A stretch of DNA of 64,000 nucleotides from Algoriphagus pacificus (GTDB taxonomy: Bacteria; Bacteroidota; Bacteroidia; Cytophagales; Cyclobacteriaceae), in the NCBI RefSeq assembly GCF_017254845.1, contig NZ_JAFKCU010000003.1, positions 372,001-436,000 of the forward strand. Direction: 5' to 3'. The position numbers were made by a program, and so were the translations under genes. Numbering within the stretch: position 1 is the first letter of the stretch; every line of letters starts with the position of its first letter. Shown one piece after another: positions 1 through 64,000 of the stretch. Below the pieces are notes generated by a model. The model did not search any database and had not been told where the DNA came from. It was given only the letters and a program-made list of their open reading frames with translations.

Positions 1-1
1 G

Positions 2-130
2 ATTTGGAATAACCTTGCCTGAAGCAACATCAATTATTGATGTGTTTTGAATAATCAGATCCACCTCAGTTTTCTTCTGGCAGGAAAAAAAAAGGATAGA
101 GATGAATAAAAGCCCTGTAAACCTCATCAT
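2..130 (-). CDS. Amidohydrolase-type lipoprotein, N-terminal fragment (runs off left edge)
   Basis: Reading leftward from ATG at 130 (a second ATG lies at 127) gives about 43 residues before the window ends. They comprise a short hydrophobic stretch, an SCQKK lipobox-like cysteine, and then DLIIQNTSIIDVASGKVIPN. A lipoprotein signal followed by a strand of the type 'I.N..IIDV..G' is the usual N-terminus of imidazolonepropionase/dihydroorotase-like amidohydrolases. The start lies one base beyond the stop of the TetR gene, so the two are probably co-transcribed and the regulator may control this enzyme. The metal-binding residues are outside the window, so the substrate cannot be judged. Confidence 0.6.
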   Translation of the reverse strand, partial: MMRFTGLLFISILFFSCQKKTEVDLIIQNTSIIDVASGKVIPN

Positions 131-131
131 T

Positions 132-830
132 TTAAAATAAGGACCCTTGAACTGTTACTGGCTTAACTGCCTGGATTGTTCCTCTGAGCATGTCTTGCAA
201 AAGCTTCTGAAAACCGGGCTGCCAGTTAGAAGGGTTGATTTTGATTTCTTTGCCTTCATATTCGATAGGCCCCATCATTTTCTCGTAGCCAATAATCATA
301 CTCCATACGGTATAAAATGTGATTTCTGGCTGCAATTCCGGACGGACACTTCCATCTTTAATTCCCTGACTCACCATCATCACACCGATTTTTGCTGGCT
401 CATGATGGATTTCCAATAGTTTTTGGAAATGGACTGACTCCAAAATCAAAGGATTGATCTGATCTCGAGTTTCAGGATTATTATACTTTTTCATCAAGTC
501 CAAAAAATTCAAGATAGAATCGTAATAGACTTGATTTTGTTTTGCGAAGGCTGGAATTCGAACCACCAAATCGCTCAGCATTTCCAGTCCATTCTTTCCT
601 TTGGCTCGATAAGCCTCTCGGAATTCATCTTTAAATTGATCAAATGCCTTTTTGGTCAAAGCCATAAAAAGGTCCTCTTTGTTCTTATAATAAAAATAGG
701 TTAGACCTTTACTGATTCCGGCTTTTCTTGCCACATCTTCCATGCGGGTTGCAGTGAAGCCTTTGGTGGTAAAAAGGGAAACAGCGGCATCTAAAATGAG
801 TTTTTCTTTGTTGGTTTTTTCTCCAGCCAT
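132..830 (-). CDS. TetR/AcrR family transcriptional regulator
   Basis: This 232-residue protein has a typical TetR N-terminal helix-turn-helix at about residues 9-55 (ILDAAVSLFTTKGFTATRMEDVARKAGISKGLTYFYYKNKEDLF). An all-helical ligand-binding domain of variable sequence follows. Proteins of this family are usually repressors released by a small molecule. The gene is first in a leftward unit, with the partial amidohydrolase starting one base after its stop. A -7-like box precedes it at 861-868 and overlaps an imperfect inverted repeat, so autoregulation is possible. The ligand cannot be predicted. Confidence 0.9.
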   Translation of the reverse strand: MAGEKTNKEKLILDAAVSLFTTKGFTATRMEDVARKAGISKGLTYFYYKNKEDLFMALTKKAFDQFKDEFREAYRAKGKNGLEMLSDLVVRIPAFAKQNQVYYDSILNFLDLMKKYNNPETRDQINPLILESVHFQKLLEIHHEPAKIGVMMVSQGIKDGSVRPELQPEITFYTVWSMIIGYEKMMGPIEYEGKEIKINPSNWQPGFQKLLQDMLRGTIQAVKPVTVQGSLF

Positions 831-860
831 GATGATTTATTAGAGTTCTAAAAGCTTAGC

Positions 861-868
861 CAAAGATA
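861..868 (-). promoter_or_regulatory. Bacteroidota -7 box for the TetR gene
   Basis: Read on the minus strand this is TATCTTTG, matching TAnnTTTG, about 30 bases before the TetR start codon. No TTG is seen 19-21 bases upstream, so the -33 element is weak. An imperfect inverted repeat, CCAAAG-N8-CTTCGG at 860-879 on the plus strand, overlaps the box and could be an operator. Confidence 0.45.
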
Positions 869-924
869 TTAAACTTCGGTCAAAACTCCTCTTGAAATCA
901 ACTTTGCTTTCAAATTAAAAATAA

Positions 925-960
925 AAAAAAGGCTTCTAGAATTATCTAAAAGCCTTTTTT
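925..960. terminator. Intrinsic terminator downstream of tyrS
   Basis: An 11-bp stem (AAAAAAGGCTT against AAGCCTTTTTT, arms 925-935 and 950-960) closes a 14-base loop. Read on the minus strand it ends in a T tract, and it sits 20 bases past the tyrS stop. It also separates tyrS from the TetR promoter. Confidence 0.85.
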
Positions 961-980
961 ATACTCTGACTCTTGGTCAA

Positions 981-2273
981 TTATTTCACCTCTACAATGT
1001 AGTAGTTTTTCTTTCCCTTCTGAACCAAAAGGTATTTGTCCTGTAGTAATGAGCTGGTTAATACTGCGTTTGGATCACCAATTTTTTCTTTGTTTATACT
1101 AACTCCACCACCTTGAATCATTTTTCTTGCTTCTCCTTTTGATGCAAAAATGACACCTTGAGTAGCTTCTCCAAAAAGGTCTAGTATTGATCCAAAGGAG
1201 GAATATTCCTCTTTGCTTAATTGGACTTGAGGAACGCCATCGAATACTTGTAGGAAGGTTCTTTCATCCAATGAAGCAAGATCTTCTGTAGATGACTTTC
1301 CGAATAAGATCTCGGAGGCTTTTACCGCCATTTCGTAATCTTCCTGACTATGAACCATGATGGTTACATTTTTGGCGATTTCTTTCTGCAGAGTTCTCAA
1401 ATGAGGAGCTTCAGCATGTTCAGCCTCCAAAGACTCAATGGTTTCTTTATCCAAAGTGGTAAAGATTCTGATATACTTAGAAGCATCTTGATCGGATACA
1501 TTTAACCAAAACTGGTAGAAAGCATAAGGAGAAGTCTTTTCCGGATCCAGCCACACAGAACCACCTTCTGTTTTACCAAATTTGGTTCCATCAGCTTTAG
1601 TAATCAATGGAACAGTCAGTGCATAGGCACTGCCGCTTCCCATTCTTCTGATCAATTCTGTACCGGTAACAATATTTCCCCACTGGTCTGAACCGCCCAA
1701 TTGGATAGAGCAATTTTCATTCTTCCACAAATGGTAGAAATCGTAGCCTTGAATCAATTGGTAACTGAATTCAGTAAAAGAAAGCCCATTTCCATCCTCT
1801 AATCTTCTTTTGACAGAATCTTTGGACATCATGTAGTTGACCGTAATATGCTTTCCTACATCTCTGATAAAGTCCAAAAAGCTGAATTGGGACATCCAAT
1901 CATAATTGTTTACCAGCTCTGCTTTGTTTGTAGTGCTACCAGAAAAATCAAGAAATTTCGCCAATTGGGATTGGATGCATGAAACGTTATGATCCAAAGT
2001 CTCTTTATTCAAGAGGTTTCTTTCAGCCGATTTGAAAGAAGGGTCACCGATCATACCAGTGGCTCCTCCGACTAATGCAAAAGGCTTGTGCCCAGATCTT
2101 TGAAAGTGCAATAAAGTCATCACGCCAACCAAGTGGCCAATATGTAAAGAATCCGCAGTAGGATCGAAGCCCAAGTATGCAGAAGCCATTCCTTTTGACA
2201 AATGTTCTTCTAATTCAGGGGTCATATCCTGAAGCATGCCTCTCCAGCGTAATTCTTCTATAAATGAGTTCAT
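981..2273 (-). CDS. tyrS: Tyrosyl-tRNA synthetase
   Basis: This is a class I aminoacyl-tRNA synthetase of 430 residues, the normal size for the bacterial TyrRS. It charges tRNA-Tyr in the cytoplasm. The HIGH signature is HIGH at about residues 44-47 ([10 protein letters not shown]). The KMSKS loop is present as KFGKT at about 230-234. The tyrosine-binding segment YDFYHLW and GGSDQWGNI is intact, and a C-terminal S4 RNA-binding domain runs from about 365 to the end. The gene is monocistronic, with its own -7 box at 2300-2307 and a terminator at 925-960. Confidence 0.98.
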
Positions 2274-2299
2274 CTAAATCTTCTAATTTTTTCGAGTGG

Positions 2300-2307
2300 C
2301 AAATATA
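2300..2307 (-). promoter_or_regulatory. Promoter -7 box of tyrS
   Basis: The minus strand reads TATATTTG, a perfect TAnnTTTG box, 27 bases before the tyrS ATG. The nearest TTG is 16 bases upstream, closer than the usual 19-21, so the -33 element is uncertain. Confidence 0.6.
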
Positions 2308-2465
2308 GCTTTCCAGATTGAAGCAAGGAAGAAAAGAAGAATGGAATCCAGATATTTTAAAGAATAAGAAAGTCAACTGTCGAAGAAAACTGTTTCCATT
2401 CAAAATATCCTTCTGAATTTGGAGCAAAATTTTTATTTACTTTATAGGCAACCAATTCATTATTT

Positions 2466-5400
2466 ATGAAATCAATAGTTTATTCTTTAACAGCTTTCAT
2501 TTGCTTGGCCTTTGGTAGTCTTGCCAATGCCCAGGAAACTCCCAAGTGGATGAGGTATCCAGCTATTTCACCCGATGGATCCCAAATAGCTTTTACATTC
2601 AAAGGGGATCTGTATTTAGTCTCAAGTACTGGCGGAAATGCAAAACAGATTACTTTCCACGAGGCTCATGATTACAAACCGGTTTGGAGTAAGGATGGGA
2701 GACAGATTGCTTTTGCCTCTGATCGATACGGCAATTTTGATGTATTCATTATGGATGCAGCTGGAGGTCCGGCAACTAGGTTAACTTACCATTCCAATGA
2801 CGAGCAACCATTTGATTTTTCTGCTGATGATCAGCAGGTGATTTTTGGTGCTACACGGATGGATATCGCGGAGCACAGACAATATCCTACAGGTTCTCAA
2901 CCGGAATTGTATCAAGTCCCTAGGAAAGCAGGGGGAGTAGATCAGATCTGGACTATTCCAGCTGAATATGTCCAGACAAATGGTGATGGTTCAAAACTTA
3001 TCTACCATGATAAAAAAGGTGGGGAAAATGAATGGAGAAAGCACCATGAATCTGGGATCGCTAGAGACATCTGGATATATGATGCCAAGGCAAATTCTCA
3101 TACCATGTTGACCAAATTTTATGGTGAAGACAGAAACCCGGTTTTTTCACCTGATGAGTTAGAAATCTATTATTTAAGCGAGCAAAATGGCAGTTTTAAT
3201 GTTTTTGCAATGCCGGTATCCGACCCAAGTAAAGCAACTGCTTTGACTTCTTTCGAAGGATTCCCTGTTCGATTTTTGACCATCTCTAAAAATGGCTTGA
3301 TGAGCTTTGGGTATGATGGAGAATTATACACAATGAAAAAAGGGGAGACTCCAAAGAAACTAGAGGTATCCATTCAGACTCAGGCTATCAGCAATCCAGA
3401 TTCATTTATTGCCATCAATGGTGGCGTTAGGGAAATGGCTATATCACCAAATGGAAAAGAAATCGCATTTATTGCCAGAGGAGAGGTTTTTGTTACCTCA
3501 GTGGATGGTTCTTTGACCAAAAGAATCACTAATACTCCAGAACAAGAGAGTTTTGTGGAGTTTTCTCCTGATGGTAAATCAGTGACCTATTCCAGTGAAA
3601 GAAATGGAAAATGGAGTATTTATTCTTCTAAAATAGTTCGTGAGGAAGAACCTTTTTTCTTTGCGTCTACCTTGATCAAAGAAGAGCCGCTTATTTCCCA
3701 AGAAGTCGATTCTTATGTGGGAAAATATTCACCTGATGGAAAGAAAATCGCTTTTGTTTCGGATAGAAGATATTTGAAGGTGATGGATATAGCTTCCAAA
3801 GAGCTTGTGACGCTTTTGACTCCGGAGCAATTATTTCACATGAGAGATGGGGATCAATACTTTACTTGGTCGCCAGATAGTAAATGGCTCCTGGCCACTT
3901 ACAGACCGACGATGGTAAATTCTGAAGTGGTTTTGTTGGATGCCACTGGAAAAGAACCAATGAAAAATTTAACCAAAAGTGGCTATGGTGATAACCAAGC
4001 AATTTGGGTGAATGAAGGAAAGCAGATGCTTTGGTTTTCCAACAGAGATGGTTTGAGAAGCTATGCAACAAGTGGTCAGAGTCAAGATGATGTTTATACC
4101 TTGTTTTTTGACAAAGAGGCTTGGGATAAATTCAGACTTTCGAAAGAGGATTTTGACTTGATGAAAGAAATTGAGAAGACTCAAAAGAAAGATTCTGATG
4201 ACAAGTCCAAAACAGACAAAGACGCTAAAGAAGATAAAAAGGAAGTTAAAACTTTGAAGTTTGATTGGGATGGGATAGAAGAAAGAAAAGCCAGACTTAC
4301 CATTCACTCCTCCAATCTAGGAGATGCAGTCTTATCTAAAGATGGAGAAAAGCTATACTATTTGACAAGTTTCGAAAAGGGAATGAATCTTTGGAGTACA
4401 AATCTTCGAACCAAAGAAACTAAACAGGAAATAGCATTAGGAGCTAATTACGGAAGTTTAGCATGGGATAAAGACCAAAAGAATCTGTTCCTACTGTCTA
4501 ATGGTAGCATTTCGAAAATCAATCCTGAATCCATGAAAAAGGAGAATGTTCAGATTTCAGGAGAAATGACATACGATGCTAATGCTGAACGTGAATACAT
4601 GTTTGAGCATATCTGGTTAAGGACAAAAGGAATTTTCTACACGCCTGACATGCATGGAGTGGATTGGGAGGCTGCTAAAGTTGATTATGAAAAATACCTT
4701 CCAAGTATAGGAAACAGCTATGAGTTTGCTGAGATGATCTCTGAGATGATCGGAGAACTCAATGTATCCCATGCTGGCGCCAGATATTCTAGAAGTATTC
4801 CAATGGCAGATGCTACGGCTGCTTTGGGTGTTTTCTGGGATTATGATTTTGATGGAGAAGGAATCAAGATTAAAGAGATTATTGCTGGTGGACCTTTGGA
4901 TAAATCTGATTTGGAAATTGCTCCGGGTATGGTCATTCAAAAGATTGACGGGGTGACAATTGCAGCCGATCAGGATTATGCAAAATTCTTAAATAGAAAA
5001 TCTGATAAGTTCACCTTGTTGGATATTCTGGATCCCGCAAAAGGCACTTCTAAACAAATAACTGTTAAGCCGATTTCCTTGGGAGCAGAAAATCAATTGC
5101 TTTACAAAAGATGGGTAAAGAAGAACCAAGAGGAAGTTACAAAACTAAGCGATGGCAAACTAGGCTATGTGCACATACCTGGAATGAGCGATGGGCCTTA
5201 TAGAAATGTCTACGAAGAAATGATGGGTAAATATCATGATACTGAAGGAGTCATTGTAGACACGAGATTTAACGGTGGGGGAGATTTGGTAGCTGATTTG
5301 GCGATGTTCTTTACAGGTGAAAAGTTCTTGACTTATGCCACTGAAGCCAAAGAAGTAGGATATGAACCAACTGCACGATGGACGAAACCTACTTTGGCAA

Positions 5401-5705
5401 TGTTTAATGAAGCAAATTATTCAGATGGGCATTGTTTTGCCTGCGGTTATACTGATTTAGGGATTGGAAAAACAGTTGGTATGCCGACTCCTGGAACCTG
5501 TTCTTTTGCCGGATGGGAAGGTTTACCTGATGGAGGAAGATGGGGAGCTGTTCCAATTTCTGCTAAGAATAAAGCTGGAGAATGGCTGGAGAACAATGAA
5601 ACAAAACCTCAGTTTGAAGTAAAAAATATGCCGGGTAAAATCGATAAAGGAATTGATCAGCAATTAGAAAAGGCTGTCGAGGAACTTTTGAAAGATGTGA
5701 ATTAA
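2466..5705 (+). CDS. Exported tricorn-type protease (beta-propeller, PDZ, S41-like serine protease)
   Basis: The 1079-residue protein begins with a cleavable signal peptide (about residues 1-22, ending SLANAQ). TolB/PD40-type beta-propeller repeats follow (SPDGSQIAF, SPDGKKIAF and similar, about 25-560). Next come a Lys/Asp-rich linker at about 573-595, a PDZ domain at about 790-860 and a C-terminal S41-like domain. Candidate catalytic residues are His in NVSHAG (about 769), Ser in NYSDGHC (about 986) and Glu in NNETKP (about 1046). This is the order in tricorn, whose archaeal founder trims peptides from the proteasome. The signal peptide implies a periplasmic location, so this one more likely degrades peptides there. 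It is monocistronic and ends in a strong terminator. Confidence 0.92.
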   Translation: MKSIVYSLTAFICLAFGSLANAQETPKWMRYPAISPDGSQIAFTFKGDLYLVSSTGGNAKQITFHEAHDYKPVWSKDGRQIAFASDRYGNFDVFIMDAAGGPATRLTYHSNDEQPFDFSADDQQVIFGATRMDIAEHRQYPTGSQPELYQVPRKAGGVDQIWTIPAEYVQTNGDGSKLIYHDKKGGENEWRKHHESGIARDIWIYDAKANSHTMLTKFYGEDRNPVFSPDELEIYYLSEQNGSFNVFAMPVSDPSKATALTSFEGFPVRFLTISKNGLMSFGYDGELYTMKKGETPKKLEVSIQTQAISNPDSFIAINGGVREMAISPNGKEIAFIARGEVFVTSVDGSLTKRITNTPEQESFVEFSPDGKSVTYSSERNGKWSIYSSKIVREEEPFFFASTLIKEEPLISQEVDSYVGKYSPDGKKIAFVSDRRYLKVMDIASKELVTLLTPEQLFHMRDGDQYFTWSPDSKWLLATYRPTMVNSEVVLLDATGKEPMKNLTKSGYGDNQAIWVNEGKQMLWFSNRDGLRSYATSGQSQDDVYTLFFDKEAWDKFRLSKEDFDLMKEIEKTQKKDSDDKSKTDKDAKEDKKEVKTLKFDWDGIEERKARLTIHSSNLGDAVLSKDGEKLYYLTSFEKGMNLWSTNLRTKETKQEIALGANYGSLAWDKDQKNLFLLSNGSISKINPESMKKENVQISGEMTYDANAEREYMFEHIWLRTKGIFYTPDMHGVDWEAAKVDYEKYLPSIGNSYEFAEMISEMIGELNVSHAGARYSRSIPMADATAALGVFWDYDFDGEGIKIKEIIAGGPLDKSDLEIAPGMVIQKIDGVTIAADQDYAKFLNRKSDKFTLLDILDPAKGTSKQITVKPISLGAENQLLYKRWVKKNQEEVTKLSDGKLGYVHIPGMSDGPYRNVYEEMMGKYHDTEGVIVDTRFNGGGDLVADLAMFFTGEKFLTYATEAKEVGYEPTARWTKPTLAMFNEANYSDGHCFACGYTDLGIGKTVGMPTPGTCSFAGWEGLPDGGRWGAVPISAKNKAGEWLENNETKPQFEVKNMPGKIDKGIDQQLEKAVEELLKDVN

Positions 5706-5727
5706 TTAATCTGGTAGATATAGACAT

Positions 5728-5762
5728 AAAAAAACCTGACTTGAATAAGTCAGGTTTTTTTT
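5728..5762. terminator. Bidirectional terminator between tricorn protease and BlaI genes
   Basis: The hairpin AAACCTGACTT-gaat-AAGTCAGGTTT is flanked by an A tract and a T tract. It can therefore stop transcription of both the rightward protease gene and the leftward BlaI-like gene. Confidence 0.9.
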
Positions 5763-5773
5763 GAGTAATAATC

Positions 5774-6103
5774 TTATTGATATTCTTTAGTGTTTAATGT
5801 TTCATCATTCTTGAAGAATGAAGTCATTTTTCCAAAAGAATTCTCAAAGTATCCTTCAAGCATTTTCTTGATAATGAATGTTCTATACTCATCCTTAGAG
5901 ACAATCGGGAAATACTCATGGCTCTTTCCATAAGACTTGTGACTTACAAATCCTTTTCTTTCCAAAATTCTAACAATAGTGGACACAGTATTGTAGGCTG
6001 GCTTGGGCTCAGTCATAGGTGTTAGGATATCCTTCACGAATCCGCGTTCAATATCCCAGAGGATTTGCATTATTTCCTCTTCTGCTCTAGTTAATGGTTT
6101 CAT
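5774..6103 (-). CDS. BlaI/MecI/CopY family transcriptional regulator (orphan)
   Basis: The 109-residue protein has the N-terminal winged helix of the BlaI/MecI family at about residues 1-75 (LTRAEEEIMQILW, TVSTIVRILERKGFV). A short C-terminal helical dimerisation segment follows. Family members repress until cleaved by a BlaR1-type membrane metalloprotease. Here the downstream side is occupied by a convergent protease gene and the upstream side by a separate desaturase unit, so no BlaR1/M56 partner is adjacent. It could regulate distant genes or respond to another protease. Confidence 0.85.
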   Translation of the reverse strand: MKPLTRAEEEIMQILWDIERGFVKDILTPMTEPKPAYNTVSTIVRILERKGFVSHKSYGKSHEYFPIVSKDEYRTFIIKKMLEGYFENSFGKMTSFFKNDETLNTKEYQ

Positions 6104-6240
6104 AAAATTTTAGGCGTTAAGTTTAAATCGGAAGAAAATTATTCGTTTAGTTTCACAAAAGCAAAAAATAGTTGAGTTAAATTCTAAAATATCTCCAAGA
6201 TAAAGTCAATTAATCCAAGAAACCACCTCTGAATAATGCA

Positions 6241-6270
6241 AAAAAAAGCCGCTACTAGGCGGCTTTTTGT
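6241..6270 (-). terminator. Terminator of the desaturase gene
   Basis: A GCCGC-tactag-GCGGC core is extended by A/T pairs (arms about 6243-6252 and 6259-6268), with a T tract on the minus strand just past the desaturase stop. It isolates the desaturase from the BlaI-like gene downstream. Confidence 0.85.
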
Positions 6271-6276
6271 GTTTTT

Positions 6277-7026
6277 TTAGGATGTCCTTAATTTTATAAT
6301 TTTCGTGGCATGTAATAGCTTCACTATTGGATAGGTGGGGTCAAACTCATACCATTTGACTGCGAAGTTGGGTCTATTTGGTAATTTGTGGTGGTTGTTT
6401 TGGAACAGTTCTCCTAGCATCAAAACGTCTAGCAACAAGCTATTTTTTGATTGATCGTTGTTGTCAAAATTTGCATAGCCATATTTATGACCACTCCAAT
6501 TTACAATTGCACCATGAACTGGCCCCATCAAGAAATGGATGGGAAGTAAGAAGTACATCCACCAATGTGTTCCTTGCAATTCAAAAACTGAAATGCACAA
6601 AACATAAATCAATACATACAATAATCCCCAAGCAACTCGGATATACATGGTGTCTGCAAACTTGTCAAACTTATTCCAATCTGGGATGTCTTTTGAAAAT
6701 CTATCCTCGGGAGTGAGTTTGAAGCTAAAATAATCATTGTAGATATTTTTGGTCTTCCACATCATAGTAAATAGGTTTTCGGTATGATGGGGGCTATGTG
6801 GATCCTTTGGTGTATCAGAATAGGCATGGTGCATTCTGTGTAGAATCGCATAAGCTCTTGGAGACAGGTAAGAACTCCCTTGCCAGATCCAAGTGAATAG
6901 ATAAAAGAAACGTTCCCAGTATTTGTTCATCACAAACATTTGGTGGGCGGCGTATCGGTGAAGGAAGAAACTCTGGCAAAACAGGGAGAAATACCAGTGT
7001 AACAGAAAGAAGATAATTATAATCAC
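6277..7026 (-). CDS. Acyl-CoA/acyl-lipid fatty acid desaturase
   Basis: This is a membrane di-iron desaturase that introduces a double bond into fatty acyl chains. The three histidine boxes are HRYAAH near the N-terminus, HRMHH, and NNHHK near the C-terminus. The last has Asn where many relatives have His, as also occurs in relatives. Hydrophobic segments lie between the boxes. The frame is open from a GTG at 7053, but that codon overlaps a perfect -7 box (7053-7060), so transcription should begin downstream of it. I therefore prefer the GTG at 7026, giving a protein that starts MIIIIFFLLHWYFSLF, in keeping with relatives. Monocistronic. Confidence 0.88.
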   Translation of the reverse strand: MIIIIFFLLHWYFSLFCQSFFLHRYAAHQMFVMNKYWERFFYLFTWIWQGSSYLSPRAYAILHRMHHAYSDTPKDPHSPHHTENLFTMMWKTKNIYNDYFSFKLTPEDRFSKDIPDWNKFDKFADTMYIRVAWGLLYVLIYVLCISVFELQGTHWWMYFLLPIHFLMGPVHGAIVNWSGHKYGYANFDNNDQSKNSLLLDVLMLGELFQNNHHKLPNRPNFAVKWYEFDPTYPIVKLLHATKIIKLRTS

Positions 7027-7052
7027 TAGCTGTAGGTTTAAAATTGACTGCA

Positions 7053-7060
7053 CAAATATA
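7053..7060 (-). promoter_or_regulatory. Promoter -7 box of the desaturase gene
   Basis: The minus strand reads TATATTTG, a perfect TAnnTTTG match, 26 bases before the preferred GTG start at 7026. Its last base is the first base of the alternative GTG at 7053, which argues against that start. The -33 region has TTT rather than TTG. Confidence 0.6.
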
Positions 7061-7168
7061 AGGCACTCAGAAGAAAAAAAGTTTATTTTTATTTAATTGG
7101 GAACAAGGAGAGGATATGATAAAAATCAGTTTTCATCCTTTTTTTGATTAAAAAACCTAAATTTTCTC

Positions 7169-7534
7169 ATGGAAAACTCAAATGCAGCTAGTTCTTTCTT
7201 GGTTAAAATACTTTTAGGCGGTATTTCTGTCTTAATTGCTGAATTCCTGATTCCGGGGGTTCATGTGGATAATTTCATGACAGGATTCCTTCTTGCCGCA
7301 GTAATTATTCTGATTAATCTTACAATCAAACCTATTTTGATTGTATTGACCTTACCAATAACACTCATCACCTTGGGTCTCTTTCTTTTGGTAATCAATG
7401 CCGCCATGCTTCTTTTAGCTGCCAAGATTATTCCGGGTTTTGAGGTAGATGGTTTTTGGTGGGCTGTATTATTTGCCATTGTTTTGAGCATCATCAATTC
7501 ACTCTTCGGCAACAAACTAGACTCCAGTAAATAA
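7169..7534 (+). CDS. Small integral membrane protein, phage_holin_4_2 (PF04020) family
   Basis: The 121-residue protein is almost entirely hydrophobic, with four predicted membrane helices. It carries the family's polar signature NLTIKPILIVLTLPITLITLG between helices two and three. The Pfam name refers to holins, but chromosomal copies like this (YvlD type) are common and not linked to phage; their function is unknown. No lysis genes are nearby. Its 3' end overlaps the convergent AlbA_2 gene by 18 bases. Confidence 0.85.
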   Translation: MENSNAASSFLVKILLGGISVLIAEFLIPGVHVDNFMTGFLLAAVIILINLTIKPILIVLTLPITLITLGLFLLVINAAMLLLAAKIIPGFEVDGFWWAVLFAIVLSIINSLFGNKLDSSK

Positions 7535-7954
7535 TCTTGTTTGGTCATCCAACCGGATGTAGATTCTGTTGATTCCGGATTTGTCGGGACAAAATATTTT
7601 GGGTCCTTCTGATTTTTTTACTTCGACAATTAGAATCCATTTCTCTATTTTCAAAAGAGCAGTTTCTTCATCATCCCATTTAAAGTCATGCATTGCAAGA
7701 GAAACTTTGGGTGTGCAGTAATCCTGGTTTGCTTTATCAATCATAAAGCGTTCTTCATCTAAATCAATTCCTATCACTCTTTTTTGATCATTGACACCGA
7801 TTATCAAAATTCCTCCATCTGTATTTGCCATAGCAGCCAATGTTCGAGCAATCTTAGAGGAGGAGGTAATTTTAAGCTTGAAATCCAGGCTTTTATTTTC
7901 TTTGGACTGCAAAATGTTTTTTACAAATTCTTCGCTAAAGATTGTGGATTTCAT
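7517..7954 (-). CDS. Stand-alone AlbA_2 (Schlafen-like) putative DNA-binding domain protein
   Basis: The 145-residue protein consists of little more than one AlbA_2 domain (PF04326). The E..SLDFK start and the core LAAMANTDGGILIIGVND are evident, as is the C-terminal IYIRLDDQT strand. In longer proteins this domain is followed by a winged helix or ATPase-like C-terminus, which is absent here. The role is unknown; nucleic-acid binding is inferred from the family. The stop lies inside the end of the convergent upstream membrane-protein gene. Confidence 0.78.
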   Translation of the reverse strand: MKSTIFSEEFVKNILQSKENKSLDFKLKITSSSKIARTLAAMANTDGGILIIGVNDQKRVIGIDLDEERFMIDKANQDYCTPKVSLAMHDFKWDDEETALLKIEKWILIVEVKKSEGPKIFCPDKSGINRIYIRLDDQTRLFTGV

Positions 7955-8049
7955 TTTTTCGTTTAGATTTAGAATGTATATTAATCATCTATTTAGTACT
8001 ATTGAGTCAAATTATAAAACCAACTAATAGTCTATAAAATTTTTGAACG

Positions 8050-8616
8050 ATGTCAATTGCAAATCCTGGGTTTGATCCTAAAAATATAGAAGAGCTCAAG
8101 TCAGAGTTAAAAAAATCAGGTAAATCCTTCAAAATCATCCCTGACGAAGAAAATTCAGACGAATTTGTGAATTTTTATTTTGTAGGTATGTATGAGGGAA
8201 AGGAAGTGATCTATGATGCTGCTTTATATACTTTGAGGTTGCATCATGCAAGTGAGGTATATGAAATTGCCGAACATGAAGCAGCGAAGAAATTCCCAAA
8301 TTTTAATGGCATTTCTTATGAAGAAGATGAGAATGGAAACATGCTACCATTGACAAGTGAGCAAGAAGAAGTTGGCTGGTTTATCACTGAAATGATCATG
8401 GAAATGGAGGAAGAGGAGACAGTTAAAGTTCAGGAATTTGTTGACATTGATACGCACCACGACTATGGAATCGGAGTTGATGCTGCATTAAACGTAGAAT
8501 ACGTCGATGATTCAGTGATCCAGAAATTCATCAAGGAATTCAATGATGATACTTTAAAATTAGACGATACTATGTACGCCTTCCAGTCTGAGGAGGAAGA
8601 CGTAGAAGGGGATTGA
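8050..8616 (+). CDS. Conserved acidic hypothetical protein
   Basis: I do not assign a family to this 188-residue cytoplasmic protein. It lacks a signal peptide and membrane segments. It is strongly acidic, with runs such as EMEEEET and SEEEDVEGD near the middle and end. The sequence includes YDAALYTLRLHHASEVYEIAEHEAAKKFP, which looks like a small alpha/beta domain. Its length and start (ATG after an A-rich leader) look genuine. A terminator directly after the stop (8644-8672) closes the unit. Confidence 0.75.
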   Translation: MSIANPGFDPKNIEELKSELKKSGKSFKIIPDEENSDEFVNFYFVGMYEGKEVIYDAALYTLRLHHASEVYEIAEHEAAKKFPNFNGISYEEDENGNMLPLTSEQEEVGWFITEMIMEMEEEETVKVQEFVDIDTHHDYGIGVDAALNVEYVDDSVIQKFIKEFNDDTLKLDDTMYAFQSEEEDVEGD

Positions 8617-8643
8617 TAAAGCTTTAGAAAACAATACCAGAAT

Positions 8644-8672
8644 ACGCTTGTTTAATTTCAAGCGTTTTTTTA
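8644..8672 (+). terminator. Terminator of the acidic hypothetical gene, abutting the HDAC start codon
   Basis: The hairpin ACGCTTG-tttaattt-CAAGCGT is followed by TTTTTTTA. The T tract runs directly into the ATG at 8672 of the next gene. An extended reading of that gene from TTG 8648 would consist of terminator sequence. Confidence 0.75.
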
Positions 8673-9574
8673 TGCTTAAAATTGCCTGGTCACCCATATT
8701 CGCTCACCCACTTCCGGAAGGACATCGATTCCCAATGGAAAAATACCTGTTGCTTCCCGAGCAGTTGAAGTATGAGGGAACCGCGACTGAAGACAATTTT
8801 TTCGTCCCAGAGGACATGGATGAGAAATGGATTCTGAATACCCATGATTCCGGATATTGGGAGAAACTTAAAAATCTTACTTTATCCAAAAGTGAAATAA
8901 GAAAGACCGGATTTCCTTTAAGTGAAGGTCTAGTTAAAAGGGAAGTTCATATCATGTCAGGTTCCATACAAGCTGCTTTATATGCAAAGGAATTTGGTGT
9001 GGGAATGAATATAGCTGGCGGGACCCACCATGCTTATGCAGATAGAGGAGAGGGTTTTTGCTTGTTAAATGATTTGGCGATAACTGCTAATTACTTGATA
9101 GATCACCAAATCGCTAAGAAGGTATTGATTATAGATTTGGATGTGCATCAGGGAAATGGTACTGCAAGTATCTTTCAAGATAAGCCGGAAGTTTTCACAT
9201 TCAGTATGCATGGAAAATCCAATTATCCTATGCATAAAGAAAAGTCTGATTTAGACGTAGGCTTACCCGATAAGATTGAGGATGAAGCTTATTTAAAAAA
9301 ATTAAATGAAAGTCTAGATTTGATTCTAGGCTCATTTACGCCCGACTTTATTTTGTATCAATCGGGAGTAGATATTTTAAAATCCGATAAACTAGGGAGA
9401 CTTTCTGTTAGTTTGGAAGGTGTGAAAACTAGGGATAAAACGGTTTTGGAACTTGCAAAATCACTTGAAGTACCAATAATGTGCTGCATGGGTGGTGGAT
9501 ATTCTCCAATGATTCGAGATATTATTGAAGCTCATGCTCAGGTATATAGATTGGCTCAGGAAATATATTTTTGA
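8672..9574 (+). CDS. Histone deacetylase-fold (class I HDAC-like) deacetylase
   Basis: The protein, 300 residues from ATG 8672, has the arginase/deacetylase fold of AcuC, acetylpolyamine amidohydrolase and HDACs. Visible motifs are GGTHHAY (tandem active-site histidines), DLDVHQGNGT (zinc Asp/His) and QSGVDIL (second Asp region). The enzyme should hydrolyse acetyl-lysine or acetylpolyamine-type amides with Zn2+. The substrate is not determined here, although a deoxyhypusine-synthase-like gene, also polyamine-related, lies about 800 bases downstream. The frame extends to TTG 8648, but that segment is the preceding terminator hairpin, so I use the ATG. Confidence 0.9.
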   Translation: MLKIAWSPIFAHPLPEGHRFPMEKYLLLPEQLKYEGTATEDNFFVPEDMDEKWILNTHDSGYWEKLKNLTLSKSEIRKTGFPLSEGLVKREVHIMSGSIQAALYAKEFGVGMNIAGGTHHAYADRGEGFCLLNDLAITANYLIDHQIAKKVLIIDLDVHQGNGTASIFQDKPEVFTFSMHGKSNYPMHKEKSDLDVGLPDKIEDEAYLKKLNESLDLILGSFTPDFILYQSGVDILKSDKLGRLSVSLEGVKTRDKTVLELAKSLEVPIMCCMGGGYSPMIRDIIEAHAQVYRLAQEIYF

Positions 9575-9615
9575 AGAGATTAACTGAAATTAACCCTAGG
9601 AAATACAAGTTGCCC

Positions 9616-9644
9616 TTGCAAAATCAATACTTTCTTTATATTTG
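9616..9644 (+). promoter_or_regulatory. Promoter of the OmpH-like gene
   Basis: TTG at 9616-9618 is followed after 18 bases by TATATTTG at 9637-9644, a near-consensus Bacteroidota promoter. It is followed by GCGCC and lies 29 bases before the GTG start. Confidence 0.75.
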
Positions 9645-9672
9645 CGCCCTTGTCAACAATAATGAATAAAAA

Positions 9673-10272
9673 GTGAAAAAAGGATTTAAACTGTTCGGAG
9701 CGCTAACACTGGCAACTGTGCTTTTCTATAGCTGTAACAAACCAGCTACCCAAACCACTGAAGGAGAAGGATCTACTGCCGCTGCTGCAAGTGGAGATTT
9801 GAAAGTGGCTTTTGTTTATACTGATTCTGTAATTAACAAGTATGATTACTTCGTTAAGAAATCTGAAGAGATTACCGAAAAGGGTAAAAAATTCGAAGGT
9901 GAATTGCAGAGCAGAGCGCAGGGATTCGAAAGAGAAGTGGCAAACTTCCAGCAGTCTGCAAATAGCATGACTCAAAATCAGGCTTTGGCTAAGCAAGATG
10001 AGCTTGGTAAGAAGCAGCAGAACTTAATCACTTACAGAGATAACTTGATGCAAGAGCTTTCTGTAGACGAAGCGAATCTTTACAATGAAGTTTATACTAA
10101 GGTTCAGGATTATTTGAAGCAATATGCTGCTGATAACTCTATCGATATCATTCTTTCTTACACTAGAGGTGGAGCTGTATGGTATGCATCTGATGCGATG
10201 GATTTGACTGAATCTGTTATCACAGGATTGAACAAGAAATACAACGAATCAGCTACTGATACTGTGAAATAA
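9673..10272 (+). CDS. OmpH/Skp family periplasmic chaperone-like lipoprotein
   Basis: The 199-residue protein has a hydrophobic signal ending in a lipobox-like YSCNK, then an Ala/Thr-rich spacer. An OmpH/Skp domain follows (LKVAFVYTDSVINKYDYF, a long helical coiled-coil central part, then SIDIILSYTRGGAVWYA). Skp-type proteins hold unfolded outer-membrane proteins. Unlike the usual ompH next to bamA, this copy stands alone with its own promoter and terminator. The start is GTG 9673. An ATG at 9662 in another frame gives a four-codon mini-ORF whose TGA overlaps the GTG. Confidence 0.88.
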   Translation: MKKGFKLFGALTLATVLFYSCNKPATQTTEGEGSTAAAASGDLKVAFVYTDSVINKYDYFVKKSEEITEKGKKFEGELQSRAQGFEREVANFQQSANSMTQNQALAKQDELGKKQQNLITYRDNLMQELSVDEANLYNEVYTKVQDYLKQYAADNSIDIILSYTRGGAVWYASDAMDLTESVITGLNKKYNESATDTVK

Positions 10273-10296
10273 GTTCTAATTCATTGGAACAAACAT

Positions 10297-10321
10297 AACC
10301 CAGCAATTGCTGGGTTTTTTT
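10297..10321 (+). terminator. Terminator of the OmpH-like gene
   Basis: The perfect stem AACCCAGCAA/TTGCTGGGTT (10297-10316) is followed by a T tract, 25 bases after the stop codon. Confidence 0.9.
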
Positions 10322-10337
10322 GTGGTAAAAATTTGGG

Positions 10338-10345
10338 TAATTTTG
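10338..10345 (+). promoter_or_regulatory. Possible -7 box for the deoxyhypusine-synthase-like gene
   Basis: TAATTTTG matches TAnnTTTG, 27 bases before the ATG at 10373 and directly after the preceding terminator. A TTG lies only 15 bases upstream, so the -33 element is not convincing. Confidence 0.4.
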
Positions 10346-10372
10346 GAAGCTTAATATTGAAACAAAAGAAGA

Positions 10373-11344
10373 ATGAAGATCACGGAATTTTTAAAACATA
10401 ACTACCGTCATTTTAATGCCGCTGCACTTATTGATGCTGCAGAAGGATATAAAACCCATTTAGACAATGGAGGCAAGATGATGGTCACCCTAGCTGGTGC
10501 CATGTCTACTGCCGAATTGGGAATTTCACTTGCCGAAATGATCCGACAAGACAAAGTTCAGATCATTACCTGTACAGGTGCTAATCTTGAAGAAGACGTG
10601 TTTAATTTGGTAGCGCATGATTATTATGAGCGTATTCCAAATTACAGAGAATTAACCCCGGCTCAAGAGCAGGATTTGGTTGAGCGTCATATGAACAGGG
10701 TTACGGATACCTGTATTCCTGAAATGGAAGCAATGAGAAGGATCGAAAATGTGATTTTGGAAGAGTGGGAAAAAGCTGATCAAGCTGGTGAAGCATATTT
10801 CCCTCATGAATTCTTCTACAAAATTTTACTTTCAGGAAAGCTAGAAGAGTTTTATCAGATCGATCCAAAAGACAGCTGGTTACTTGAAGCTGCCAAAAAG
10901 AACCTTCCTATCATCGTACCAGGATGGGAAGATTCCACCTTGGGTAATATGTACGCAGGACACGTGATTTCTGGTGATATCAAAAATGTGCATACCGTAA
11001 AAAGTGGCATTCAATACATGATTTTCTTGGCTGATTGGTACACAAATACTGCAACTGACGAAAGTACAATCGGATTTTTCCAGATTGGCGGGGGAATTGC
11101 AGGAGATTTCCCAATCTGCGTGGTTCCAATGCTGCATCAGGATTTGCAAAGAGATAATGTTCCACTTTGGGGGTATTTCTGTCAGATTTCAGATTCCACT
11201 ACTTCCTATGGTTCCTATTCTGGAGCTGTTCCAAATGAAAAGATCACTTGGGGTAAATTAGGAATCGATACACCGAAGTACATTATTGAATCTGATGCAA
11301 CAATTGTGGCCCCGCTGGTTTTTGCCATCGTATTGGGTCAATAA
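10373..11344 (+). CDS. Deoxyhypusine synthase-like protein
   Basis: The 323-residue protein has the Rossmann-like deoxyhypusine synthase fold. Conserved parts include MVTLAGAMSTAELG near the N-terminus, VIITCTGANLEED, GFFQIGGGIAGDFP, and the active-site segment YSGAVPNEKITWGKLG containing the lysine that carries the aminobutyl group in the eukaryotic enzyme. Bacteria have no eIF5A, so bacterial homologues are thought to act on small polyamines (homospermidine-type chemistry) or an unknown target; that is inference. The OmpA gene starts two bases after the stop, which suggests co-transcription without an obvious functional link. Confidence 0.88.
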   Translation: MKITEFLKHNYRHFNAAALIDAAEGYKTHLDNGGKMMVTLAGAMSTAELGISLAEMIRQDKVQIITCTGANLEEDVFNLVAHDYYERIPNYRELTPAQEQDLVERHMNRVTDTCIPEMEAMRRIENVILEEWEKADQAGEAYFPHEFFYKILLSGKLEEFYQIDPKDSWLLEAAKKNLPIIVPGWEDSTLGNMYAGHVISGDIKNVHTVKSGIQYMIFLADWYTNTATDESTIGFFQIGGGIAGDFPICVVPMLHQDLQRDNVPLWGYFCQISDSTTSYGSYSGAVPNEKITWGKLGIDTPKYIIESDATIVAPLVFAIVLGQ

Positions 11345-11346
11345 AA

Positions 11347-13011
11347 ATGAATAAAAAGAGAATGACATACCTAAAAGCAAGTGGCATGATGCTGCTTGCT
11401 TTTTGCTTTTATAGCTTCACTGAAGCTCAGCAATTAAAATCCCTTTCTGGAGCAAATAGCCCTCAGGACGATCAAAATCCTGTTTGGATTGGAGATAATA
11501 CCCTGCTTTTCAGCCGTGCTTTTCATCCAATGAACTTAGGAGGAGAGACCGATCCCGGGGATATTTGGATGACTCGGAAAAATGATGCAGGTGTCTGGGA
11601 GGAAGCCATCCATCGTGCTGATTTGAGTACCGATGGTTATGATTTTGCTTTAGGGTTAGAAGACGTGTTAACCTTGTTGGTCTATCACAAAGGTTCTGGA
11701 AGGAATGGATTGTATCAATATTCCAAATTCGGAAAAGACTGGAATTTCTTGAGGCAAGTGAATTTTGAGGGCTTGGAAGAGCTGCAAGGCCAACTTCTTG
11801 GAAGAGTTGCAAAAGGAGGTAAACTGATTTTTATCTCTGGAAAAGGAGCTGATACCTATGGTAATGAGGATATTTATGTCAGTGAAAAAATCGGAATAAT
11901 CGATTGGTCCAAGCCTGTTAATATTGGGTCTGCTATTAATACCAAAGGGCAGGAGATGAGCCCTTACTTTAATCCTAGCACCCAAATGTTGTATTTTGCT
12001 TCTAATATGCATCAAGGAGCGTCTGGAAAAGATATTTTTATCTCCAAAAAGACAGGTGAGGGTTGGAAGGAATGGAGCAAACCTGAAAAATGGGAGCAAA
12101 TCAGTTCCAATGGATCTGAAGTTTCTGTGACTTTCATAAGTGATGAGGAAGTCGTTTGGTCCAGCACTATGAACAGTGATGGTTTTGCTGATTTGATGAC
12201 CTTTGAAACTCCAATACCATTGGAAATTCCAACAGAATTCTCACCGGCACCACCAGCGATTTCTCCCCCAAAAAAGGCAGTTGCTCCAGTACCAGCCCAA
12301 ACTCCTCAAACTGAAGTAAAAATTACTTCCTTATATCCTAACACATCGATAGGTAAGCCTGAAATTCAATTAAGCCAATTGGAAAATTTGGCTAATTCAA
12401 GTGAATCTCCTAGTAAAGAGATGCCAATTTCTTGGCTTGTCATCGATGCAAAGAATAAAAAGCAATTGGATTTTAACCTTAGCTTTTTCACAGGTTCAGA
12501 TGAGATAAAGCTTTCTAATTCTGATTCAATTTTGATTTCAACACTTGAAGAAGAGAACGTGGATGAGATTAAAGTGATATCAGAAGGTTTCTTTCCTAAG
12601 AAATTGAAATTAAGTGAGTTAAATAGAAATGATAAAACAGTGGTTTTGCTTACAAAGTTGGAAGCTGGAAGCGTAGTTTTACTTGAAAATGTGAACTTTA
12701 AGAGAGGAACGGCAGAGCTTGAGGGTGGGCAAACAGAAGAATCTCTTTCTGAACTGGCAGCTTTTCTTTTACAAAACCCCAATGTAAAACTTCGGATCAA
12801 TGGGCATACGGATGCAGTCGGTGATCCTGGCTTGAACAAAGGTCTTTCTTTGGAACGCGCAAAAAGTGTCAGAGATTATTTGGTAGAAAAGGGAGTTGAA
12901 TTCGAGAATTTAAGAATATCTGGCTGGGGTGGAACCCGACCTTTGGCTTCTAATGCTACCGAAGCGGGAAGATCAAAAAACAGAAGAGTAGAACTGGAAG
13001 TAATCCAATAA
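11347..13011 (+). CDS. OmpA family outer-membrane protein with PD40 repeats
   Basis: The 554-residue exported protein has a signal peptide ending TEAQQ. A region of PD40/beta-propeller-like repeats follows (about 30-270, e.g. QEMSPYFNPSTQMLYFASN), then a Pro-rich linker (about 295-330). A C-terminal OmpA peptidoglycan-binding domain occupies about 445-554, with the signatures INGHTDAVGDPGLN and LSLERAKSVRDYL and the ending GRSKNRRVEL. It should tether the outer membrane to peptidoglycan, as in Bacteroidota gliding/secretion-associated PorE-like proteins. It follows the deoxyhypusine-synthase-like gene by two bases. Confidence 0.88.
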   Translation: MNKKRMTYLKASGMMLLAFCFYSFTEAQQLKSLSGANSPQDDQNPVWIGDNTLLFSRAFHPMNLGGETDPGDIWMTRKNDAGVWEEAIHRADLSTDGYDFALGLEDVLTLLVYHKGSGRNGLYQYSKFGKDWNFLRQVNFEGLEELQGQLLGRVAKGGKLIFISGKGADTYGNEDIYVSEKIGIIDWSKPVNIGSAINTKGQEMSPYFNPSTQMLYFASNMHQGASGKDIFISKKTGEGWKEWSKPEKWEQISSNGSEVSVTFISDEEVVWSSTMNSDGFADLMTFETPIPLEIPTEFSPAPPAISPPKKAVAPVPAQTPQTEVKITSLYPNTSIGKPEIQLSQLENLANSSESPSKEMPISWLVIDAKNKKQLDFNLSFFTGSDEIKLSNSDSILISTLEEENVDEIKVISEGFFPKKLKLSELNRNDKTVVLLTKLEAGSVVLLENVNFKRGTAELEGGQTEESLSELAAFLLQNPNVKLRINGHTDAVGDPGLNKGLSLERAKSVRDYLVEKGVEFENLRISGWGGTRPLASNATEAGRSKNRRVELEVIQ

Positions 13012-13050
13012 AAAAAGGCTTTGAGATAATTCTCAAAGCCTTCATTTTTT
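13011..13050. terminator. Bidirectional terminator between OmpA and oxidoreductase genes
   Basis: A perfect 12-bp stem, AAGGCTTTGAGA/TCTCAAAGCCTT (13015-13026 and 13031-13042), has an A tract to its left and a T tract to its right. It serves both convergent genes. Confidence 0.9.
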
Positions 13051-14506
13051 AAAGAGAATAACCTTCTCTATAGGTTCGTTTCACAAATTGATTGGCTGGT
13101 TCAAAATTAGTGATCTTCATATTTTCACCATCCCAAACAAGTTTAATGCCTCTTCCTGGGTAATCAAACTGGTTAGAATCTCCATCTCTAGCTAATCTGT
13201 AATCATAACTTCTGATAGCTAAATTCCCCATCAAAACTGACTCTGTCAAAGGTCCAGCTACTGAGAAAGGAGAACTCAATAAATCATATTCCTTTGAACC
13301 ATAACCTCCGATACAAGCTTCCACCCAGTTGGCATAGTGACCACCATCACCACCAGGAACCCTATATAATGTTTCTGGAACATTGATGTCCTTGGTTCTT
13401 GAAGTAGGAAGTAATTGTGGGTTGATGCCATAAGTGGAGCACATCATTTTACCCTCAGTTCCTTCTATAATTACTCCATTGCCACCATCGCCCATTTGCT
13501 CATTTGGCTCTAATTCTTCAGGTCTTGTAGGTTGAATACCACCGTCCATCCAGTGGAATTCCAAGTCTTCTTTTCCTGGTCTATCAAATCTTAAAGTGAT
13601 ATGGGAAGAAGGTGGACAGCTTTCCGGGAAATATCCGCGCTGGAATTCTCCAACATAAACAGAACCTACAGAAGCTTCTGCTGATTTAGGATATCCTAAG
13701 CCTAAAACTCTGAATGGAGGCTCCATAATATGACAAGCCATATCTCCTAAAGCTCCTGTGCCATAATCCCACCAGCCTCTCCAGTTAAACGGAACAAGGT
13801 TTCCAACATAATCCTTGTATGGGGCAGTGCCCAACCATTTATCCCAATCCAAATCAGCAGGAGGGGTTACTGGTTGATCAGGCCATTTAATTCCTTGTGG
13901 CCAAACTGGTCTATTTGTCCAGGTATAAACTTTGGTAGCTTCTCCAATTAAACCGGCGTTGTACCATTCTACCATTTTCCTTACTCCATCTCCAGAAGAA
14001 CCCTGATTTCCCATTTGGGTAACTACTTTGTATTTTTCTGCAGCTTCTGTAAGCATTCTAGCTTCATAAATATCATGGGATAATGGCTTTTGAACATAGA
14101 CATGTTTTCCCATTTTCATTGCCATCATGGCAATCACAGCATGCATGTGATCTGGTGTCGAAACAGAAACAGCATCAATATTTGAAGCTTCTTTTTCCAA
14201 CATTACTCTGTAATCTTTGTAATAAGCTGCTTTAGGATGGGCATCTCTACTTGCCTTTGCTCGGGTATCATCCACATCGCAAAGAGCAACCATGTCTACT
14301 TTTCCTGTACTGAAAATTCCTCTCACGTCTCCGCCTCCCATTCCTCCTACACCTACACTGGCAACTCTTAATTTATCGCTAGGAGCTATAAACCCTGGCC
14401 CTCCCAATACATGTCTTGGTACTATATAAAATCCAGCTAAGGCAGTAGCTGAAGTTTTCATAAAATCTCTGCGTGAACTAGCAGAGCTCTTTTCTTTTTT
14501 GCTCAT
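13049..14506 (-). CDS. Tat-exported Gfo/Idh/MocA family oxidoreductase
   Basis: The 485-residue protein begins with a twin-arginine signal (SRRDFMKTSATALAGF). A Rossmann domain follows with VASVGVGGMGGGDV as the NAD(P)-binding turn and VQKPLSHD in place of the usual EKP catalytic motif. The C-terminal half is the alpha/beta Gfo/Idh/MocA domain with GALGDMACHIMEPPF. Tat export means folding with cofactor in the cytoplasm and action in the periplasm. Related exported enzymes of Bacteroidota oxidise sugars or their derivatives; the substrate is unknown. It is transcribed alone. Confidence 0.9.
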   Translation of the reverse strand: MSKKEKSSASSRRDFMKTSATALAGFYIVPRHVLGGPGFIAPSDKLRVASVGVGGMGGGDVRGIFSTGKVDMVALCDVDDTRAKASRDAHPKAAYYKDYRVMLEKEASNIDAVSVSTPDHMHAVIAMMAMKMGKHVYVQKPLSHDIYEARMLTEAAEKYKVVTQMGNQGSSGDGVRKMVEWYNAGLIGEATKVYTWTNRPVWPQGIKWPDQPVTPPADLDWDKWLGTAPYKDYVGNLVPFNWRGWWDYGTGALGDMACHIMEPPFRVLGLGYPKSAEASVGSVYVGEFQRGYFPESCPPSSHITLRFDRPGKEDLEFHWMDGGIQPTRPEELEPNEQMGDGGNGVIIEGTEGKMMCSTYGINPQLLPTSRTKDINVPETLYRVPGGDGGHYANWVEACIGGYGSKEYDLLSSPFSVAGPLTESVLMGNLAIRSYDYRLARDGDSNQFDYPGRGIKLVWDGENMKITNFEPANQFVKRTYREGYSL

Positions 14507-14651
14507 TGTGTTTTAGGTTATTGAAATCGAAGGATCAAATTAAAAAAAAGGTTACAATTACAATGTTCACCCATCACAAAATGATACTCCCTTTGAAAAT
14601 TTAATACCAATTTAACAGTAGACTAGTATAATATCAAAGAAGCTTTCCTTA

Positions 14652-14659
14652 TAAATTTG
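14652..14659 (+). promoter_or_regulatory. Possible -7 box of the GH20 gene
   Basis: TAAATTTG fits TAnnTTTG, 57 bases before the ATG. No good TTG is seen at the -33 position. Confidence 0.35.
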
Positions 14660-14716
14660 ATTTGATGCTCTAAGATTTTTAAAAAAATAGAGTAAGTTTA
14701 TCCAAAATAATAACCC

Positions 14717-16312
14717 ATGAAAAAATCTATCTTAGGCTTGCTGATTTCCTTGTCAATTTTTGTGATAAGCTGTCAAGCACCTATTTCAAACTTGGATCAG
14801 GCAGCAATCATACCATTGCCAAGTTCTATTCAAGCAACATCCGGAGCATTTGAACTCAACTCTTCTTCAAAGATTCAGTTGGTTGGTTCTTCAGAGAACC
14901 TTGCAAGCTTAGGAGAAGTCCTTTCATCTAGACTGAAGCCAGCTACAGGTTTTGATTTACCAGTATCAGAAGAGGAAGGTGACATCCAGTTGGTTTTGGA
15001 AGGAAATAATGATTCCGAAGATTATGAGATTGAAATAACTGAAGAGAAAGTTACAGTGAAAGCTGATTCCGAAGCTGGAATATTTTATGGGATTCAAACT
15101 TTACTCCAGCTCTTTCCTGTGGAAATTGAAAAAGATTCCAAGGTAGAGATGGCTTGGGTAATTCCAGCAGGCATTATCAAAGATTCTCCAGAGTATGATT
15201 ATAGAGGATCTATGCTGGATGTTGCCAGACATTTTATTGGAGTGGCTGATGTCAAGCATTACATCGATCAAATGGCCAGGTTGAAATTGAACTACTTGCA
15301 CCTTCATTTGACAGATGATCAAGGCTGGAGAATCGAAATAAAATCTTGGCCTAACCTAACCGCAATTGGCGCACAAACTGAAGTTGGAGGTGGCGAAGGA
15401 GGATTTTATACTCAGGAGCAGTATAAAGAAATTGTAGCTTATGCAGCTTCAAATTACATTACTATTGTGCCTGAAGTAGATATGCCTGGACATACCAATG
15501 CTGCTTTGGCTTCCTATGGAGAACTTAACCCAGGTGTGAATTTGCCAGATGGAGATTTTAGTACCATGGTTGAAGGCGAAATTGATTTTGATATTTTGGA
15601 CAAAAATCCACAACCTTCAGAACTTTATACTGGAATTGAAGTAGGATTTTCTACCCTTGCAACCGATAAAGAGATCACTTATCAATTCATAGATGATGTG
15701 ATTCGAGAAATTTCTGAAATTACCCCAGGACCTTATTTTCATATTGGTGGAGACGAATCTCATGTTACTGAAAAAGATGATTACATCTACTTCGTGGAGA
15801 AGGTTCAGGAAATTACAGCAAAATACGGGAAGACAAGTATTGGTTGGGATGAAATCGCCACTACCAAATTGCTTCCTGGAAATGTAGCTCAGTTTTGGGC
15901 TTTAGCAGAAAATGCAAAACTAGCCAAGGAACAAGGAAATCAAGTTTTGATGTCACCAGCAAAGAAAGCTTATTTGGATATGCAATACGATTCCACTTCG
16001 AGATTGGGTTTACATTGGGCAGCATACATTGAATTAGATTCTGCGTACCTATGGGATCCTGCGAATTATGCTGATGGGATCAGCAAAGAAGATGTTTTTG
16101 GCGTAGAAGCTCCTCTATGGACTGAAACGATTACTAATAGAGCAGATATTGAATATATGGTTTTCCCTCGCTTAGCAGCAATTGCAGAGGTAGCTTGGAC
16201 TCCTGCAGCAAAAAGGGAATGGGCTGGATTTGAAAGAAGGATTGCAGTTCAAGGTAAAAGATGGGACATCAATGGAATCCAGTTTTATAAGTCTCCTAAA
16301 GTGGCTTGGTAA
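14717..16312 (+). CDS. GH20 beta-N-acetylhexosaminidase lipoprotein
   Basis: The 531-residue protein has a lipoprotein signal (FVISCQAP). An N-terminal GH20b domain with SEAGIFYGIQTLLQL at its end is followed by the catalytic TIM barrel starting YDYRGSMLDVARHFIG. The catalytic Asp-Glu pair is in HIGGDESH at about residue 345. Other conserved segments are LHLHLTDDQGWRIEI and VPEVDMPGHTNAAL. The enzyme should remove terminal GlcNAc/GalNAc from chitin oligomers, peptidoglycan fragments or glycans at the cell surface. The length is typical. Single gene with its own terminator. Confidence 0.95.
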   Translation: MKKSILGLLISLSIFVISCQAPISNLDQAAIIPLPSSIQATSGAFELNSSSKIQLVGSSENLASLGEVLSSRLKPATGFDLPVSEEEGDIQLVLEGNNDSEDYEIEITEEKVTVKADSEAGIFYGIQTLLQLFPVEIEKDSKVEMAWVIPAGIIKDSPEYDYRGSMLDVARHFIGVADVKHYIDQMARLKLNYLHLHLTDDQGWRIEIKSWPNLTAIGAQTEVGGGEGGFYTQEQYKEIVAYAASNYITIVPEVDMPGHTNAALASYGELNPGVNLPDGDFSTMVEGEIDFDILDKNPQPSELYTGIEVGFSTLATDKEITYQFIDDVIREISEITPGPYFHIGGDESHVTEKDDYIYFVEKVQEITAKYGKTSIGWDEIATTKLLPGNVAQFWALAENAKLAKEQGNQVLMSPAKKAYLDMQYDSTSRLGLHWAAYIELDSAYLWDPANYADGISKEDVFGVEAPLWTETITNRADIEYMVFPRLAAIAEVAWTPAAKREWAGFERRIAVQGKRWDINGIQFYKSPKVAW

Positions 16313-16331
16313 AAATGTAATTTATTTCTAG

Positions 16332-16363
16332 ACCCGAGTCCAATTTTCTGACTCGGGTTTTTA
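16332..16363 (+). terminator. Terminator of the GH20 gene
   Basis: The stem ACCCGAGTC/GACTCGGGT (16332-16340 and 16350-16358) is followed by TTTTT. Confidence 0.88.
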
Positions 16364-16381
16364 CTTACCTTTCGCAGTATT

Positions 16382-16389
16382 TATTTTTG
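16382..16389 (+). promoter_or_regulatory. Possible -7 box of the symporter/glycerate kinase operon
   Basis: TATTTTTG fits TAnnTTTG and lies directly after the GH20 terminator, leaving a leader of about 80 bases before the symporter ATG. The inverted repeat TGACCA-N14-TGGTCA (16394-16419) begins five bases downstream and could be an operator. No TTG is in place at -33. Confidence 0.4.
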
Positions 16390-16474
16390 ATTTTGACCAA
16401 AATGAACCTATTATGGTCATTAATTCAATTTCAAGTTTTTCATAAAAACAAAACCACTACTTATTTCTATTTCT

Positions 16475-17863
16475 ATGGGCGATCTTATTATTTCCTTCAG
16501 CAATTGGATTTGGGGAACACCAATGTTGATCCTTTTGATGGGAGGAGGATTGATCCTTTTATTTCATTCTGGTTTTGTTCCATTTAGAAGAATGGGGCAT
16601 GCTGTTAAATTATTAAGCGGTAAATACGATGACTCTTTAGCCCCTGGACAGATCACTTCTTTTCAGGCACTTTCATCAGCAATTGCAGCAACTGTTGGAC
16701 TAGGAAATATCAGTGGAGTAGCTATTGCAATTAATATGGGTGGGCCAGGTGCTATTTTCTGGATGTGGGTTTCTGCATTTGTGGGAATGGCAACAAAATA
16801 TTATACCTGTAGTCTTGCCATCATGTTTAGAGGAAAAGACAGCTCTGGTGAAGTGCAAGGTGGACCAATGTATGTTATCGAGGAAGGAATGGGTAAGAAA
16901 TGGAAATTCCTTTCAATTATTTTCTGTACTGCCGGGGTTCTGGGATTATTAGCAATCTTTCAAGCGAATCAATTGACTGCTGTCTTAAGAGCTGTATTGC
17001 TCATGCCTGCCGGTTTAGATGCAGGTGAGACCTCGCGTTTTATGATTGCTGGGATTGATTTGGGACAGAGTACCCGATGGATATTAGGGGTTAGTATGAT
17101 GTTGTTGGTGGCGATAGTAATATTAGGAGGGATCAAGAGAATTGCCTCTGTAGCATCTAGGATGGTACCTTTTATGGTTATTCTATACTTCGTATCTGTA
17201 TTGATTATTGTTTTCAAATACGTTGGAGAAGTTCCTGAAATGTTATGGCTGATAGTTGAAGATGCCTTTACAGGAAAGGCAATCGCTGGAGGTGCAGTAG
17301 GAGCAGTGATTATCACAGGAGCAAGAAGAGCAGCTTTTTCTAATGAAGCAGGGATCGGAACGGCACCGATGGTACATGGAGCCTCCAAAAACAATGAGCC
17401 GGTGAGAGAGGGTTTAATAGCGATGCTGGGGCCATTTATCGATACGATAGTGGTTTGTACCCTAACGGCGCTTGTAATCATGTTGACAGGTGTTTGGCAG
17501 ACTACGGAATCCGATGGTGTGAGACTAACACTGAATGCCTTTGAAATGGCACTTCCTGGTGTGGGAAAATACCTTTTGATGATAGCAGTACTGGTTTTTG
17601 CCTTATCTACCATGTTCACTTATTCCTATTATGGGCACAAGTGTTTCAATTACTTATTTGGAGCTGATAAGGCTGACTATTACAATTATTTTTATTTAGC
17701 TACGATTGTAATGGGTGCTGTGGCTTCTTTAGATGTGGTGATAAGTCTAGTAGATGGAATGTATGCTATTATGGCTATTCCAACCATGATTTCCACTTTA
17801 TATCTGGCACCTAAAGTCAAGGCAGCTTCAAAGGATTATTTCAATAGAATGAAAGAGATATAG
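16475..17863 (+). CDS. Alanine/glycine:cation symporter (AGCS family)
   Basis: The 462-residue polytopic inner-membrane protein has about ten to eleven helices and matches the Na+/alanine(glycine) symporter family. Family hallmarks include the conserved GNISGVAIAINMGGPGAIFWMW segment in the first third, VQGGPMYVIEEGMGKKW, and RRAAFSNEAGIGTAPMVHGA in the middle. It should import small neutral amino acids with sodium. Glycerate kinase starts four bases after the stop, so the two are co-transcribed. The pairing could link glycine/serine-type amino-acid uptake with glycerate use, which is inference. Confidence 0.93.
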   Translation: MGDLIISFSNWIWGTPMLILLMGGGLILLFHSGFVPFRRMGHAVKLLSGKYDDSLAPGQITSFQALSSAIAATVGLGNISGVAIAINMGGPGAIFWMWVSAFVGMATKYYTCSLAIMFRGKDSSGEVQGGPMYVIEEGMGKKWKFLSIIFCTAGVLGLLAIFQANQLTAVLRAVLLMPAGLDAGETSRFMIAGIDLGQSTRWILGVSMMLLVAIVILGGIKRIASVASRMVPFMVILYFVSVLIIVFKYVGEVPEMLWLIVEDAFTGKAIAGGAVGAVIITGARRAAFSNEAGIGTAPMVHGASKNNEPVREGLIAMLGPFIDTIVVCTLTALVIMLTGVWQTTESDGVRLTLNAFEMALPGVGKYLLMIAVLVFALSTMFTYSYYGHKCFNYLFGADKADYYNYFYLATIVMGAVASLDVVISLVDGMYAIMAIPTMISTLYLAPKVKAASKDYFNRMKEI

Positions 17864-17866
17864 CAA

Positions 17867-18955
17867 GTGAAAGTGCTAATTGCTCCAAATGCCTTTAAGG
17901 GAACAATAACAGCTTTTGAAGCAGGGGAGATTATTGCAGATGAACTTGCTAAAAATTATCCTGATGACATTTTTGACTTGGTTCCTATTGCAGATGGGGG
18001 AGATGGAACATGCACTTTGCTATCTAAATCACTTGGAATTCCTCCCACCAAAGTTTGGAGTTTAGATCCCTTTGGAAAACCTGTTTTAGGGGAATATTTT
18101 CTTGATAAAGAAAAGGCATACCTGGATGTTTCCTCTGTATCTGGTTTAGGTTTGATTGCTGCTGGAGAACTAGATGCCAGAACTGCTTCTACGTGTGGAA
18201 CAGGTCTTTTGATCAACCACGCTATTTCTTCTGGCGCTAAGGAAATAATTCTCGGTCTAGGTGGCAGTGCTACGGTAGATTTGGGAATTGGAATACTTCA
18301 AGCATTAGGGCTCCATTTTTTAGATGAAAAGGGAAGAGAAATCCCTCCATTTAGTCCAGATCTTCTTTTTAGAATCAAGCACATTCAGAGGAGTCCTTCT
18401 ATTCCATCAGTAAAATTTAATTTTCTATGTGACGTAAGAAATTATTTTTTTGGTGAAGAGGGGGCAATCCCAATATTTGGTCCTCAAAAAGGACTAAAAA
18501 GTCAAGATTTTGAAGAATTCGAAAACCAATCAAAGTTCTTGTTAGATCAGCTTTACTCTAAGAAAAAGAGAGTCTTTGAAGATCAGGAAGGATTTGGTGC
18601 AGCAGGAGGAATAGCTGCTGGGCTTTCCTCTGTTTTTGAAAGTACCATAAACATGGGAGCTTTATTCTTTTTCAAAGAAATCGGTATGGAGGAAAAAGTA
18701 AAGCGAGCTGATCTGATAATCACAGGGGAAGGAAAGTACGATCAGCAATCTAAATCTGGAAAGGCTTGCTATGAGTTGATGAATCTTGCCAAGTCCTTTC
18801 AAAAATCTGTAATGATCGTTACTTCTGGAAATGAGGCAGCAGGAGAAGGCTTTTCAAGAGTATTGCAATTGCCAGATTTGGATTTTGAATCAGCTGATTT
18901 TAAGAATCAGGCTAGAAAAAATTTAAGGTCGCTGATTTCTAAACTTGAGTTATAA
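17867..18955 (+). CDS. Glycerate kinase (GarK/GlxK type I)
   Basis: The 362-residue protein matches type I glycerate 2-kinases. It opens KVLIAPNAFKGTITAFEAG and contains PIADGGDGT, a Gly-rich motif LGLGGSATVDLGIG, and ADLIITGEGKYDQQSKSGKA in the C-terminal part. It phosphorylates D-glycerate to a phosphoglycerate, feeding glycolysis or serine metabolism. The start is GTG at 17867, four bases after the symporter stop (translational coupling is likely). A terminator follows at once. Confidence 0.93.
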   Translation: MKVLIAPNAFKGTITAFEAGEIIADELAKNYPDDIFDLVPIADGGDGTCTLLSKSLGIPPTKVWSLDPFGKPVLGEYFLDKEKAYLDVSSVSGLGLIAAGELDARTASTCGTGLLINHAISSGAKEIILGLGGSATVDLGIGILQALGLHFLDEKGREIPPFSPDLLFRIKHIQRSPSIPSVKFNFLCDVRNYFFGEEGAIPIFGPQKGLKSQDFEEFENQSKFLLDQLYSKKKRVFEDQEGFGAAGGIAAGLSSVFESTINMGALFFFKEIGMEEKVKRADLIITGEGKYDQQSKSGKACYELMNLAKSFQKSVMIVTSGNEAAGEGFSRVLQLPDLDFESADFKNQARKNLRSLISKLEL

Positions 18956-18956
18956 A

Positions 18957-18982
18957 AAAAGGAGGTTAAAAACCTCCTTTTA
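18957..18982. terminator. Bidirectional terminator after glycerate kinase
   Basis: The stem AAAAGGAGGTT-aaa-AACCTCCTTTT has T-rich exits in both directions. It closes both the symporter/kinase operon and the leftward small-gene run. Confidence 0.88.
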
Positions 18983-19002
18983 ATTTTGAATATGTATTAA
19001 GA

Positions 19003-19140
19003 TTACTTCTTCTTAGAAAAAGTACTTCTTACGTCAATTGCTGAAATTCCTGCACCCAAGCCAATTAATACGCATACAATTGTCAAAAAAGTCTGCGCGC
19101 CAAAAGCTATTGGAGAACTGAAAACATCAAGTAGTATCAT
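19003..19140 (-). CDS. Small single-span membrane protein
   Basis: From ATG 19140 this encodes about 45 residues: one hydrophobic helix (FGAQTFLTIVCVLIGLGAGIS) and a short basic tail ending FSKKK. An open frame continues up to 19185. A promoter (TTG-N20-TATCTTCG, 19171-19201) sits inside that extension, so the shorter start is more likely. I recognise no family. Its own promoter and the following terminator argue that it is a real gene. Confidence 0.55.
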   Translation of the reverse strand: MILLDVFSSPIAFGAQTFLTIVCVLIGLGAGISAIDVRSTFSKKK

Positions 19141-19170
19141 AATTTCTGTGTCATTGGGATTAACAATGCC

Positions 19171-19201
19171 CGAAGATAATTTCAAAGGTTGAAATTACCA
19201 A
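19171..19201 (-). promoter_or_regulatory. Promoter of the small membrane-protein gene
   Basis: On the minus strand TTG (19201-19199) is followed after 20 bases by TATCTTCG (19178-19171). This is one mismatch from TAnnTTTG with correct spacing, about 30 bases before ATG 19140. Confidence 0.5.
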
Positions 19202-19229
19202 AGCTGAACGGATTTAAAGTAAATATTCT

Positions 19230-19418
19230 TTAATCCAGATCGTCTTCCATATCGTCGAAATCTTCTTCGAAATCATCTTCTTCGTCGAAGTCTACGATAT
19301 TATCATCTAGGAATTCATTGTCTTCGTCTAGATCGTATCCGTCTTCGAAATCATTTTCGAATTCGTCCTCATCTTCAAAATCATCGAATTCTTCGAAATC
19401 GTCTTCAAAATCCTCCAT
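19230..19418 (-). CDS. Ultra-acidic Phe-rich microprotein
   Basis: This 62-residue protein is made almost only of Asp, Glu and Phe: 40 acidic residues, 10 Phe and no Lys, Arg, His, Cys or Trp. Units such as DDFEE and EEFDD recur every three to six residues with diverged codons. Eight of ten Phe codons are TTC, unusual for AT-rich DNA and suggestive of good expression. It starts at ATG 19418, 47 bases after the stop of the upstream gene, so it is probably co-transcribed with it. The protein is surely disordered alone. A DNA-mimic, histone-like-protein antagonist or cation-binding role would fit, but none can be assigned. Confidence 0.65.
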   Translation of the reverse strand: MEDFEDDFEEFDDFEDEDEFENDFEDGYDLDEDNEFLDDNIVDFDEEDDFEEDFDDMEDDLD

Positions 19419-19464
19419 AGCAGTTTATTAAATGGTTTGTTATGAATTAATGGTGCGAATTAAA

Positions 19465-19950
19465 TTAAAAATTCAATTCTGGCAATAGAGCAACATTTAA
19501 TTTTTTTGAAGTTTTATTCAACTCCTGCATGTTTAATTCATTTTCAAGAATTAACGCCCAGGTATTCAAATAAAGTATGACATCCTCTCTCACATTTCTA
19601 TTCATTTTTTCTCTTCTTTCAAAAGGTATATGAGCCAAGATATTTTTATTCGATAAATTCTCTAATTCCGCCAGATCATCCAAGCTTAATCCAAAATTTA
19701 ACATTTTGGAAATCATCAGGTCCATAGGGTAGCCACTGCTAGGGCAATAATCAATAATCTGTTCATTCCAATCACCATGTCTTTCCATCGCATATTTATG
19801 GATCTCTGCTTTGGTGAATGAGGTAAGTTCTTGCGCTAAATTTCCACAATTGCATGCTCCCATATGGCCCCATTGGTAATTGGCTCCATTTTTAAGTTTC
19901 AAAGCTGTGGATTTTAATGCTTGGATAAGTTTAGAATTCGGAATAGCCAT
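19465..19950 (-). CDS. Conserved hypothetical protein with Cys motif
   Basis: The 161-residue soluble protein has no signal peptide and matches no family I can name. A striking segment is WGHMGACNCGNLAQELT (about residues 27-43), with two cysteines separated by one residue and a nearby His, followed by a helical C-terminal half. The ATG is preceded by an A/T-rich leader. It follows the response-regulator terminator and leads a leftward run with the acidic microprotein. Confidence 0.7.
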   Translation of the reverse strand: MAIPNSKLIQALKSTALKLKNGANYQWGHMGACNCGNLAQELTSFTKAEIHKYAMERHGDWNEQIIDYCPSSGYPMDLMISKMLNFGLSLDDLAELENLSNKNILAHIPFERREKMNRNVREDVILYLNTWALILENELNMQELNKTSKKLNVALLPELNF

Positions 19951-20011
19951 AGTTTTGATATTTCTTATCTTAACTAATATCGGAAATCTTTGGTTAAAAA
20001 ATAAGCATAAA

Positions 20012-20034
20012 AAAACCTCCGAAATGGGAGGTTA
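20012..20034 (-). terminator. Terminator overlapping the response-regulator stop codon
   Basis: The hairpin AACCTCC-gaaat-GGGAGGTT (about 20014-20033) overlaps the TAA stop of the response regulator. It is followed on the minus strand by a T tract. Confidence 0.8.
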
Positions 20035-20388
20035 GTTGAATATCGACTTGATATATTTTTTTATTAGGGGTTTGGATAAATAATCTTTGACCACCTGGTA
20101 TTTGCTTGCCTTGTTAATGTCGCGTTCATCTACAGAACTACTCAAAATGTAGATCTGAGCATCATTTTGAGCAGTGTCAAATGTGTCAAGAAAATCCCAT
20201 CCAGTCATCTCTGGCATATTGAGATCCAAGAACAGATAATTGGGCTTGATTTTATAAATTTCATTTAAAGCTGCTTTTGCGCTCTGGTATTTATAAAACT
20301 GACAAGGCTCTTTCACGTTCTTAGAAATCAACTTTTCAGTAACAAATGTACTGATCGGATCATCGTCTATGAGAACTATGGTTAACAT
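20032..20388 (-). CDS. Single-domain response regulator (CheY-like receiver)
   Basis: The protein is one receiver domain of about 118 residues with no output domain. Visible features are the acidic pocket IDDDP near residue 9, the phospho-acceptor Asp in LFLDLNMPEMTGW (about 55), the conserved Ser in YILSSSV and the Lys in YLSKPL. It should shuttle phosphate or bind a partner. No histidine kinase is nearby. Start: ATG 20388; the frame includes a TTG at 20391 directly before it. A well-spaced promoter lies at 20431-20460. Confidence 0.92.
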   Translation of the reverse strand: MLTIVLIDDDPISTFVTEKLISKNVKEPCQFYKYQSAKAALNEIYKIKPNYLFLDLNMPEMTGWDFLDTFDTAQNDAQIYILSSSVDERDINKASKYQVVKDYLSKPLIKKYIKSIFN

Positions 20389-20430
20389 CAAAATGCAAAA
20401 ATGTGCAACTGAACAACAATTATTATATTA

Positions 20431-20460
20431 CAAAAGTAACATCATCCCCCTAAAACACAA
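20431..20460 (-). promoter_or_regulatory. Promoter of the response regulator gene
   Basis: On the minus strand TTG (20460-20458) is followed after 19 bases by TACTTTTG (20438-20431). This is a full match to the Bacteroidota consensus, about 43 bases before the ATG. Confidence 0.75.
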
Positions 20461-20570
20461 ATATTTTGCCAAATAAAATAGAATTGCACAATGATTTTAT
20501 TAGAAAGGCAAATACCATAGATGAAGTGCAATCATCAGACCATTCTAAAAAGGCTCAAATAAAGAGTTTA

Positions 20571-21149
20571 TTACTCTGAAGCAATGGAAAGATCTTCCAT
20601 AAAATCAACAATGATTTTATCAACAGTTTTTAAAACCTTATTGTCCTTCGTTTTAAAATTGCTGACCTCAGTAACTCCTGTCAAAGTCATTAAAAATTTA
20701 TCTTTTTCTGGATCGATAAAATCCACGATAACCTGAACCAACTCGTAACTGGTTGTTTTTTGTCCATTGTTCAGACTGTTCATATAATTGGAATATGCCC
20801 AAGGATCCCAAACTCTATATCCCCAGTAAGGATAGGTAGGAGCATAATTGGTGCTGGTTCTTTTTCTTGGGTCTTCATTCGAAGTATACCGAATGACTAA
20901 ATCTGGATGCTCTCTATCGTAAACCAAACCATTTGCCTCGAGTGCTTCCTGTAAGTGGATTTGAACTTGTTGATCAATAAACTGGGAAGAAAATCCTCTC
21001 ATCCCTACTTCTTGATTTATGATTACAAAGGATTTATAGGGCTTGGCTATAGGTATTTCAGTATTTTCTTTAAATATCTCGATCGAACTGCAAGCACTTA
21101 ATAGCATGCAGCAAAGCCCAGATAAAATTATGTTTTTGAATGAGTTCAT
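20571..21149 (-). CDS. DUF4136 family lipoprotein
   Basis: The 192-residue protein has a lipoprotein signal with a clear lipobox (LLSACSS). It then has a DUF4136-type domain: a strand/helix opening (KSFVIINQEV), a helix DQQVQIHLQEALEANGL, the strand PDLVIRYT, a Tyr/Trp-rich loop (YPYWGYRVWDPWAYSNY), and strands near VQVIVDFIDPEKD. The family is common in Bacteroidota envelopes and has no known biochemical role. The gene stands alone. Confidence 0.82.
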   Translation of the reverse strand: MNSFKNIILSGLCCMLLSACSSIEIFKENTEIPIAKPYKSFVIINQEVGMRGFSSQFIDQQVQIHLQEALEANGLVYDREHPDLVIRYTSNEDPRKRTSTNYAPTYPYWGYRVWDPWAYSNYMNSLNNGQKTTSYELVQVIVDFIDPEKDKFLMTLTGVTEVSNFKTKDNKVLKTVDKIIVDFMEDLSIASE

Positions 21150-21248
21150 ATTTGGGTGATTATCAATTCAACTTTATTTACGGTTCTCTATTCTTAATGT
21201 TAAGATTTAAATCTAAAACGAAATTATCAGAAGTAATATTCACTAAAC

Positions 21249-21280
21249 TTGGTCAAGCCTCATAATACTTACTATTTTTG
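21249..21280 (+). promoter_or_regulatory. Promoter of the dCMP deaminase gene
   Basis: TTG (21249-21251), a 21-base spacer and TATTTTTG (21273-21280) form a consensus promoter. The box contains the TTG that would otherwise serve as an upstream start, so ATG 21296 is the real start. Confidence 0.7.
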
Positions 21281-21295
21281 GCCAAAATAATAAAA

Positions 21296-21778
21296 ATGGA
21301 AAAACCTGATTTCGACGATATTTTTATGGAATTGGCCGTCAACTTGGCCAAAAGATCACATTGTATCAAGAAACATGTTGGAGCTGTTCTGACAAAGGAA
21401 ACAAGGATTATCTCTATTGGATATAATGGACCTCCTGCAGGAACTCATAACTGTGATGTGGAATTTCCAGATCATGGCTGTGCGAGAGATAGCAAGGGGA
21501 GTTGTTCTCTAGCCTTGCATGCAGAACAGAATGCAATTCTTTATGCCGTCAAAAACAATACTGCTGTAGAAGGTTCTACTTTGTATGTGACCTTGGCACC
21601 TTGTTTGGCATGCGCCAGAATTATTTTTTCGATGGGTATTTCTAAAGTTGTTTACCTTTTTTCTTATGCAGAATATAAAGGTATTGGAACTGACGAAGGT
21701 GTTGATTTTCTTCGAAAATTTGGAGTAAAAGTAGACCGATATACCAAAGAATTAGTAGTGCTTGATGAACTGATCTAG
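21296..21778 (+). CDS. Deoxycytidylate (dCMP) deaminase family protein
   Basis: The zinc-dependent nucleotide deaminase has about 160 residues from ATG 21296. The HAEQNAI motif (His ligand and proton-shuttling Glu) and PCLACARII (two Cys ligands) are intact. An extra N-terminal Cys/His cluster (SHCIKKHVG; HNCDVEFPDHGCARD) is typical of dCMP deaminases such as ComEB. It converts dCMP to dUMP for dTTP synthesis. The stop overlaps the convergent murB stop by four bases. Confidence 0.92.
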   Translation: MEKPDFDDIFMELAVNLAKRSHCIKKHVGAVLTKETRIISIGYNGPPAGTHNCDVEFPDHGCARDSKGSCSLALHAEQNAILYAVKNNTAVEGSTLYVTLAPCLACARIIFSMGISKVVYLFSYAEYKGIGTDEGVDFLRKFGVKVDRYTKELVVLDELI

Positions 21779-22788
21779 ATAAAATTAACTTCAGGACTCA
21801 AAGCGATTCCAAACTTCTCACTAACAGAAGTTTGAATTCTTTCAGCCAGTTTTTTGATTTCATTTCCATCTCCGTTTCCAAAGTTGACTAATACGAGTGG
21901 TTGGTTTTTATGGACCCCGATTTCACCGAATCGTTGACCTTTCCATCCACATTGTTCTATCAACCATGCCGCTGGGATTTTTATTCCAGCTTCTACTTCA
22001 TAACCTGGAATAGTGGGGTAATCTTTCTTTAATGCCATCCAATCTTCAGTTGGGACAGTAGGGTTTTTAAAAAATGAACCTGCATTCCCAATTTCTTTTG
22101 GGTCAGGCAGCTTGGATTGTCTAATTTGAATTACAGCATCGCTAACAGATTTCAAGCTTGGCTCCTGAATTTGATTTTGGGCAAGAGTTTCTTTAATAGC
22201 TCCATACTCCAAGTTAAAAACAGGTTTTTTTCTCAGTTTGAAAGTAACTGAGGTGATAATAAACTGGCCTTTGAGATAATTTTTAAAGACGCTTTCTCGA
22301 TAGCCAAATTGACAAGCAGCAGCATCAAATTCATGCAATTCCAAAGTAGCTCTATTTAGAGCTATTAGGCTTTCAAAGACATCTTTGATTTCAATGCCAT
22401 ATGCACCTATATTTTGCATGGGAGAGGCTCCAACTGTACCTGGTATCAAAGAAAGGTTTTCTACTCCAGCCCAATTATTTTCGATGCAATTCATCACGAA
22501 ATCGTGCCATATAACTCCGGCTCCTGCCTTAATCCATACAAATTCAGAATCCTCCTTTACTTTCTCTATTCCGTCAATCTCTATCTTTATTACAAGGGAA
22601 TTTAAATCTTGGGTGAGTAGGATATTGCTTCCACCTCCGAGAATGAATACTTCCAAACCTTTGTTTTTTGCCCAGATCAAGGCTTCGATCAAATCCTTTT
22701 CGCTATGAACCGAAGTAAAAAATCTGGCATTTTTAGCGAGACCGAATGTGTTGAAAGGTTTTAGGGAAATGTTTTCTTGTATATTCAT
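21775..22788 (-). CDS. murB: UDP-N-acetylenolpyruvoylglucosamine reductase (MurB, type I)
   Basis: The FAD enzyme catalyses the NADPH-dependent second step of UDP-MurNAc synthesis for peptidoglycan. It shows NTFGLAK at the start of the FAD-binding domain, FILGGGSNILL, PGTVGASPMQNIGAYGIEI, the catalytic Ser in GSFFKNP, and a final catalytic Glu in SPEVNF. The long C-terminal domain with IPAAWLIEQCGWKG marks type I. The frame is open to 22818, but ATG 22788 (MNIQENISLKPFNTFG) gives the usual N-terminus. Confidence 0.96.
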   Translation of the reverse strand: MNIQENISLKPFNTFGLAKNARFFTSVHSEKDLIEALIWAKNKGLEVFILGGGSNILLTQDLNSLVIKIEIDGIEKVKEDSEFVWIKAGAGVIWHDFVMNCIENNWAGVENLSLIPGTVGASPMQNIGAYGIEIKDVFESLIALNRATLELHEFDAAACQFGYRESVFKNYLKGQFIITSVTFKLRKKPVFNLEYGAIKETLAQNQIQEPSLKSVSDAVIQIRQSKLPDPKEIGNAGSFFKNPTVPTEDWMALKKDYPTIPGYEVEAGIKIPAAWLIEQCGWKGQRFGEIGVHKNQPLVLVNFGNGDGNEIKKLAERIQTSVSEKFGIALSPEVNFI

Positions 22789-22865
22789 GGAGGAATTCTT
22801 CTCCTGCGAAATAAACAAGTTTTGCCCGAATAAGAAATGGAATTCACATTCCCTGCACAGATTTC

Positions 22866-23810
22866 ATGAAAGAATTAGTAATTAACGGAATCAGAATCCG
22901 ACCAGGCCAAACCCTAAATATTGAGTTGGCAATCGCAAAACTTCCAACCCATACCTTAATTGATTTGCCGATTTTTATTCGATCATCAAAAGAACCAGGA
23001 CCGGTTGTTTTGATTTCGGGAGGTGTTCATGGTGACGAAATCAATGGGATAGCAACTGCAAAGAAATTTCTAGAGGAAATTGATGAAAACCTTGAGCTCT
23101 TAAAAGGGACATTGATCATCATTCCTTTGGTAAATATTTATGGTTTCCTCTCAAATAGCAGAACTTTTCCCGATGGAAGAGATCTCAACAGAAGTTTTCC
23201 TGGAAGTAAAAAAGGCTCTCTCGCATCGAGAATTGCATACATTTTAAGCAATGAAATTATCCCTCAGATTGATTATGGGATAGATTTTCACACCGGTGGA
23301 AGAATGCTGACTAATTACCCTCAAATCCGGGTTGATTATAAAGATAAAGTTGCTTTACAGCTGGCAAAATCATTTGGGACTCATTTTGTTGTCAATTCAA
23401 GCTACATAGAAAAATCATTCCGAAAGACTGCATTTAAAGCAGGTAAGAGAATTCTTGTCTATGAAGGAGGGGAATCCATGAGATTAGATGATTTTGCAAT
23501 AGATGAAGGGGTTTTGGGAACTAAACGCTTATTGTCAAGCTTAGGAATGATAGCATCTGCTCCAGAAAAGCAAAAGACGATTTTTCTGAAAGAAAGTGAT
23601 TGGGTGAGAGCCAAAGCCTCAGGAATTTTCAATTCGAATATCAAACTCGGTGAGGAAGTGAAAAGAGGCCAAGTTCTAGCCAAAATTTCAGATCCCTATG
23701 GTCAGGTTAAAATTCCGGTAAAAGCCAACGCAAATGGTTTTGTCATTGGAATCAACAACATGCCCGTTATCAATGTAGGAGATGCTTTGATCCATATTGG
23801 AAAAGAGTAA
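22866..23810 (+). CDS. Succinylglutamate desuccinylase/aspartoacylase (AstE/AspA) family metal hydrolase
   Basis: The 314-residue protein belongs to the M14-like AstE/ASPA zinc hydrolases, which cleave N-acyl amino acid amides. Zinc ligands are in GGVHGDEINGIA (His, Glu) and GIDFHTGG (His), with DGRDLNRSFPG as the substrate-binding arginine motif. The C-terminal beta domain (GIFNSNIKLGEEVKRGQ) resembles a biotinyl-lipoyl fold. It leads a tight operon with egtB (23 bases) and egtD. A role trimming an acyl or peptide group from an ergothioneine precursor, or from an unrelated N-acyl amino acid, is inference. Confidence 0.88.
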   Translation: MKELVINGIRIRPGQTLNIELAIAKLPTHTLIDLPIFIRSSKEPGPVVLISGGVHGDEINGIATAKKFLEEIDENLELLKGTLIIIPLVNIYGFLSNSRTFPDGRDLNRSFPGSKKGSLASRIAYILSNEIIPQIDYGIDFHTGGRMLTNYPQIRVDYKDKVALQLAKSFGTHFVVNSSYIEKSFRKTAFKAGKRILVYEGGESMRLDDFAIDEGVLGTKRLLSSLGMIASAPEKQKTIFLKESDWVRAKASGIFNSNIKLGEEVKRGQVLAKISDPYGQVKIPVKANANGFVIGINNMPVINVGDALIHIGKE

Positions 23811-23833
23811 GAAATACAAAACAGTGGATTTTT

Positions 23834-24979
23834 ATGACAATACTAGAACAGTTTCAGCATATAAGAAACCATTCTTTGTTTCTATGCAGAAACCTGATAA
23901 CAGAAGATTTTAGCCTTCAAGCCTCGGAAGAAGTTAGTCCTCCAAAATGGCATTTGGCACATACAACCTGGTTTTTTGAGCAATTTATTTTGGTCCCAAA
24001 TGTTTCTGATTATCATATAAAACATCCCCAATTCAATTTCCTTTTCAATTCTTATTACAATGCTTTGGGCAACAGAACTGCCAGGCATCAAAGGGGATTG
24101 ATGACAAGGCCATCCGTAGAGGAGGTTTTGGAATACAGGAACTATGTAGATGAATGCATGATATCTCTTATTCAAGAAGGAAACCAAGAGATAATAAAAT
24201 TGGTGGTCTTGGGATTAAATCATGAACAACAACATCAAGAATTATTAGTCACTGACCTGAAGTTTAGTCTTTGGCATAATCCTTTGGATCCAACGATCAT
24301 GGACATAGGAGAGTATGTTCACCCAAAGGCTGGTTCTTCTGTAGAAATCTCTGAAGGAGTTTATGAGATTGGTTATGAAGGAGATGGGTTTTGCTTTGAT
24401 AATGAATTAAATAGGCACAAGGTTTATTTATTGCCTAGTAGGATTTCTGGAAACTTGGTCACTAATGGGGAATATTTGGAATTCATGGAAGCTGGTGGCT
24501 ATGAAACCCCCAAATATTGGCATGATGAAGGTTGGGCCTGGGCAAAATCACAAGTTGTGAAAGCTCCACTCTATTGGGAAAACGACTCTGGAAATTGGAC
24601 CTATTATACTTTGGCGGGAAGAAAAGCAATTGATGCTGATGCTCCAGTAGCACATGTTAATTTCTACGAGGCTTCAGCTTATGCCAATTGGAAGGGAAAA
24701 AGATTACCAACTGAATTCGAATGGGAAGTTGCACAAAAAGAATTTCATTGGGGAAGCAGATGGGAGTGGACCAACTCGGCTTATTTACCTTATCCAGGCT
24801 TCAAAGTTGCCCCAGGAGCTTTGGGAGAATACAATGGGAAATTTATGGTGAATCAAATGGTTTTGAGAGGTAGTTCTGTAGCAACTCCCGAAAATCATTC
24901 TAGACCTACCTATAGAAACTTTTTTCATCCTCAATTTAGATGGCAATTCATGAGCATACGCCTTGCCGAATCTCTTTAA
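23834..24979 (+). CDS. egtB: Ergothioneine biosynthesis sulfoxide synthase EgtB
   Basis: The 381-residue protein has an N-terminal DinB_2 helical domain with iron ligands in WHLAHTTWFFEQF and NHEQQHQEL. A C-terminal FGE-sulfatase domain follows (VAHVNFYEASAYANWKGKRLPTEFEWE, ending RNFFHPQFRWQFMSIRLA). EgtB is a non-haem iron oxygenase that joins trimethylhistidine (hercynine) to cysteine or gamma-glutamylcysteine. The next gene, egtD, makes hercynine and starts three bases after the stop. No separate C-S lyase (EgtE) or EgtC is in the window. Confidence 0.94.
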   Translation: MTILEQFQHIRNHSLFLCRNLITEDFSLQASEEVSPPKWHLAHTTWFFEQFILVPNVSDYHIKHPQFNFLFNSYYNALGNRTARHQRGLMTRPSVEEVLEYRNYVDECMISLIQEGNQEIIKLVVLGLNHEQQHQELLVTDLKFSLWHNPLDPTIMDIGEYVHPKAGSSVEISEGVYEIGYEGDGFCFDNELNRHKVYLLPSRISGNLVTNGEYLEFMEAGGYETPKYWHDEGWAWAKSQVVKAPLYWENDSGNWTYYTLAGRKAIDADAPVAHVNFYEASAYANWKGKRLPTEFEWEVAQKEFHWGSRWEWTNSAYLPYPGFKVAPGALGEYNGKFMVNQMVLRGSSVATPENHSRPTYRNFFHPQFRWQFMSIRLAESL

Positions 24980-24982
24980 GAT

Positions 24983-25948
24983 ATGACTTCAAAAAATCTG
25001 GACTTTGGGACTTTTGCCCAAGATGTCATGATTGGTTTAAGTGCCAATCCCAAAACATTACCTTCTAAATATTTTTATGATGCCAAAGGTGATAAGCTTT
25101 TCCAAAAGATCATGGCTTTGCCGGAATATTACCTTACGAGAAAGGAATTTGAAATATTTGAGAACCAATACGAAGCGATCCTAGAGCCTATCTTGAACCT
25201 AGGTCAATCATTTAATTTAGTGGAATTAGGTGCTGGTGATGGGCTAAAAACCAAGATTTTGCTGAAATACTTAAACCAACAGGATGCTGATTTTGAATAT
25301 TTTCCTGTGGATTTTTCAGGCTCTGTCCTTCAAGAATTAAAGGAAAGCTTAGCTACCGGATTTCCTAAATTAAAAGTTACTTCAGTCGAAGACACCTATC
25401 GTGGGGCATTGAAGAAAAGAGCATGGGAAAATGGCAAACCCAATTTGATACTCTTTCTGGGATCCAATTTGGGGAATTTCAGTAGGGAAGAGGCTTACGA
25501 TATATTAGACCATTTGAGGATTGGGGCAAATCACAATGATTTCGTGTTGATAGGGATTGATTTAAAGAAAAATCCTCAGATCATATTAGATGCTTATCAT
25601 GATCCTGCAGGAGTTACCAGAGATTTTAATCTCAATTTGTTGGATAGAATAAACAGGGAATTGAATGGAGATATTGATCTCGACTCATTTATCCATTGGC
25701 CGAGTTATGATCCTGTATCTGGAGAATGCAGAAGTCATTTGGTTTCTCTAAAAGATCAAACAATCAATCTGAAGGCTTTAGACCAGTCATTTTATTTTGA
25801 GGCATTTGAACCGATTTTTACAGAAATCAGTAAAAAGTATAGCTTGAGTGAAATAGAAATATTTGCTGAAAGAGGTGGGTTCGTAACTATCGAGAACTTC
25901 ACTGACTCGGAGCAATATTTTGCCGATGTTTTGTGGCAAAGGAAATAA
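24983..25948 (+). CDS. egtD: L-histidine N-alpha-methyltransferase EgtD
   Basis: The 321-residue SAM methyltransferase trimethylates histidine to hercynine, the first step of ergothioneine synthesis. Features include PSKYFYDAKGDKLFQKI and LPEYYLTRKE at the N-terminus, the SAM motif VELGAGDGLKTKILL, FLGSNLGNF and the C-terminal FAERGGFVTIENF. These are hallmarks of the EgtD/DUF2260 family. It is the last gene of the AstE-like/egtB/egtD operon and is closed by a perfect palindromic terminator. Confidence 0.94.
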   Translation: MTSKNLDFGTFAQDVMIGLSANPKTLPSKYFYDAKGDKLFQKIMALPEYYLTRKEFEIFENQYEAILEPILNLGQSFNLVELGAGDGLKTKILLKYLNQQDADFEYFPVDFSGSVLQELKESLATGFPKLKVTSVEDTYRGALKKRAWENGKPNLILFLGSNLGNFSREEAYDILDHLRIGANHNDFVLIGIDLKKNPQIILDAYHDPAGVTRDFNLNLLDRINRELNGDIDLDSFIHWPSYDPVSGECRSHLVSLKDQTINLKALDQSFYFEAFEPIFTEISKKYSLSEIEIFAERGGFVTIENFTDSEQYFADVLWQRK

Positions 25949-25982
25949 AAAAAGCATCAACGAATTCGTTGATGCTTTTTTT
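25947..25982. terminator. Bidirectional palindromic terminator between egtD and the phosphohexomutase gene
   Basis: A perfect 36-base palindrome centred at 25964/25965 (core GCATCAACGAATTCGTTGATGC) has seven-base A and T tails. It overlaps the egtD stop and lies 14 bases before the convergent mutase stop. Confidence 0.92.
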
Positions 25983-25996
25983 GAAGATTCAGTTGA

Positions 25997-27727
25997 TTAA
26001 CTGAAGTATTGTTTTAAACCTTCTAATCTGCTTACCAACTCAGATTCTACTTTTCTGTAATCAGATGCTTGAGGAAGGGTTTTATTTACTGAGAAATAAT
26101 ATTTGATTTTTGGCTCAGTGCCTGATGGTCTAGCAGAAATCTTACTTCCATCTGCTAGGTAGAACTGCATCACATTGGATTTATCCATATCCAGTTTCTC
26201 CACTTTGCCTGATTCCACATGAGTTACGGTGCTGGCTTTTACATCTACGATCCTTTCAACAGCTTGACCATTCATCTCTTTTGGCGGATGATGTCTAAAA
26301 TCCGTCATCAAGGCCTGAATTTGCTCAGCTCCATCTTTCCCTTTTTTAGTTACTGAGATCAAGGTTTCCTTGTAGAAACCAAATCGCTCGTAAATCTCTG
26401 CAAGTACATCAAAGACAGTTTTTCCTTTGGTTTTGTAATAGGCAACTACCTCAGCAACCATTGCGCAGGCACTTACACCATCTTTATCTCTGACAAAATC
26501 TCCTACCAAGTAGCCATATGATTCCTCACCGCCACCGATGAAAGTTTCCTTGCCTTCAAGATCGCGAATAATCGCAGCGATATTTTTAAATCCAGTCAAA
26601 ACAGAAAAACATTTGACTCCAAAGCCCTCACAAATTCTATCTATCAATTCTGTAGTAACAATGGTATTAACCATGAATTGCTTGCCATTTAACTTACCAG
26701 CTTCTTTCCATCTGCTCAAAAGGTAATAAGTTAAAAGTGAGCCTGTTTGATTTCCATTGAGCAATTCAAACTCTCCTTGAGCATTTGGTACAGCTGCAGC
26801 ATATCTGTCACCATCAGGATCACAAGCCAAAATCAATTCAGCTCCGACTTCTTTACCTAGCTTCAAAGAAAGGGTCAAGGCTTCCGCTTCCTCTGGGTTA
26901 GGATAAACTACAGTTGGGAAAGTCCCATCTGGCTCAGCTTGCTCTTTCACAATGTGTATATTCTCGAATCCAAAAACTCTGATCGCTGCTGGAACCATTT
27001 TTCCAGAAGCTCCATGAATAGGAGAGAATACAATCGGAAGATCTTTTTGCTGCTGGATTTCATTAGGAGCAAGACTCAATCTTTTTACCTTTTCTAGATA
27101 GATCGCATCAAAGTCTTCCTCGATGTAAGAAAATAAATTGTCTTGCTTGTTCCAGTTTACTTGGTCAAAAGAAGTAATCTTTTGTACCTCTTTGATGATG
27201 TTGGTGTCGTGAGGCGCCACAACTTGTGCCCCATCTTCCCAATAAGCTTTGTATCCGTTGTATTCTTTTGGATTATGGGAAGCGGTGATCATTACCCCAC
27301 TTTTACATCCAAAGTGTCTCACTGCAAAGGAAAGCATCGGTGTTGGACGCATTTCTTTGAAATACAATACTTTGATGCCATTTGCAGTTAATACATTCGC
27401 TGTAGTCGTTGCAAAAAGCGTATTGTTTATTCTACTATCATGGGTGATCGCTACTTTGATATCCTCTCCAGGAAAGTATTTCAATAAATAATTGGCAAGT
27501 CCTTGGGTAGCCATTCCAATGGTGTAAACATTCATCCTATTGGTACCTACGCCCATCAGGCCTCTTAACCCGCCTGTACCGAATTCCAAATCTTGGTAAA
27601 AAGAATCAACCAATTCAGTTTGATTGTCCTTAATCAATTGTCTGATAGAGTTTTTTGTCTCTTCATCAATGTTGCCATTCAGCCAACTATTGGCTTTTGC
27701 AAGTATTGCAGGGTCTATGGTGCTCAT
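25997..27727 (-). CDS. Phosphoglucomutase/phosphomannomutase (alpha-D-phosphohexomutase family)
   Basis: The 576-residue four-domain mutase has the phosphoserine loop GVMITASHNPKEYNGYK at about residues 140-157. The metal loop ACDPDGDRYA is at about 300, the sugar-binding loop GGEESYGY at about 393-400 and the phosphate-binding RPSGTEPKIK near the C-terminus. It interconverts hexose 1- and 6-phosphates. The length fits the longer PGM2-like subgroup common in Bacteroidota. Single leftward gene. Confidence 0.95.
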   Translation of the reverse strand: MSTIDPAILAKANSWLNGNIDEETKNSIRQLIKDNQTELVDSFYQDLEFGTGGLRGLMGVGTNRMNVYTIGMATQGLANYLLKYFPGEDIKVAITHDSRINNTLFATTTANVLTANGIKVLYFKEMRPTPMLSFAVRHFGCKSGVMITASHNPKEYNGYKAYWEDGAQVVAPHDTNIIKEVQKITSFDQVNWNKQDNLFSYIEEDFDAIYLEKVKRLSLAPNEIQQQKDLPIVFSPIHGASGKMVPAAIRVFGFENIHIVKEQAEPDGTFPTVVYPNPEEAEALTLSLKLGKEVGAELILACDPDGDRYAAAVPNAQGEFELLNGNQTGSLLTYYLLSRWKEAGKLNGKQFMVNTIVTTELIDRICEGFGVKCFSVLTGFKNIAAIIRDLEGKETFIGGGEESYGYLVGDFVRDKDGVSACAMVAEVVAYYKTKGKTVFDVLAEIYERFGFYKETLISVTKKGKDGAEQIQALMTDFRHHPPKEMNGQAVERIVDVKASTVTHVESGKVEKLDMDKSNVMQFYLADGSKISARPSGTEPKIKYYFSVNKTLPQASDYRKVESELVSRLEGLKQYFS

Positions 27728-27926
27728 ACGTTAAAAATTACTTTGAATTCCAAGTTATAGAAAATGTGAATTAATGCCATTCTTCCCTGATAATTCATGG
27801 AAAGAATTTTGCGAATATTTTATGATTTACTAGTCTACATTTTTTATGCCTTGTAAAAATGACTGTTGGATTTTTTTAGCCTGAGAATAAAACTATTTTT
27901 ATGAAATTGTATAACACCCTCTTTTC

Positions 27927-30713
27927 ATGAACTTTCTGTTTCGTGTCGGACTGCTTTGGTTCTTCTTTAATTTTACGCTTTTAGTTTCTGGAAATGCCCA
28001 AAACCCCTATTCCTATAATAGAATTTATCTGAGTGGAAAAGATGCTGCTACAGCTGTGAATTGGAAATTTAGAGTAAGTGAAGGGAGAAATGCTGGAACA
28101 TGGTCTCAGATCCCGGTTCCATCTAACTGGGAAATGCATGGATTTGGAACCTTTAATTACGGACATGACCATCGGGATAAGAGCAAAACTTTAGGAAAAG
28201 AAATAGGAGAGTATAAAACCTCATTTTTTGCTCCAAGAGAATGGAAAGGTAAAGTTATCCGGTTGGTTTTTGATGGAGTCATGACCGATACTGAGGTGAG
28301 AGTGAATGGCAAAATAGTCGGAGTTGTTCATCAAGGCGGCTTTTATCGATTCGGTTATGAAATCGATTCTTATTTAAATTTAGGAAAGGAAAATACACTT
28401 GAAGTCAAGGTGTCTAAAAGATCTGCTAATGAATCTGTTAACAAAGCAGAAAGGGAAGCGGATTTCTGGATTTTTGGGGGAATATTCAGACCTGTTTTTC
28501 TAGAGGTTTTTCCTGAAAATCATTTTACTAGAATTGCATTGGATCCAAAAGGCACGGGAGATTTTAAAGCGCTATTGACCTTAAACGATGTACCAAAAGA
28601 TTCCAAAATCGAGTTGGATTTAATTGATCCAAAGACTGGTAAAAGTATTGATAAAATCAGTCAAGAGGTAGACAGTGATTCAATTTGGATGACTCATCAC
28701 TTCTTAAACATCAAAACCTGGAATCCAGAATCACCGAATTTATACGATGCAATTTTTCGATTAATAGAAGAAGGAGAAATAACTTATGAAAAAACAGAAC
28801 GCTTCGGTTTTCGTACAGTTGAACTTCGACCCAAAGACGGCATTTACATAAATGATAACAAGGTGGTTTTTAAAGGTGTCAATCGGCATTCCTTTTATCC
28901 AAACACAGGAAGAGCTTTAAGTGAGCAAAATCATCTAGAAGATATTGCCTTGATGAAAGCGATGAACATGAATGCTGTAAGAATGTCCCATTATCCTCCA
29001 GATGAAAGATTTCTGGAATTGACAGATTCTCTGGGCTTATTTGTTCTGGATGAGGTCACTGGCTGGCAAGATGCTTATGATACCGAGGTTGGACCTAAGT
29101 TGGTCCTAGAAACTATTTTAAAGGATGCCAATCATCCTTCTGTTGTCATTTGGGATCATGGGAATGAAGGAGGATGGAATTTTGAAAACGAAAAAGGTTT
29201 TCATGAATATGATATCCAAGATCGTCCGGTCATCTACCCATGGTTGTTAAGAAATAACATTGATACGTTTCATTATCCCACTTACAATACAAAAGAGGGG
29301 AGATTCGATAAAAGTGGGGAGATATTTATGCCAACAGAATTTCTCCACGGGCTTTATGATGGAGGACTTGGAGCTGGCCTGAATGATTTTTGGAATAAAT
29401 ACAGTAAAAGTCCATTGCATGCAGGAGGCTTTCTATGGGTTTTTTCTGATGAAGCGGTTCTTAGAGATGATTTAGAAGGAAAGTTAGATACTGATGGAAA
29501 TCATGCCCCAGACGGAATTCTAGGACCTTTTCGTGAAAAAGAAGGAAGTTTCTATACCATTCGATCCGTTTGGTCTCCCATTCAACTCGCAGACTTTGAT
29601 CCAAAGGAAGCTTTTGATGGAAAAGTCCTGCTAAGTAACCATTATCTCTTTTCAGACCTTGAAACAGCCTATTTGGAGGTGGAAGTTTTGAAAATCAAAG
29701 GCTGGGAAGGAACAAATGTCCTAAGCTCCAAAAAGATTTCTTTGCCTTCTTTAATGCCTGGCCAGAGTGAAATGATTGATTTGGAACTTCCTGATAACTG
29801 GAAATCCGGAGATATTTTAAAAATCAAAGCATTTGGAATTCATGGAAAGGAAGTGAATGAGTGGGCTTTGTCTATTCATAAGCCATTGGAAGGTAATAAA
29901 AGTTATTTCGACCAAAGTGGCATTGAGGTTTATCCAATTAAAGTAAGGGAATCAGTTTCCGATCTTCAGATTGAGGTAGACGGAAGAATCTATTTTTTCG
30001 GAAAATCCAACGGGACTCTGGAGATGGTCAAAGTGAATAGGAAGTTCTTTTATCTATCCCAAAACCCAACAATCGAGGGAGTTGAATCAAAGGTGAAAAA
30101 TGTAAGTTGGAAAAAGTTAAAAGATGGTTCCATCCAAGTAAAGGCAATTTATGAAGCTTATCCGACTGAAGTTACCTGGACTGTTTTACCAACCTCAGAA
30201 TTGAAATTTGAAGCGATGGCGCCTACAAGTCCTGTAGACTCTCCGCTTCTAGGCTTAGGTTTTTCTTATCCTGAATCAAAAATCAAGTCTGCCAATTTTA
30301 TTGGAAATGGACCTTATAGAGTTTGGGGAAATAGGATGGAGGGTGTTGGTTTTGGACTTTGGCAAAAGGAATTCAACAATACTCAAACCGGATACAGTTT
30401 TGATAGCTTGGTTTATCCGGAATTCAAAGGCTTTTATTCCGATTTTCACGCTCTCCAGATTTTCACAGAAGATGGGGAAATCGATATTCGTTCCAATACG
30501 CCAAACCTGTTTTTGAGTTTATTCAAACCTCAATATCCTGATGATTCTACCCCTGGAATCAAGCCAGTTCAAACAGTCTCAGATATTGCATTCTTGTATA
30601 AAATTCCAGCCATAGGCACTAAGTTTCATACTGCTGAAGAAATGACTCCAGCTGTAACTTTAGGTCCAAAAACTGTATATGAAAAGCTGGAATTATGGTT
30701 CAGATTCAGGTAA
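27927..30713 (+). CDS. GH2 family glycoside hydrolase (beta-galactosidase/glucuronidase type), exported
   Basis: The 928-residue protein has a signal peptide (ending VSGNAQ), an N-terminal GH2 sugar-binding jelly roll (VPSNWEMHGFGTFNY), an Ig-like domain and the TIM barrel starting KGVNRHSFYPNTGR. The acid/base Glu is in WDHGNEGGWN (about residue 414) and the probable nucleophile Glu is in MPTEFLHG (about 471). A long beta-rich C-terminal region follows. It should cleave beta-galactoside or related linkages in the periplasm. No SusC/SusD pair is near, so it is not in a classic polysaccharide utilisation locus. Its 3' end overlaps the convergent BrkB gene by 21 bases. Confidence 0.9.
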   Translation: MNFLFRVGLLWFFFNFTLLVSGNAQNPYSYNRIYLSGKDAATAVNWKFRVSEGRNAGTWSQIPVPSNWEMHGFGTFNYGHDHRDKSKTLGKEIGEYKTSFFAPREWKGKVIRLVFDGVMTDTEVRVNGKIVGVVHQGGFYRFGYEIDSYLNLGKENTLEVKVSKRSANESVNKAEREADFWIFGGIFRPVFLEVFPENHFTRIALDPKGTGDFKALLTLNDVPKDSKIELDLIDPKTGKSIDKISQEVDSDSIWMTHHFLNIKTWNPESPNLYDAIFRLIEEGEITYEKTERFGFRTVELRPKDGIYINDNKVVFKGVNRHSFYPNTGRALSEQNHLEDIALMKAMNMNAVRMSHYPPDERFLELTDSLGLFVLDEVTGWQDAYDTEVGPKLVLETILKDANHPSVVIWDHGNEGGWNFENEKGFHEYDIQDRPVIYPWLLRNNIDTFHYPTYNTKEGRFDKSGEIFMPTEFLHGLYDGGLGAGLNDFWNKYSKSPLHAGGFLWVFSDEAVLRDDLEGKLDTDGNHAPDGILGPFREKEGSFYTIRSVWSPIQLADFDPKEAFDGKVLLSNHYLFSDLETAYLEVEVLKIKGWEGTNVLSSKKISLPSLMPGQSEMIDLELPDNWKSGDILKIKAFGIHGKEVNEWALSIHKPLEGNKSYFDQSGIEVYPIKVRESVSDLQIEVDGRIYFFGKSNGTLEMVKVNRKFFYLSQNPTIEGVESKVKNVSWKKLKDGSIQVKAIYEAYPTEVTWTVLPTSELKFEAMAPTSPVDSPLLGLGFSYPESKIKSANFIGNGPYRVWGNRMEGVGFGLWQKEFNNTQTGYSFDSLVYPEFKGFYSDFHALQIFTEDGEIDIRSNTPNLFLSLFKPQYPDDSTPGIKPVQTVSDIAFLYKIPAIGTKFHTAEEMTPAVTLGPKTVYEKLELWFRFR

Positions 30714-31673
30714 TGGAGCCTTTTCAACCTTTTTGTCGATTATTACTTCTTTTTTTTTAACTCTTGAAAAGCTTTCATAAGGGATGATTCCATAGCCATA
30801 TTTTATGGAAAAGACTTTTGTGAATTCTGCTCCAAAGAAGAAAATCAAGCAGGAATAAGATACCCAAAGCAAAATCAAAATGATTGAACCTGCTGCTCCA
30901 TAAGTTGATCCTGGGTTAGTAGCGCCGAAGTAAAGTCCAAGTAAAAACTTACCAAATACAAATAGCAAGGCCGTTAAGAAAGCTCCAATCCAAACTGTTT
31001 TCCATCTGATTTTGGCATCTGGAAGATATCTGAAAATCAGACCAAAAAGGAGTGTAATGACTGAAAGAGACAATACCCAATCCATTAAAAAGGCCAGATA
31101 AAGAAAAACATCCGGGAGCTTTTGGGTGATGTATTCACTTAGAATAGAAAGTGTTGCGGTCAATACAAAACTGACCAATAACAAGAAACCCAAGACAAGC
31201 ACAAAACCAAAACTGATCAATCGGTCTTTGGCCAACTTATACCATGATATTTGCTCAGTTAGTTTTAATTCCCAAATCTGGTTTAAGGAAAGCTTTAGGT
31301 GATAAAAAACTCCCGTTGCACCAAATAGAAGGGTTCCCACGCCGATTATTGTTGCTATAGTGGACTTCCCGCTGAATTGGGTATTGCTTATCATGTCTTT
31401 GATAATAGAAGCCGTATCGGCTCCTAAAATCCCCTGAATTTGAGTTGAAAGTCTTCCTGCTACAATATCTACTCCCCAAATGGCTCCAACTGTGTTGACA
31501 ACAATGACCAGTAGGGCAGGAAGGGATAGAACAGCATAATAAGCGACTACAGCACTAAGTCTTGCAGGATCTGAAGCATTCCAGCGCTTGAAAGCCAAAA
31601 CTATCAAATTTGGAAGGTGCCGCAGCTTGAATTTGCTAGGAGAAATTAAATCTTCTTTCGGATGCTCTTCCAT
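30693..31673 (-). CDS. YihY/BrkB family inner-membrane protein
   Basis: The 326-residue polytopic protein has about six helices. The YihY signature is visible in AVVAYYAVLSLPALLVIVVNTVG near residue 40 and in the C-terminal GSTYGAAGSIILILLWVSYSCLIFFFGAEFTKVF. Old database names (ribonuclease BN, virulence factor BrkB) are not supported by function; a transport or lipid-related role is suspected for the family. It begins two bases after the MscS gene stop, so the two form an operon of envelope membrane proteins. Confidence 0.9.
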   Translation of the reverse strand: MEEHPKEDLISPSKFKLRHLPNLIVLAFKRWNASDPARLSAVVAYYAVLSLPALLVIVVNTVGAIWGVDIVAGRLSTQIQGILGADTASIIKDMISNTQFSGKSTIATIIGVGTLLFGATGVFYHLKLSLNQIWELKLTEQISWYKLAKDRLISFGFVLVLGFLLLVSFVLTATLSILSEYITQKLPDVFLYLAFLMDWVLSLSVITLLFGLIFRYLPDAKIRWKTVWIGAFLTALLFVFGKFLLGLYFGATNPGSTYGAAGSIILILLWVSYSCLIFFFGAEFTKVFSIKYGYGIIPYESFSRVKKKEVIIDKKVEKAPLPESEP

Positions 31674-31675
31674 GA

Positions 31676-32620
31676 TTAGTTACTTACTTCTTCCTGACTC
31701 GTCCATTTCAATCCCTGGAATTCTTCTCGCATGGCTACACCACCTTTGATTCCAAAGTCCAATGTTCTGATTGGGAATGGGATAGTGATTCCTTTTTCAT
31801 CAAACGCCTTTTTCAAAGCTAAAATGGCCTCGTTCCTTGCTGGGATAAAGTTTATTTCATTTTGAGTGAATGAAACCCAAACGTTTAAAGTGAAATTGAT
31901 TGAGCTATCTCCAAAGCCAGTCCAAAAAATACTTGGCTCCTCAGATTTCAATCGACTGGGTAAATCCTGCATCGCTGCAAGAGCCACTTTCTGTACTTCT
32001 TCCAAATTCTCACCATAGCTGACTCCACAATCTATTTGCACACGTCGCTTTCCTGCTTCGGTGAAATTGATAAAATATTCCTGAAAAAGCATTCGGTTAG
32101 GTACATGAACAATCGGACCGTTATATGTCTTGATTTTTGTAACTCTTAAGTTGACATCAATAACAGTTCCTTCATGACCATCTTTGGTTTGGATGATATC
32201 TCCAATTTTATAAGGTTGATTAAAGGTGATAAACACACCTGACATAAAGTTGGCGGCGGTATCCTGAAATGCAAAACCCAATGCCAAACCCATAATCCCC
32301 AGACCAGCTAGAATAGAAGAAACTGTTTTACTCAATTCGAGTGCTGATAAGGAAAGCATTACTCCCAATACTAAAATTCCTAAGAACAGAATTTGACTTA
32401 AAAATCTACTGATAGTAGGGTTGATGTTGATTCGATTGAGGTATTTGTGCGAGTATTTTTTGACGGCCTTGCCTAAAAATACGGTAGAGAACATAATGAT
32501 GATTGCCAAAGCTAAGTTTGGCAAACTACTTACGGCTGCTTCTCCCCATGCCTGAAGTTTTTCTGTGATTTTATCAAAAATTTGCTCTGTGTCGTATCCT
32601 AGTATCTCTGCTAATCTCAT
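31676..32620 (-). CDS. MscS family small-conductance mechanosensitive channel
   Basis: The 314-residue protein has three N-terminal membrane helices. The pore-lining third helix carries the Gly/Ala-rich pattern SILAGLGIMGLALGFAFQDTAANFMSG. A cytoplasmic beta domain follows (GDIIQTKDGHEGTVIDVNLRVTKIKTYNG) and then an alpha/beta cage domain ending FPIRTLDFGI. It should open on membrane tension to release solutes. The downstream BrkB-like gene starts two bases after its stop. Confidence 0.94.
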   Translation of the reverse strand: MRLAEILGYDTEQIFDKITEKLQAWGEAAVSSLPNLALAIIIMFSTVFLGKAVKKYSHKYLNRININPTISRFLSQILFLGILVLGVMLSLSALELSKTVSSILAGLGIMGLALGFAFQDTAANFMSGVFITFNQPYKIGDIIQTKDGHEGTVIDVNLRVTKIKTYNGPIVHVPNRMLFQEYFINFTEAGKRRVQIDCGVSYGENLEEVQKVALAAMQDLPSRLKSEEPSIFWTGFGDSSINFTLNVWVSFTQNEINFIPARNEAILALKKAFDEKGITIPFPIRTLDFGIKGGVAMREEFQGLKWTSQEEVSN

Positions 32621-32734
32621 ATTTATTCTTTTTTTCTATGGATTAGAGGTGAAAGGATCATGCCATGGATCTTTCTGTTCTAAAGGAAAGTAGCTTTAAT
32701 TTCTTAAGGCCAATAATATCAAAGGTCTATTTGT

Positions 32735-32769
32735 AAAAACCCTTGTAAAAACCAGAAATACAGGGTTTT
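32735..32769 (-). terminator. Probable terminator of the DUF502 gene
   Basis: On the minus strand AAAACCCTGT pairs with ACAAGGGTTTT (one bulged base) and runs into TTTTT, about 125 bases past the DUF502 stop. Confidence 0.5.
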
Positions 32770-32893
32770 ATGAATTAAAAGTTAAATTAGCTATTTGGTA
32801 AAATATATAGGACTAAAACAATTAACAAAGGCTTTTTCTAAGGTTGTTTCTTGAAAATTACCCAGATTGGGGAAAAGCTTTCTTGTAAGATTA

Positions 32894-33496
32894 TTATATA
32901 GCTGTTGGGTTTTCTTGGAGTTTTTCAAGGATTAAATTTGAATTGACTCCTAATTGCCGCATCACTTTTTGCACATCTTTTTGGGAAAGATTTGTCTCTT
33001 TTACTTTAGACTTTTCAAAAATTATCACATTCCCTTCCCAGGTATTTGGAGCTCCAGGAACAAATACCACAAATTCCCCCGTACTCAACTCATCTACTTT
33101 AAAAGCTAGCATCCAACCATCAATTGGAACCAAGACCACTGGAAAATTCTTTTCAGAATCCAAACCAGCCGAATTCTGAAGGGTATTTTTCATGAGTTGA
33201 TAACCAGGAAAAAGTGTCAAAATATGATCTTCTATCCATAGCACCATTTTTTTTCCAACTCCCTGATTAGCGATGTATCCTGCCAAAAGGCAAAATAGAA
33301 TCAGAAATAAGAGGGTTAGGAAATAAGGAGTTTCAAATATTCCTGAATCCAAACCCAATTTTTCTCCAAATGCAGCTGAAATAGGTTGCAGCAAATGCAT
33401 GGCTTTTTCAAAAAATACAATCACAAGAATGATCGGAAAAAGGAAGAAAATTCCGCCTTTAATGGTTTGAGAAATAATCGCTAAAAGCTTTTTCAT
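32894..33496 (-). CDS. DUF502 family membrane protein
   Basis: The 200-residue protein has two N-terminal membrane helices (about residues 8-30 and 56-75). A soluble domain follows, with PGYQLMKNTLQNSAG, VVLVPIDGWMLAFKVDE and FVVFVPGAPNTWEGNVIIFEKSKV, the typical DUF502 core. Plant homologues (LCV-like/COV) affect vascular development, and bacterial function is unknown. The gene is alone between two terminators. Confidence 0.88.
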   Translation of the reverse strand: MKKLLAIISQTIKGGIFFLFPIILVIVFFEKAMHLLQPISAAFGEKLGLDSGIFETPYFLTLLFLILFCLLAGYIANQGVGKKMVLWIEDHILTLFPGYQLMKNTLQNSAGLDSEKNFPVVLVPIDGWMLAFKVDELSTGEFVVFVPGAPNTWEGNVIIFEKSKVKETNLSQKDVQKVMRQLGVNSNLILEKLQENPTAI

Positions 33497-33560
33497 AGAT
33501 AAATAAATAATAAAAAATTTAGGGCTTTTTAGGGATTAAAAAAATTTGGAGGGGTATAGA

Positions 33561-33586
33561 ATAAAAAGGCCGACTGATGTCGGCCT
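33561..33586 (-). terminator. Terminator of hppD
   Basis: The perfect stem AGGCCGAC-tgat-GTCGGCCT (33567-33586) is followed on the minus strand by TTTTTAT, just past the hppD stop. Confidence 0.88.
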
Positions 33587-33590
33587 CTCT

Positions 33591-34685
33591 TTATAAATTT
33601 CCTCTTAATTCCTGTTCGCGTTCAATTGCTTCGAAAAGTGCTTTGAAATTCCCTTTTCCAAAGGATTTAGCTCCTTTTCTTTGGATGATTTCAAAGAATA
33701 AAGTTGGCCTATCCTGAACAGGTTTAGTGAATATCTGAAGCAGATATCCTTCCTCATCTCTATCCACGAGGATGTTCAAATCCTTTAAAGGCTGTAAATC
33801 CTCATCTATTTTGCCTACACGGTCCAATAAATCATCATAATAGGATTGAGGAACTTCAAGAAACTCAACACCTCGGTTGCGGAGTTCAGAGACTGTATGT
33901 ATGATATCATCCGTTGCGATCGCCATATGTTGCACTCCTGGACCCTTGTAGAAATCAAGATATTCTTCAATCTGTGATTTCTTTTTGCCTTCTGCAGGCT
34001 CATTGATCGGGAATTTGATATATCCATTGCCATTAGAAACGACTTTGGACATCAAGGCTGAATACTCCGTGGAAATATCCTTGTCATCAAATGTGATAAG
34101 CAATTTGAACCCCATCGCATCTTCATAAAAACTAACCCAGCGATTCATCTCACCTAGCTCCACATTGCCCACACAATGGTCGATGTATTTTAGTCCGATG
34201 GATTCTGATTTATACTTGCTGGTTCTCGGCACATAGCCTGGAAGGAAAACTCCATTGTAATTTTTTCTTTCAACAAAAGTATGGATGGTGTCTCCATAAG
34301 TTTTGATAGAGGCCATTTTTACCTCTCCAAACTGATCTGAAAGGGTTTTTGGCTCTGCTGCAGATTCAGCTCCTCTTGAGGTAGTTTCATAATAGGATTT
34401 ATCTACATCATCCACCCAAAGGGCCAATACTTTGACGCCATCACCATGCTTCATCACGTGAGAAGTAATCGGGCTATCAGGAGAAAGGGCAGAAGTAAGA
34501 ACTAGTCTGATTTTATCCTGTTTCAAAACATAGGAAGCCCTGTCTTTTAATCCCGTTTCAGGGCCAGCATAGGCAATCAGTTCAAATCCAAAGGCATATT
34601 GATAAAAAAGTGAAGACTGTTTGGCATTGCCAACATATAGCTCCACATAATCAGTCCCATTGATGGGTAGGAAATCTTCAGTCAT
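33591..34685 (-). CDS. hppD: 4-hydroxyphenylpyruvate dioxygenase
   Basis: The 364-residue two-domain vicinal-oxygen-chelate enzyme has iron ligands His in IDHCVGNVE (start of the C-terminal domain), His in VQHMAIATDDI and Glu in TLFFEIIQRKG near the C-terminus, with FGKGNFKALFEAIEREQ closing. It turns 4-hydroxyphenylpyruvate into homogentisate in tyrosine degradation. No homogentisate dioxygenase gene is adjacent. The gene has its own -7 box and terminator. Confidence 0.96.
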   Translation of the reverse strand: MTEDFLPINGTDYVELYVGNAKQSSLFYQYAFGFELIAYAGPETGLKDRASYVLKQDKIRLVLTSALSPDSPITSHVMKHGDGVKVLALWVDDVDKSYYETTSRGAESAAEPKTLSDQFGEVKMASIKTYGDTIHTFVERKNYNGVFLPGYVPRTSKYKSESIGLKYIDHCVGNVELGEMNRWVSFYEDAMGFKLLITFDDKDISTEYSALMSKVVSNGNGYIKFPINEPAEGKKKSQIEEYLDFYKGPGVQHMAIATDDIIHTVSELRNRGVEFLEVPQSYYDDLLDRVGKIDEDLQPLKDLNILVDRDEEGYLLQIFTKPVQDRPTLFFEIIQRKGAKSFGKGNFKALFEAIEREQELRGNL

Positions 34686-34716
34686 GGTTTAGTTATTTTT
34701 GGGTTTTACTACTTCC

Positions 34717-34724
34717 CAAAGTTA
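34717..34724 (-). promoter_or_regulatory. -7 box of hppD
   Basis: The minus strand reads TAACTTTG (TAnnTTTG), about 32 bases before the ATG. The -33 region is occupied by the AAACCAAA/TTTGGTTT repeat and has no correctly spaced TTG. Confidence 0.5.
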
Positions 34725-34751
34725 AAAAATAAACCAAAGAATATTTGGTTT
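34725..34751 (-). terminator. Terminator of the PlsC gene (possible hppD operator)
   Basis: The perfect 8-bp repeat AAACCAAA-N5-TTTGGTTT (34731-34751) is followed on the minus strand by ATTTTTTA, ten bases past the acyltransferase stop. It also lies exactly upstream of the hppD -7 box, so a regulatory role is not excluded. Confidence 0.6.
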
Positions 34752-34759
34752 CACTCCAT

Positions 34760-35761
34760 TTATTCCTGAGGATTTTTATTTCCCCAAAGCGATATCACTG
34801 CCATAATCAAAAATGCTAAAGCCCAAGAACCCAATCCGGTCCCTAAAGCCAGCATAAGCAACACTAGATAATAAAGTGGCCCTAATGCAAAACCAATCAA
34901 AAACTTAATCGTCGAGTCAAAAACTTTGTCCTTAATCTTCGGAGCTCTCCAAAGCCAAATCAAATACAAGGGGAAATGAAAGATTTTCATCAGCTTGTTT
35001 TTAAGACCTGAAAAGGAATCTATTGGGTTATCTACTGTTCCAGTCTGAAGATATTTTTCTACCGCTTCTTTGTCTGTTAGATCTACTCCATGATCTATTA
35101 AAGCCTTTAGATTCTCCTCATAATTTTCATTCGGAATCTCAACTACCAATTGATGGAGGGCTTTTTCAACTGCTTTTGTCAGCTTCCCAGACTGAGAGTT
35201 GGGCATATCCACTTCAATAGTTTTTCCAAAATTTATTTCAACTCTACTTCCTGATTTTCTATGGGAAGAATAGTTAATTCCTACGGGTAAAATAACAGGC
35301 TCTGTATGCGGGTATTTTTCTTTTAGCCCAAAAGCCATTCGGGTAAAACCTTTGCTCAAAGTCCTCAGGTTCCTCGCATTGCTATGACTGCCTTCCGCAA
35401 AAATGATAACAGTCCCATTCTTTTTTAGAATTTCATAGGTCTTGTCAAAGATCTGCTGGTTTTGCTGTATCGTAGAAAAACCATCTCTCACACGATAGAC
35501 AGGTAGCATTCTGATGAAATCCAACAATTTTGCTGCAATTGGATTTTTAAAAACCGATGCCCGGGTCAAGAAAAATGGGTTCAATCGGGTATGAGTAGCC
35601 AATAAAAGTGGATCAATCAATGCATTTTGATGATTAGCTACTAAGATGACTGGCCTGTTTGCAGGAATATTTGACTTTCCTTGGACTTTAATCTTTTTGA
35701 AATAGAGATGAAGGCAGGCTTTTACCATCAGGCGAAGCCAAAAATTTACGAAGTCTTTCAT
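34760..35761 (-). CDS. 1-acyl-sn-glycerol-3-phosphate acyltransferase (PlsC-like)
   Basis: The 333-residue acyltransferase has the motif NHQNALID (HX4D, about residues 43-50) and the phosphate-binding FAEGSHSN (about 122-129). C-terminal membrane helices follow from about residue 255 (FHFPLYLIWLW, GPLYYLVLLMLALG). It should acylate lysophosphatidate or a similar acceptor in phospholipid synthesis. Its start overlaps the stop of the upstream BASS transporter by four bases, which indicates translational coupling. Confidence 0.9.
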   Translation of the reverse strand: MKDFVNFWLRLMVKACLHLYFKKIKVQGKSNIPANRPVILVANHQNALIDPLLLATHTRLNPFFLTRASVFKNPIAAKLLDFIRMLPVYRVRDGFSTIQQNQQIFDKTYEILKKNGTVIIFAEGSHSNARNLRTLSKGFTRMAFGLKEKYPHTEPVILPVGINYSSHRKSGSRVEINFGKTIEVDMPNSQSGKLTKAVEKALHQLVVEIPNENYEENLKALIDHGVDLTDKEAVEKYLQTGTVDNPIDSFSGLKNKLMKIFHFPLYLIWLWRAPKIKDKVFDSTIKFLIGFALGPLYYLVLLMLALGTGLGSWALAFLIMAVISLWGNKNPQE

Positions 35762-36660
35762 TCTTTATTTTTCCATAGCGAGGCAACTGTCATTCCTGAA
35801 ACTAAATGCCATATTCCCCAAAAGGCTGTAATAATAGCCATACCGCCTAAACCATTAAAATAGGTAAAAATTAAAACCAGTCCCAGACCCGAATTTTGAA
35901 TACCTGTCTCAATAGTCAATGTTTTCACATCAGCTAAGGGAAGGCGAAATACTTTTCCAGTGATAAATCCAGCCCCCAAAGCAATAAAATTGTGAGCTAA
36001 AACCCATAAAAATATGATAGAAATATATTCTAAAAACAGGTCGAAATTCCCTAAAAAGGCCACCACGATAAATGCTCCAAAGATCAATAAGCTTAGAGGT
36101 TTTAAGATTTTGGAAGCTTTTATGGCAAATTCAGGAGCTTTTTGATGAGTCAGAATACCAAAGATCAAAGGGATTCCTAAGATCATTGAAACAGTGATAA
36201 AGGCATCTGTATAATCCAATTCAATTTCTTTCAACAATACCGAAGTGGGTCCATAAAGACTTGCCCAAATCGCGAAATTCAATGGTGTAGTGATTATTGA
36301 AACCAAACTGGAAAAGCCTGTGAGACTGACAGATAAAGCTGTATTTCCTTTCGCAAGATTACTTAAGAAATTAGAAACATTCCCACCTGGACAAGCTGCT
36401 ACCAAGAACATTCCCAATGCCACACTAGGAGGAGGATTTATAAATAAAACCAATACCCAGGTTAAAAAAGGTAATAGGATAAACTGGGAGAAAACACCTA
36501 AAAAGAACCCTTTAGGATTTTTGGCCAGATACTTAAAATCCTCAAATCTTAGATCTAATGCCACTCCATACATGATCAGCGCTAAGGCTAAATTTAAAAG
36601 CAATAAATCTTCAGGAGAGAAATTCAGGTGGATTGAATCCAGGTCGGTGGTTGGGTTCAT
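35758..36660 (-). CDS. Bile acid:sodium symporter (BASS) family transporter
   Basis: The 300-residue protein has about nine to ten helices. It carries family signatures VAACPGGNVSNFLSNLAKGNTALSVSLTG in the first half and LTIETGIQNSGLGLVLIF near the end, including the Na+-coordinating ETGIQN. Bacterial members move organic anions (pantoate, ketoacids, steroid-like acids) with sodium; the substrate here is unknown. It is first in a leftward operon with the PlsC-like gene. Confidence 0.92.
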   Translation of the reverse strand: MNPTTDLDSIHLNFSPEDLLLLNLALALIMYGVALDLRFEDFKYLAKNPKGFFLGVFSQFILLPFLTWVLVLFINPPPSVALGMFLVAACPGGNVSNFLSNLAKGNTALSVSLTGFSSLVSIITTPLNFAIWASLYGPTSVLLKEIELDYTDAFITVSMILGIPLIFGILTHQKAPEFAIKASKILKPLSLLIFGAFIVVAFLGNFDLFLEYISIIFLWVLAHNFIALGAGFITGKVFRLPLADVKTLTIETGIQNSGLGLVLIFTYFNGLGGMAIITAFWGIWHLVSGMTVASLWKNKE

Positions 36661-36760
36661 TGTATCGAAAATCTACCGAATTACTGAAAAATCAAAGTCT
36701 ATTTTTTTTAAAAAGGTCTTTTTTCAATTATCAGGGGATAAAATCAATAGCTTGAATTAA

Positions 36761-36778
36761 ATCCGAAAACGTTTCCGC
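36761..36778. promoter_or_regulatory. LacI-type operator upstream of the oxidoreductase operon
   Basis: The sequence around 36763-36777 is CCGAAAACGTTTCCG: a near-perfect palindrome with a central CG flanked by AAA/TTT, the classic half-site arrangement of LacI/GalR regulators. It lies about 140 bases before the Gfo/Idh/MocA gene at 36918 and about 100 bases from the divergent transporter start. No LacI gene is in the window. Confidence 0.55.
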
Positions 36779-36917
36779 ATCTTTTGATACAGTATAAATA
36801 ATTCATATTGAATGCTATGTGGAGAATCTTTAGATTGAAAAAGATCATAGGATGAATGCTTAATTTTCTTTTTTTGATTGAAATAAAAATTGACTTTAAC
36901 CCAAAAACCCTAATCAA

Positions 36918-38288
36918 ATGACCAAAAGGCGGGAGTTTATAAAGAAATCCGTGCTGGGAACAGCGGGTATTGCAATGGCTGGAATGAGTATGTCAGCCAA
37001 GTCATATGCTTCCATCATAGGAGCAAATGAACGAATAAATGTAGCTGTAATCGGTATTCGAGGTCAGGGAAGTAATCACATAGATCAATGGTGTGCGCTC
37101 AAAGACAATAGGAATGTCAGGCTAAAAACCCTTTGCGATGTCGATGAGCAATATTATCCCGAAAAATCAAAAATTGTAATTGAAAAAACCGGAGTCACTC
37201 CCTTGACAGAATGGGATATGAGAAAGGTTTTTGATGATCAGGAAATAGATGCTGTCTCCTTTGCAGTTCCTAACCATTGGCATGCATTAGGCACAATTTG
37301 GGCCTGTCAAGCAGGAAAGCATGTTTATGTGGAAAAGCCGGCTAGCCATAATGTTTTCGAAGGAAGAAAAATGGTTGAGGCTGCCAGAAAATACAATAGA
37401 AGGGTTCAGGTTGGTTTTCAAAACCGTTCTATAGCCAATGTCATGGAAGCTATTGCTTTTCTACATCAAGGAGGAATTGGTGATGTTTACATGGCCAGAG
37501 GACTTTGCTACAAACCAAGAAATTCGTTTGGAATAGCTCCTGATGGCACGGCACCAGCTTCTTTGCATTATGATCAATGGCTAGGCCCTGCAGCATACCA
37601 ACCTTACAATGAAAAGAAAGTACACTATAACTGGCACTGGCATTGGGCTACTGGCAATGGTGATACGGGAAACCAAGGCCCACACCAATTTGATATTGCT
37701 AGATGGGGTCTCAATAAGAATGAACACCCTGTGACGGTTTATTCATCCGGTGGAATTTATGGGATTTCCCCAACTGAATGTTCACAAGAAACTCCAAACA
37801 CCCAGACTTCAATTTTTAAATATGCCGATGGCAAAACGCTGGAATTTGAAACCAGAGGCAGATATACCAATGGAGAATCAAGTCTTGGCGTAGAAATAGG
37901 AAATATATTTTATGGAACAGAGGGATATTTGGAATTGAACGGGAGCACTTGGAGAGCCTATAAACAAAATGAAAAAGAGCCTTTTGCAATGAGCAAAAAA
38001 AGAGAAGAGGCAGCTCCGAGTAATCAGGTTTTAGCAGCGCCAGGTGGGGCAGAGCATTATGCGAATTTCCTTGATGCAATTCGTTCAGAAAACAATGAAA
38101 CCTTACATTGTGATATTGAAGAGGGTTTTAAATCATCGGTACTTCCTCTTATTGCCAATGTTTCTTACCTAACTCAAAGACAGCTTCATTTCGATGGCAA
38201 GACTGAGAAATTTGTCAAAGACAAAGCCGCAGATAAATTATTAACCAGAGATTATAGAGCAGGATTTGTAGTCCCTAATCAAGTCTAA
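36918..38288 (+). CDS. Gfo/Idh/MocA family oxidoreductase, Tat-type signal
   Basis: The 456-residue enzyme begins MTKRREFIKKSVLGTAGIA, a twin-arginine signal. A Rossmann fold follows with VAVIGIRGQGSNH, then VYVEKPASHNVFEGRKM with the catalytic Lys of the EKP motif. The Gfo/Idh/MocA C-terminal domain contains HWHWATGNGDTGNQGPHQFDIARWGL. It is a periplasmic NAD(P)-dependent sugar or sugar-derivative oxidoreductase by inference. It is followed by a TIM-barrel isomerase gene (24 bases) and a DUF6807 gene, and preceded by a LacI-type operator. Confidence 0.9.
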   Translation: MTKRREFIKKSVLGTAGIAMAGMSMSAKSYASIIGANERINVAVIGIRGQGSNHIDQWCALKDNRNVRLKTLCDVDEQYYPEKSKIVIEKTGVTPLTEWDMRKVFDDQEIDAVSFAVPNHWHALGTIWACQAGKHVYVEKPASHNVFEGRKMVEAARKYNRRVQVGFQNRSIANVMEAIAFLHQGGIGDVYMARGLCYKPRNSFGIAPDGTAPASLHYDQWLGPAAYQPYNEKKVHYNWHWHWATGNGDTGNQGPHQFDIARWGLNKNEHPVTVYSSGGIYGISPTECSQETPNTQTSIFKYADGKTLEFETRGRYTNGESSLGVEIGNIFYGTEGYLELNGSTWRAYKQNEKEPFAMSKKREEAAPSNQVLAAPGGAEHYANFLDAIRSENNETLHCDIEEGFKSSVLPLIANVSYLTQRQLHFDGKTEKFVKDKAADKLLTRDYRAGFVVPNQV

Positions 38289-38311
38289 AAACTTTTTATT
38301 CCAATAAAACT

Positions 38312-39208
38312 ATGTTTGAATCAAATTCAAGAAGGGAATTCCTTCTGAAAAGTTTAACCGCAGGTCTGGCTTTATCAGCTGGAAATTTACCCTTCAGCGC
38401 TTTTGCCAATTCCCAAGCTTCGGGAATGAAGTTTGGCTTGGTGACTTACCAATGGGGACGAGACTGGGATTTGCCAACTCTGATAAGTAATTGCGAAGAA
38501 GCTGGCGTGCTAGGTGTAGAGCTTAGAACCCAGCATGCTCATGGAGTGGAAACCAGTCTTTCAGCTCAGGAAAGAGAAGCTGTTAAAAAGAGATTTGCGG
38601 ATAGCCCTGTTACTTGTTTGGGGTATGGAAGTAATTTCGAGTATCATAGTCCAGATCTTAAAGTGCTTCAAGAGAATATTAATCAGACCAAAGAATACAT
38701 CAAATTATGCAATGACATCGGGGCTACAGGGATCAAAGTGAAGCCTAATACTCTGCCAGCTGATGTTCCCAAAGAAAAGACAATTGCCCAAATAGCAGCT
38801 TCTTTCAATGAAGTCGGAAAATTTGCAGGAGATTATGGTCAATTGGTTCGAGTTGAGGTGCATGGTCATTTGACCCAAGAGCTACCAAATATGAAAGCAA
38901 TATTTGATCAGGTAACAGATCCCAATGTTAAAATCTGCTGGAATTGTAATCAGGAAGATTTGTTGCCTCCTGGACTGGAAGCCAATTTCAATTCTGTAAA
39001 AAAATGGTTTGGAGATACGGTGCATGTGCGTGAATTCAACGAGGGAGACTATCCTTATCCCGAACTGTTTAAACTCTTTGCTGGGATGAATTATGAGGGC
39101 TGGATTTTAATGGAAGCCAGAACAGAGCCTGCTGACAGAGTTGCAGCTTTAAAGGAGCAATTGGCTTTGTTTAATTCTTTGAAAGCCAATGCACTTGGTA
39201 TTGTTTAA
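38312..39208 (+). CDS. Sugar phosphate isomerase/epimerase (AP endonuclease 2-like TIM barrel), exported
   Basis: The 298-residue protein begins with a Tat-like signal (SRREFLLKSLTAGLALSAG). The xylose-isomerase-like TIM barrel follows: MKFGLVTYQWGRDWDLPTLI, GVLGVELRTQHAHGVE, GATGIKVKPNT, VRVEVHGHLTQ, VKICWNCNQED, and a final WILMEARTEP. The conserved Glu, His, Asn and Glu positions suit a divalent metal site. In sugar-oxidising gene sets such proteins act as isomerases, hydratases or lyases on the oxidised sugar. It is the second gene of the operon. Confidence 0.88.
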   Translation: MFESNSRREFLLKSLTAGLALSAGNLPFSAFANSQASGMKFGLVTYQWGRDWDLPTLISNCEEAGVLGVELRTQHAHGVETSLSAQEREAVKKRFADSPVTCLGYGSNFEYHSPDLKVLQENINQTKEYIKLCNDIGATGIKVKPNTLPADVPKEKTIAQIAASFNEVGKFAGDYGQLVRVEVHGHLTQELPNMKAIFDQVTDPNVKICWNCNQEDLLPPGLEANFNSVKKWFGDTVHVREFNEGDYPYPELFKLFAGMNYEGWILMEARTEPADRVAALKEQLALFNSLKANALGIV

Positions 39209-39245
39209 TTCATTTAAATTCTAATTGATTTTATTTCTAAAAGCT

Positions 39246-40334
39246 ATGCAATTCTATAAAACAAAGAAGTTGTTAATGGGTCTAACTGCTGCCGCAATTA
39301 TGGCAGCCTGTAGCTCTGGATCAACTGATACTACCGAAACTTCAGAAGAAATGGAGACAAGCTCCCCGAAAGTAGAACTTATTCAAAACGAAGCAGAAAA
39401 GAAGGTAGACGTGATGGTGGATGGGAAACTCTTTACCTCGTTTATTTATCCGGATACATTGGATAAGCCTGTACTTTTCCCAATCAATACTGCAGCCGGA
39501 ACAACCATTACAAGAGGCTGGCCTTTGGCACCAAGACCGGGAGAGCGTTTTGATCATCCACATCATATCGGCTTATGGTTCAATTACGGCGATGTAAATG
39601 GACTTGATTTTTGGAATAATTCCTATGCGATCCCTGCGGAGAAAAAACCGGATTATGGACATATTGTATTGAAAGAAATCAAGGATATTTCTTCTGGTTT
39701 GGAAGGAAAAATGACAGTTGTGCAAGAATGGAAAAATGAAGCCGGTGAAACATTATTAGAAGAGGAAACAACTTTTGTTTTCAAAGCAGATGGGATGGAT
39801 CGTTCAATTGAAAGAACTGCAACTTTGACCGCAGTGAATGGACCTGTTTCTTTCACAGACAATAAAGAAGGAATGCTGGCGCTACGTGTAGCGAGGGAAT
39901 TGGAGCATCCGTCCACGAAGCCTGAATTATTTACAGATGCATCTGGAAAAATCACCGATGTGCCTACCATGAACAATGAAGGAATTACAGGAATGTATAC
40001 CAGCAGCAATGGTAAGAAAGGCGATGATGTCTGGGGAACAAGAGGGGACTGGGTAGAGCTTGCCGGAAAAATCGGTGAGGAGCCAATTTCCGTGATAATA
40101 TATGATAATCCTCAAAATGTAGGCTATCCAACCTATTGGCATGCAAGAGGCTACGGACTATTTGCAGCAAATCCACTTGGCCAAAAAGCCATGAGCGAGG
40201 GAAAAGAAGAATTGAATTATAAGTTGGATGGAGGAGAATCTATGACTTTCAAATTTAAAGTTGACGTCTTATCAGGTAAGACTCCAAGTCCTGAGGAAAT
40301 CAATCAAATGTATAATTCCTGGAAATCCAATTAA
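39246..40334 (+). CDS. DUF6807 (PmoA-like) lipoprotein
   Basis: The protein of about 362 residues has a lipobox (IMAACSS) and a beta-rich DUF6807 domain with conserved HHIGLWFNYGDVNGLDFW, NKEGMLALRVARELE and a C-terminal GYPTYWHARGYGLFAANPLG. The family's old name 'PmoA' does not mean methane monooxygenase. Its genes commonly accompany Gfo/Idh/MocA oxidoreductases in Bacteroidota and Planctomycetes, so a role in processing oxidised or methylated sugars is likely. The frame reaches TTG 39225, but ATG 39246 gives a normal lipoprotein signal. Last gene of the operon. Confidence 0.87.
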   Translation: MQFYKTKKLLMGLTAAAIMAACSSGSTDTTETSEEMETSSPKVELIQNEAEKKVDVMVDGKLFTSFIYPDTLDKPVLFPINTAAGTTITRGWPLAPRPGERFDHPHHIGLWFNYGDVNGLDFWNNSYAIPAEKKPDYGHIVLKEIKDISSGLEGKMTVVQEWKNEAGETLLEEETTFVFKADGMDRSIERTATLTAVNGPVSFTDNKEGMLALRVARELEHPSTKPELFTDASGKITDVPTMNNEGITGMYTSSNGKKGDDVWGTRGDWVELAGKIGEEPISVIIYDNPQNVGYPTYWHARGYGLFAANPLGQKAMSEGKEELNYKLDGGESMTFKFKVDVLSGKTPSPEEINQMYNSWKSN

Positions 40335-40356
40335 GTTTTTATTTCAGGTTAATCAG

Positions 40357-40390
40357 AGAAGCACAGCCATCAGGTTTGTGCTTCTTTTTT
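40357..40390 (+). terminator. Terminator of the oxidoreductase/isomerase/DUF6807 operon
   Basis: The stem AGAAGCACA/TGTGCTTCT (40357-40365 and 40377-40385) is followed by a T tract. Confidence 0.88.
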
Positions 40391-40609
40391 TAGGGTCAAA
40401 TAGCTTTTCAGAAAAGGTTTTTCAGTTCTAGACTAAGAATTAATTAATTCGGAGAAAGTATTGTCTTTGAGGATATTCATGATTTATTTTTTAAATTTTA
40501 GGAACTGTTCTTCAATATTTAAATTACTTTATTCAGCACCGCCCAAATAGCCAAAGTCATTTTTAATTATTGAATTTGACAAAGCCCTTTTCCGATTTAA
40601 ACTCAACCT

Positions 40610-43600
40610 ATGTCTATTAAAGTTGCTGTAAGGCATTTTACCCGATACGATTACGATCGTCATATTTCTTTGAGTCCTCAAGTGATCCGCTTGAGACCTG
40701 CACCCCATTCCAGAACCTTCATTAAGGGTTATTCACTCAATGTAAAGCCAGAAAACCATTTCATCAATTGGCAGCAAGATCCCTTTGGAAACTACCTCGC
40801 AAGGATAGTTTTTCCTGAAAAGGTTAAGTTCTTTGAAATCGATGTGGAAGTCATTGCGGATATGGTGGTGATAAATCCATTTGATTTTTTTGTTGAAGAC
40901 TATGCACATGAATTTCCCTTTCAATACGAGGAAAGCCTGAATGCCCAGTTGGTTCCTTATCTGGAGAAAAAAGAAAACGGGCCCTTGTTGATGAAATTGG
41001 TAGGTAAGGTGAAAGCTTTGTTACAGAAAAATATGATTACTGTGGATTACCTGGTTGCAATCAATCAATTAATCCATCAGGAATTGAAATATCATGTCCG
41101 TATGGAGCCGGGGGTGCAATCCTGTGAGGAGACGCTGACTTTGGGTTCTGGATCTTGTAGGGATTTTGCTTGGTTGATGGTCGTTGTCTTACGCTACTTG
41201 GGTTTGGCTTCGCGCTTTGCTTCGGGTTATTTGATTCAGCTTAAATCAGATGAGAAGTCTTTGGATGGTCCGTCAGGTCCTGAAGAGGATTTTACGGATT
41301 TGCATGCTTGGACTGAGGTGTTTGTACCTGGTGCAGGCTGGATTGGGTTGGATTCTACCTCTGGCTTATTCGCAGGAGAAGGTCATATTCCATTGGCTTG
41401 TACTCCAAGTCCTCAGGATGCTGCCCCAATATCAGGGATGGCTGAACCAGCCGAAACCACTTTTCACTTCGTCAATGAGGTAACAAGAATCGAGGAAACT
41501 CCACGGGTAACCAAACCTTATTCTGATGAAACCTGGGAAAAAATAAAGAAAGTAGGGGATATCGTAGACCTTGATCTAGAAGCGAATGATGTCAGGCTGA
41601 CGATGGGAGGTGAGCCAACTTTTGTGTCAGTTGACAATCAAGATGCTCCGGAATGGAATACTGCTGCAGACGGAGAACACAAACGAAGTTTATCCAATAT
41701 TTTATTTCATAAGCTCAAAGGACAATTTGGAAAGGGTGCCCTCATGCAATATGGGCAAGGAAAATGGTATCCTGGTGAACCTTTGCCTAGATGGAAATTA
41801 GCCTGTTTCTGGAGGAAAGATGGGCAGGCAATCTGGCATGATGATTCTTTGATGGCAGATTTATCAAAAGATTACAAACTCAATAGCCGACATGCCAAGA
41901 GCTTCATGAACAACTTGGTTCAGCAATTGAATGTAGACAAGCAAAATATTTCTCCGCTTTATGAAGATCCATTTTATTTCATTTGGCAAGAGGGAAAAGT
42001 TCCAGTCAATATCAACCCAAAGAAATTTAATCTAAAATCCTCTTTGGAAAGACAAAAGCTTGCAGAACTGCTTAACAAAGGCTTGGGGAAACCTGTTGGC
42101 TTTTCTGTCCCTTTGGAATGGGAGTTTAAAGAAGAAAGATGGCAGAGTTGCAAATGGAAATTCAGAAGAGATGATTTATATCTAGTTCCAGGAAATTCTC
42201 CGGCAGGCTTGAGATTGCCTTTGGACTCTATAGAGCAACCAGCAACCAAAGATGAAATTGTCCTACCAGAAAGAGATTTATTTGAGCCAGTCAAAAAGCT
42301 CCCTAAATCATCCAAAAGGTTTAAGGGTAAAAAGCCTCCAATCAATTCCAAAAGGATCTTTAAAACAACTTTGGTAGTAGAAGTTAGAGAAGGTAAATTA
42401 TTTATTTTCTTCCCTCCAACGACTCATTTAGACCATTACCTGGATTTGGTAAGTGCAGTAGAGAGAACTGCCAAAAAATTAAAGATTCCAATTCTGATCG
42501 AAGGATATGATCCTCCTTCTGATATTAGAATAGAGAAAATGATGATTACTCCTGATCCCGGAGTGATTGAAGTAAATATTCAGCCAGCCAAAACCTGGAA
42601 GGAAATCCTGAACAATTATGGCATTCTCTATGAAAAAGCCAGGGAATCCCGGTTGATAAGTGAAAAGTTTAACGTTGATGGAAAACATACCGGAACAGGT
42701 GGTGGAAACCACATCACTTTAGGCGGAACGACACCTGAAAACAGCCCTTTACTGAGAAGACCTGACGTACTTCGCAGTTTTATTACTTATTGGCAGCATC
42801 ATCCGGCTTTATCCTATCTCTTTTCCACTCAATTCATAGGTCCAACTAGTCAGGCACCAAGAGTCGATGAAGGAAGAGATGACATGTTATATGAACTGGA
42901 ATTGGCTTTCCAACAGGTTCCTGATGGTCAGGAAAACGAAATCCCTTATTGGATGGTAGATCGGATTTTCAGAAATCTCTTGGTAGATATCACTGGAAAT
43001 ACCCACAGGGCAGAGTTCTGTATTGATAAGTTGTATTCCCCGGATTCTAGCAGCGGAAGATTAGGGATTTTGGAATTTAGAGGCTTTGATATGCCTCCCC
43101 ATTACCGCATGAGCATGGTTCAACTTTTACTGATCCGAGCGCTGATGAGTTGGTTTTGGAAGGAACCATACAATCATAAACTAGTGCGTTGGGGTACTTC
43201 CTTGCATGATAAATTCCTTCTTCCGCATTATTGTCAGAAAGACATGGCTGAAGTAGTCGAAGATTTGAAAAGGGCGGGTTATGATTTTGATGTGTCTTGG
43301 TTTGATCCGTTTTTCAGCTTTAGATTTCCTTTTATCGGTGAATTACATGCAGAAGAAATCCATATTCAACTGAATATGGCCATAGAACCTTGGCATGTTT
43401 TGGGAGAGGAGATTTCTAGTTCGGGTACAGCGCGATATGTTGATTCGTCTTTAGAGAGATTGCAGGTAAAGATTTCAGGATTGACTGACTCTAGGTATTA
43501 TTTGCTTTGCAATGGCTTTAAAATCCCCTTGAAAAATACTGGGGTGCAAGGAGAATACGTAGCCGGAATCAGATATAGAGCTTGGCAACCCTTTTCTGCC

Positions 43601-43951
43601 TTACATCCAACCATAGGAATTGATACTCCATTGATAATAGATCTCTACGATTCTTGGACCAAAAAATCAGTTGCCGCTTGCCAATATCATGTAGTCCATC
43701 CTGGTGGAAGAAGCTACGATACTTTCCCAATCAATAGTAATGAAGCGGAAGCACGAAGAATTTCCAGGTTTTTTGACTTTGGGCATACAATTACCGCTGA
43801 GAAACCTGTTAATTTGACGGTGAAAGATGAATTGAACACTGGTAGGTATATCACCAAGGTAGACAGTCAGGCTTATTACGATGTGGAAACAGAAATCGTC
43901 AGCCCTGAATTCCCTTACACCATGGATCTTCGTCGCTACAAGAAAAGGTGA
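40610..43951 (+). CDS. Transglutaminase-DUF2126 predicted amidoligase fusion
   Basis: The 1113-residue cytoplasmic protein has no signal peptide. Residues about 1-290 are a bacterial transglutaminase N-terminal beta domain plus a transglutaminase/cysteine-protease core. Its catalytic Cys is in GSGSCRDFAW (about 183), His in DLHAWTEVF (about 230) and Asp in GLDSTSG. From about 330 to the end is DUF2126 (PF09899), proposed from sequence analysis to be a COOH-NH2 ligase. Features include VRLTMGGEPTFV, TGTGGGNHITLGG, RNLLVDITGNTHRAEFCIDKLYSP and LEFRGFDMPPH. It heads an operon with an ATP-grasp/alpha-E protein and a second transglutaminase. The substrate is unknown. Confidence 0.9.
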   Translation: MSIKVAVRHFTRYDYDRHISLSPQVIRLRPAPHSRTFIKGYSLNVKPENHFINWQQDPFGNYLARIVFPEKVKFFEIDVEVIADMVVINPFDFFVEDYAHEFPFQYEESLNAQLVPYLEKKENGPLLMKLVGKVKALLQKNMITVDYLVAINQLIHQELKYHVRMEPGVQSCEETLTLGSGSCRDFAWLMVVVLRYLGLASRFASGYLIQLKSDEKSLDGPSGPEEDFTDLHAWTEVFVPGAGWIGLDSTSGLFAGEGHIPLACTPSPQDAAPISGMAEPAETTFHFVNEVTRIEETPRVTKPYSDETWEKIKKVGDIVDLDLEANDVRLTMGGEPTFVSVDNQDAPEWNTAADGEHKRSLSNILFHKLKGQFGKGALMQYGQGKWYPGEPLPRWKLACFWRKDGQAIWHDDSLMADLSKDYKLNSRHAKSFMNNLVQQLNVDKQNISPLYEDPFYFIWQEGKVPVNINPKKFNLKSSLERQKLAELLNKGLGKPVGFSVPLEWEFKEERWQSCKWKFRRDDLYLVPGNSPAGLRLPLDSIEQPATKDEIVLPERDLFEPVKKLPKSSKRFKGKKPPINSKRIFKTTLVVEVREGKLFIFFPPTTHLDHYLDLVSAVERTAKKLKIPILIEGYDPPSDIRIEKMMITPDPGVIEVNIQPAKTWKEILNNYGILYEKARESRLISEKFNVDGKHTGTGGGNHITLGGTTPENSPLLRRPDVLRSFITYWQHHPALSYLFSTQFIGPTSQAPRVDEGRDDMLYELELAFQQVPDGQENEIPYWMVDRIFRNLLVDITGNTHRAEFCIDKLYSPDSSSGRLGILEFRGFDMPPHYRMSMVQLLLIRALMSWFWKEPYNHKLVRWGTSLHDKFLLPHYCQKDMAEVVEDLKRAGYDFDVSWFDPFFSFRFPFIGELHAEEIHIQLNMAIEPWHVLGEEISSSGTARYVDSSLERLQVKISGLTDSRYYLLCNGFKIPLKNTGVQGEYVAGIRYRAWQPFSALHPTIGIDTPLIIDLYDSWTKKSVAACQYHVVHPGGRSYDTFPINSNEAEARRISRFFDFGHTITAEKPVNLTVKDELNTGRYITKVDSQAYYDVETEIVSPEFPYTMDLRRYKKR

Positions 43952-43991
43952 GAGTTAATAAAGGAAATTGAAATTACTTCAATTAGGAGAA

Positions 43992-46529
43992 ATGATTGAA
44001 TCATATCTTATAGAAAAGATGTTCAATAATGCGCCATTTCTTGATGAAATGGCCACCGATCAAGGAAAAATACATTCCCATTGGGAGCGAATAGCTAAAT
44101 ATTACGAACAGATTGGATCGGAGAAAATGCGGCAGTTCCAGGAGGAAGTCAGCCGTCAGCTTCGTGAAAATGGGGTTACATATAATGTCTATGGGGATCC
44201 AGACGGGATGAACCGTCCCTGGATCTTGGATCCTGTTCCCATGGTTTTCAATTCGGAAGAATGGGAGGGCATCGAGAAAGGTTTGATTCAAAGAACTGAA
44301 TTACTTAACCTGATCCTAAATGATCTCTATGGACCTCAAAAACTTATCAAAGATGGGCTTTTGCCTTTTGAGCTGATTTACAACCATAGAGGCTTTCTGA
44401 GACAAGTTCAGGACATCAAATTGGATGGTGACCAGCAATTGATCCAATATTCATCTGATTTGGCTAGAGGCCCAAATGGTAAAATGTGGGTTCTTCATGA
44501 CCGAACAGATGCTCCTTCTGGGGCAGGATATACCTTTGAAAATCGTGCTGCAATGACTCGTGTTTTTCCAGAACTAATCCGGGAAAATCATGTCAGAAAA
44601 ATCACCTCATACTATCAGACTTTTAAAAACACCTTATCTCACCTTACAAATAATAAGGAAAATCCCCGTGTAGTATTGCTTTCTCCAGGTCCAACCAACG
44701 AGACCTTTTTTGAGCATGCTTACATTTCTTCGTTTATGGGCTTTACGCTTGCCTTTGGAGAAGATCTCACAGTTAGTGGTGGCTATGTTTGGCTTAAAAC
44801 TATAAAGGGACTTGAAAAGGTAGATGTAATTATCCGCCGTGTAGATGATGTGTTTTGTGATCCTTTGGAATTCAAAAATGACTCCCACTTAGGCGTAGTC
44901 GGTCTGATGGAAGCTGTTAGACAAAAGAAAGTTTTAGTGATCAATCCATTGGGATGCAGAGTTCTTGAAAATCCAGGCATTATGGCATTCCTTCCAAAAA
45001 TCTCAAAAGAATTACTTGGACAGGATTTGATTTTGCCTTCTGTTGCGACTTGGTGGTGCGGACAGCCTAAGGAATTGAAGTATGTTTTCGATCATATTGA
45101 TTCACTAGTGATTCGAAATATCTATAGAGGAACGAACCATAAATCTGTTTTTGGAGGTGATCTTACTAAAGAACAGTTGAGTACTCTAAAAAAAGAAATT
45201 GAAAGAAATCCATACATGTATGTGGGCCAGGAGATGGTGGATTTTTCAACTTCTCCTTCATGGATCAACAATAAACTTGAGGCAAGAAATGCTGTTTTCA
45301 GAAGTTATGTAGTTGCCGACTCTGAGAATAAAAGCTATAAAGTGATGTCAGGTGGGCTTTCTAGAAGTTCTCCGGAAAAAGGGGCTTTCTTGGTTTCCAA
45401 TCAAACCGGTGGCATAAGTAAGGACACTTGGGTACTTGGAAAGTCTAAAGATGTGGTTACGACTTTGACCAAGCCGATTAAAGCACAACCTCTGATCCGA
45501 AATGTTTTGCCAAGTAGGACAGGGGAGCGCCTTTTCTGGTTGGGAAGGTATTTGGAGAGATCAGCTTATGCTGTACGACTAATGCGTATGACATTGCTTT
45601 CTTACAATGAAGCCGATGAGGATATTCATATTCATGAAACTCCGGTTTTAAGCTCTTTACTGAGAACACTTACTATAATGACCGGAACAGTTCCGGGATT
45701 TTTGGAAAAAGCCCATTTGATGAACCCCGAGCCAGAATTATTGGATTTGGTTCATAATGTAGACAAACCAGGAAGCATCGCTTATTCCATCCAATCATTT
45801 TTGACAAATGCATACGCTGTCCGAGACCGTTTGAGTTTAGATACTTGGAGGATTTTGGATAGTATATCAGAAGAATTGGCAAAAATGCGTCAGTCTGAAA
45901 ATTCATTGACTAAAGCCTACCAAAGTCTTGACAACATGGTGGTCAAATTGATGGCATTCTACGGTTTGAACATTGATAATATGACCCGGGAGCCAACTTG
46001 GCACCTTTTGAATATTGGTCGATTCATTGAATCAGCCGCAAATAACTGTACCATTCTACGCGGAATGCTCAGCAAATCCTTTGATGTTGAATCCAATAAA
46101 GAATTGATGGAGGATACCTTGAGATGTAATGAAAGCTTGGTAACCTACAGATACCGTTACAGATCCAATCTGGAGATGCATGGGGTGCTGAGCTTGCTAA
46201 TTTTGCATGAGGACAACCCGAGATCTTTGATTTTCCAATTGCTTGAAATCGACTCTCATCTTAAAGCGCTTCCTAACCATGAAGACCATGAGATGTTTGG
46301 TTTCGAAAGGAAAAAGCTTTTGGAAGCAATTACTAAAATCAGACTTTGTGATGTCGATTTCTTATCTACTTCCAATCCGACAACGCATGAATTTGATCAT
46401 TTGACGTCAATGCTGGATCAAATTATTGAATTGCTTCATGACACTTCTGATTTGATCTATGAAAAATATTTCAGTCATACCGGCTCAGGATACAGTATGA
46501 TTCAAACCTCTGTCATCCCTGAAATATGA
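43992..46529 (+). CDS. Circularly permuted ATP-grasp - alpha-E domain fusion
   Basis: The protein of about 845 residues has an N-terminal circularly permuted ATP-grasp (CP_ATPgrasp_1/2: VYGDPDGMNRPWILDPVP, NDLYGPQKLIKDGLLP, VLHDRTDAPSGAGYTFENR, DVIIRRVDDVFCDP, VINPLGCRVLENPGI). From about residue 515 it has the helical alpha-E (DUF403) domain, LPSRTGERLFWLGRYLERSAYAVRL. ATP-grasp enzymes activate carboxylates as acyl phosphates and join them to amines. The two domains are often separate genes; here they are fused. AGGAG five bases before ATG 43992 supports that start, although the frame extends to TTG 43968. The stop overlaps the next start by four bases. Confidence 0.9.
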   Translation: MIESYLIEKMFNNAPFLDEMATDQGKIHSHWERIAKYYEQIGSEKMRQFQEEVSRQLRENGVTYNVYGDPDGMNRPWILDPVPMVFNSEEWEGIEKGLIQRTELLNLILNDLYGPQKLIKDGLLPFELIYNHRGFLRQVQDIKLDGDQQLIQYSSDLARGPNGKMWVLHDRTDAPSGAGYTFENRAAMTRVFPELIRENHVRKITSYYQTFKNTLSHLTNNKENPRVVLLSPGPTNETFFEHAYISSFMGFTLAFGEDLTVSGGYVWLKTIKGLEKVDVIIRRVDDVFCDPLEFKNDSHLGVVGLMEAVRQKKVLVINPLGCRVLENPGIMAFLPKISKELLGQDLILPSVATWWCGQPKELKYVFDHIDSLVIRNIYRGTNHKSVFGGDLTKEQLSTLKKEIERNPYMYVGQEMVDFSTSPSWINNKLEARNAVFRSYVVADSENKSYKVMSGGLSRSSPEKGAFLVSNQTGGISKDTWVLGKSKDVVTTLTKPIKAQPLIRNVLPSRTGERLFWLGRYLERSAYAVRLMRMTLLSYNEADEDIHIHETPVLSSLLRTLTIMTGTVPGFLEKAHLMNPEPELLDLVHNVDKPGSIAYSIQSFLTNAYAVRDRLSLDTWRILDSISEELAKMRQSENSLTKAYQSLDNMVVKLMAFYGLNIDNMTREPTWHLLNIGRFIESAANNCTILRGMLSKSFDVESNKELMEDTLRCNESLVTYRYRYRSNLEMHGVLSLLILHEDNPRSLIFQLLEIDSHLKALPNHEDHEMFGFERKKLLEAITKIRLCDVDFLSTSNPTTHEFDHLTSMLDQIIELLHDTSDLIYEKYFSHTGSGYSMIQTSVIPEI

Positions 46530-47416
46530 AATATCAAGTTATCCATATCACAGATTATATCTACGAGTTTCCTGCGACACTCTGCCATAATCTGATGTTT
46601 CAGATTCCTCAGGATACTGATTTTCAGAAAGTAGAAAAATATGTCTGCGAAATCAGTCCTAAGCCAAGTTCCGAGATGGAAAGAATGGATTTTTTTGGAA
46701 ACAAATACCTGTATTTTTCAGTAGAGCGCTCCCATAAAAAACTGACAGTTACTTCTCAAAGTATTCTGGATTTACAGCAGCCTGCATGGATTGCTATCCA
46801 TCCTAAGGAAACCATGCCTTGGGAGAAAGTAGTTGATTGGCTACATACCGTAGAGGCTACCAATGATATCCGTCAATATTATCTGGAATCCAATCATGTG
46901 CAATTTATTGATGGAGTTAAGGATTACGCTTTAAAATCCTTTACACCAGGTAGACCTATTATGGAAGCTATGCTGGATTTGAATAAAAGGATATTTGATG
47001 ATTTTGCTTTTACTCCAGGATTTACGGATATCAGTACTCCTCTTCAAAAAGTCTTTGAACATAAAAAAGGAGTTTGTCAGGATTTTGCTCACTTTTCCCT
47101 GGCATGTCTTCGCGTGTTAGGATTGGCAGCAAGGTATGTTAGCGGTTATATAGAAACCATTCCACCTCCCGGAAAACCTAAATTGATTGGATCAGATGCT
47201 TCACATGCTTGGATTGCAGTTTATATTCCTGAGCATGGATGGGTTGAATTTGATTCAACAAATAATCTCTTGGTAAATGATAAACACATCCGAGTAGCCG
47301 TAGGAAGAGATTTTGCAGATGTAACTCCTTTAAAAGGCATTGTTTACAGTGGAAGCGAACAAGAAATGAAAGTCAGCGTGGATGTGACCAATTTGGAGGA
47401 AAGCGAAGCCATTTAA
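46526..47416 (+). CDS. Transglutaminase-like family protein
   Basis: The 296-residue cytoplasmic protein has a transglutaminase N-terminal beta domain (YQVIHITDYIYEFPATLCHNLMFQIP). A catalytic core follows with Cys in KKGVCQDFAHFS (about 187), His in DASHAWIAVYIP and Asp in EFDSTNN. The arrangement equals the first 290 residues of the first gene in the operon, so the operon carries two related cores. In bacteria this fold acts as an amidase/peptidase or transacylase. ATG overlaps the upstream stop (ATGA), and the stop overlaps the convergent epimerase-like gene by four bases. Confidence 0.92.
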   Translation: MKYQVIHITDYIYEFPATLCHNLMFQIPQDTDFQKVEKYVCEISPKPSSEMERMDFFGNKYLYFSVERSHKKLTVTSQSILDLQQPAWIAIHPKETMPWEKVVDWLHTVEATNDIRQYYLESNHVQFIDGVKDYALKSFTPGRPIMEAMLDLNKRIFDDFAFTPGFTDISTPLQKVFEHKKGVCQDFAHFSLACLRVLGLAARYVSGYIETIPPPGKPKLIGSDASHAWIAVYIPEHGWVEFDSTNNLLVNDKHIRVAVGRDFADVTPLKGIVYSGSEQEMKVSVDVTNLEESEAI

Positions 47417-48306
47417 TCGTGGATCAGAATGGAATAGGATTTCTTTTCCGTTTGGTTTGCTTGTAATACCCGAATGCCTTCCTTGCTTTTGAAGTCATGC
47501 TGACTGTCTGAGCTATCCGCGATTCCCAACCATGGTTCCAAGCATACGAAAGGAGCTCCAGGTTTCGCCCAGATTCCCAAATAGTCAAAATCCTGAAAAT
47601 CCAAGGAAAGAACAGGACCATTTTCTTGATGGTTTAAACTCACAGTTCTGGATTTTAGGTGCTTGAATATCAGAGCATCCTGATCAAATAAATGCTTATT
47701 CAAAGGCAGTTTATTACTATTTGCTAGGATACTTTTTTGTTGATTACTGACTAATCCATTTTCGTCTAAAAGCCAAGTTCCATCTGTTTCCTCTTCTGGA
47801 AAGGACAAATAATAATCTTCATACTTCTCGTCTGGATTCAGAGGACAGCGAAAAGCTGGATGTCCACCCAGAGAATAATACATCGGCTCTTTGCCCAAGT
47901 TGCTGGTAATATGTTCTACGGTGATTTTATTTCCCTCCAGCCTATATATCACATCAAATTGAAACAGGTAAGGATATTTTTCCAAAGTTTCAGGATCATA
48001 TGAAAAACGGAAATGAAGGCTATTTTCAGTGGATTGAATAAGTTTAATCTTATCCGAATTCCTAACCAATCCATGTTTTGGAATAAAGTATTTTTTGCCT
48101 TCTATCTCTGTGTAATTGTCCTTTAACAAACCTATGATAGGAAAAAGAACAGGAGCATGACTCCCCCAAATAGCGGGATCAGCTTGCCACATATATTCTT
48201 GACCTGTTTGTAAAGAGGTAATCGAGCAAAGTTCAATTCCTATTGAGGTGACTTTTATTTTATGAGAGGCTGATTGTAGGGAATATTCCATACTAGAAAA
48301 TAGCAT
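47413..48306 (-). CDS. Aldose 1-epimerase-like protein (GalM/LacX family)
   Basis: The protein of about 298 residues has the beta-sandwich of galactose mutarotase-like enzymes. The conserved WGSHAPVLFPIIGLLKDN, FIPKHGLVRNSD, YYSLGGHPAFRCPL and FVCLEPWLGIADS are visible, with His and Glu as likely catalytic residues. It interconverts anomers of sugars. The frame opens at TTG 48333, but this codon is the end of a -7 box (TATATTTG, 48331-48338), so I prefer ATG 48306; ATG 48291 is also possible. Confidence 0.9.
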   Translation of the reverse strand: MLFSSMEYSLQSASHKIKVTSIGIELCSITSLQTGQEYMWQADPAIWGSHAPVLFPIIGLLKDNYTEIEGKKYFIPKHGLVRNSDKIKLIQSTENSLHFRFSYDPETLEKYPYLFQFDVIYRLEGNKITVEHITSNLGKEPMYYSLGGHPAFRCPLNPDEKYEDYYLSFPEEETDGTWLLDENGLVSNQQKSILANSNKLPLNKHLFDQDALIFKHLKSRTVSLNHQENGPVLSLDFQDFDYLGIWAKPGAPFVCLEPWLGIADSSDSQHDFKSKEGIRVLQANQTEKKSYSILIHD

Positions 48307-48330
48307 TGGTTTTTGAAATAGTTTATTCCC

Positions 48331-48338
48331 CAAATATA
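48331..48338 (-). promoter_or_regulatory. -7 box of the aldose-epimerase-like gene
   Basis: The minus strand reads TATATTTG, 24 bases before ATG 48306. There is no TTG at the expected -33 position. Confidence 0.5.
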
Positions 48339-48542
48339 CTATTGCTCTTCTTTAAAATACCCTTGGCACAGCATATGTCCTTTCTAAACTAAAAAGTAGA
48401 TAAATCCTCCATTTTGGGTTGAAATAGGCTTTTTTGCAAAGCATGTTTTCAAAATAAAGAGAGATTTTTCAACAAACTGGGGGTTAAAGCAACAAACCAA
48501 AGGCTTTTCATTTAAGCTGGAAAAAATTGGATTTAAAGTTTT

Positions 48543-49136
48543 ATGTTTTTAGATTTTACTAAATATCAAAGTTTTATAGTGTTAGCAATACTTTGTTGTT
48601 GCTATTCCTGTATCCCAGTTGAAGAAATTCTTCCCGATAAAAATGACAATGGGATCTTTTCATGTAACCTAAATGGGGAGCTTTTTGAAGCCGAAGGTGG
48701 CAAAGGAATTTTATCAAATGAATTGATAATTGCCGATTTAGAAGAATCAGAAGATTCCTTTTTGCTCACAGTTTTCGGGGTTAATATCGTCGAAGATGGT
48801 GCTGGCCTAGCTGTTGGTTTCAAAATTGGTGGAAAGCAATTAAATGAGCTCAAACCGGGAGAATTAGGAGCATGGACTTTGATAGAAGGAGAAGAAGATG
48901 TTTTTCAAGGCACCATGGGTGGCGTAGAGAAGAGAAGTAGTATCAACTCGGATGATTACGAGTTTCGGGCCAGTTCAAATAATTCTGGCAACATTAAATT
49001 GACCCTGACCGAAGTGGATCTGGAGAATCAGACCATTTCTGGAGTTTTTGAATTTACTGCAATGGATGATGAAAGTGGAGAGAAGTTTACAGTAACAGAT
49101 GGTGAATTCAGTCAAGTAAAGTGGAATCTCAAATGA
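48543..49136 (+). CDS. Beta-rich lipoprotein, unknown function
   Basis: The 197-residue protein has a lipoprotein signal (ILCCCYSCIPVEE, several Cys at the membrane end). A domain of alternating strands follows: FSCNLNGELFEA, LTVFGVNI, GAWTLIEG, IKLTLTEVDLENQTISGVFEFTA. It resembles DUF6252-type Bacteroidota lipoproteins, which often end with a similar 'ISG.F.F.A....G....VTDG.F' pattern; the assignment is tentative. It is followed by a second lipoprotein gene after 53 bases. Confidence 0.72.
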   Translation: MFLDFTKYQSFIVLAILCCCYSCIPVEEILPDKNDNGIFSCNLNGELFEAEGGKGILSNELIIADLEESEDSFLLTVFGVNIVEDGAGLAVGFKIGGKQLNELKPGELGAWTLIEGEEDVFQGTMGGVEKRSSINSDDYEFRASSNNSGNIKLTLTEVDLENQTISGVFEFTAMDDESGEKFTVTDGEFSQVKWNLK

Positions 49137-49189
49137 GTTTCCCAATCTAATTAGAACCCTTAAAATCAACTATAACCAATTAAAATCAA

Positions 49190-49945
49190 ATGATGATGAA
49201 ACAATCAAATTTTAAAATGATGTTACTGGCAGCTGCAGCATCTTCTGTATTCTTTGCCTGCGAAGAGAAGGAAGAAAGCCCCCAGTTCAAGCAAAGTGAA
49301 ATCAGTGTATATGCCACTGCGGATTTTAGCTTCAATCAAGATGACCCTAATGCCAGAACAAGTGATTTGGTTTTCGGAACTTTCTCTGTAACTGATGTGA
49401 AACTTTCGATAGACAATGTCAAATTAATCCTACGTGGAGAAGATGAGGTAAAAGGAAAGCCTAGCATTGTACAGATCAGAGATAAAAACCCACAGATTTT
49501 GACTTTGGTAGAAGACAGTCAGCCAATGATGTCTCCAATAGGCACAGTGATGGCATATGATGGGATTTATGGAAAGTTAAACTTTGATCTTATTCAGGCT
49601 GAAAATGTACCTGAAGACGATGAAATGTATGGTCTTTCAATGATTGCAAAAGTAATGTGGTCTGATATTCCAGCGATTTTCTACTTGGACTTGGAAGACG
49701 AAGTGAACTTGATGTTTAACAAAGGATTGGAAGTAGAAGGTGCTCAAGATTTGATCTTGACCATGTATTTCGACAAGTTTTTGGAAGGCCTTGATTATAC
49801 CATGGTGAAAGACGGTAATGCTGATGGTACCATTGAGGTTGGTCCAAATGATATCGATGGCAACGGAGAGCTTTACGAAGCCATTTCTGACAATATTGCA
49901 GCCTCTTTAGACTTCAGAAACGGAAGCTTTAAAGAAAAAGAATAA
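49190..49945 (+). CDS. Hypothetical lipoprotein with Ca-binding-like Asp/Gly loop
   Basis: The 251-residue protein has a signal ending in a lipobox (VFFACEEK). The strand-rich body (VYATADFSF, VKLSIDNVKLILRGE, YGKLNFDLIQAE, AIFYLDLEDEVNLMF) matches no family I can name. Near residues 205-225 it carries DGNADGTIEVGPNDIDGNGE, two Asp/Asn-Gly loops resembling EF-hand or dockerin calcium-binding loops. It is likely surface- or periplasm-anchored and probably co-transcribed with the preceding lipoprotein gene. A terminator follows. Confidence 0.7.
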   Translation: MMMKQSNFKMMLLAAAASSVFFACEEKEESPQFKQSEISVYATADFSFNQDDPNARTSDLVFGTFSVTDVKLSIDNVKLILRGEDEVKGKPSIVQIRDKNPQILTLVEDSQPMMSPIGTVMAYDGIYGKLNFDLIQAENVPEDDEMYGLSMIAKVMWSDIPAIFYLDLEDEVNLMFNKGLEVEGAQDLILTMYFDKFLEGLDYTMVKDGNADGTIEVGPNDIDGNGELYEAISDNIAASLDFRNGSFKEKE

Positions 49946-49965
49946 GAATAATTTATTTCAATATT

Positions 49966-50012
49966 AAAGCATCAGGAAGAAAGGTTTTGACCTAATTCCT
50001 GATGCTTTTTTT
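49966..50012. terminator. Bidirectional terminator between lipoprotein and DUF3472 genes
   Basis: The arms AAAGCATCAGGAA (49966-49978) and TTCCTGATGCTTT (49996-50008) form a 13-bp stem followed by a T tract on the plus strand. It lies at the 3' ends of two convergent genes. Confidence 0.8.
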
Positions 50013-51309
50013 ATGGAAGTTTTGTAAAGTCTATCACAGGAGGAGAGCTTATTGGCTTTCTATCATGCATACTTTTAAGAGGAATGGCTTCATCGAAGAA
50101 ACCTCCATTTTGAAGGTAAAAGACTCCATCTTCAGATCCACCTGCAAAGTCTAATCTATAACTACGGTTTGCAATGTCATCTCCAGTAAACCGCGCCTCC
50201 GTTAATTCTACCCAAGTTCCTTCGCTGGTTCTAGCCCATTGATTTTTATAGAAGGCTTTTCGCGTGATATTTCCGTATTCAGGATTGAAGTTTTCCAAAA
50301 AAGAATGAGGCCTTTTGTACCAAGTATCGGTTTTAGGTCTCAAAAAACTTGCAATCAATATCCATTCTCCAATTTCTGGATCTAAAAAATATGCTGTGTA
50401 AATAGTATTCCCGTTTCTGTCTGGTTCTACCGAATTTAAAAAACGATAAGTTTGACCGGCTTTCCAGGGGTATTTTAAATAGCTCTGACCTCCAGAACCT
50501 TCATTTCCAAACTCTCCGGTGTAAACATCATTCCCTATTTTTAGAAGTTTGATTTTCTCTTCCTCAGGAATTTCTCCAGGATTATCTGTTTTAAATGGAC
50601 TCCAAACAGAAAACAGTATCCTTCTCTCTGATTCAGAATTCACCTGGATCCCAAAATATCCTTCTCCAAAACCATTGGCCATAAAATAAGAACCTATTGG
50701 ATCAAGGCCTACCGGCACTGTAACTTCATTGTAAAACCATTTGAAATCCTGTTGATCAGGCAGGGTATAAGTCAAATGAACAGAAGGCCCTCTTCGTCCC
50801 CAATAGAAGCGATTGCTTTCATTGTCTTTGACAAAATCGAGGGATAAATCACCATCATAAGTGATGAGTAATTCTCTGATTTTGGCAAAATCCTGTCCGG
50901 ACTTTTGGATTCCTTTCAGTTTGATCTCGTTATATCCAGGTTTTAAGTTAAAAATACCAATCTCCACAACTCCAGATTGATTGGGTTCTACGTCTACGAT
51001 AACCGTTTCATTTGTGGAAATTGAAATTTGGGAAGCTTGTGTTTGTTCAGAAAGTACCAAAGAGAGGCTTACTTCTTTTTGGGATGAAGACTTGAAGTAG
51101 ATACTATATTCGGTATCAGAATTTGTCCAGGAAATGATTCCATCCTGCGTTATTTTTTCTTTTGTATTTCCCGCTGTTTGGTAAGCATTTCCTCCAAGGG
51201 GAATAGAGATCGTGTTTTCAAATTTCTTTCTTGATTCCTCATTTTCTTCCTTGCGGACAATTGAAAAGGAACCAAATAAAAATAAAATTAGTAAGAGATA
51301 AGTTTTCAT
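50011..51309 (-). CDS. DUF5077-DUF3472 domain protein, exported
   Basis: The 432-residue protein has an N-terminal signal-like hydrophobic segment. A carbohydrate-binding-like DUF5077 domain (about 30-160, with GGNAYQTAG and KPGYNEIKLKG) is followed by DUF3472 (about 165-430: RRGPSVHLTYTLP, FYNEVTVP, YFMANGFGEGYFGIQVNSESERRILFSVW, GQTYRFLNSVEPDRNGNTIYTAYF). Proteins of this type occur in Bacteroidota and are thought to bind or process glycans; the exact role is unknown. Single gene. Confidence 0.85.
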   Translation of the reverse strand: MKTYLLLILFLFGSFSIVRKEENEESRKKFENTISIPLGGNAYQTAGNTKEKITQDGIISWTNSDTEYSIYFKSSSQKEVSLSLVLSEQTQASQISISTNETVIVDVEPNQSGVVEIGIFNLKPGYNEIKLKGIQKSGQDFAKIRELLITYDGDLSLDFVKDNESNRFYWGRRGPSVHLTYTLPDQQDFKWFYNEVTVPVGLDPIGSYFMANGFGEGYFGIQVNSESERRILFSVWSPFKTDNPGEIPEEEKIKLLKIGNDVYTGEFGNEGSGGQSYLKYPWKAGQTYRFLNSVEPDRNGNTIYTAYFLDPEIGEWILIASFLRPKTDTWYKRPHSFLENFNPEYGNITRKAFYKNQWARTSEGTWVELTEARFTGDDIANRSYRLDFAGGSEDGVFYLQNGGFFDEAIPLKSMHDRKPISSPPVIDFTKLP

Positions 51310-51369
51310 CGGGTCTTCAAATCTTTTCCAAAGATAGGGAGAGGATTTAAAGTGGATTATAGCTGTAGC

Positions 51370-51852
51370 TTAAAAACTCCACCCAATCCCAACATATATA
51401 GTTTCAGGTATTGCCAATCCTGCCCGAAACAAAAAGTGTCTCTCAGGTCTTTGAAGCCTATATCCAAAAGTTGCTGCAATCGGAGGGGATTCTGCTCCAT
51501 CTTCATTAAATCCAAAATTAGGCCCTGCACTTACTTCCAAATGACTTGCTTTCTTTCCGGTAAGGAATCCATACTGAGCATAGTAATAACTTCCAGAACC
51601 TCCCCAAACTCCATAAGCGCCAAGTCCTACTTTGACGAATGTGGCAGTGATACCCTTATCAAAATGCTGGGTAATCATCCTTTCATAATTTGAAGTTGCT
51701 GATGCATATAGCCCTGCAAACCCAAGACTACCATAAAGCGCATTTTTCTTAAATTGAGTAGGATTCTGATCTGGAGCATTTTGAGCTTGAAGGCTAGAAA
51801 CCATGAGAATCACTGCAAAGATTGTCAAGGAATACTTTTGGATATTTTTCAT
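51370..51852 (-). CDS. Small outer-membrane beta-barrel-like protein
   Basis: The 160-residue protein has a signal peptide (ending SLQAQ). Amphipathic Gly/Tyr-rich strands follow (YGSLGFAGLYASATSNYERM, GITATFVKVGLGAYG, SYYYAQYGFLTG, HLEVSAGPNFGFN, FLFRAGLAIPETIYVGIGWSF). It ends in Phe, as many outer-membrane barrels do. The number of strands suggests a barrel of about eight. The function is unknown. It stands upstream of, and in the same direction as, the DUF3472 gene. Confidence 0.7.
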   Translation of the reverse strand: MKNIQKYSLTIFAVILMVSSLQAQNAPDQNPTQFKKNALYGSLGFAGLYASATSNYERMITQHFDKGITATFVKVGLGAYGVWGGSGSYYYAQYGFLTGKKASHLEVSAGPNFGFNEDGAESPPIAATFGYRLQRPERHFLFRAGLAIPETIYVGIGWSF

Positions 51853-52171
51853 TTAGGATCTAAGGTGAAGATGCTTTCAAGGTTGAACAGCATTGATGAA
51901 AAAATACAAATAAATATCTGTTTATAAGTCTAGAAAACTATTTGCTGATAAACAATTTTTTAAGCCAGCCAACTTGTTTTCAGTCTTGAAAAAACTAATT
52001 AAATAATCCCAATATCGATTGAAAGATTCCTTCTTCTCTTGAACTTTTAAAGTAAAAATCTACCTCCTTCATAATTTGATGCAGAATCTTTCCAGTTTTA
52101 GGTTAATTTAAATCCCAACCCAAAATAAGCTATTTCCCAAAGCCTATTTACCACTGACCAAGCCTCAACCA
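51853..52171. other. Intergenic region without recognised features
   Basis: This 319-base AT-rich gap separates the divergent barrel-protein and amidase genes and must hold both promoters. I found no consensus TAnnTTTG box, no hairpin and no open frame worth reporting. Confidence 0.6.
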
Positions 52172-53830
52172 ATGAAGAGAATTTACGCACTTGTTTTTCT
52201 TTGCCTATCCATTTTTTCTTTCAATTCCTGTAAAACAAATGAGCAGGGATTTACCAAAAAGGATATAAAAAGCAGCCAGAAGTTAATCGGGTTAGAATTT
52301 GAAGAGCCTGAAATCGAAACCATGTATAGCTATTTGGGAAGAAATAAGTCAGGTTATGATAGTTTGAGGAAGGTGGAAACTCCTTTTGAGGTATTTCCTT
52401 CGATGATGTTTGACCCGCATCCTGTTGGTTTTGTTTTCCCTGAGAAGCAATCTGATCCTATTTTTATTATTCCTGAGGATTTGGAACTTCCAGAAAACCT
52501 CAATGAACTTGCCTTTTATCCTATTCCTAAATTGGCCTCTTTTATCAAGCATAAAAAGATAAGTTCGGAAGAGCTGACCAAGTTTTTTATTGAAAGAATA
52601 AAAAAATATGACGGGGAACTTGAAGCTGTAATCACTTTGACTGAGGATTTAGCTTTGAAACAGGCAAAGAAAGCTGATCAGGAAATTGCAGCGGGTAATT
52701 ACAAAGGAATCCTTCACGGTATTCCTTATGGTGTCAAAGATTTGATGGCGGTAGAGGGCTATCCAACGACCTGGGGAGCGGAACCCTATAAGGATCAAGT
52801 CATAAACAGTACAGCAACCGTAGTAAAAAAATTAACTGAACAAGGCGCTGTTTTGGTTGCTAAACTGGTTTCTGGATCTTTGGCTAGAGGAGATGTGTGG
52901 TTTGGTGGAAAAACCAAAAACCCTTGGGATTTGAGCCAAGGTGCTAGCGGATCCTCCGCTGGTTCCGGTTCGGCTACTTCAGCAGGTTTGGTTCCCTTTG
53001 CTTTGGGTACTGAAACCTTAGGATCGATTACCTCACCAGCATCCAGAAACGGAGTGGCAGGACTCAGACCTACCTACGGAAGGGTAAGCAGAACAGGCGT
53101 AATGAGCCTAAGTTGGTCCATGGACAAAATTGGTCCTCTTTGCCGAACAGCCGAAGATTGTGAGATAGTATTCAATGCCATTTATGGCAACGATCCATTA
53201 GATCCAAGTACCAATGAGGTTCCATTTAATCAGGTTTCAAAAAAGCCAAGTGAATTAAGGGTGGCATATTTGAAAAAAGACATTGCTAAAGACACCACAG
53301 AAATAGGGGACATGGTTCGTGCTTCTTTGGAAGTATTTAAGGAAATGGGTATTGAGCCGGATTCTTTGGAACTGCCAGAAAATTATCCCTATGCAGTTTT
53401 TGATATTATTCTGAGAGCGGAAGCCGGAGCCTTTTTTGATGAATTGGTTAGATCTGGGGAAGTAGATCGAATGGTAGAGCAGGATGGAGGCTCTAGGGCT
53501 AATTCCCTTCGTCAATCTCGATTTATCCCAGCGGTGGAATATTTACAAGCGAACAGACAGCGGAGAATGTTGATAGAGGAAGTCAATAAATTATTCAAAA
53601 ATTATGATGTGATTATCGCTCCAAATTTAAGAAGCAGACAGCTACTCATCACCAATCTGACTGGTCATCCGGTTATTTCAATTCCCAATGGTTTTGACAA
53701 AAAGGGAAGGCCAAGCGGTCTAACTTTGATCGGAAACCTTTATGATGAAGGAAGTATTTTGGCTTTGGCCAAAGCATATCAGGAAGCTACTGATTTTGAA
53801 GAGAAACACCCGCCTAAGTTCATTGAGTAA
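52172..53830 (+). CDS. Amidase signature (AS) family lipoprotein
   Basis: The 552-residue protein has a lipobox-type signal (FNSCKTNE) and an amidase-signature domain. The catalytic Lys is in GIPYGVKDLM (about residue 189). The cis-Ser/Ser pair lies in GASGSSAGSGSATSAGLVPFALGTETLGSI (about 258-285), which is continuous with the family pattern. It hydrolyses carboxamides. The envelope location separates it from GatA, which is cytoplasmic. A small methyltransferase gene begins 12 bases after the stop. Confidence 0.93.
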   Translation: MKRIYALVFLCLSIFSFNSCKTNEQGFTKKDIKSSQKLIGLEFEEPEIETMYSYLGRNKSGYDSLRKVETPFEVFPSMMFDPHPVGFVFPEKQSDPIFIIPEDLELPENLNELAFYPIPKLASFIKHKKISSEELTKFFIERIKKYDGELEAVITLTEDLALKQAKKADQEIAAGNYKGILHGIPYGVKDLMAVEGYPTTWGAEPYKDQVINSTATVVKKLTEQGAVLVAKLVSGSLARGDVWFGGKTKNPWDLSQGASGSSAGSGSATSAGLVPFALGTETLGSITSPASRNGVAGLRPTYGRVSRTGVMSLSWSMDKIGPLCRTAEDCEIVFNAIYGNDPLDPSTNEVPFNQVSKKPSELRVAYLKKDIAKDTTEIGDMVRASLEVFKEMGIEPDSLELPENYPYAVFDIILRAEAGAFFDELVRSGEVDRMVEQDGGSRANSLRQSRFIPAVEYLQANRQRRMLIEEVNKLFKNYDVIIAPNLRSRQLLITNLTGHPVISIPNGFDKKGRPSGLTLIGNLYDEGSILALAKAYQEATDFEEKHPPKFIE

Positions 53831-53842
53831 GCATCAGTACTC

Positions 53843-54421
53843 ATGAACTTTTCAACTATCACAGATGCTGATTTTGACTCCTTCTATCCAGTCAAACTTC
53901 AAAGGCTTTCTGCTACTCATTGGACCCCAGTAGCTGTCGCAAAAAAAGCGCTAAGTTTCCTCAATGAAGATGGTAAGAATACCATTTTGGATTTAGGCTC
54001 TGGTGCCGGAAAATTCTGTCTCTTGGCTGCATCTTGGTCCAATGCTGAAATCACGGGAATTGAACAAAGAGCCCAACTGGTGCAACAGGCGAGAAAAATA
54101 GCTTCTCAGTTACAATTACAGAATTTACAATTCCTTCAGGGAGATTTGATTCACTTGGATTTTAAGGACTTTGATTCCTTTTATTTCTTCAACTCATTTG
54201 AAGAATTGATCAATCCCAAAGACAAGATGGATAAAGAGGAAGAGCTGGATATCGAAGCACATCAAAACAGAATTGAGGAGATCAGGAAAAAGTTTGAGCA
54301 GTTGAAGAAAGGAACCAGAATCGCCACTTACTGTGGGGAATGCCATGAAATTCCAGAAAGCTATTTGCTCATCAAATCTGAGAACAAAGGCAAATTGAAG
54401 TTTTGGGAAAAGAGAGGATAA
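53843..54421 (+). CDS. Class I SAM-dependent methyltransferase
   Basis: The 192-residue protein shows the SAM-binding motif I as ILDLGSGAGKFCLLAA, motif II around ITGIEQRAQLVQQARKIA, and a later LQGDLIHLDFKDFDSFYFF. The DxGxGxG pattern and the following acidic residue are conserved. The C-terminal helix is charged. The substrate is unknown. It follows the amidase closely and may be co-transcribed. Confidence 0.85.
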   Translation: MNFSTITDADFDSFYPVKLQRLSATHWTPVAVAKKALSFLNEDGKNTILDLGSGAGKFCLLAASWSNAEITGIEQRAQLVQQARKIASQLQLQNLQFLQGDLIHLDFKDFDSFYFFNSFEELINPKDKMDKEEELDIEAHQNRIEEIRKKFEQLKKGTRIATYCGECHEIPESYLLIKSENKGKLKFWEKRG

Positions 54422-54527
54422 ATTCTATTTTGACAATTAACCTCAAATTTTTTAAGTGGAATCAAACTGTTTTTTAATCAAGGCTGTTGAAATAATTCGA
54501 GCATTTTAACTTTTAACCAATCTGAAA

Positions 54528-55547
54528 ATGAAATATAATTATGTAGGAAACACAGGTTTACTGGTTTCTGAACTTTGTTTTGGTACCATGACTTTTGGAG
54601 GGCAAAATGGTGGGATTTGGGAACAAATTGGAAAACTTCAGCAGAAAGAAGCAAACGAGATGTTAGCGGCTGTAGTGGAGTCAGGCATTAATTTTATAGA
54701 CACCGCCAATGTTTATTCCTTTGGTCAATCAGAGCAGCTTTTGGGTCAGGGATTAAAAGATCTGAATATCAATCGAGATGAAATAATCATCGCTACCAAA
54801 GTTCTGGCTAGGATGAATGAGAAGCCAAATAGCACTGGGCTTTCCAGGTATCATATTTTTAATTCGGTAGAAGCTAGCTTGAAGCGATTGCAATTAGACT
54901 ATGTGGATATATTATATGTGCATGGTGTAGATCCTGCCACTTCCCTAGAGGAAATCGTGCGTTCTCTAAACGACATCGTAGAATCCGGTAAGGTTCGGTA
55001 CATTTCAATTTGCAATTGGCCTGCTTGGATGGTTGCCCAAGCCCAGACAATCGCACATTACAAGGGCTATCATAAATTCATCGGGCTACAATATTATTAC
55101 GCTGCTGTAAGCAGAGATATTGAACATGAATTGGTACCAATGGCAAGGAATAACGATTTGGCAATATTTCCTTGGAGTCCGCTTGCCGGAGGCTTTTTGA
55201 CCGGAAAATTCACTAGAGATGGAGCAGATTCAGCTTCTAGAAGGGCAAATTTTGATTTCCCTCCAATTGACAAAGAACGGGCTTATGAATTAGTCGAAGT
55301 GATGGGAGGCATTGCGCAAGCGCATGATGCAAGTATCGCTCAGGTTGCTTTGGCATGGGTAAGACAACAGCCAGGAATTACAAGCACCATTATCGGAGCC
55401 AAAACTCTGGATCAACTTCATGCAAATATTCAATCTACCGAACTTCAATTAACTGCTGAAGATTTGAATCAAATTGACAAAGTAAGTCCCCTTCCCAAAC
55501 AATATCCGGGATGGATGGTAGAAAGACAAGCTGCTTACAGAAAGTAA
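54528..55547 (+). CDS. Aldo/keto reductase
   Basis: The 339-residue NADPH-dependent TIM-barrel reductase has the full catalytic tetrad: Asp and Tyr in FIDTANVYSFG, Lys in IATKVLA and His in ILYVHGVDP. The cofactor-binding C-terminal section has IIGAKTLDQLHANI. It resembles the YajO/tas-type AKR group and reduces carbonyl compounds of unknown identity. It has its own terminator. Confidence 0.94.
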   Translation: MKYNYVGNTGLLVSELCFGTMTFGGQNGGIWEQIGKLQQKEANEMLAAVVESGINFIDTANVYSFGQSEQLLGQGLKDLNINRDEIIIATKVLARMNEKPNSTGLSRYHIFNSVEASLKRLQLDYVDILYVHGVDPATSLEEIVRSLNDIVESGKVRYISICNWPAWMVAQAQTIAHYKGYHKFIGLQYYYAAVSRDIEHELVPMARNNDLAIFPWSPLAGGFLTGKFTRDGADSASRRANFDFPPIDKERAYELVEVMGGIAQAHDASIAQVALAWVRQQPGITSTIIGAKTLDQLHANIQSTELQLTAEDLNQIDKVSPLPKQYPGWMVERQAAYRK

Positions 55548-55564
55548 TTAAATACAGAGTTTTC

Positions 55565-55595
55565 AAAAGCGTTCCAGTAATTGGGACGCTTTTTC
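55565..55595 (+). terminator. Terminator of the aldo/keto reductase gene
   Basis: AAAAGCGTTCC pairs with GGGACGCTTTTT (one G-U pair), followed by T residues, 18 bases past the stop. Confidence 0.85.
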
Positions 55596-55654
55596 TTTGC
55601 TTATGGAAATGAATCCTTTTGTTTTTCAATTGTGACTTAATTCACAGACATTCC

Positions 55655-56410
55655 ATGATTACTTCCAGAGATTTGAATAAAAAAATGGAAGAAAATAGCT
55701 CTTGTGGAATTGAAGATCCATCGAAATCTTGTTGTAATTGCTCTCCAAAAGAAGCAAAAGGAGAAGAGTTAAAATCACATTGGGATACAGCCTATCAAAA
55801 AAAGCCAGAAAATCAATTGGGTTGGTTTGAGCAGGATTTTGCACCCACATTAAGACTTTTGGATCAATGTGAATTTCATCCCAATGATTCTATTCTCTTG
55901 GTTGGCTCTGGGGTTAGTCGCTTACCGGATTTATTACTTAAAAAAGGGCTTTCAGAAATCTATGTGACGGATATCAGCGAGATTGCAATCAATGAGGTAA
56001 AAGCCAGACTTGGGAATCAAATTCAATATAAACTAGGAGATATCTTGGATGAAAAGATGTTGGAAGAAATTCCTTCAGTTCAAGTTTGGTTTGATCGAGC
56101 CGTTTTACATTTTTTTACTGATGAAAAAGATCGAGAGGTTTATTTCCGTCAACTCAAGCAAAAGGTCAAGTCAGGTGGCTATGTGATCCTTGCTGAATTT
56201 CATTTAGATGGAGCAAAAAAATGTTCTGGCTTACCGGTTTTTGGATATACAGAAGCCTTATATCAAGAGCAATTAGGCGATGAATTTAAATTACTGGATT
56301 CCTTCGATTTTGACTATATCATGCCATCTGGTGAGAAGAGGCCTTATGTTTACGCTCTTTACCAGCGAAAAAATAGTGGATCTTCAGATTCAACTTTAGA
56401 TATCCTATAA
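55655..56410 (+). CDS. Class I methyltransferase with Cys-rich N-terminus
   Basis: The protein has about 251 residues from ATG 55655 (ATG 55685 and an upstream TTG 55619 are alternatives). The first 35 residues hold six cysteines in C-X9-CC-X-C-like spacing (SSCGIEDPSKSCCNCSP), possibly metal binding. The methyltransferase domain starts with HWDTAYQKKPENQLGWFEQ. Its motif I is ILLVGSGVSRLPDLLL, a variant seen in EEF1AKMT/METTL-like protein methyltransferases and thiol methyltransferases, not the usual DxGxGxG. The fold continues through WFDRAVLHFF and GGYVILAEF. A substrate is not assigned. Confidence 0.82.
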   Translation: MITSRDLNKKMEENSSCGIEDPSKSCCNCSPKEAKGEELKSHWDTAYQKKPENQLGWFEQDFAPTLRLLDQCEFHPNDSILLVGSGVSRLPDLLLKKGLSEIYVTDISEIAINEVKARLGNQIQYKLGDILDEKMLEEIPSVQVWFDRAVLHFFTDEKDREVYFRQLKQKVKSGGYVILAEFHLDGAKKCSGLPVFGYTEALYQEQLGDEFKLLDSFDFDYIMPSGEKRPYVYALYQRKNSGSSDSTLDIL

Positions 56411-56412
56411 GC

Positions 56413-56443
56413 AAAAAGCCAAGTTTTCAAAACTTGGCTTTTG
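56413..56443. terminator. Bidirectional terminator after the Cys-rich methyltransferase gene
   Basis: AAAAGCCAAGTTTT and AAAACTTGGCTTTT form a 13-14-bp stem with A and T tails. It lies between two convergent genes. Confidence 0.88.
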
Positions 56444-56456
56444 TGTAATCTTTGGT

Positions 56457-56801
56457 TTATAAGGATTTATAAAAAACATATTTATTGGCAGGAAGGGGTG
56501 CTATGGCTGCTTTTAATTCATCCGAAAGACTCCCATAGATTTCTCCTGAGAAGTCTGAAATGCTAGTTAATTCTCCTAGTAAACCTCCTACATTTCCCAT
56601 ATGTGCCAATACAGCATTCGAATCCGAATAGGTTTCTAAAACATTGCAAACAGTACCTTCAGGATTGAAATACCACTCATATCTCTCAGCACCGGTCTCA
56701 TTGGCCTTGACCTTTTCAATACATTGGGGAATTAGGTTTTTGAATGCCTCTTCTTTTCCTGGGTGAATTTCGAACTTGGCTATTAAATGTATCTTATTCA
56801 T
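56457..56801 (-). CDS. Antibiotic biosynthesis monooxygenase (ABM) domain protein
   Basis: The 114-residue protein is a single ABM-fold domain (IHLIAKFEIHPGKEEAFKNLIPQCIEKVKANETGAERYEWY, then CNVLETYSDSNAVLAHM). ABM proteins are small dimeric ferredoxin-like proteins that oxidise quinols or act as monooxygenases without cofactors; the substrate is unknown. Single gene in a leftward orientation. Confidence 0.9.
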   Translation of the reverse strand: MNKIHLIAKFEIHPGKEEAFKNLIPQCIEKVKANETGAERYEWYFNPEGTVCNVLETYSDSNAVLAHMGNVGGLLGELTSISDFSGEIYGSLSDELKAAIAPLPANKYVFYKSL

Positions 56802-57138
56802 GACTTGATGGTTTGGTATACTGTAAGTTAGCTAAAATTGAGGAATTGTTTTTTTACCAGCGGGTACACCTCAGGCTCAGCCTTGGCTAATAATCTTATA
56901 CTCCATTTGAGTTTATAGTACTCAAGGAAGCTCAATTCTATGTGCTTTGAAATCTACTTTATGAGCTTTTGTTATTTTAGAAAAGACAGACAAGCGCAAA
57001 GGAGTATTAGAAATGATCTGAGATTTATCTACTGAATGCGGGAGTTTAAAGATTAAGCTGGTAAAAGTAATTACCTCTTAAGCTATTTTAATTGATCAAA
57101 ATTTGGGAAATTATTCATGAAATTAAGCTGATTTTGAA
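56802..57138. other. Intergenic region without recognised features
   Basis: This 337-base gap separates the divergent ABM and amidohydrolase genes. The only structure I see is the short quasi-palindrome AGGCT-c-AGCCT at about 56873-56883. No promoter box, tRNA or coding frame is evident. Confidence 0.6.
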
Positions 57139-58848
57139 ATGAAGAGCACCTTTTCGATATGCATCCTTGCAATCTTTTTTCTTGCCTGCAGTCCTAATAA
57201 AAATGAATCCGAAAATCCTGCTACAGTCTATTATGGAGGAGACATTTTAACTATGGTAGGTGATAAACCCGCTTATGTTGAAGCTTTGGTGGTCAGAGAT
57301 GGCCTAATTCAATTTGCTGGAAATGCGGATGAAGCCATTAAAGAAGCAGGTTCTGGACATCAAATGATTGATTTGGGAGGAAAGACTCTATTGCCTGGAT
57401 TCATCGATGGACATGCTCACTTTGCAAACTTTTCAGCTCAAGCCATAGGTGCTATTTTACTTCCTTCACCAGATGCTTCTGTTGACAAAATGGAAGATCT
57501 GATCGCGACATTAAAAGCTTGGAATACTCCAGAGAATAGAGCTTTGACGGGTTGGATATTTGGAACTGGCTTTGATGATTCTGTTTTGGAAGAGAAGCGT
57601 TTCCCAACCAAACATGATTTGGATCAAGTGAGCACTGAATTTCCTATCATGATTATGCATATATCAGGACATTTTGCAGTGGTCAATTCTATAGGGCTTG
57701 AAATTTTGGGAATTACAGCAGAAACCCCAAACCCCGAAGGAGGGATCATCCGAAGGGAGCCTAACTCCAATGAGCCAAATGGGGTACTAGAAGAATTAGC
57801 AGCCATCCCTCATATGCTAAAAGCAATGAGTCCAAAGTCAGAGGAAGCAAATCAATTGTTTTTTGATGCCGGGCAGGAAATGGCTCTTTCCTATGGATAT
57901 ACCACAGCTCAAGAAGGTAGAGCCATGCAAAATCATGAGCTGCTCGCTGGAATGGCAGACAAGGGCAAATTGAAGTTGGATGTGGTCAGCTACATAGATT
58001 ATCTATTTGTGGATCAATACATGCCTACTAAATGGAATAACACCGCATATTCAAATCATTACAGAATAGGTGGTATGAAGGTAACGTTGGATGGATCTCC
58101 TCAGGGTAGAACAGCTTGGAGAACCCAGCCTTATTTGATCCCACCTGGTGGTGCTGCCAAAGATTATGCGGGCTATCCAGCCCTTCCCAGTGATTCAGCT
58201 TTGACAGAAATATATAGAAAAGCCTTTGTAAACAATTGGCAAACTTTGACCCATACCAATGGAGATGCCGCTGTGGATCAAATGATCCGAACCCTAAAAC
58301 CTTTATTTGAGGAATATGGGAATGAAGACCGCAGGTTTGTAATGATCCATGGTCAATATGTGCGATTTGATCAATTGGATGAATTGGCTCAAATGAAAAT
58401 CATAGCTTCTCTTTTCCCTCTCCATACTTTCTATTGGGGTGATTGGCACAAGCAGATTATTGGAGATTCTCTGGGAAACACCATCAGTCCAACCCGGACA
58501 GCACTTGAAAAAGGTTTAAATATTACGATTCATTCAGATGCTCCTGTAGCATTGCCAAATTTAATGCGAGTAGTTTGGACAGCTGCAAGTAGAGTTTCCA
58601 GATCAGGTCAAATCATTGGCGAAGAGGAAAAGTTGACTCCCTATGAGGCCTTACAGGCGATTACATCTTGGAGTGCTTACCAGCATTTTGAGGAAAAAAG
58701 CAAAGGGACTTTGGAAATGGGGAAGTTGGCAGACTTGGTGATTTTGGATAAAAACCCTCTAAAAGTGGACGTGGATGAAATCAAAGATATCCATGTGATG
58801 GAAACGATCAAAGAAGGAACAACTGTCTTCAAGAGAACAGTAGAATAG
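57139..58848 (+). CDS. Amidohydrolase 3 family (YtcJ-like) lipoprotein
   Basis: The 569-residue protein has a lipobox (FFLACSPN). A metal-dependent amidohydrolase follows, with the N-terminal beta sandwich ATVYYGGDILTM, the metal motif FIDGHAHFANF, LTHTNGDAAVDQMIR with the second His pair, IHGQYVRFDQ, and the Asp in IHSDAPVA. The C-terminal GTLEMGKLADLVILDKNPL closes the family pattern. The YtcJ group includes formamide and N-substituted amide hydrolases; the substrate is unknown. Single gene. Confidence 0.92.
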   Translation: MKSTFSICILAIFFLACSPNKNESENPATVYYGGDILTMVGDKPAYVEALVVRDGLIQFAGNADEAIKEAGSGHQMIDLGGKTLLPGFIDGHAHFANFSAQAIGAILLPSPDASVDKMEDLIATLKAWNTPENRALTGWIFGTGFDDSVLEEKRFPTKHDLDQVSTEFPIMIMHISGHFAVVNSIGLEILGITAETPNPEGGIIRREPNSNEPNGVLEELAAIPHMLKAMSPKSEEANQLFFDAGQEMALSYGYTTAQEGRAMQNHELLAGMADKGKLKLDVVSYIDYLFVDQYMPTKWNNTAYSNHYRIGGMKVTLDGSPQGRTAWRTQPYLIPPGGAAKDYAGYPALPSDSALTEIYRKAFVNNWQTLTHTNGDAAVDQMIRTLKPLFEEYGNEDRRFVMIHGQYVRFDQLDELAQMKIIASLFPLHTFYWGDWHKQIIGDSLGNTISPTRTALEKGLNITIHSDAPVALPNLMRVVWTAASRVSRSGQIIGEEEKLTPYEALQAITSWSAYQHFEEKSKGTLEMGKLADLVILDKNPLKVDVDEIKDIHVMETIKEGTTVFKRTVE

Positions 58849-59024
58849 TTTGTTTTTGGACTTTGATATTCCTTATTAATTATTTTTTGACTTTGCTTCA
58901 ATATCGCGCAAAACTGTTCTGATCCGAACGGTCCTAATCAACTTAAATAGCTTAAAACAGCAGATTTAGCCCTTTTCCACTTTGGCATCATTATTAATCC
59001 TACATTTAGATATAATTATTTTAT

Positions 59025-59369
59025 ATGAAAGATTTTCAACTAGGAGAGTTCGAGGAAATCGTCATGTTGACGGTAGGAATTTTAAATAATGCGGCCTACA
59101 GCGTGGCTATCAAAGATGAGATTGAATCACGTCTGAAGCGAACTGTAAGTATGGGAGCATTACATACAGCCCTTAATAGGATGGAGGACAAGGGCTATCT
59201 CAAATCATTTTCCGGTGAATCCACTGAAGAAAGGGCAGGAAGACCTAGGCGTTATTTCGAAATCACAGCATTGGGTAAAAAGGCAATCACACATGCAAAA
59301 GAAACCCGTGATGAACTCTGGAATGCTATTCCAAAAACTATTTGGCAGGCAAACCTTGGAGGAATCTAA
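59025..59369 (+). CDS. PadR family transcriptional regulator
   Basis: The 114-residue protein has a winged helix of the PadR type: LGEFEEIVMLTVGIL, AYSVAIKDEIESRL, VSMGALHTALNRMEDKGYLKSF, and a recognition wing with GRPRRYFEITALGKKA. It binds a short palindromic operator. The neighbouring permease, four bases downstream, is the likely target, an arrangement common in Bacteroidota. The AT-rich inverted repeat ATATAA-N5-TTATAT (59010-59026) overlaps the start codon and is only a weak operator candidate. Confidence 0.93.
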   Translation: MKDFQLGEFEEIVMLTVGILNNAAYSVAIKDEIESRLKRTVSMGALHTALNRMEDKGYLKSFSGESTEERAGRPRRYFEITALGKKAITHAKETRDELWNAIPKTIWQANLGGI

Positions 59370-59372
59370 AAA

Positions 59373-61997
59373 ATGAAAAGTTCACAACCATCTCCTCCAA
59401 GACTTTTCCTCAGTTTCTTCCGCTGGTTTTGTCATCCAAGGATGCTGGATTACATCGAGGGGGACTTACTGGAAGTCTATGACAGGAACCTTAAAATTCT
59501 AGGAAAACGCAAGGCTGATTGGAGATTTATCAAGGATGTTCTATTGCTTTTCCGACCTGGAATTATCCGCCCTAGAAAACCATATGAAAGTTTAAATACT
59601 TACGGCATGTATAAAAGTTATTTTAAAATAGGTTGGAGAACGCTTCTCCGAAACAAGGAATATTCATTGATCAATACAGCAGGGCTAGCACTCAGCATAA
59701 CCTGTTGCTTTCTAATTTTCGCATTGGTGAGCTACCATGGCAATTTTGATAATTTCCATCCGAATGGAGAGAGAATTTACCGAATTGTCACCGAACAGCA
59801 TCGAGAAACAATATCCTATACCAACAGTGTGCCTTCACCATTAGGAAATGTTTTTAGAGAAGAGCACACCTTTGGAGAAAAAGTTGCCAGAATGTACCAC
59901 GAAACTGATGTGCTGATTTCGGTGGAGAAAAATGGGGAGAAAAATCTTTACAAAGAGCCAAAAGGTTTTGCATTTACGGAGTCATCCTTTTTCGATATTT
60001 TTAATTTCCCTTTAGTAAAAGGAAACAAAGAAACAGCCCTTACCGAGCCAAATACCGCTATCATCACTGAGAGTTTGGCAAAAAAGTATTTTGGTGACGA
60101 AGACCCCATCGGGCAAGAGATTTCTTATAACAATACCATTCCCTTTAAAATCACCGGAGTCTTGAAAGACTTACCGATCAATACAGATATCAAACCTGAA
60201 ATATTCGTTTCCTATTCCACTTTCAAAGATTTTAACCCATGGATGGCCAGTGATAATGCTTGGGGAGGAATTACGGGTGGTATGTATTGCTTTACATTGC
60301 TTCGGCCTGGTGTCAATCCAATAGAAGTAGAAGAAGCATTGGCTCCCTATGTCAAGAAATACAGACCGGAAAGCAAAAATGTACATCACTATAAATTGCA
60401 GCCATTAGAAGAAATTCACTTTGATGAACGATACGGAGGAGAAATTTCCAAAGCTGACATTTGGACGCTTTCTGCGATTGGTTTCTTTCTTTTGATTACA
60501 GCTTGTGTCAATTTCATCAATTTGGCAACAGCTCAAGCACTAAAACGATCCAAAGAGGTAGGAGTGAGGAAGGTTTTGGGAAGCTATAGATCCCAGCTTT
60601 TCTGGCAGTTTATATTTGAAACCGGAATCATCACTTGTATCAGTGTGGCCATAGCATTTTTGGCAGCTTACCTCTTAGTTCCCTTGGTCAATTCATTCTA
60701 TCAAACCCAAATCCCTGTGAATTTGTGGCTGGACAAAAATGTGCTACTCTTTGGTTTTGGTTTAACAGTAATCATTACGCTTCTAGCAGGATTTTATCCA
60801 GCCATGATATTGACAGGATTCAAGCCTGTAATGGCTCTTAAAGGTAAAATTACTCAACTGCAATTGGGAGGTTTTAATACCCGACGCTCATTGATCATAA
60901 CCCAGTTTGCCATCTCCCAGGTCTTGATTATTGGAATGATCGTAGTCATGCAGCAGATGCGATTTGCAAGGCAGGCGGATCTAGGTTTTCAAAAGGAGTC
61001 AATCGTCATGGTTTACCTGGGCGGTGATTCCCTCAATCAGCAAAAAACTCTAAAAACTGAATTGATGCGACTTCCTGGAGTAGAAACTATCTCCATGTGC
61101 TATACTGCTCCTGCATCTTCAAGTAATTGGGGTAATTCTATTCGCTTTGAAAATGATGCAGAAGAGGTGAATTTCCGAACTAATATGAAATTGGCTGACG
61201 CGGATTATCTAGAGACATTTGATCTGGAATTGATTGCTGGAAGAAATATTTTTCCATCGGATACAGTCAGGGAAATGGTAGTCAATGAAGCCTTATTACA
61301 AAAACTAGGCTTTTTAGACTATGAAGATGCTTTGGGGAAAATGGTTTATGCTAATGGTGGAAATATGACTGGTCCTATTGTAGGAGTAGTGAAAAACTTC
61401 CACGATCAATCCTTCCATAATGAAATTTCTGCAGCATTAATTACTTCCGCGAGCCATATGTATTCCAGTTATGCGATCAAACTAAACGGAACAGCTGCTT
61501 TAGCCACAATCAAGGATATTGAGCAAATGTGGAATGAGCATAATCCGGATCAATTGTTCGAATACTTCTTTTTGGATGAGGAGATCGCTGGTTTTTACGA
61601 GGCAGAAGACCGCATGCTAAAAGGAATCCAAGTGTTTTCTTTCCTGGCAATTTTTATCGGATGCTTGGGACTTTACGGATTGGTTTCTTTTATGGTCAAT
61701 CAAAAAACAAAGGAAATAGGCATCAGAAAAGTATTGGGAGGAGGGACTTCTCAGATCATCTGGATATTTGGAAAGGAATTCATGCGTTTGGTAGGGATTG
61801 CATTCCTGATTGCCGCACCAATCGGTTGGTATATTATGCGAAATTGGCTTCAGGATTTTGAATATAAGATCAATCTAGACCCATCGATCTTTATAATCAC
61901 TATAGGAAGTTCATTGATTATCGTGGCGGTCTCGGTAGGTTATCAGGTTTTGAAAGCAGCTTACTTGAATCCAGTTATCAGTTTGAAATCTGAATGA
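59373..61997 (+). CDS. ABC transporter permease with PadR-linked prefix domain (FtsX/MacB type)
   Basis: The 874-residue membrane protein has an N-terminal soluble 'permease prefix' domain (about 1-80, HPRMLDYIEGDLLEVYDRN). It then contains two MacB-type units: a first helix with INTAGLALSITCCFLIFALVSYHG, a periplasmic MacB_PCD domain, and FtsX helices near 370-480 (FINLATAQALKRSKEVGVRKVLGS). The second periplasmic domain and C-terminal helices include VNQKTKEIGIRKVLGGG. This is the usual two-part MacB-like permease that couples cytoplasmic ATP hydrolysis to periplasmic motion. No ATPase is adjacent, so the partner must be elsewhere. Confidence 0.93.
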   Translation: MKSSQPSPPRLFLSFFRWFCHPRMLDYIEGDLLEVYDRNLKILGKRKADWRFIKDVLLLFRPGIIRPRKPYESLNTYGMYKSYFKIGWRTLLRNKEYSLINTAGLALSITCCFLIFALVSYHGNFDNFHPNGERIYRIVTEQHRETISYTNSVPSPLGNVFREEHTFGEKVARMYHETDVLISVEKNGEKNLYKEPKGFAFTESSFFDIFNFPLVKGNKETALTEPNTAIITESLAKKYFGDEDPIGQEISYNNTIPFKITGVLKDLPINTDIKPEIFVSYSTFKDFNPWMASDNAWGGITGGMYCFTLLRPGVNPIEVEEALAPYVKKYRPESKNVHHYKLQPLEEIHFDERYGGEISKADIWTLSAIGFFLLITACVNFINLATAQALKRSKEVGVRKVLGSYRSQLFWQFIFETGIITCISVAIAFLAAYLLVPLVNSFYQTQIPVNLWLDKNVLLFGFGLTVIITLLAGFYPAMILTGFKPVMALKGKITQLQLGGFNTRRSLIITQFAISQVLIIGMIVVMQQMRFARQADLGFQKESIVMVYLGGDSLNQQKTLKTELMRLPGVETISMCYTAPASSSNWGNSIRFENDAEEVNFRTNMKLADADYLETFDLELIAGRNIFPSDTVREMVVNEALLQKLGFLDYEDALGKMVYANGGNMTGPIVGVVKNFHDQSFHNEISAALITSASHMYSSYAIKLNGTAALATIKDIEQMWNEHNPDQLFEYFFLDEEIAGFYEAEDRMLKGIQVFSFLAIFIGCLGLYGLVSFMVNQKTKEIGIRKVLGGGTSQIIWIFGKEFMRLVGIAFLIAAPIGWYIMRNWLQDFEYKINLDPSIFIITIGSSLIIVAVSVGYQVLKAAYLNPVISLKSE

Positions 61998-62050
61998 TTC
62001 TTTTGATCCAGAAACCTATAGAATGGAAATAAATCAACCAGGATTCCTAA

Positions 62051-62082
62051 TGATTAGAACCACAGATATGTGGTTCTAATCA
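62051..62082. terminator. Perfect 14-bp palindrome between convergent genes (no T tract)
   Basis: The arms TGATTAGAACCACA and TGTGGTTCTAATCA are joined by gata. The right arm covers the TonB-receptor stop codon, and the permease stop is 53 bases to the left. The stem is stable, but neither strand has a T tract, so it may act as an end-protecting hairpin or a Rho-assisted terminator and not as a normal intrinsic terminator. Confidence 0.5.
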
Positions 62083-63999
62083 GAAATTATACCTCGCAGA
62101 AAGCAACACGATTCTAGTTTCCAGCTTGGAGTAATAATCCTGAATGAAGGTATTGGTAATGGAATTTCCTGCATACCTTCTTGTATCAAAAACATCTCTT
62201 ACAGCCAAGGTCACACTTCCTTTGTTCTTCAAAAAGGACTTTTGAATGCTGGTATCTACATAATAAACTGATAAACTCTTCCCTTGGGCTTGAATTTCCG
62301 GAGATTCATAATTTGCTGCGATCTGGAAATTGATGTCCCAAGGCAACTTAAAGTCCTGATTTAATTTAGCATTCCAAGTGAATCCATCGTTGGTGAATTC
62401 CTCGCTGATATTCGAAGCATCAACTTTGATTCTGGTGAAAGTCAAACCTCCATTTAAGGAATACCAGTCTGCGATTTCTGCAGTACCGATGAATTCCACT
62501 CCGGCCAACTGGGCAAAGTTCAAATTATCCGGTTGGGAATAGGAGATGCCATCTTCTACAATCGTGATAAAGTCAATTTGATTATTGATTCTTCTGTAGA
62601 AGAGATTGGTGGTCAAACTCACTTTTTCAAAATTTGCCAAATGTCCCAATTCGAATGAATTGATCATTTCAGGAATCAGATTGGGATTTCCTCTTCTTAC
62701 ATTTAAGCTATCTGTGATATTAGGAAAGGGATTCAATCTCCAAGCTCTAGGACGGTCAATTCTTCGACTATAAGTCAACTTGATTCCATGTATAGCATTG
62801 ATGTTATAAAGGCCCTGAAGGCTTGGAAATAGGTTGAAATACTGCTGCTGGTTTTCCTCCTCCGTGTTATACAGATAGGTATCCACTTTAGTGAATTCTC
62901 CACGTAATCCAAGTCCATATTCCAACTTCGATTTACTGCCCGAAAAGATCGCATAACCAGCATGAACCTGGTCTTGGTATAGAAATCTATTGCTGACACT
63001 TGGATCTTCTACAAAACTCTGGGAAGTCTCATCAAATCGCTGATAAAGAAAATCATTATCAAACTCTCTGATATTTGATTTCAGGCCAGCTTCAAACTTG
63101 CCTTTCTCTAGTGGTTGGATATAATCCGCCTGAAACACAGTGATGTTTCTTACTTCGTCAGTGAATGCTCTTTGTCTTCCTGTCAGATTCTCAGCAAGTG
63201 GCTCAAGCGTGTTATTGAAGATTTCAATATTCTGGGTTTTGAATTGATTTCTATAGGAATTACTGGCAGTAGCCCGGAATAAATGACCCTTCGTTTTAAA
63301 ATTATGCTCGAAGATCAAGGCATTATCAAAGCCATCGTCTGATTCTCCTTCATTGTTTCTTCTTACATACTGAAAATCCTCTCCATTGCGATTCTGCTCC
63401 GCAAATAGCGTGTTGATGTTCAAGGTCTCGTTTGCTTGAAAAACACCTTCATAACTCAGCGTATTATTTCCGAAATAGTAATCTCCACCAAAATTCAGGT
63501 TGTTTCCGATGTCCGAATCAGTACTGAAGGTGTTTTGCTCCAGTTTTTCATTGTCTTCCAAAATTGTTCGGGTAGACTGGCGTTCGCCTACTTGCTTCCA
63601 ATTTCTATAATTGTATCCCGCGTAAAAGTTGAACTTGAGATTTCTATGATTGATTCTTCCACCTAGGTTGGTTCGGTTTCTCGTGCCATAAGTAGCCTCC
63701 AAACCTCCATGGGTTCCTAGCTCAATTCCTTTCTTTAACACAATATCGATTACACCGCCCTCAGCTTCTGCATCATATCGTGCATTGGGATTATTGATAA
63801 TTTTTATCTCTTCCACAATGGAAGCAGGTAATTGATCGAGATTCTGTGTCAGAGATGAATTTCGGCCATTGATCAGAATATTGGTATTCGAACTCCCTCT
63901 TAAAGAAACACCACCATCTTCACTAACAGATACAGAAGGCGTGTTTCGCAGGATATCCAGAAGTGTTCCTCCAGCATTTGCCAGATTGTTTTCCGGAGT
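62080..63999 (-). CDS. TonB-dependent receptor / outer-membrane beta-barrel (OMP_b-brl_3 type), C-terminal part
   Basis: The leftward frame is open from the right edge of the window to 62080, giving about 639 residues that continue outside. It starts inside the plug domain (LDILRNTPSVSVSEDGG, SLRGSSNTNILINGR, VEEIKIINNPNARYDAEAEGGVIDIVLKKG). A long barrel of Asn/Tyr-rich strands follows, ending in Phe (LLSARYNF). The conserved YSRRIDRPRAWRLNPFPN and RRGNPNLIPEMINSFELGH segments mark the PF14905 receptor family. It should move a substrate across the outer membrane; no partner SusD is visible. GTG at 63816 is an internal codon of this frame. Confidence 0.92.
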   Translation of the reverse strand, partial: TPENNLANAGGTLLDILRNTPSVSVSEDGGVSLRGSSNTNILINGRNSSLTQNLDQLPASIVEEIKIINNPNARYDAEAEGGVIDIVLKKGIELGTHGGLEATYGTRNRTNLGGRINHRNLKFNFYAGYNYRNWKQVGERQSTRTILEDNEKLEQNTFSTDSDIGNNLNFGGDYYFGNNTLSYEGVFQANETLNINTLFAEQNRNGEDFQYVRRNNEGESDDGFDNALIFEHNFKTKGHLFRATASNSYRNQFKTQNIEIFNNTLEPLAENLTGRQRAFTDEVRNITVFQADYIQPLEKGKFEAGLKSNIREFDNDFLYQRFDETSQSFVEDPSVSNRFLYQDQVHAGYAIFSGSKSKLEYGLGLRGEFTKVDTYLYNTEEENQQQYFNLFPSLQGLYNINAIHGIKLTYSRRIDRPRAWRLNPFPNITDSLNVRRGNPNLIPEMINSFELGHLANFEKVSLTTNLFYRRINNQIDFITIVEDGISYSQPDNLNFAQLAGVEFIGTAEIADWYSLNGGLTFTRIKVDASNISEEFTNDGFTWNAKLNQDFKLPWDINFQIAANYESPEIQAQGKSLSVYYVDTSIQKSFLKNKGSVTLAVRDVFDTRRYAGNSITNTFIQDYYSKLETRIVLLSARYNF

Positions 64000-64000
64000 A

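What the first reader, a model, noticed from the sequence alone, without database searches (positions are those of the whole stretch)
40610..47416. Transglutaminase / DUF2126 / circularly permuted ATP-grasp / alpha-E operon of unknown product
Three same-strand genes (16 bases apart from TTG 43968, then a 4-base ATGA overlap) encode transglutaminase-DUF2126 (1113 aa), ATP-grasp-alpha-E (about 845 aa) and a stand-alone transglutaminase (296 aa). The transglutaminase Cys-His-Asp residues are intact in both copies. DUF2126 has been predicted to be an amide ligase, and the ATP-grasp should form an acyl phosphate, so two predicted peptide-bond makers lie with two peptide-bond breakers or transferases. 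All lack signal peptides, so the target is cytoplasmic. The domains are known from comparative genomics; to my knowledge the product is not.
Basis: partly seen in the sequence, partly recalled or inferred. Interest (0 to 1): 0.75.

Follow-up and report, generated by a model that had tools for sequence, protein, structure and literature searches.

The report
Amide-bond operon with degenerate ATP-grasp
A widespread bacterial gene set, predicted to make and break amide bonds, is intact here, but its ATP-using enzyme has lost the residues expected for using ATP, and an active-looking version sits elsewhere in the same genome.

Summary
The three genes are real and intact and form a conserved unit. 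In 59 of 80 DUF2126 loci the fused ATP-grasp–alpha-E gene comes next on the same strand.

(1) The window's ATP-grasp probably cannot form an acyl phosphate. Of 74 fused copies none keeps the Glu, Lys and Asp that all 16 stand-alone copies keep, and the motif Asn is Arg in 73. Both transglutaminase triads (81/81, 75/75) and the candidate DUF2126 residues stay intact.

(2) An ATP-grasp of the intact type lies in a second operon of this genome. All 17 DUF2126 genomes in the family sample and all 12 in the phylum sample also have a stand-alone alpha-E. One plasmid carries both parts as a five-gene row.

In some proteobacteria the set is nitrogen-controlled (PMC5491218, PMC8050072, passages). Best reading: a cytoplasmic amide synthesis and hydrolysis system whose fused ATP-grasp has become a non-catalytic partner. 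The product is unknown and every catalytic step is inferred. The kind of system is already known from comparative genomics.

The parts
40610..43951 (+). TG-DUF2126 protein, 1113 aa
   Evidence: triad 81/81
40625..40858 (+). Bact_transglu_N domain (residues 6-83)
41045..41353 (+). Transglut_core domain (residues 146-248; C183, H232, D248)
41447..43933 (+). DUF2126, putative amidoligase (residues 280-1108); E654, N656, N700, H701, R751, D753, E754, R756, N797, H799, R800, E802, E822, R824 invariant
   Evidence: 81 of 81
43992..46529 (+). Fused ATP-grasp-alpha-E protein, 845 aa from the preferred ATG (853 aa from TTG 43968)
44238..45368 (+). Circularly permuted ATP-grasp domain, degenerate: H177/R179, P336, T389-K392 and V443 (TTG numbering) replace E/N, K, GGYG and D of the stand-alone type
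45507..46472 (+). Alpha-E domain (residues 514-835)
43985..43989 (+). AGGAG, likely ribosome-binding site for ATG 43992
   Evidence: read by eye
46526..47416 (+). Stand-alone transglutaminase-like protein, 296 aa (C184, H227, D243)
   Evidence: triad 75/75
40358..40391 (+). Hairpin (8 pairs, loop of 11) and T tract before the operon, probably the end of the upstream transcription unit
   Evidence: read by eye; not listed by the scan, which allows loops of 3-8 only

Best explanation
The window carries the accessory half (A) of a two-part intracellular system that makes and breaks amide bonds. The core half (B) is the operon at G000:C12:488016-491368: stand-alone ATP-grasp, alpha-E and transglutaminase-like protein. 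B's ATP-grasp, which resembles glutathionylspermidine synthetase in short motifs, activates a carboxylate as acyl phosphate and joins it to an amine. DUF2126, a predicted glutamine-synthetase-like ligase fused to a transglutaminase-like domain, makes a second amide bond, possibly gamma-glutamyl. The Cys-His-Asp domains hydrolyse or transfer these amides, as the cysteine amidase of glutathionylspermidine synthetase does. The window's own ATP-grasp no longer uses ATP; it is kept as a substrate-binding or partner subunit that carries its alpha-E domain to the B ligase or to DUF2126. In some proteobacteria the set answers to nitrogen limitation through NtrC/sigma54; in this genome the trigger is unknown. 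Shown: gene content, order, co-occurrence, residue loss and conservation. Inferred: each catalytic step, the partner role, and a small conjugate as product.
For: Residue loss in 74 of 74 fused copies against 16 of 16 intact stand-alone ones (25 versus 13 diverse rows); the two types split with support 1.0 and a stem of 1.02. The ATP-grasp part still changes slowly (dN 0.058-0.090, the lowest of four parts in each of three pairs). Stand-alone alpha-E in 17/17 DUF2126 genomes versus 64/131 others in the family sample and 12/12 versus 131/383 in the phylum sample. Both halves in one row on a plasmid and in B. cenocepacia. A Yersinia Anbu-operon ATP-grasp releases phosphate from ATP (PMC6376114, passages). 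NtrC/nitrogen control in B. cenocepacia and P. putida (PMC5491218, PMC8050072, passages); sigma54-like sites in some proteobacterial loci. A ligase paired with a cysteine amidase is the known design of glutathionylspermidine/trypanothione synthetase (PMC11124245, passages).
Against: No biochemistry on any member here. The link to glutathionylspermidine synthetase is by eye: hhalign gave no significant alignment and the residue roles are recalled. The fused copies keep several positions (D154-equivalent 67/74, K/R at K372 73/74, R434 and R452 74/74), so ATP use by altered residues is not excluded. DUF2126 versus GCS2 is not significant (probability 1.6-2.6%), and with the whole DUF2126 region the unrelated Anbu profile scored slightly higher (27.8 versus 27.0). 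No sigma54 site was seen before either operon of this genome, nor before the Enterobacter set. Two loci with 5 kb on both sides lack the fused gene, and 4 of 28 distinct DUF2126 genomes lack it, so it is not obligatory.
Confidence: 0.45

Rival explanations
1. Protein tagging rather than a small metabolite: the ligases attach an amino acid or peptide to proteins, and the transglutaminase-like domains (with Anbu or Peptidase_Mx where present) remove the tag or break the target down, by analogy with pupylation.
For: Published hypothesis for the Anbu operon (PMC6376114, passages). Anbu in 5 of 80 DUF2126 loci and Peptidase_Mx in 5 of 80 (Pfam).
Against: Anbu is absent from this genome by two queries and showed no peptidase activity in vitro (PMC6376114). 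No carrier protein gene recurs beside the set.
Confidence: 0.25
2. The fused ATP-grasp is still an ATP-dependent ligase that uses a changed residue set, so the first reader's reading holds and there are three ligases.
For: Strong constraint on the domain, kept Arg, Asp and Lys/Arg positions, new invariant residues R179, E334, N335, W362, W363, G365 in 25 of 25.
Against: Glu, Asn, Lys and Asp of the intact type gone in 74 of 74 and the GGYG loop not kept.
Confidence: 0.2
3. Mainly a nitrogen-scavenging amide or peptide hydrolysis system; the ligase-like parts are regulatory.
For: Nitrogen-starvation control; intact transglutaminase-like triads; Peptidase_Mx neighbours in 5 of 80 loci and in Caballeronia.
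Against: The stand-alone ATP-grasp keeps the full motif set in 16 of 16, and a relative turns over ATP (PMC6376114).
Confidence: 0.1

Closest known systems
Anbu operon (ATP-grasp, alpha-E, transglutaminase, Anbu; PMC6376114, PMC5666114, passages)
   Same: The genome's C12 operon has its ATP-grasp, alpha-E and transglutaminase; the window's domains are paralogues.
   Different: No Anbu was found in this genome. The window adds DUF2126, fuses ATP-grasp to alpha-E, and that ATP-grasp is degenerate.
NtrC-controlled cluster I35_5080-83 of Burkholderia cenocepacia H111 (PMC5491218, passages)
   Same: DUF404/407, DUF403, TG and a large TG protein; in another strain the same order continues with the fused gene and a TG.
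   Different: One cluster under sigma54/NtrC there; two loci and no sigma54 site seen here.
Glutathionylspermidine synthetase/amidase (E. coli gss)
   Same: Ligase plus cysteine amidase; the stand-alone ATP-grasp resembles it in short motifs (contexts).
   Different: No significant profile match; its amidase is CHAP-type (PMC10318531, passages), not transglutaminase-like; the window's ATP-grasp lacks the motif residues.
rlo operon of Pseudomonas aeruginosa (PMC12239564, abstract and passages)
   Same: An ATP-grasp protein beside a transglutaminase-like protein.
   Different: RloB is a membrane protein with an inactive TG domain, RloC is RimK-like and RloA a secreted aspartic protease.

Membership tests
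TG-DUF2126 / CP-ATP-grasp / alpha-E amidoligase system | TG-DUF2126, ATP-grasp, alpha-E and TG encoded together | tested here: met
TG-DUF2126 / CP-ATP-grasp / alpha-E amidoligase system | Intact Cys-His-Asp in the transglutaminase-like domains | tested here: met
   81/81 and 75/75
TG-DUF2126 / CP-ATP-grasp / alpha-E amidoligase system | Catalytic ATP-grasp in the fused protein | tested here: not met
   Residues absent in 74 of 74; by sequence only
TG-DUF2126 / CP-ATP-grasp / alpha-E amidoligase system | DUF2126 has a glutamine-synthetase/GCS2-like fold | tested here: inconclusive
   Probability 1.6-2.6%; C-terminal part above 40 of 40 controls, but the Anbu profile scored as high with the whole region
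Anbu operon | Stand-alone ATP-grasp, alpha-E and TG in one operon | tested here: met
   C12 operon; not in the window
Anbu operon | Anbu gene | tested here: not met
   None in G000; the same profile rings in 25 of 395 genomes
Glutathionylspermidine synthetase | E/N, K and K of the ligase active site | tested here: inconclusive
   Similar motifs by eye in the stand-alone type, absent in the fused type; no significant alignment
Glutathionylspermidine synthetase | Peptide-amine ligase and amidase activity | not testable with these tools
   Needs biochemistry
NtrC/sigma54-regulated set | -24/-12 promoter upstream | tested here: not met
   None in 300 bases before either operon of this genome; present in some proteobacterial loci

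The most novel reading that the evidence does not exclude
The fused protein is a repurposed ATP-grasp that no longer uses ATP but works as a partner of an active paralogue encoded at another locus. It holds the growing peptide in its old acceptor site (kept R434- and R452-equivalents and RRxDDxFxDP) and, with new invariant residues (R179, E334, N335, W362, W363), directs DUF2126 and the transglutaminase-like domains to build and edit a nitrogen-storage or signalling conjugate not yet described.
Probability: 0.2. Interest if true: 0.8.

Novelty: new member of a known kind. Interest (0 to 1): 0.5.

Why it matters
By record titles the set occurs from Bacteroidota to Methylobacter, Campylobacterales, an Anaerolineales and a Trueperaceae genome, and on a plasmid of a blood isolate of Enterobacter, yet I found no product in the papers I could search. 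The result says which protein to assay for ATP use (the stand-alone ATP-grasp, not the fused one), which genes to delete together (two loci), and where to look first (nitrogen limitation in a proteobacterium). That makes an old open prediction directly testable.

Tried and rejected
DUF2126 replaces Anbu: in the family sample Anbu is rare among DUF2126 genomes (3/17 versus 50/64 of the other alpha-E genomes), but the phylum sample goes the other way (6/12 versus 19/131). Rejected as a general rule. The two counts used different queries (one protein; a seven-row profile).

Citrate synthase as a partner: a protein that I recognise as citrate synthase from its sequence (no family search run) lies beside TG-DUF2126 in 8 loci of three genus labels, between TG-DUF2126 and the fused gene in the loci read in full. 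Taken as lineage-specific.

GspS mapping by hhalign: no significant alignment. The residue match is by eye and the GspS roles are recalled.

Solved structures: the TG-DUF2126 profile found only TG relatives and two marginal hits at E = 0.16; no usable relative for alpha-E.

dN/dS: synonymous sites are saturated (pS 0.75-0.91), so no ratio is given. Phages: one TG-domain hit only. Near copies of the Enterobacter five-gene set: none besides itself in the plasmid collection, none in E. coli genomes.

Rows left out: only fused copies of 800 aa or more and ATP-grasps of 440 aa or more were used, and many rows are close relatives (Algoriphagus, Dyadobacter). In one search one 844-aa ORF with a stand-alone-type score (G235) was not counted as the fused type. 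A tree check was miscoded and one search gave a misplaced support value after rerooting; the split is taken. The 80 loci are the best 80 of 431, so biased to close relatives.
Full report
Observation. The second gene probably starts at ATG 43992 after AGGAG rather than at TTG 43968. A hairpin with a T tract (40358-40391, read by eye) separates the set from an upstream group (Gfo/Idh/MocA, AP_endonuc_2, DUF6807). A convergent aldose-epimerase-family gene overlaps the 3' end by four bases. The genome is Algoriphagus-like: among the 80 loci the Algoriphagus ones are 79-93% identical.

Conservation of the set. A scan of genome contigs with TG-DUF2126 found 431 relatives and returned the best 80 loci. 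The fused ATP-grasp-alpha-E gene (in a few loci broken or cut by a contig end) is next on the same strand in 59 of 80. It lies elsewhere in the locus in 15, is absent from 2 that have 5 kb on both sides, and 4 loci were too short to tell. Where a full-length fused gene is next and there is room, the third gene follows in 52 of 54. Pairwise distances of the three proteins correlate at r = 0.94-0.96 over one locus for each of 23 genus labels, as expected of genes inherited together. Several loci are from metagenome assemblies, whose names can be wrong.

A second operon. The same genome encodes a stand-alone ATP-grasp (478 aa), alpha-E (330 aa) and transglutaminase-like protein (293 aa) at C12:488016-491368. 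This is the core of the published Anbu operon (PMC6376114 and PMC5666114, passages), but without Anbu. The genome's one proteasome-family match looks like HslV from its sequence (HslV recognised from recall). An Anbu protein found nothing at E up to 10, and a seven-row Anbu profile that rings in 25 of 395 phylum genomes, three of the same genus among them, found nothing in this genome. Three of the five transglutaminase-core matches in the genome belong to the two operons. A stand-alone ATP-grasp lies in 14 of the 80 DUF2126 loci. An Enterobacter roggenkampii plasmid carries ATP-grasp, alpha-E, TG-DUF2126, fused ATP-grasp-alpha-E and TG in one compact row with insertion sequences on both sides. 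A B. cenocepacia replicon carries these five and a further TG-like ORF.

Nested distribution. In 148 genomes of the same family (Cyclobacteriaceae by inference) DUF2126 occurs in 17 and alpha-E in 81. The fused form is in 16 of the 17 and in none of the other 131. A stand-alone alpha-E is in 17 of 17 and in 64 of 131 others (Fisher p = 2.6e-5). In 395 genomes of the phylum DUF2126 occurs in 12; 12 of 12 have a stand-alone alpha-E against 131 of 383 others (p = 3.7e-6), and 9 of 12 have the fused form. The window's genome is in both samples, so there are 28 distinct DUF2126 genomes, 24 with the fused form. Genomes share descent, so these p-values overstate independence. Where the fused form is missing, DUF2126 lies near a stand-alone alpha-E (three phylum genomes; L071), so the core seems to be the needed part and the fused gene an addition.

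The ATP-grasp of the window is degenerate. Stand-alone copies (B) keep L-E-D-N, D-D-K, a Lys followed by G-G-Y-G, and V/L-D-L-R-type motifs; the solved relative 3n6x is of this type. In 74 fused copies (A) the Glu is never Glu, the Asn is Arg in 73 and His in 1, the Lys of DDK is absent in 74 and the Asp of VDLR is absent in 74. The first Gly of GGYG is kept in 3 and the second in 20. The 16 B copies are invariant at all of these (25 versus 13 diverse rows). The motifs resemble the stretches of E. coli glutathionylspermidine synthetase around E330/N332, K498 and K533 (contexts printed); the roles of those residues are recalled and the profile comparison itself failed. Other positions are kept in A (R434 and R452 74/74, D154 67/74, K or R at K372 73/74), and new ones are invariant (R179, E334, N335, W362, W363, G365 in 25 of 25; in the larger set the first three are 73, 74 and 70 of 74). 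The A and B types form a clean split (support 1.0, stem 1.02). The domain changes slowly between Algoriphagus species (dN 0.058-0.090). It is thus constrained, not decaying, but by sequence it should not make an acyl phosphate. In contrast the TG triad and the candidate DUF2126 residues are invariant in 81 of 81, and the third gene's triad in 75 of 75.

DUF2126 as ligase. Pfam calls it a putative amidoligase. Against a GCS2 profile (30 sequences) my test gave probability 1.6-2.6%. The C-terminal part scored above 40 of 40 controls (one reversed, 39 column-shuffled; 26.6 against at most 24.3), with GGGNHVTLGG opposite GlHVHiG and LEFRxxDMP opposite LEFRvCDvP. Against this, with the whole region an Anbu profile scored slightly higher than GCS2 (27.8 versus 27.0). 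Inconclusive.

Regulation. In B. cenocepacia H111 four neighbouring genes described as DUF404/407, DUF403, TG and a large TG protein are listed at -6.0 to -9.4 in an ntrC mutant under nitrogen limitation (PMC5491218, passages). In P. putida PP_2685 (proteasome beta) and PP_2688 (ATP-grasp) have log2 changes of 4.4 and 4.0 on nitrate versus ammonium (PMC8050072, passage). In marine metagenomes these domains associate with urea-metabolism domains (PMC3597751, passages). COG3484, a proteasome-type protease that I take to be Anbu, is enriched in predicted sigma54 regulons of proteobacteria (PMC12316311, passages). Of 100 upstream regions scanned here, 19 had a -24/-12-like site at p of 0.05 or less against simple shuffles; the best were in a Pseudomonadales genome, Burkholderia, Methylobacter and Sideroxydans. 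None was found before either operon of this genome or before the Enterobacter set.

Mechanism and verdict. The best reading is a two-locus amide synthesis and hydrolysis system with an intact-type core ligase elsewhere, a predicted GS-like ligase in the window, three transglutaminase-like hydrolases or transferases, and a fused ATP-grasp that has lost ATP use and serves as partner or substrate holder. The ATP-grasp of a Yersinia Anbu operon releases phosphate from ATP, though that work could not tell ligation from hydrolysis (PMC6376114, passages). The product is unknown. The nearest biochemical model is a ligase paired with a cysteine amidase, as in glutathionylspermidine/trypanothione synthetase (PMC11124245, passages). 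Protein tagging remains possible. The kind of system is known from comparative genomics (Iyer 2009, cited by the papers above, not read), and I cannot say whether that paper noted the degeneracy.

Noticed in passing
L190 (NZ_CP116251.1 15034-24225): The five-gene set lies on an IncFII-type plasmid of an Enterobacter roggenkampii blood isolate, with insertion sequences on both sides and an arsenate reductase gene nearby; no near copy in other plasmids or in E. coli genomes.
   Followed up: partly
L053:13545-14849: A protein that looks like citrate synthase (recognised from sequence only) sits between TG-DUF2126 and the fused gene in Methylobacter.
   Followed up: partly
L026:16907-17971: A Peptidase_Mx zinc metallopeptidase with a zinc ribbon is a neighbour in Mucilaginibacter, Spirosoma, an unnamed Bacteroidetes genome and Caballeronia.
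   Followed up: partly
G000:C38:242360-243109: The genome has a second, divergent GCS2-family protein (454-aa frame) besides the typical one on C12.
   Followed up: no
G235:C12:321752-322708: An alpha-E match with a stand-alone-type score lies in an 844-aa open frame in a genome without DUF2126, possibly an independent fusion.
   Followed up: no
L089: The record title names Helicobacter pylori, but it is a metagenome assembly and the label is doubtful.
   Followed up: no
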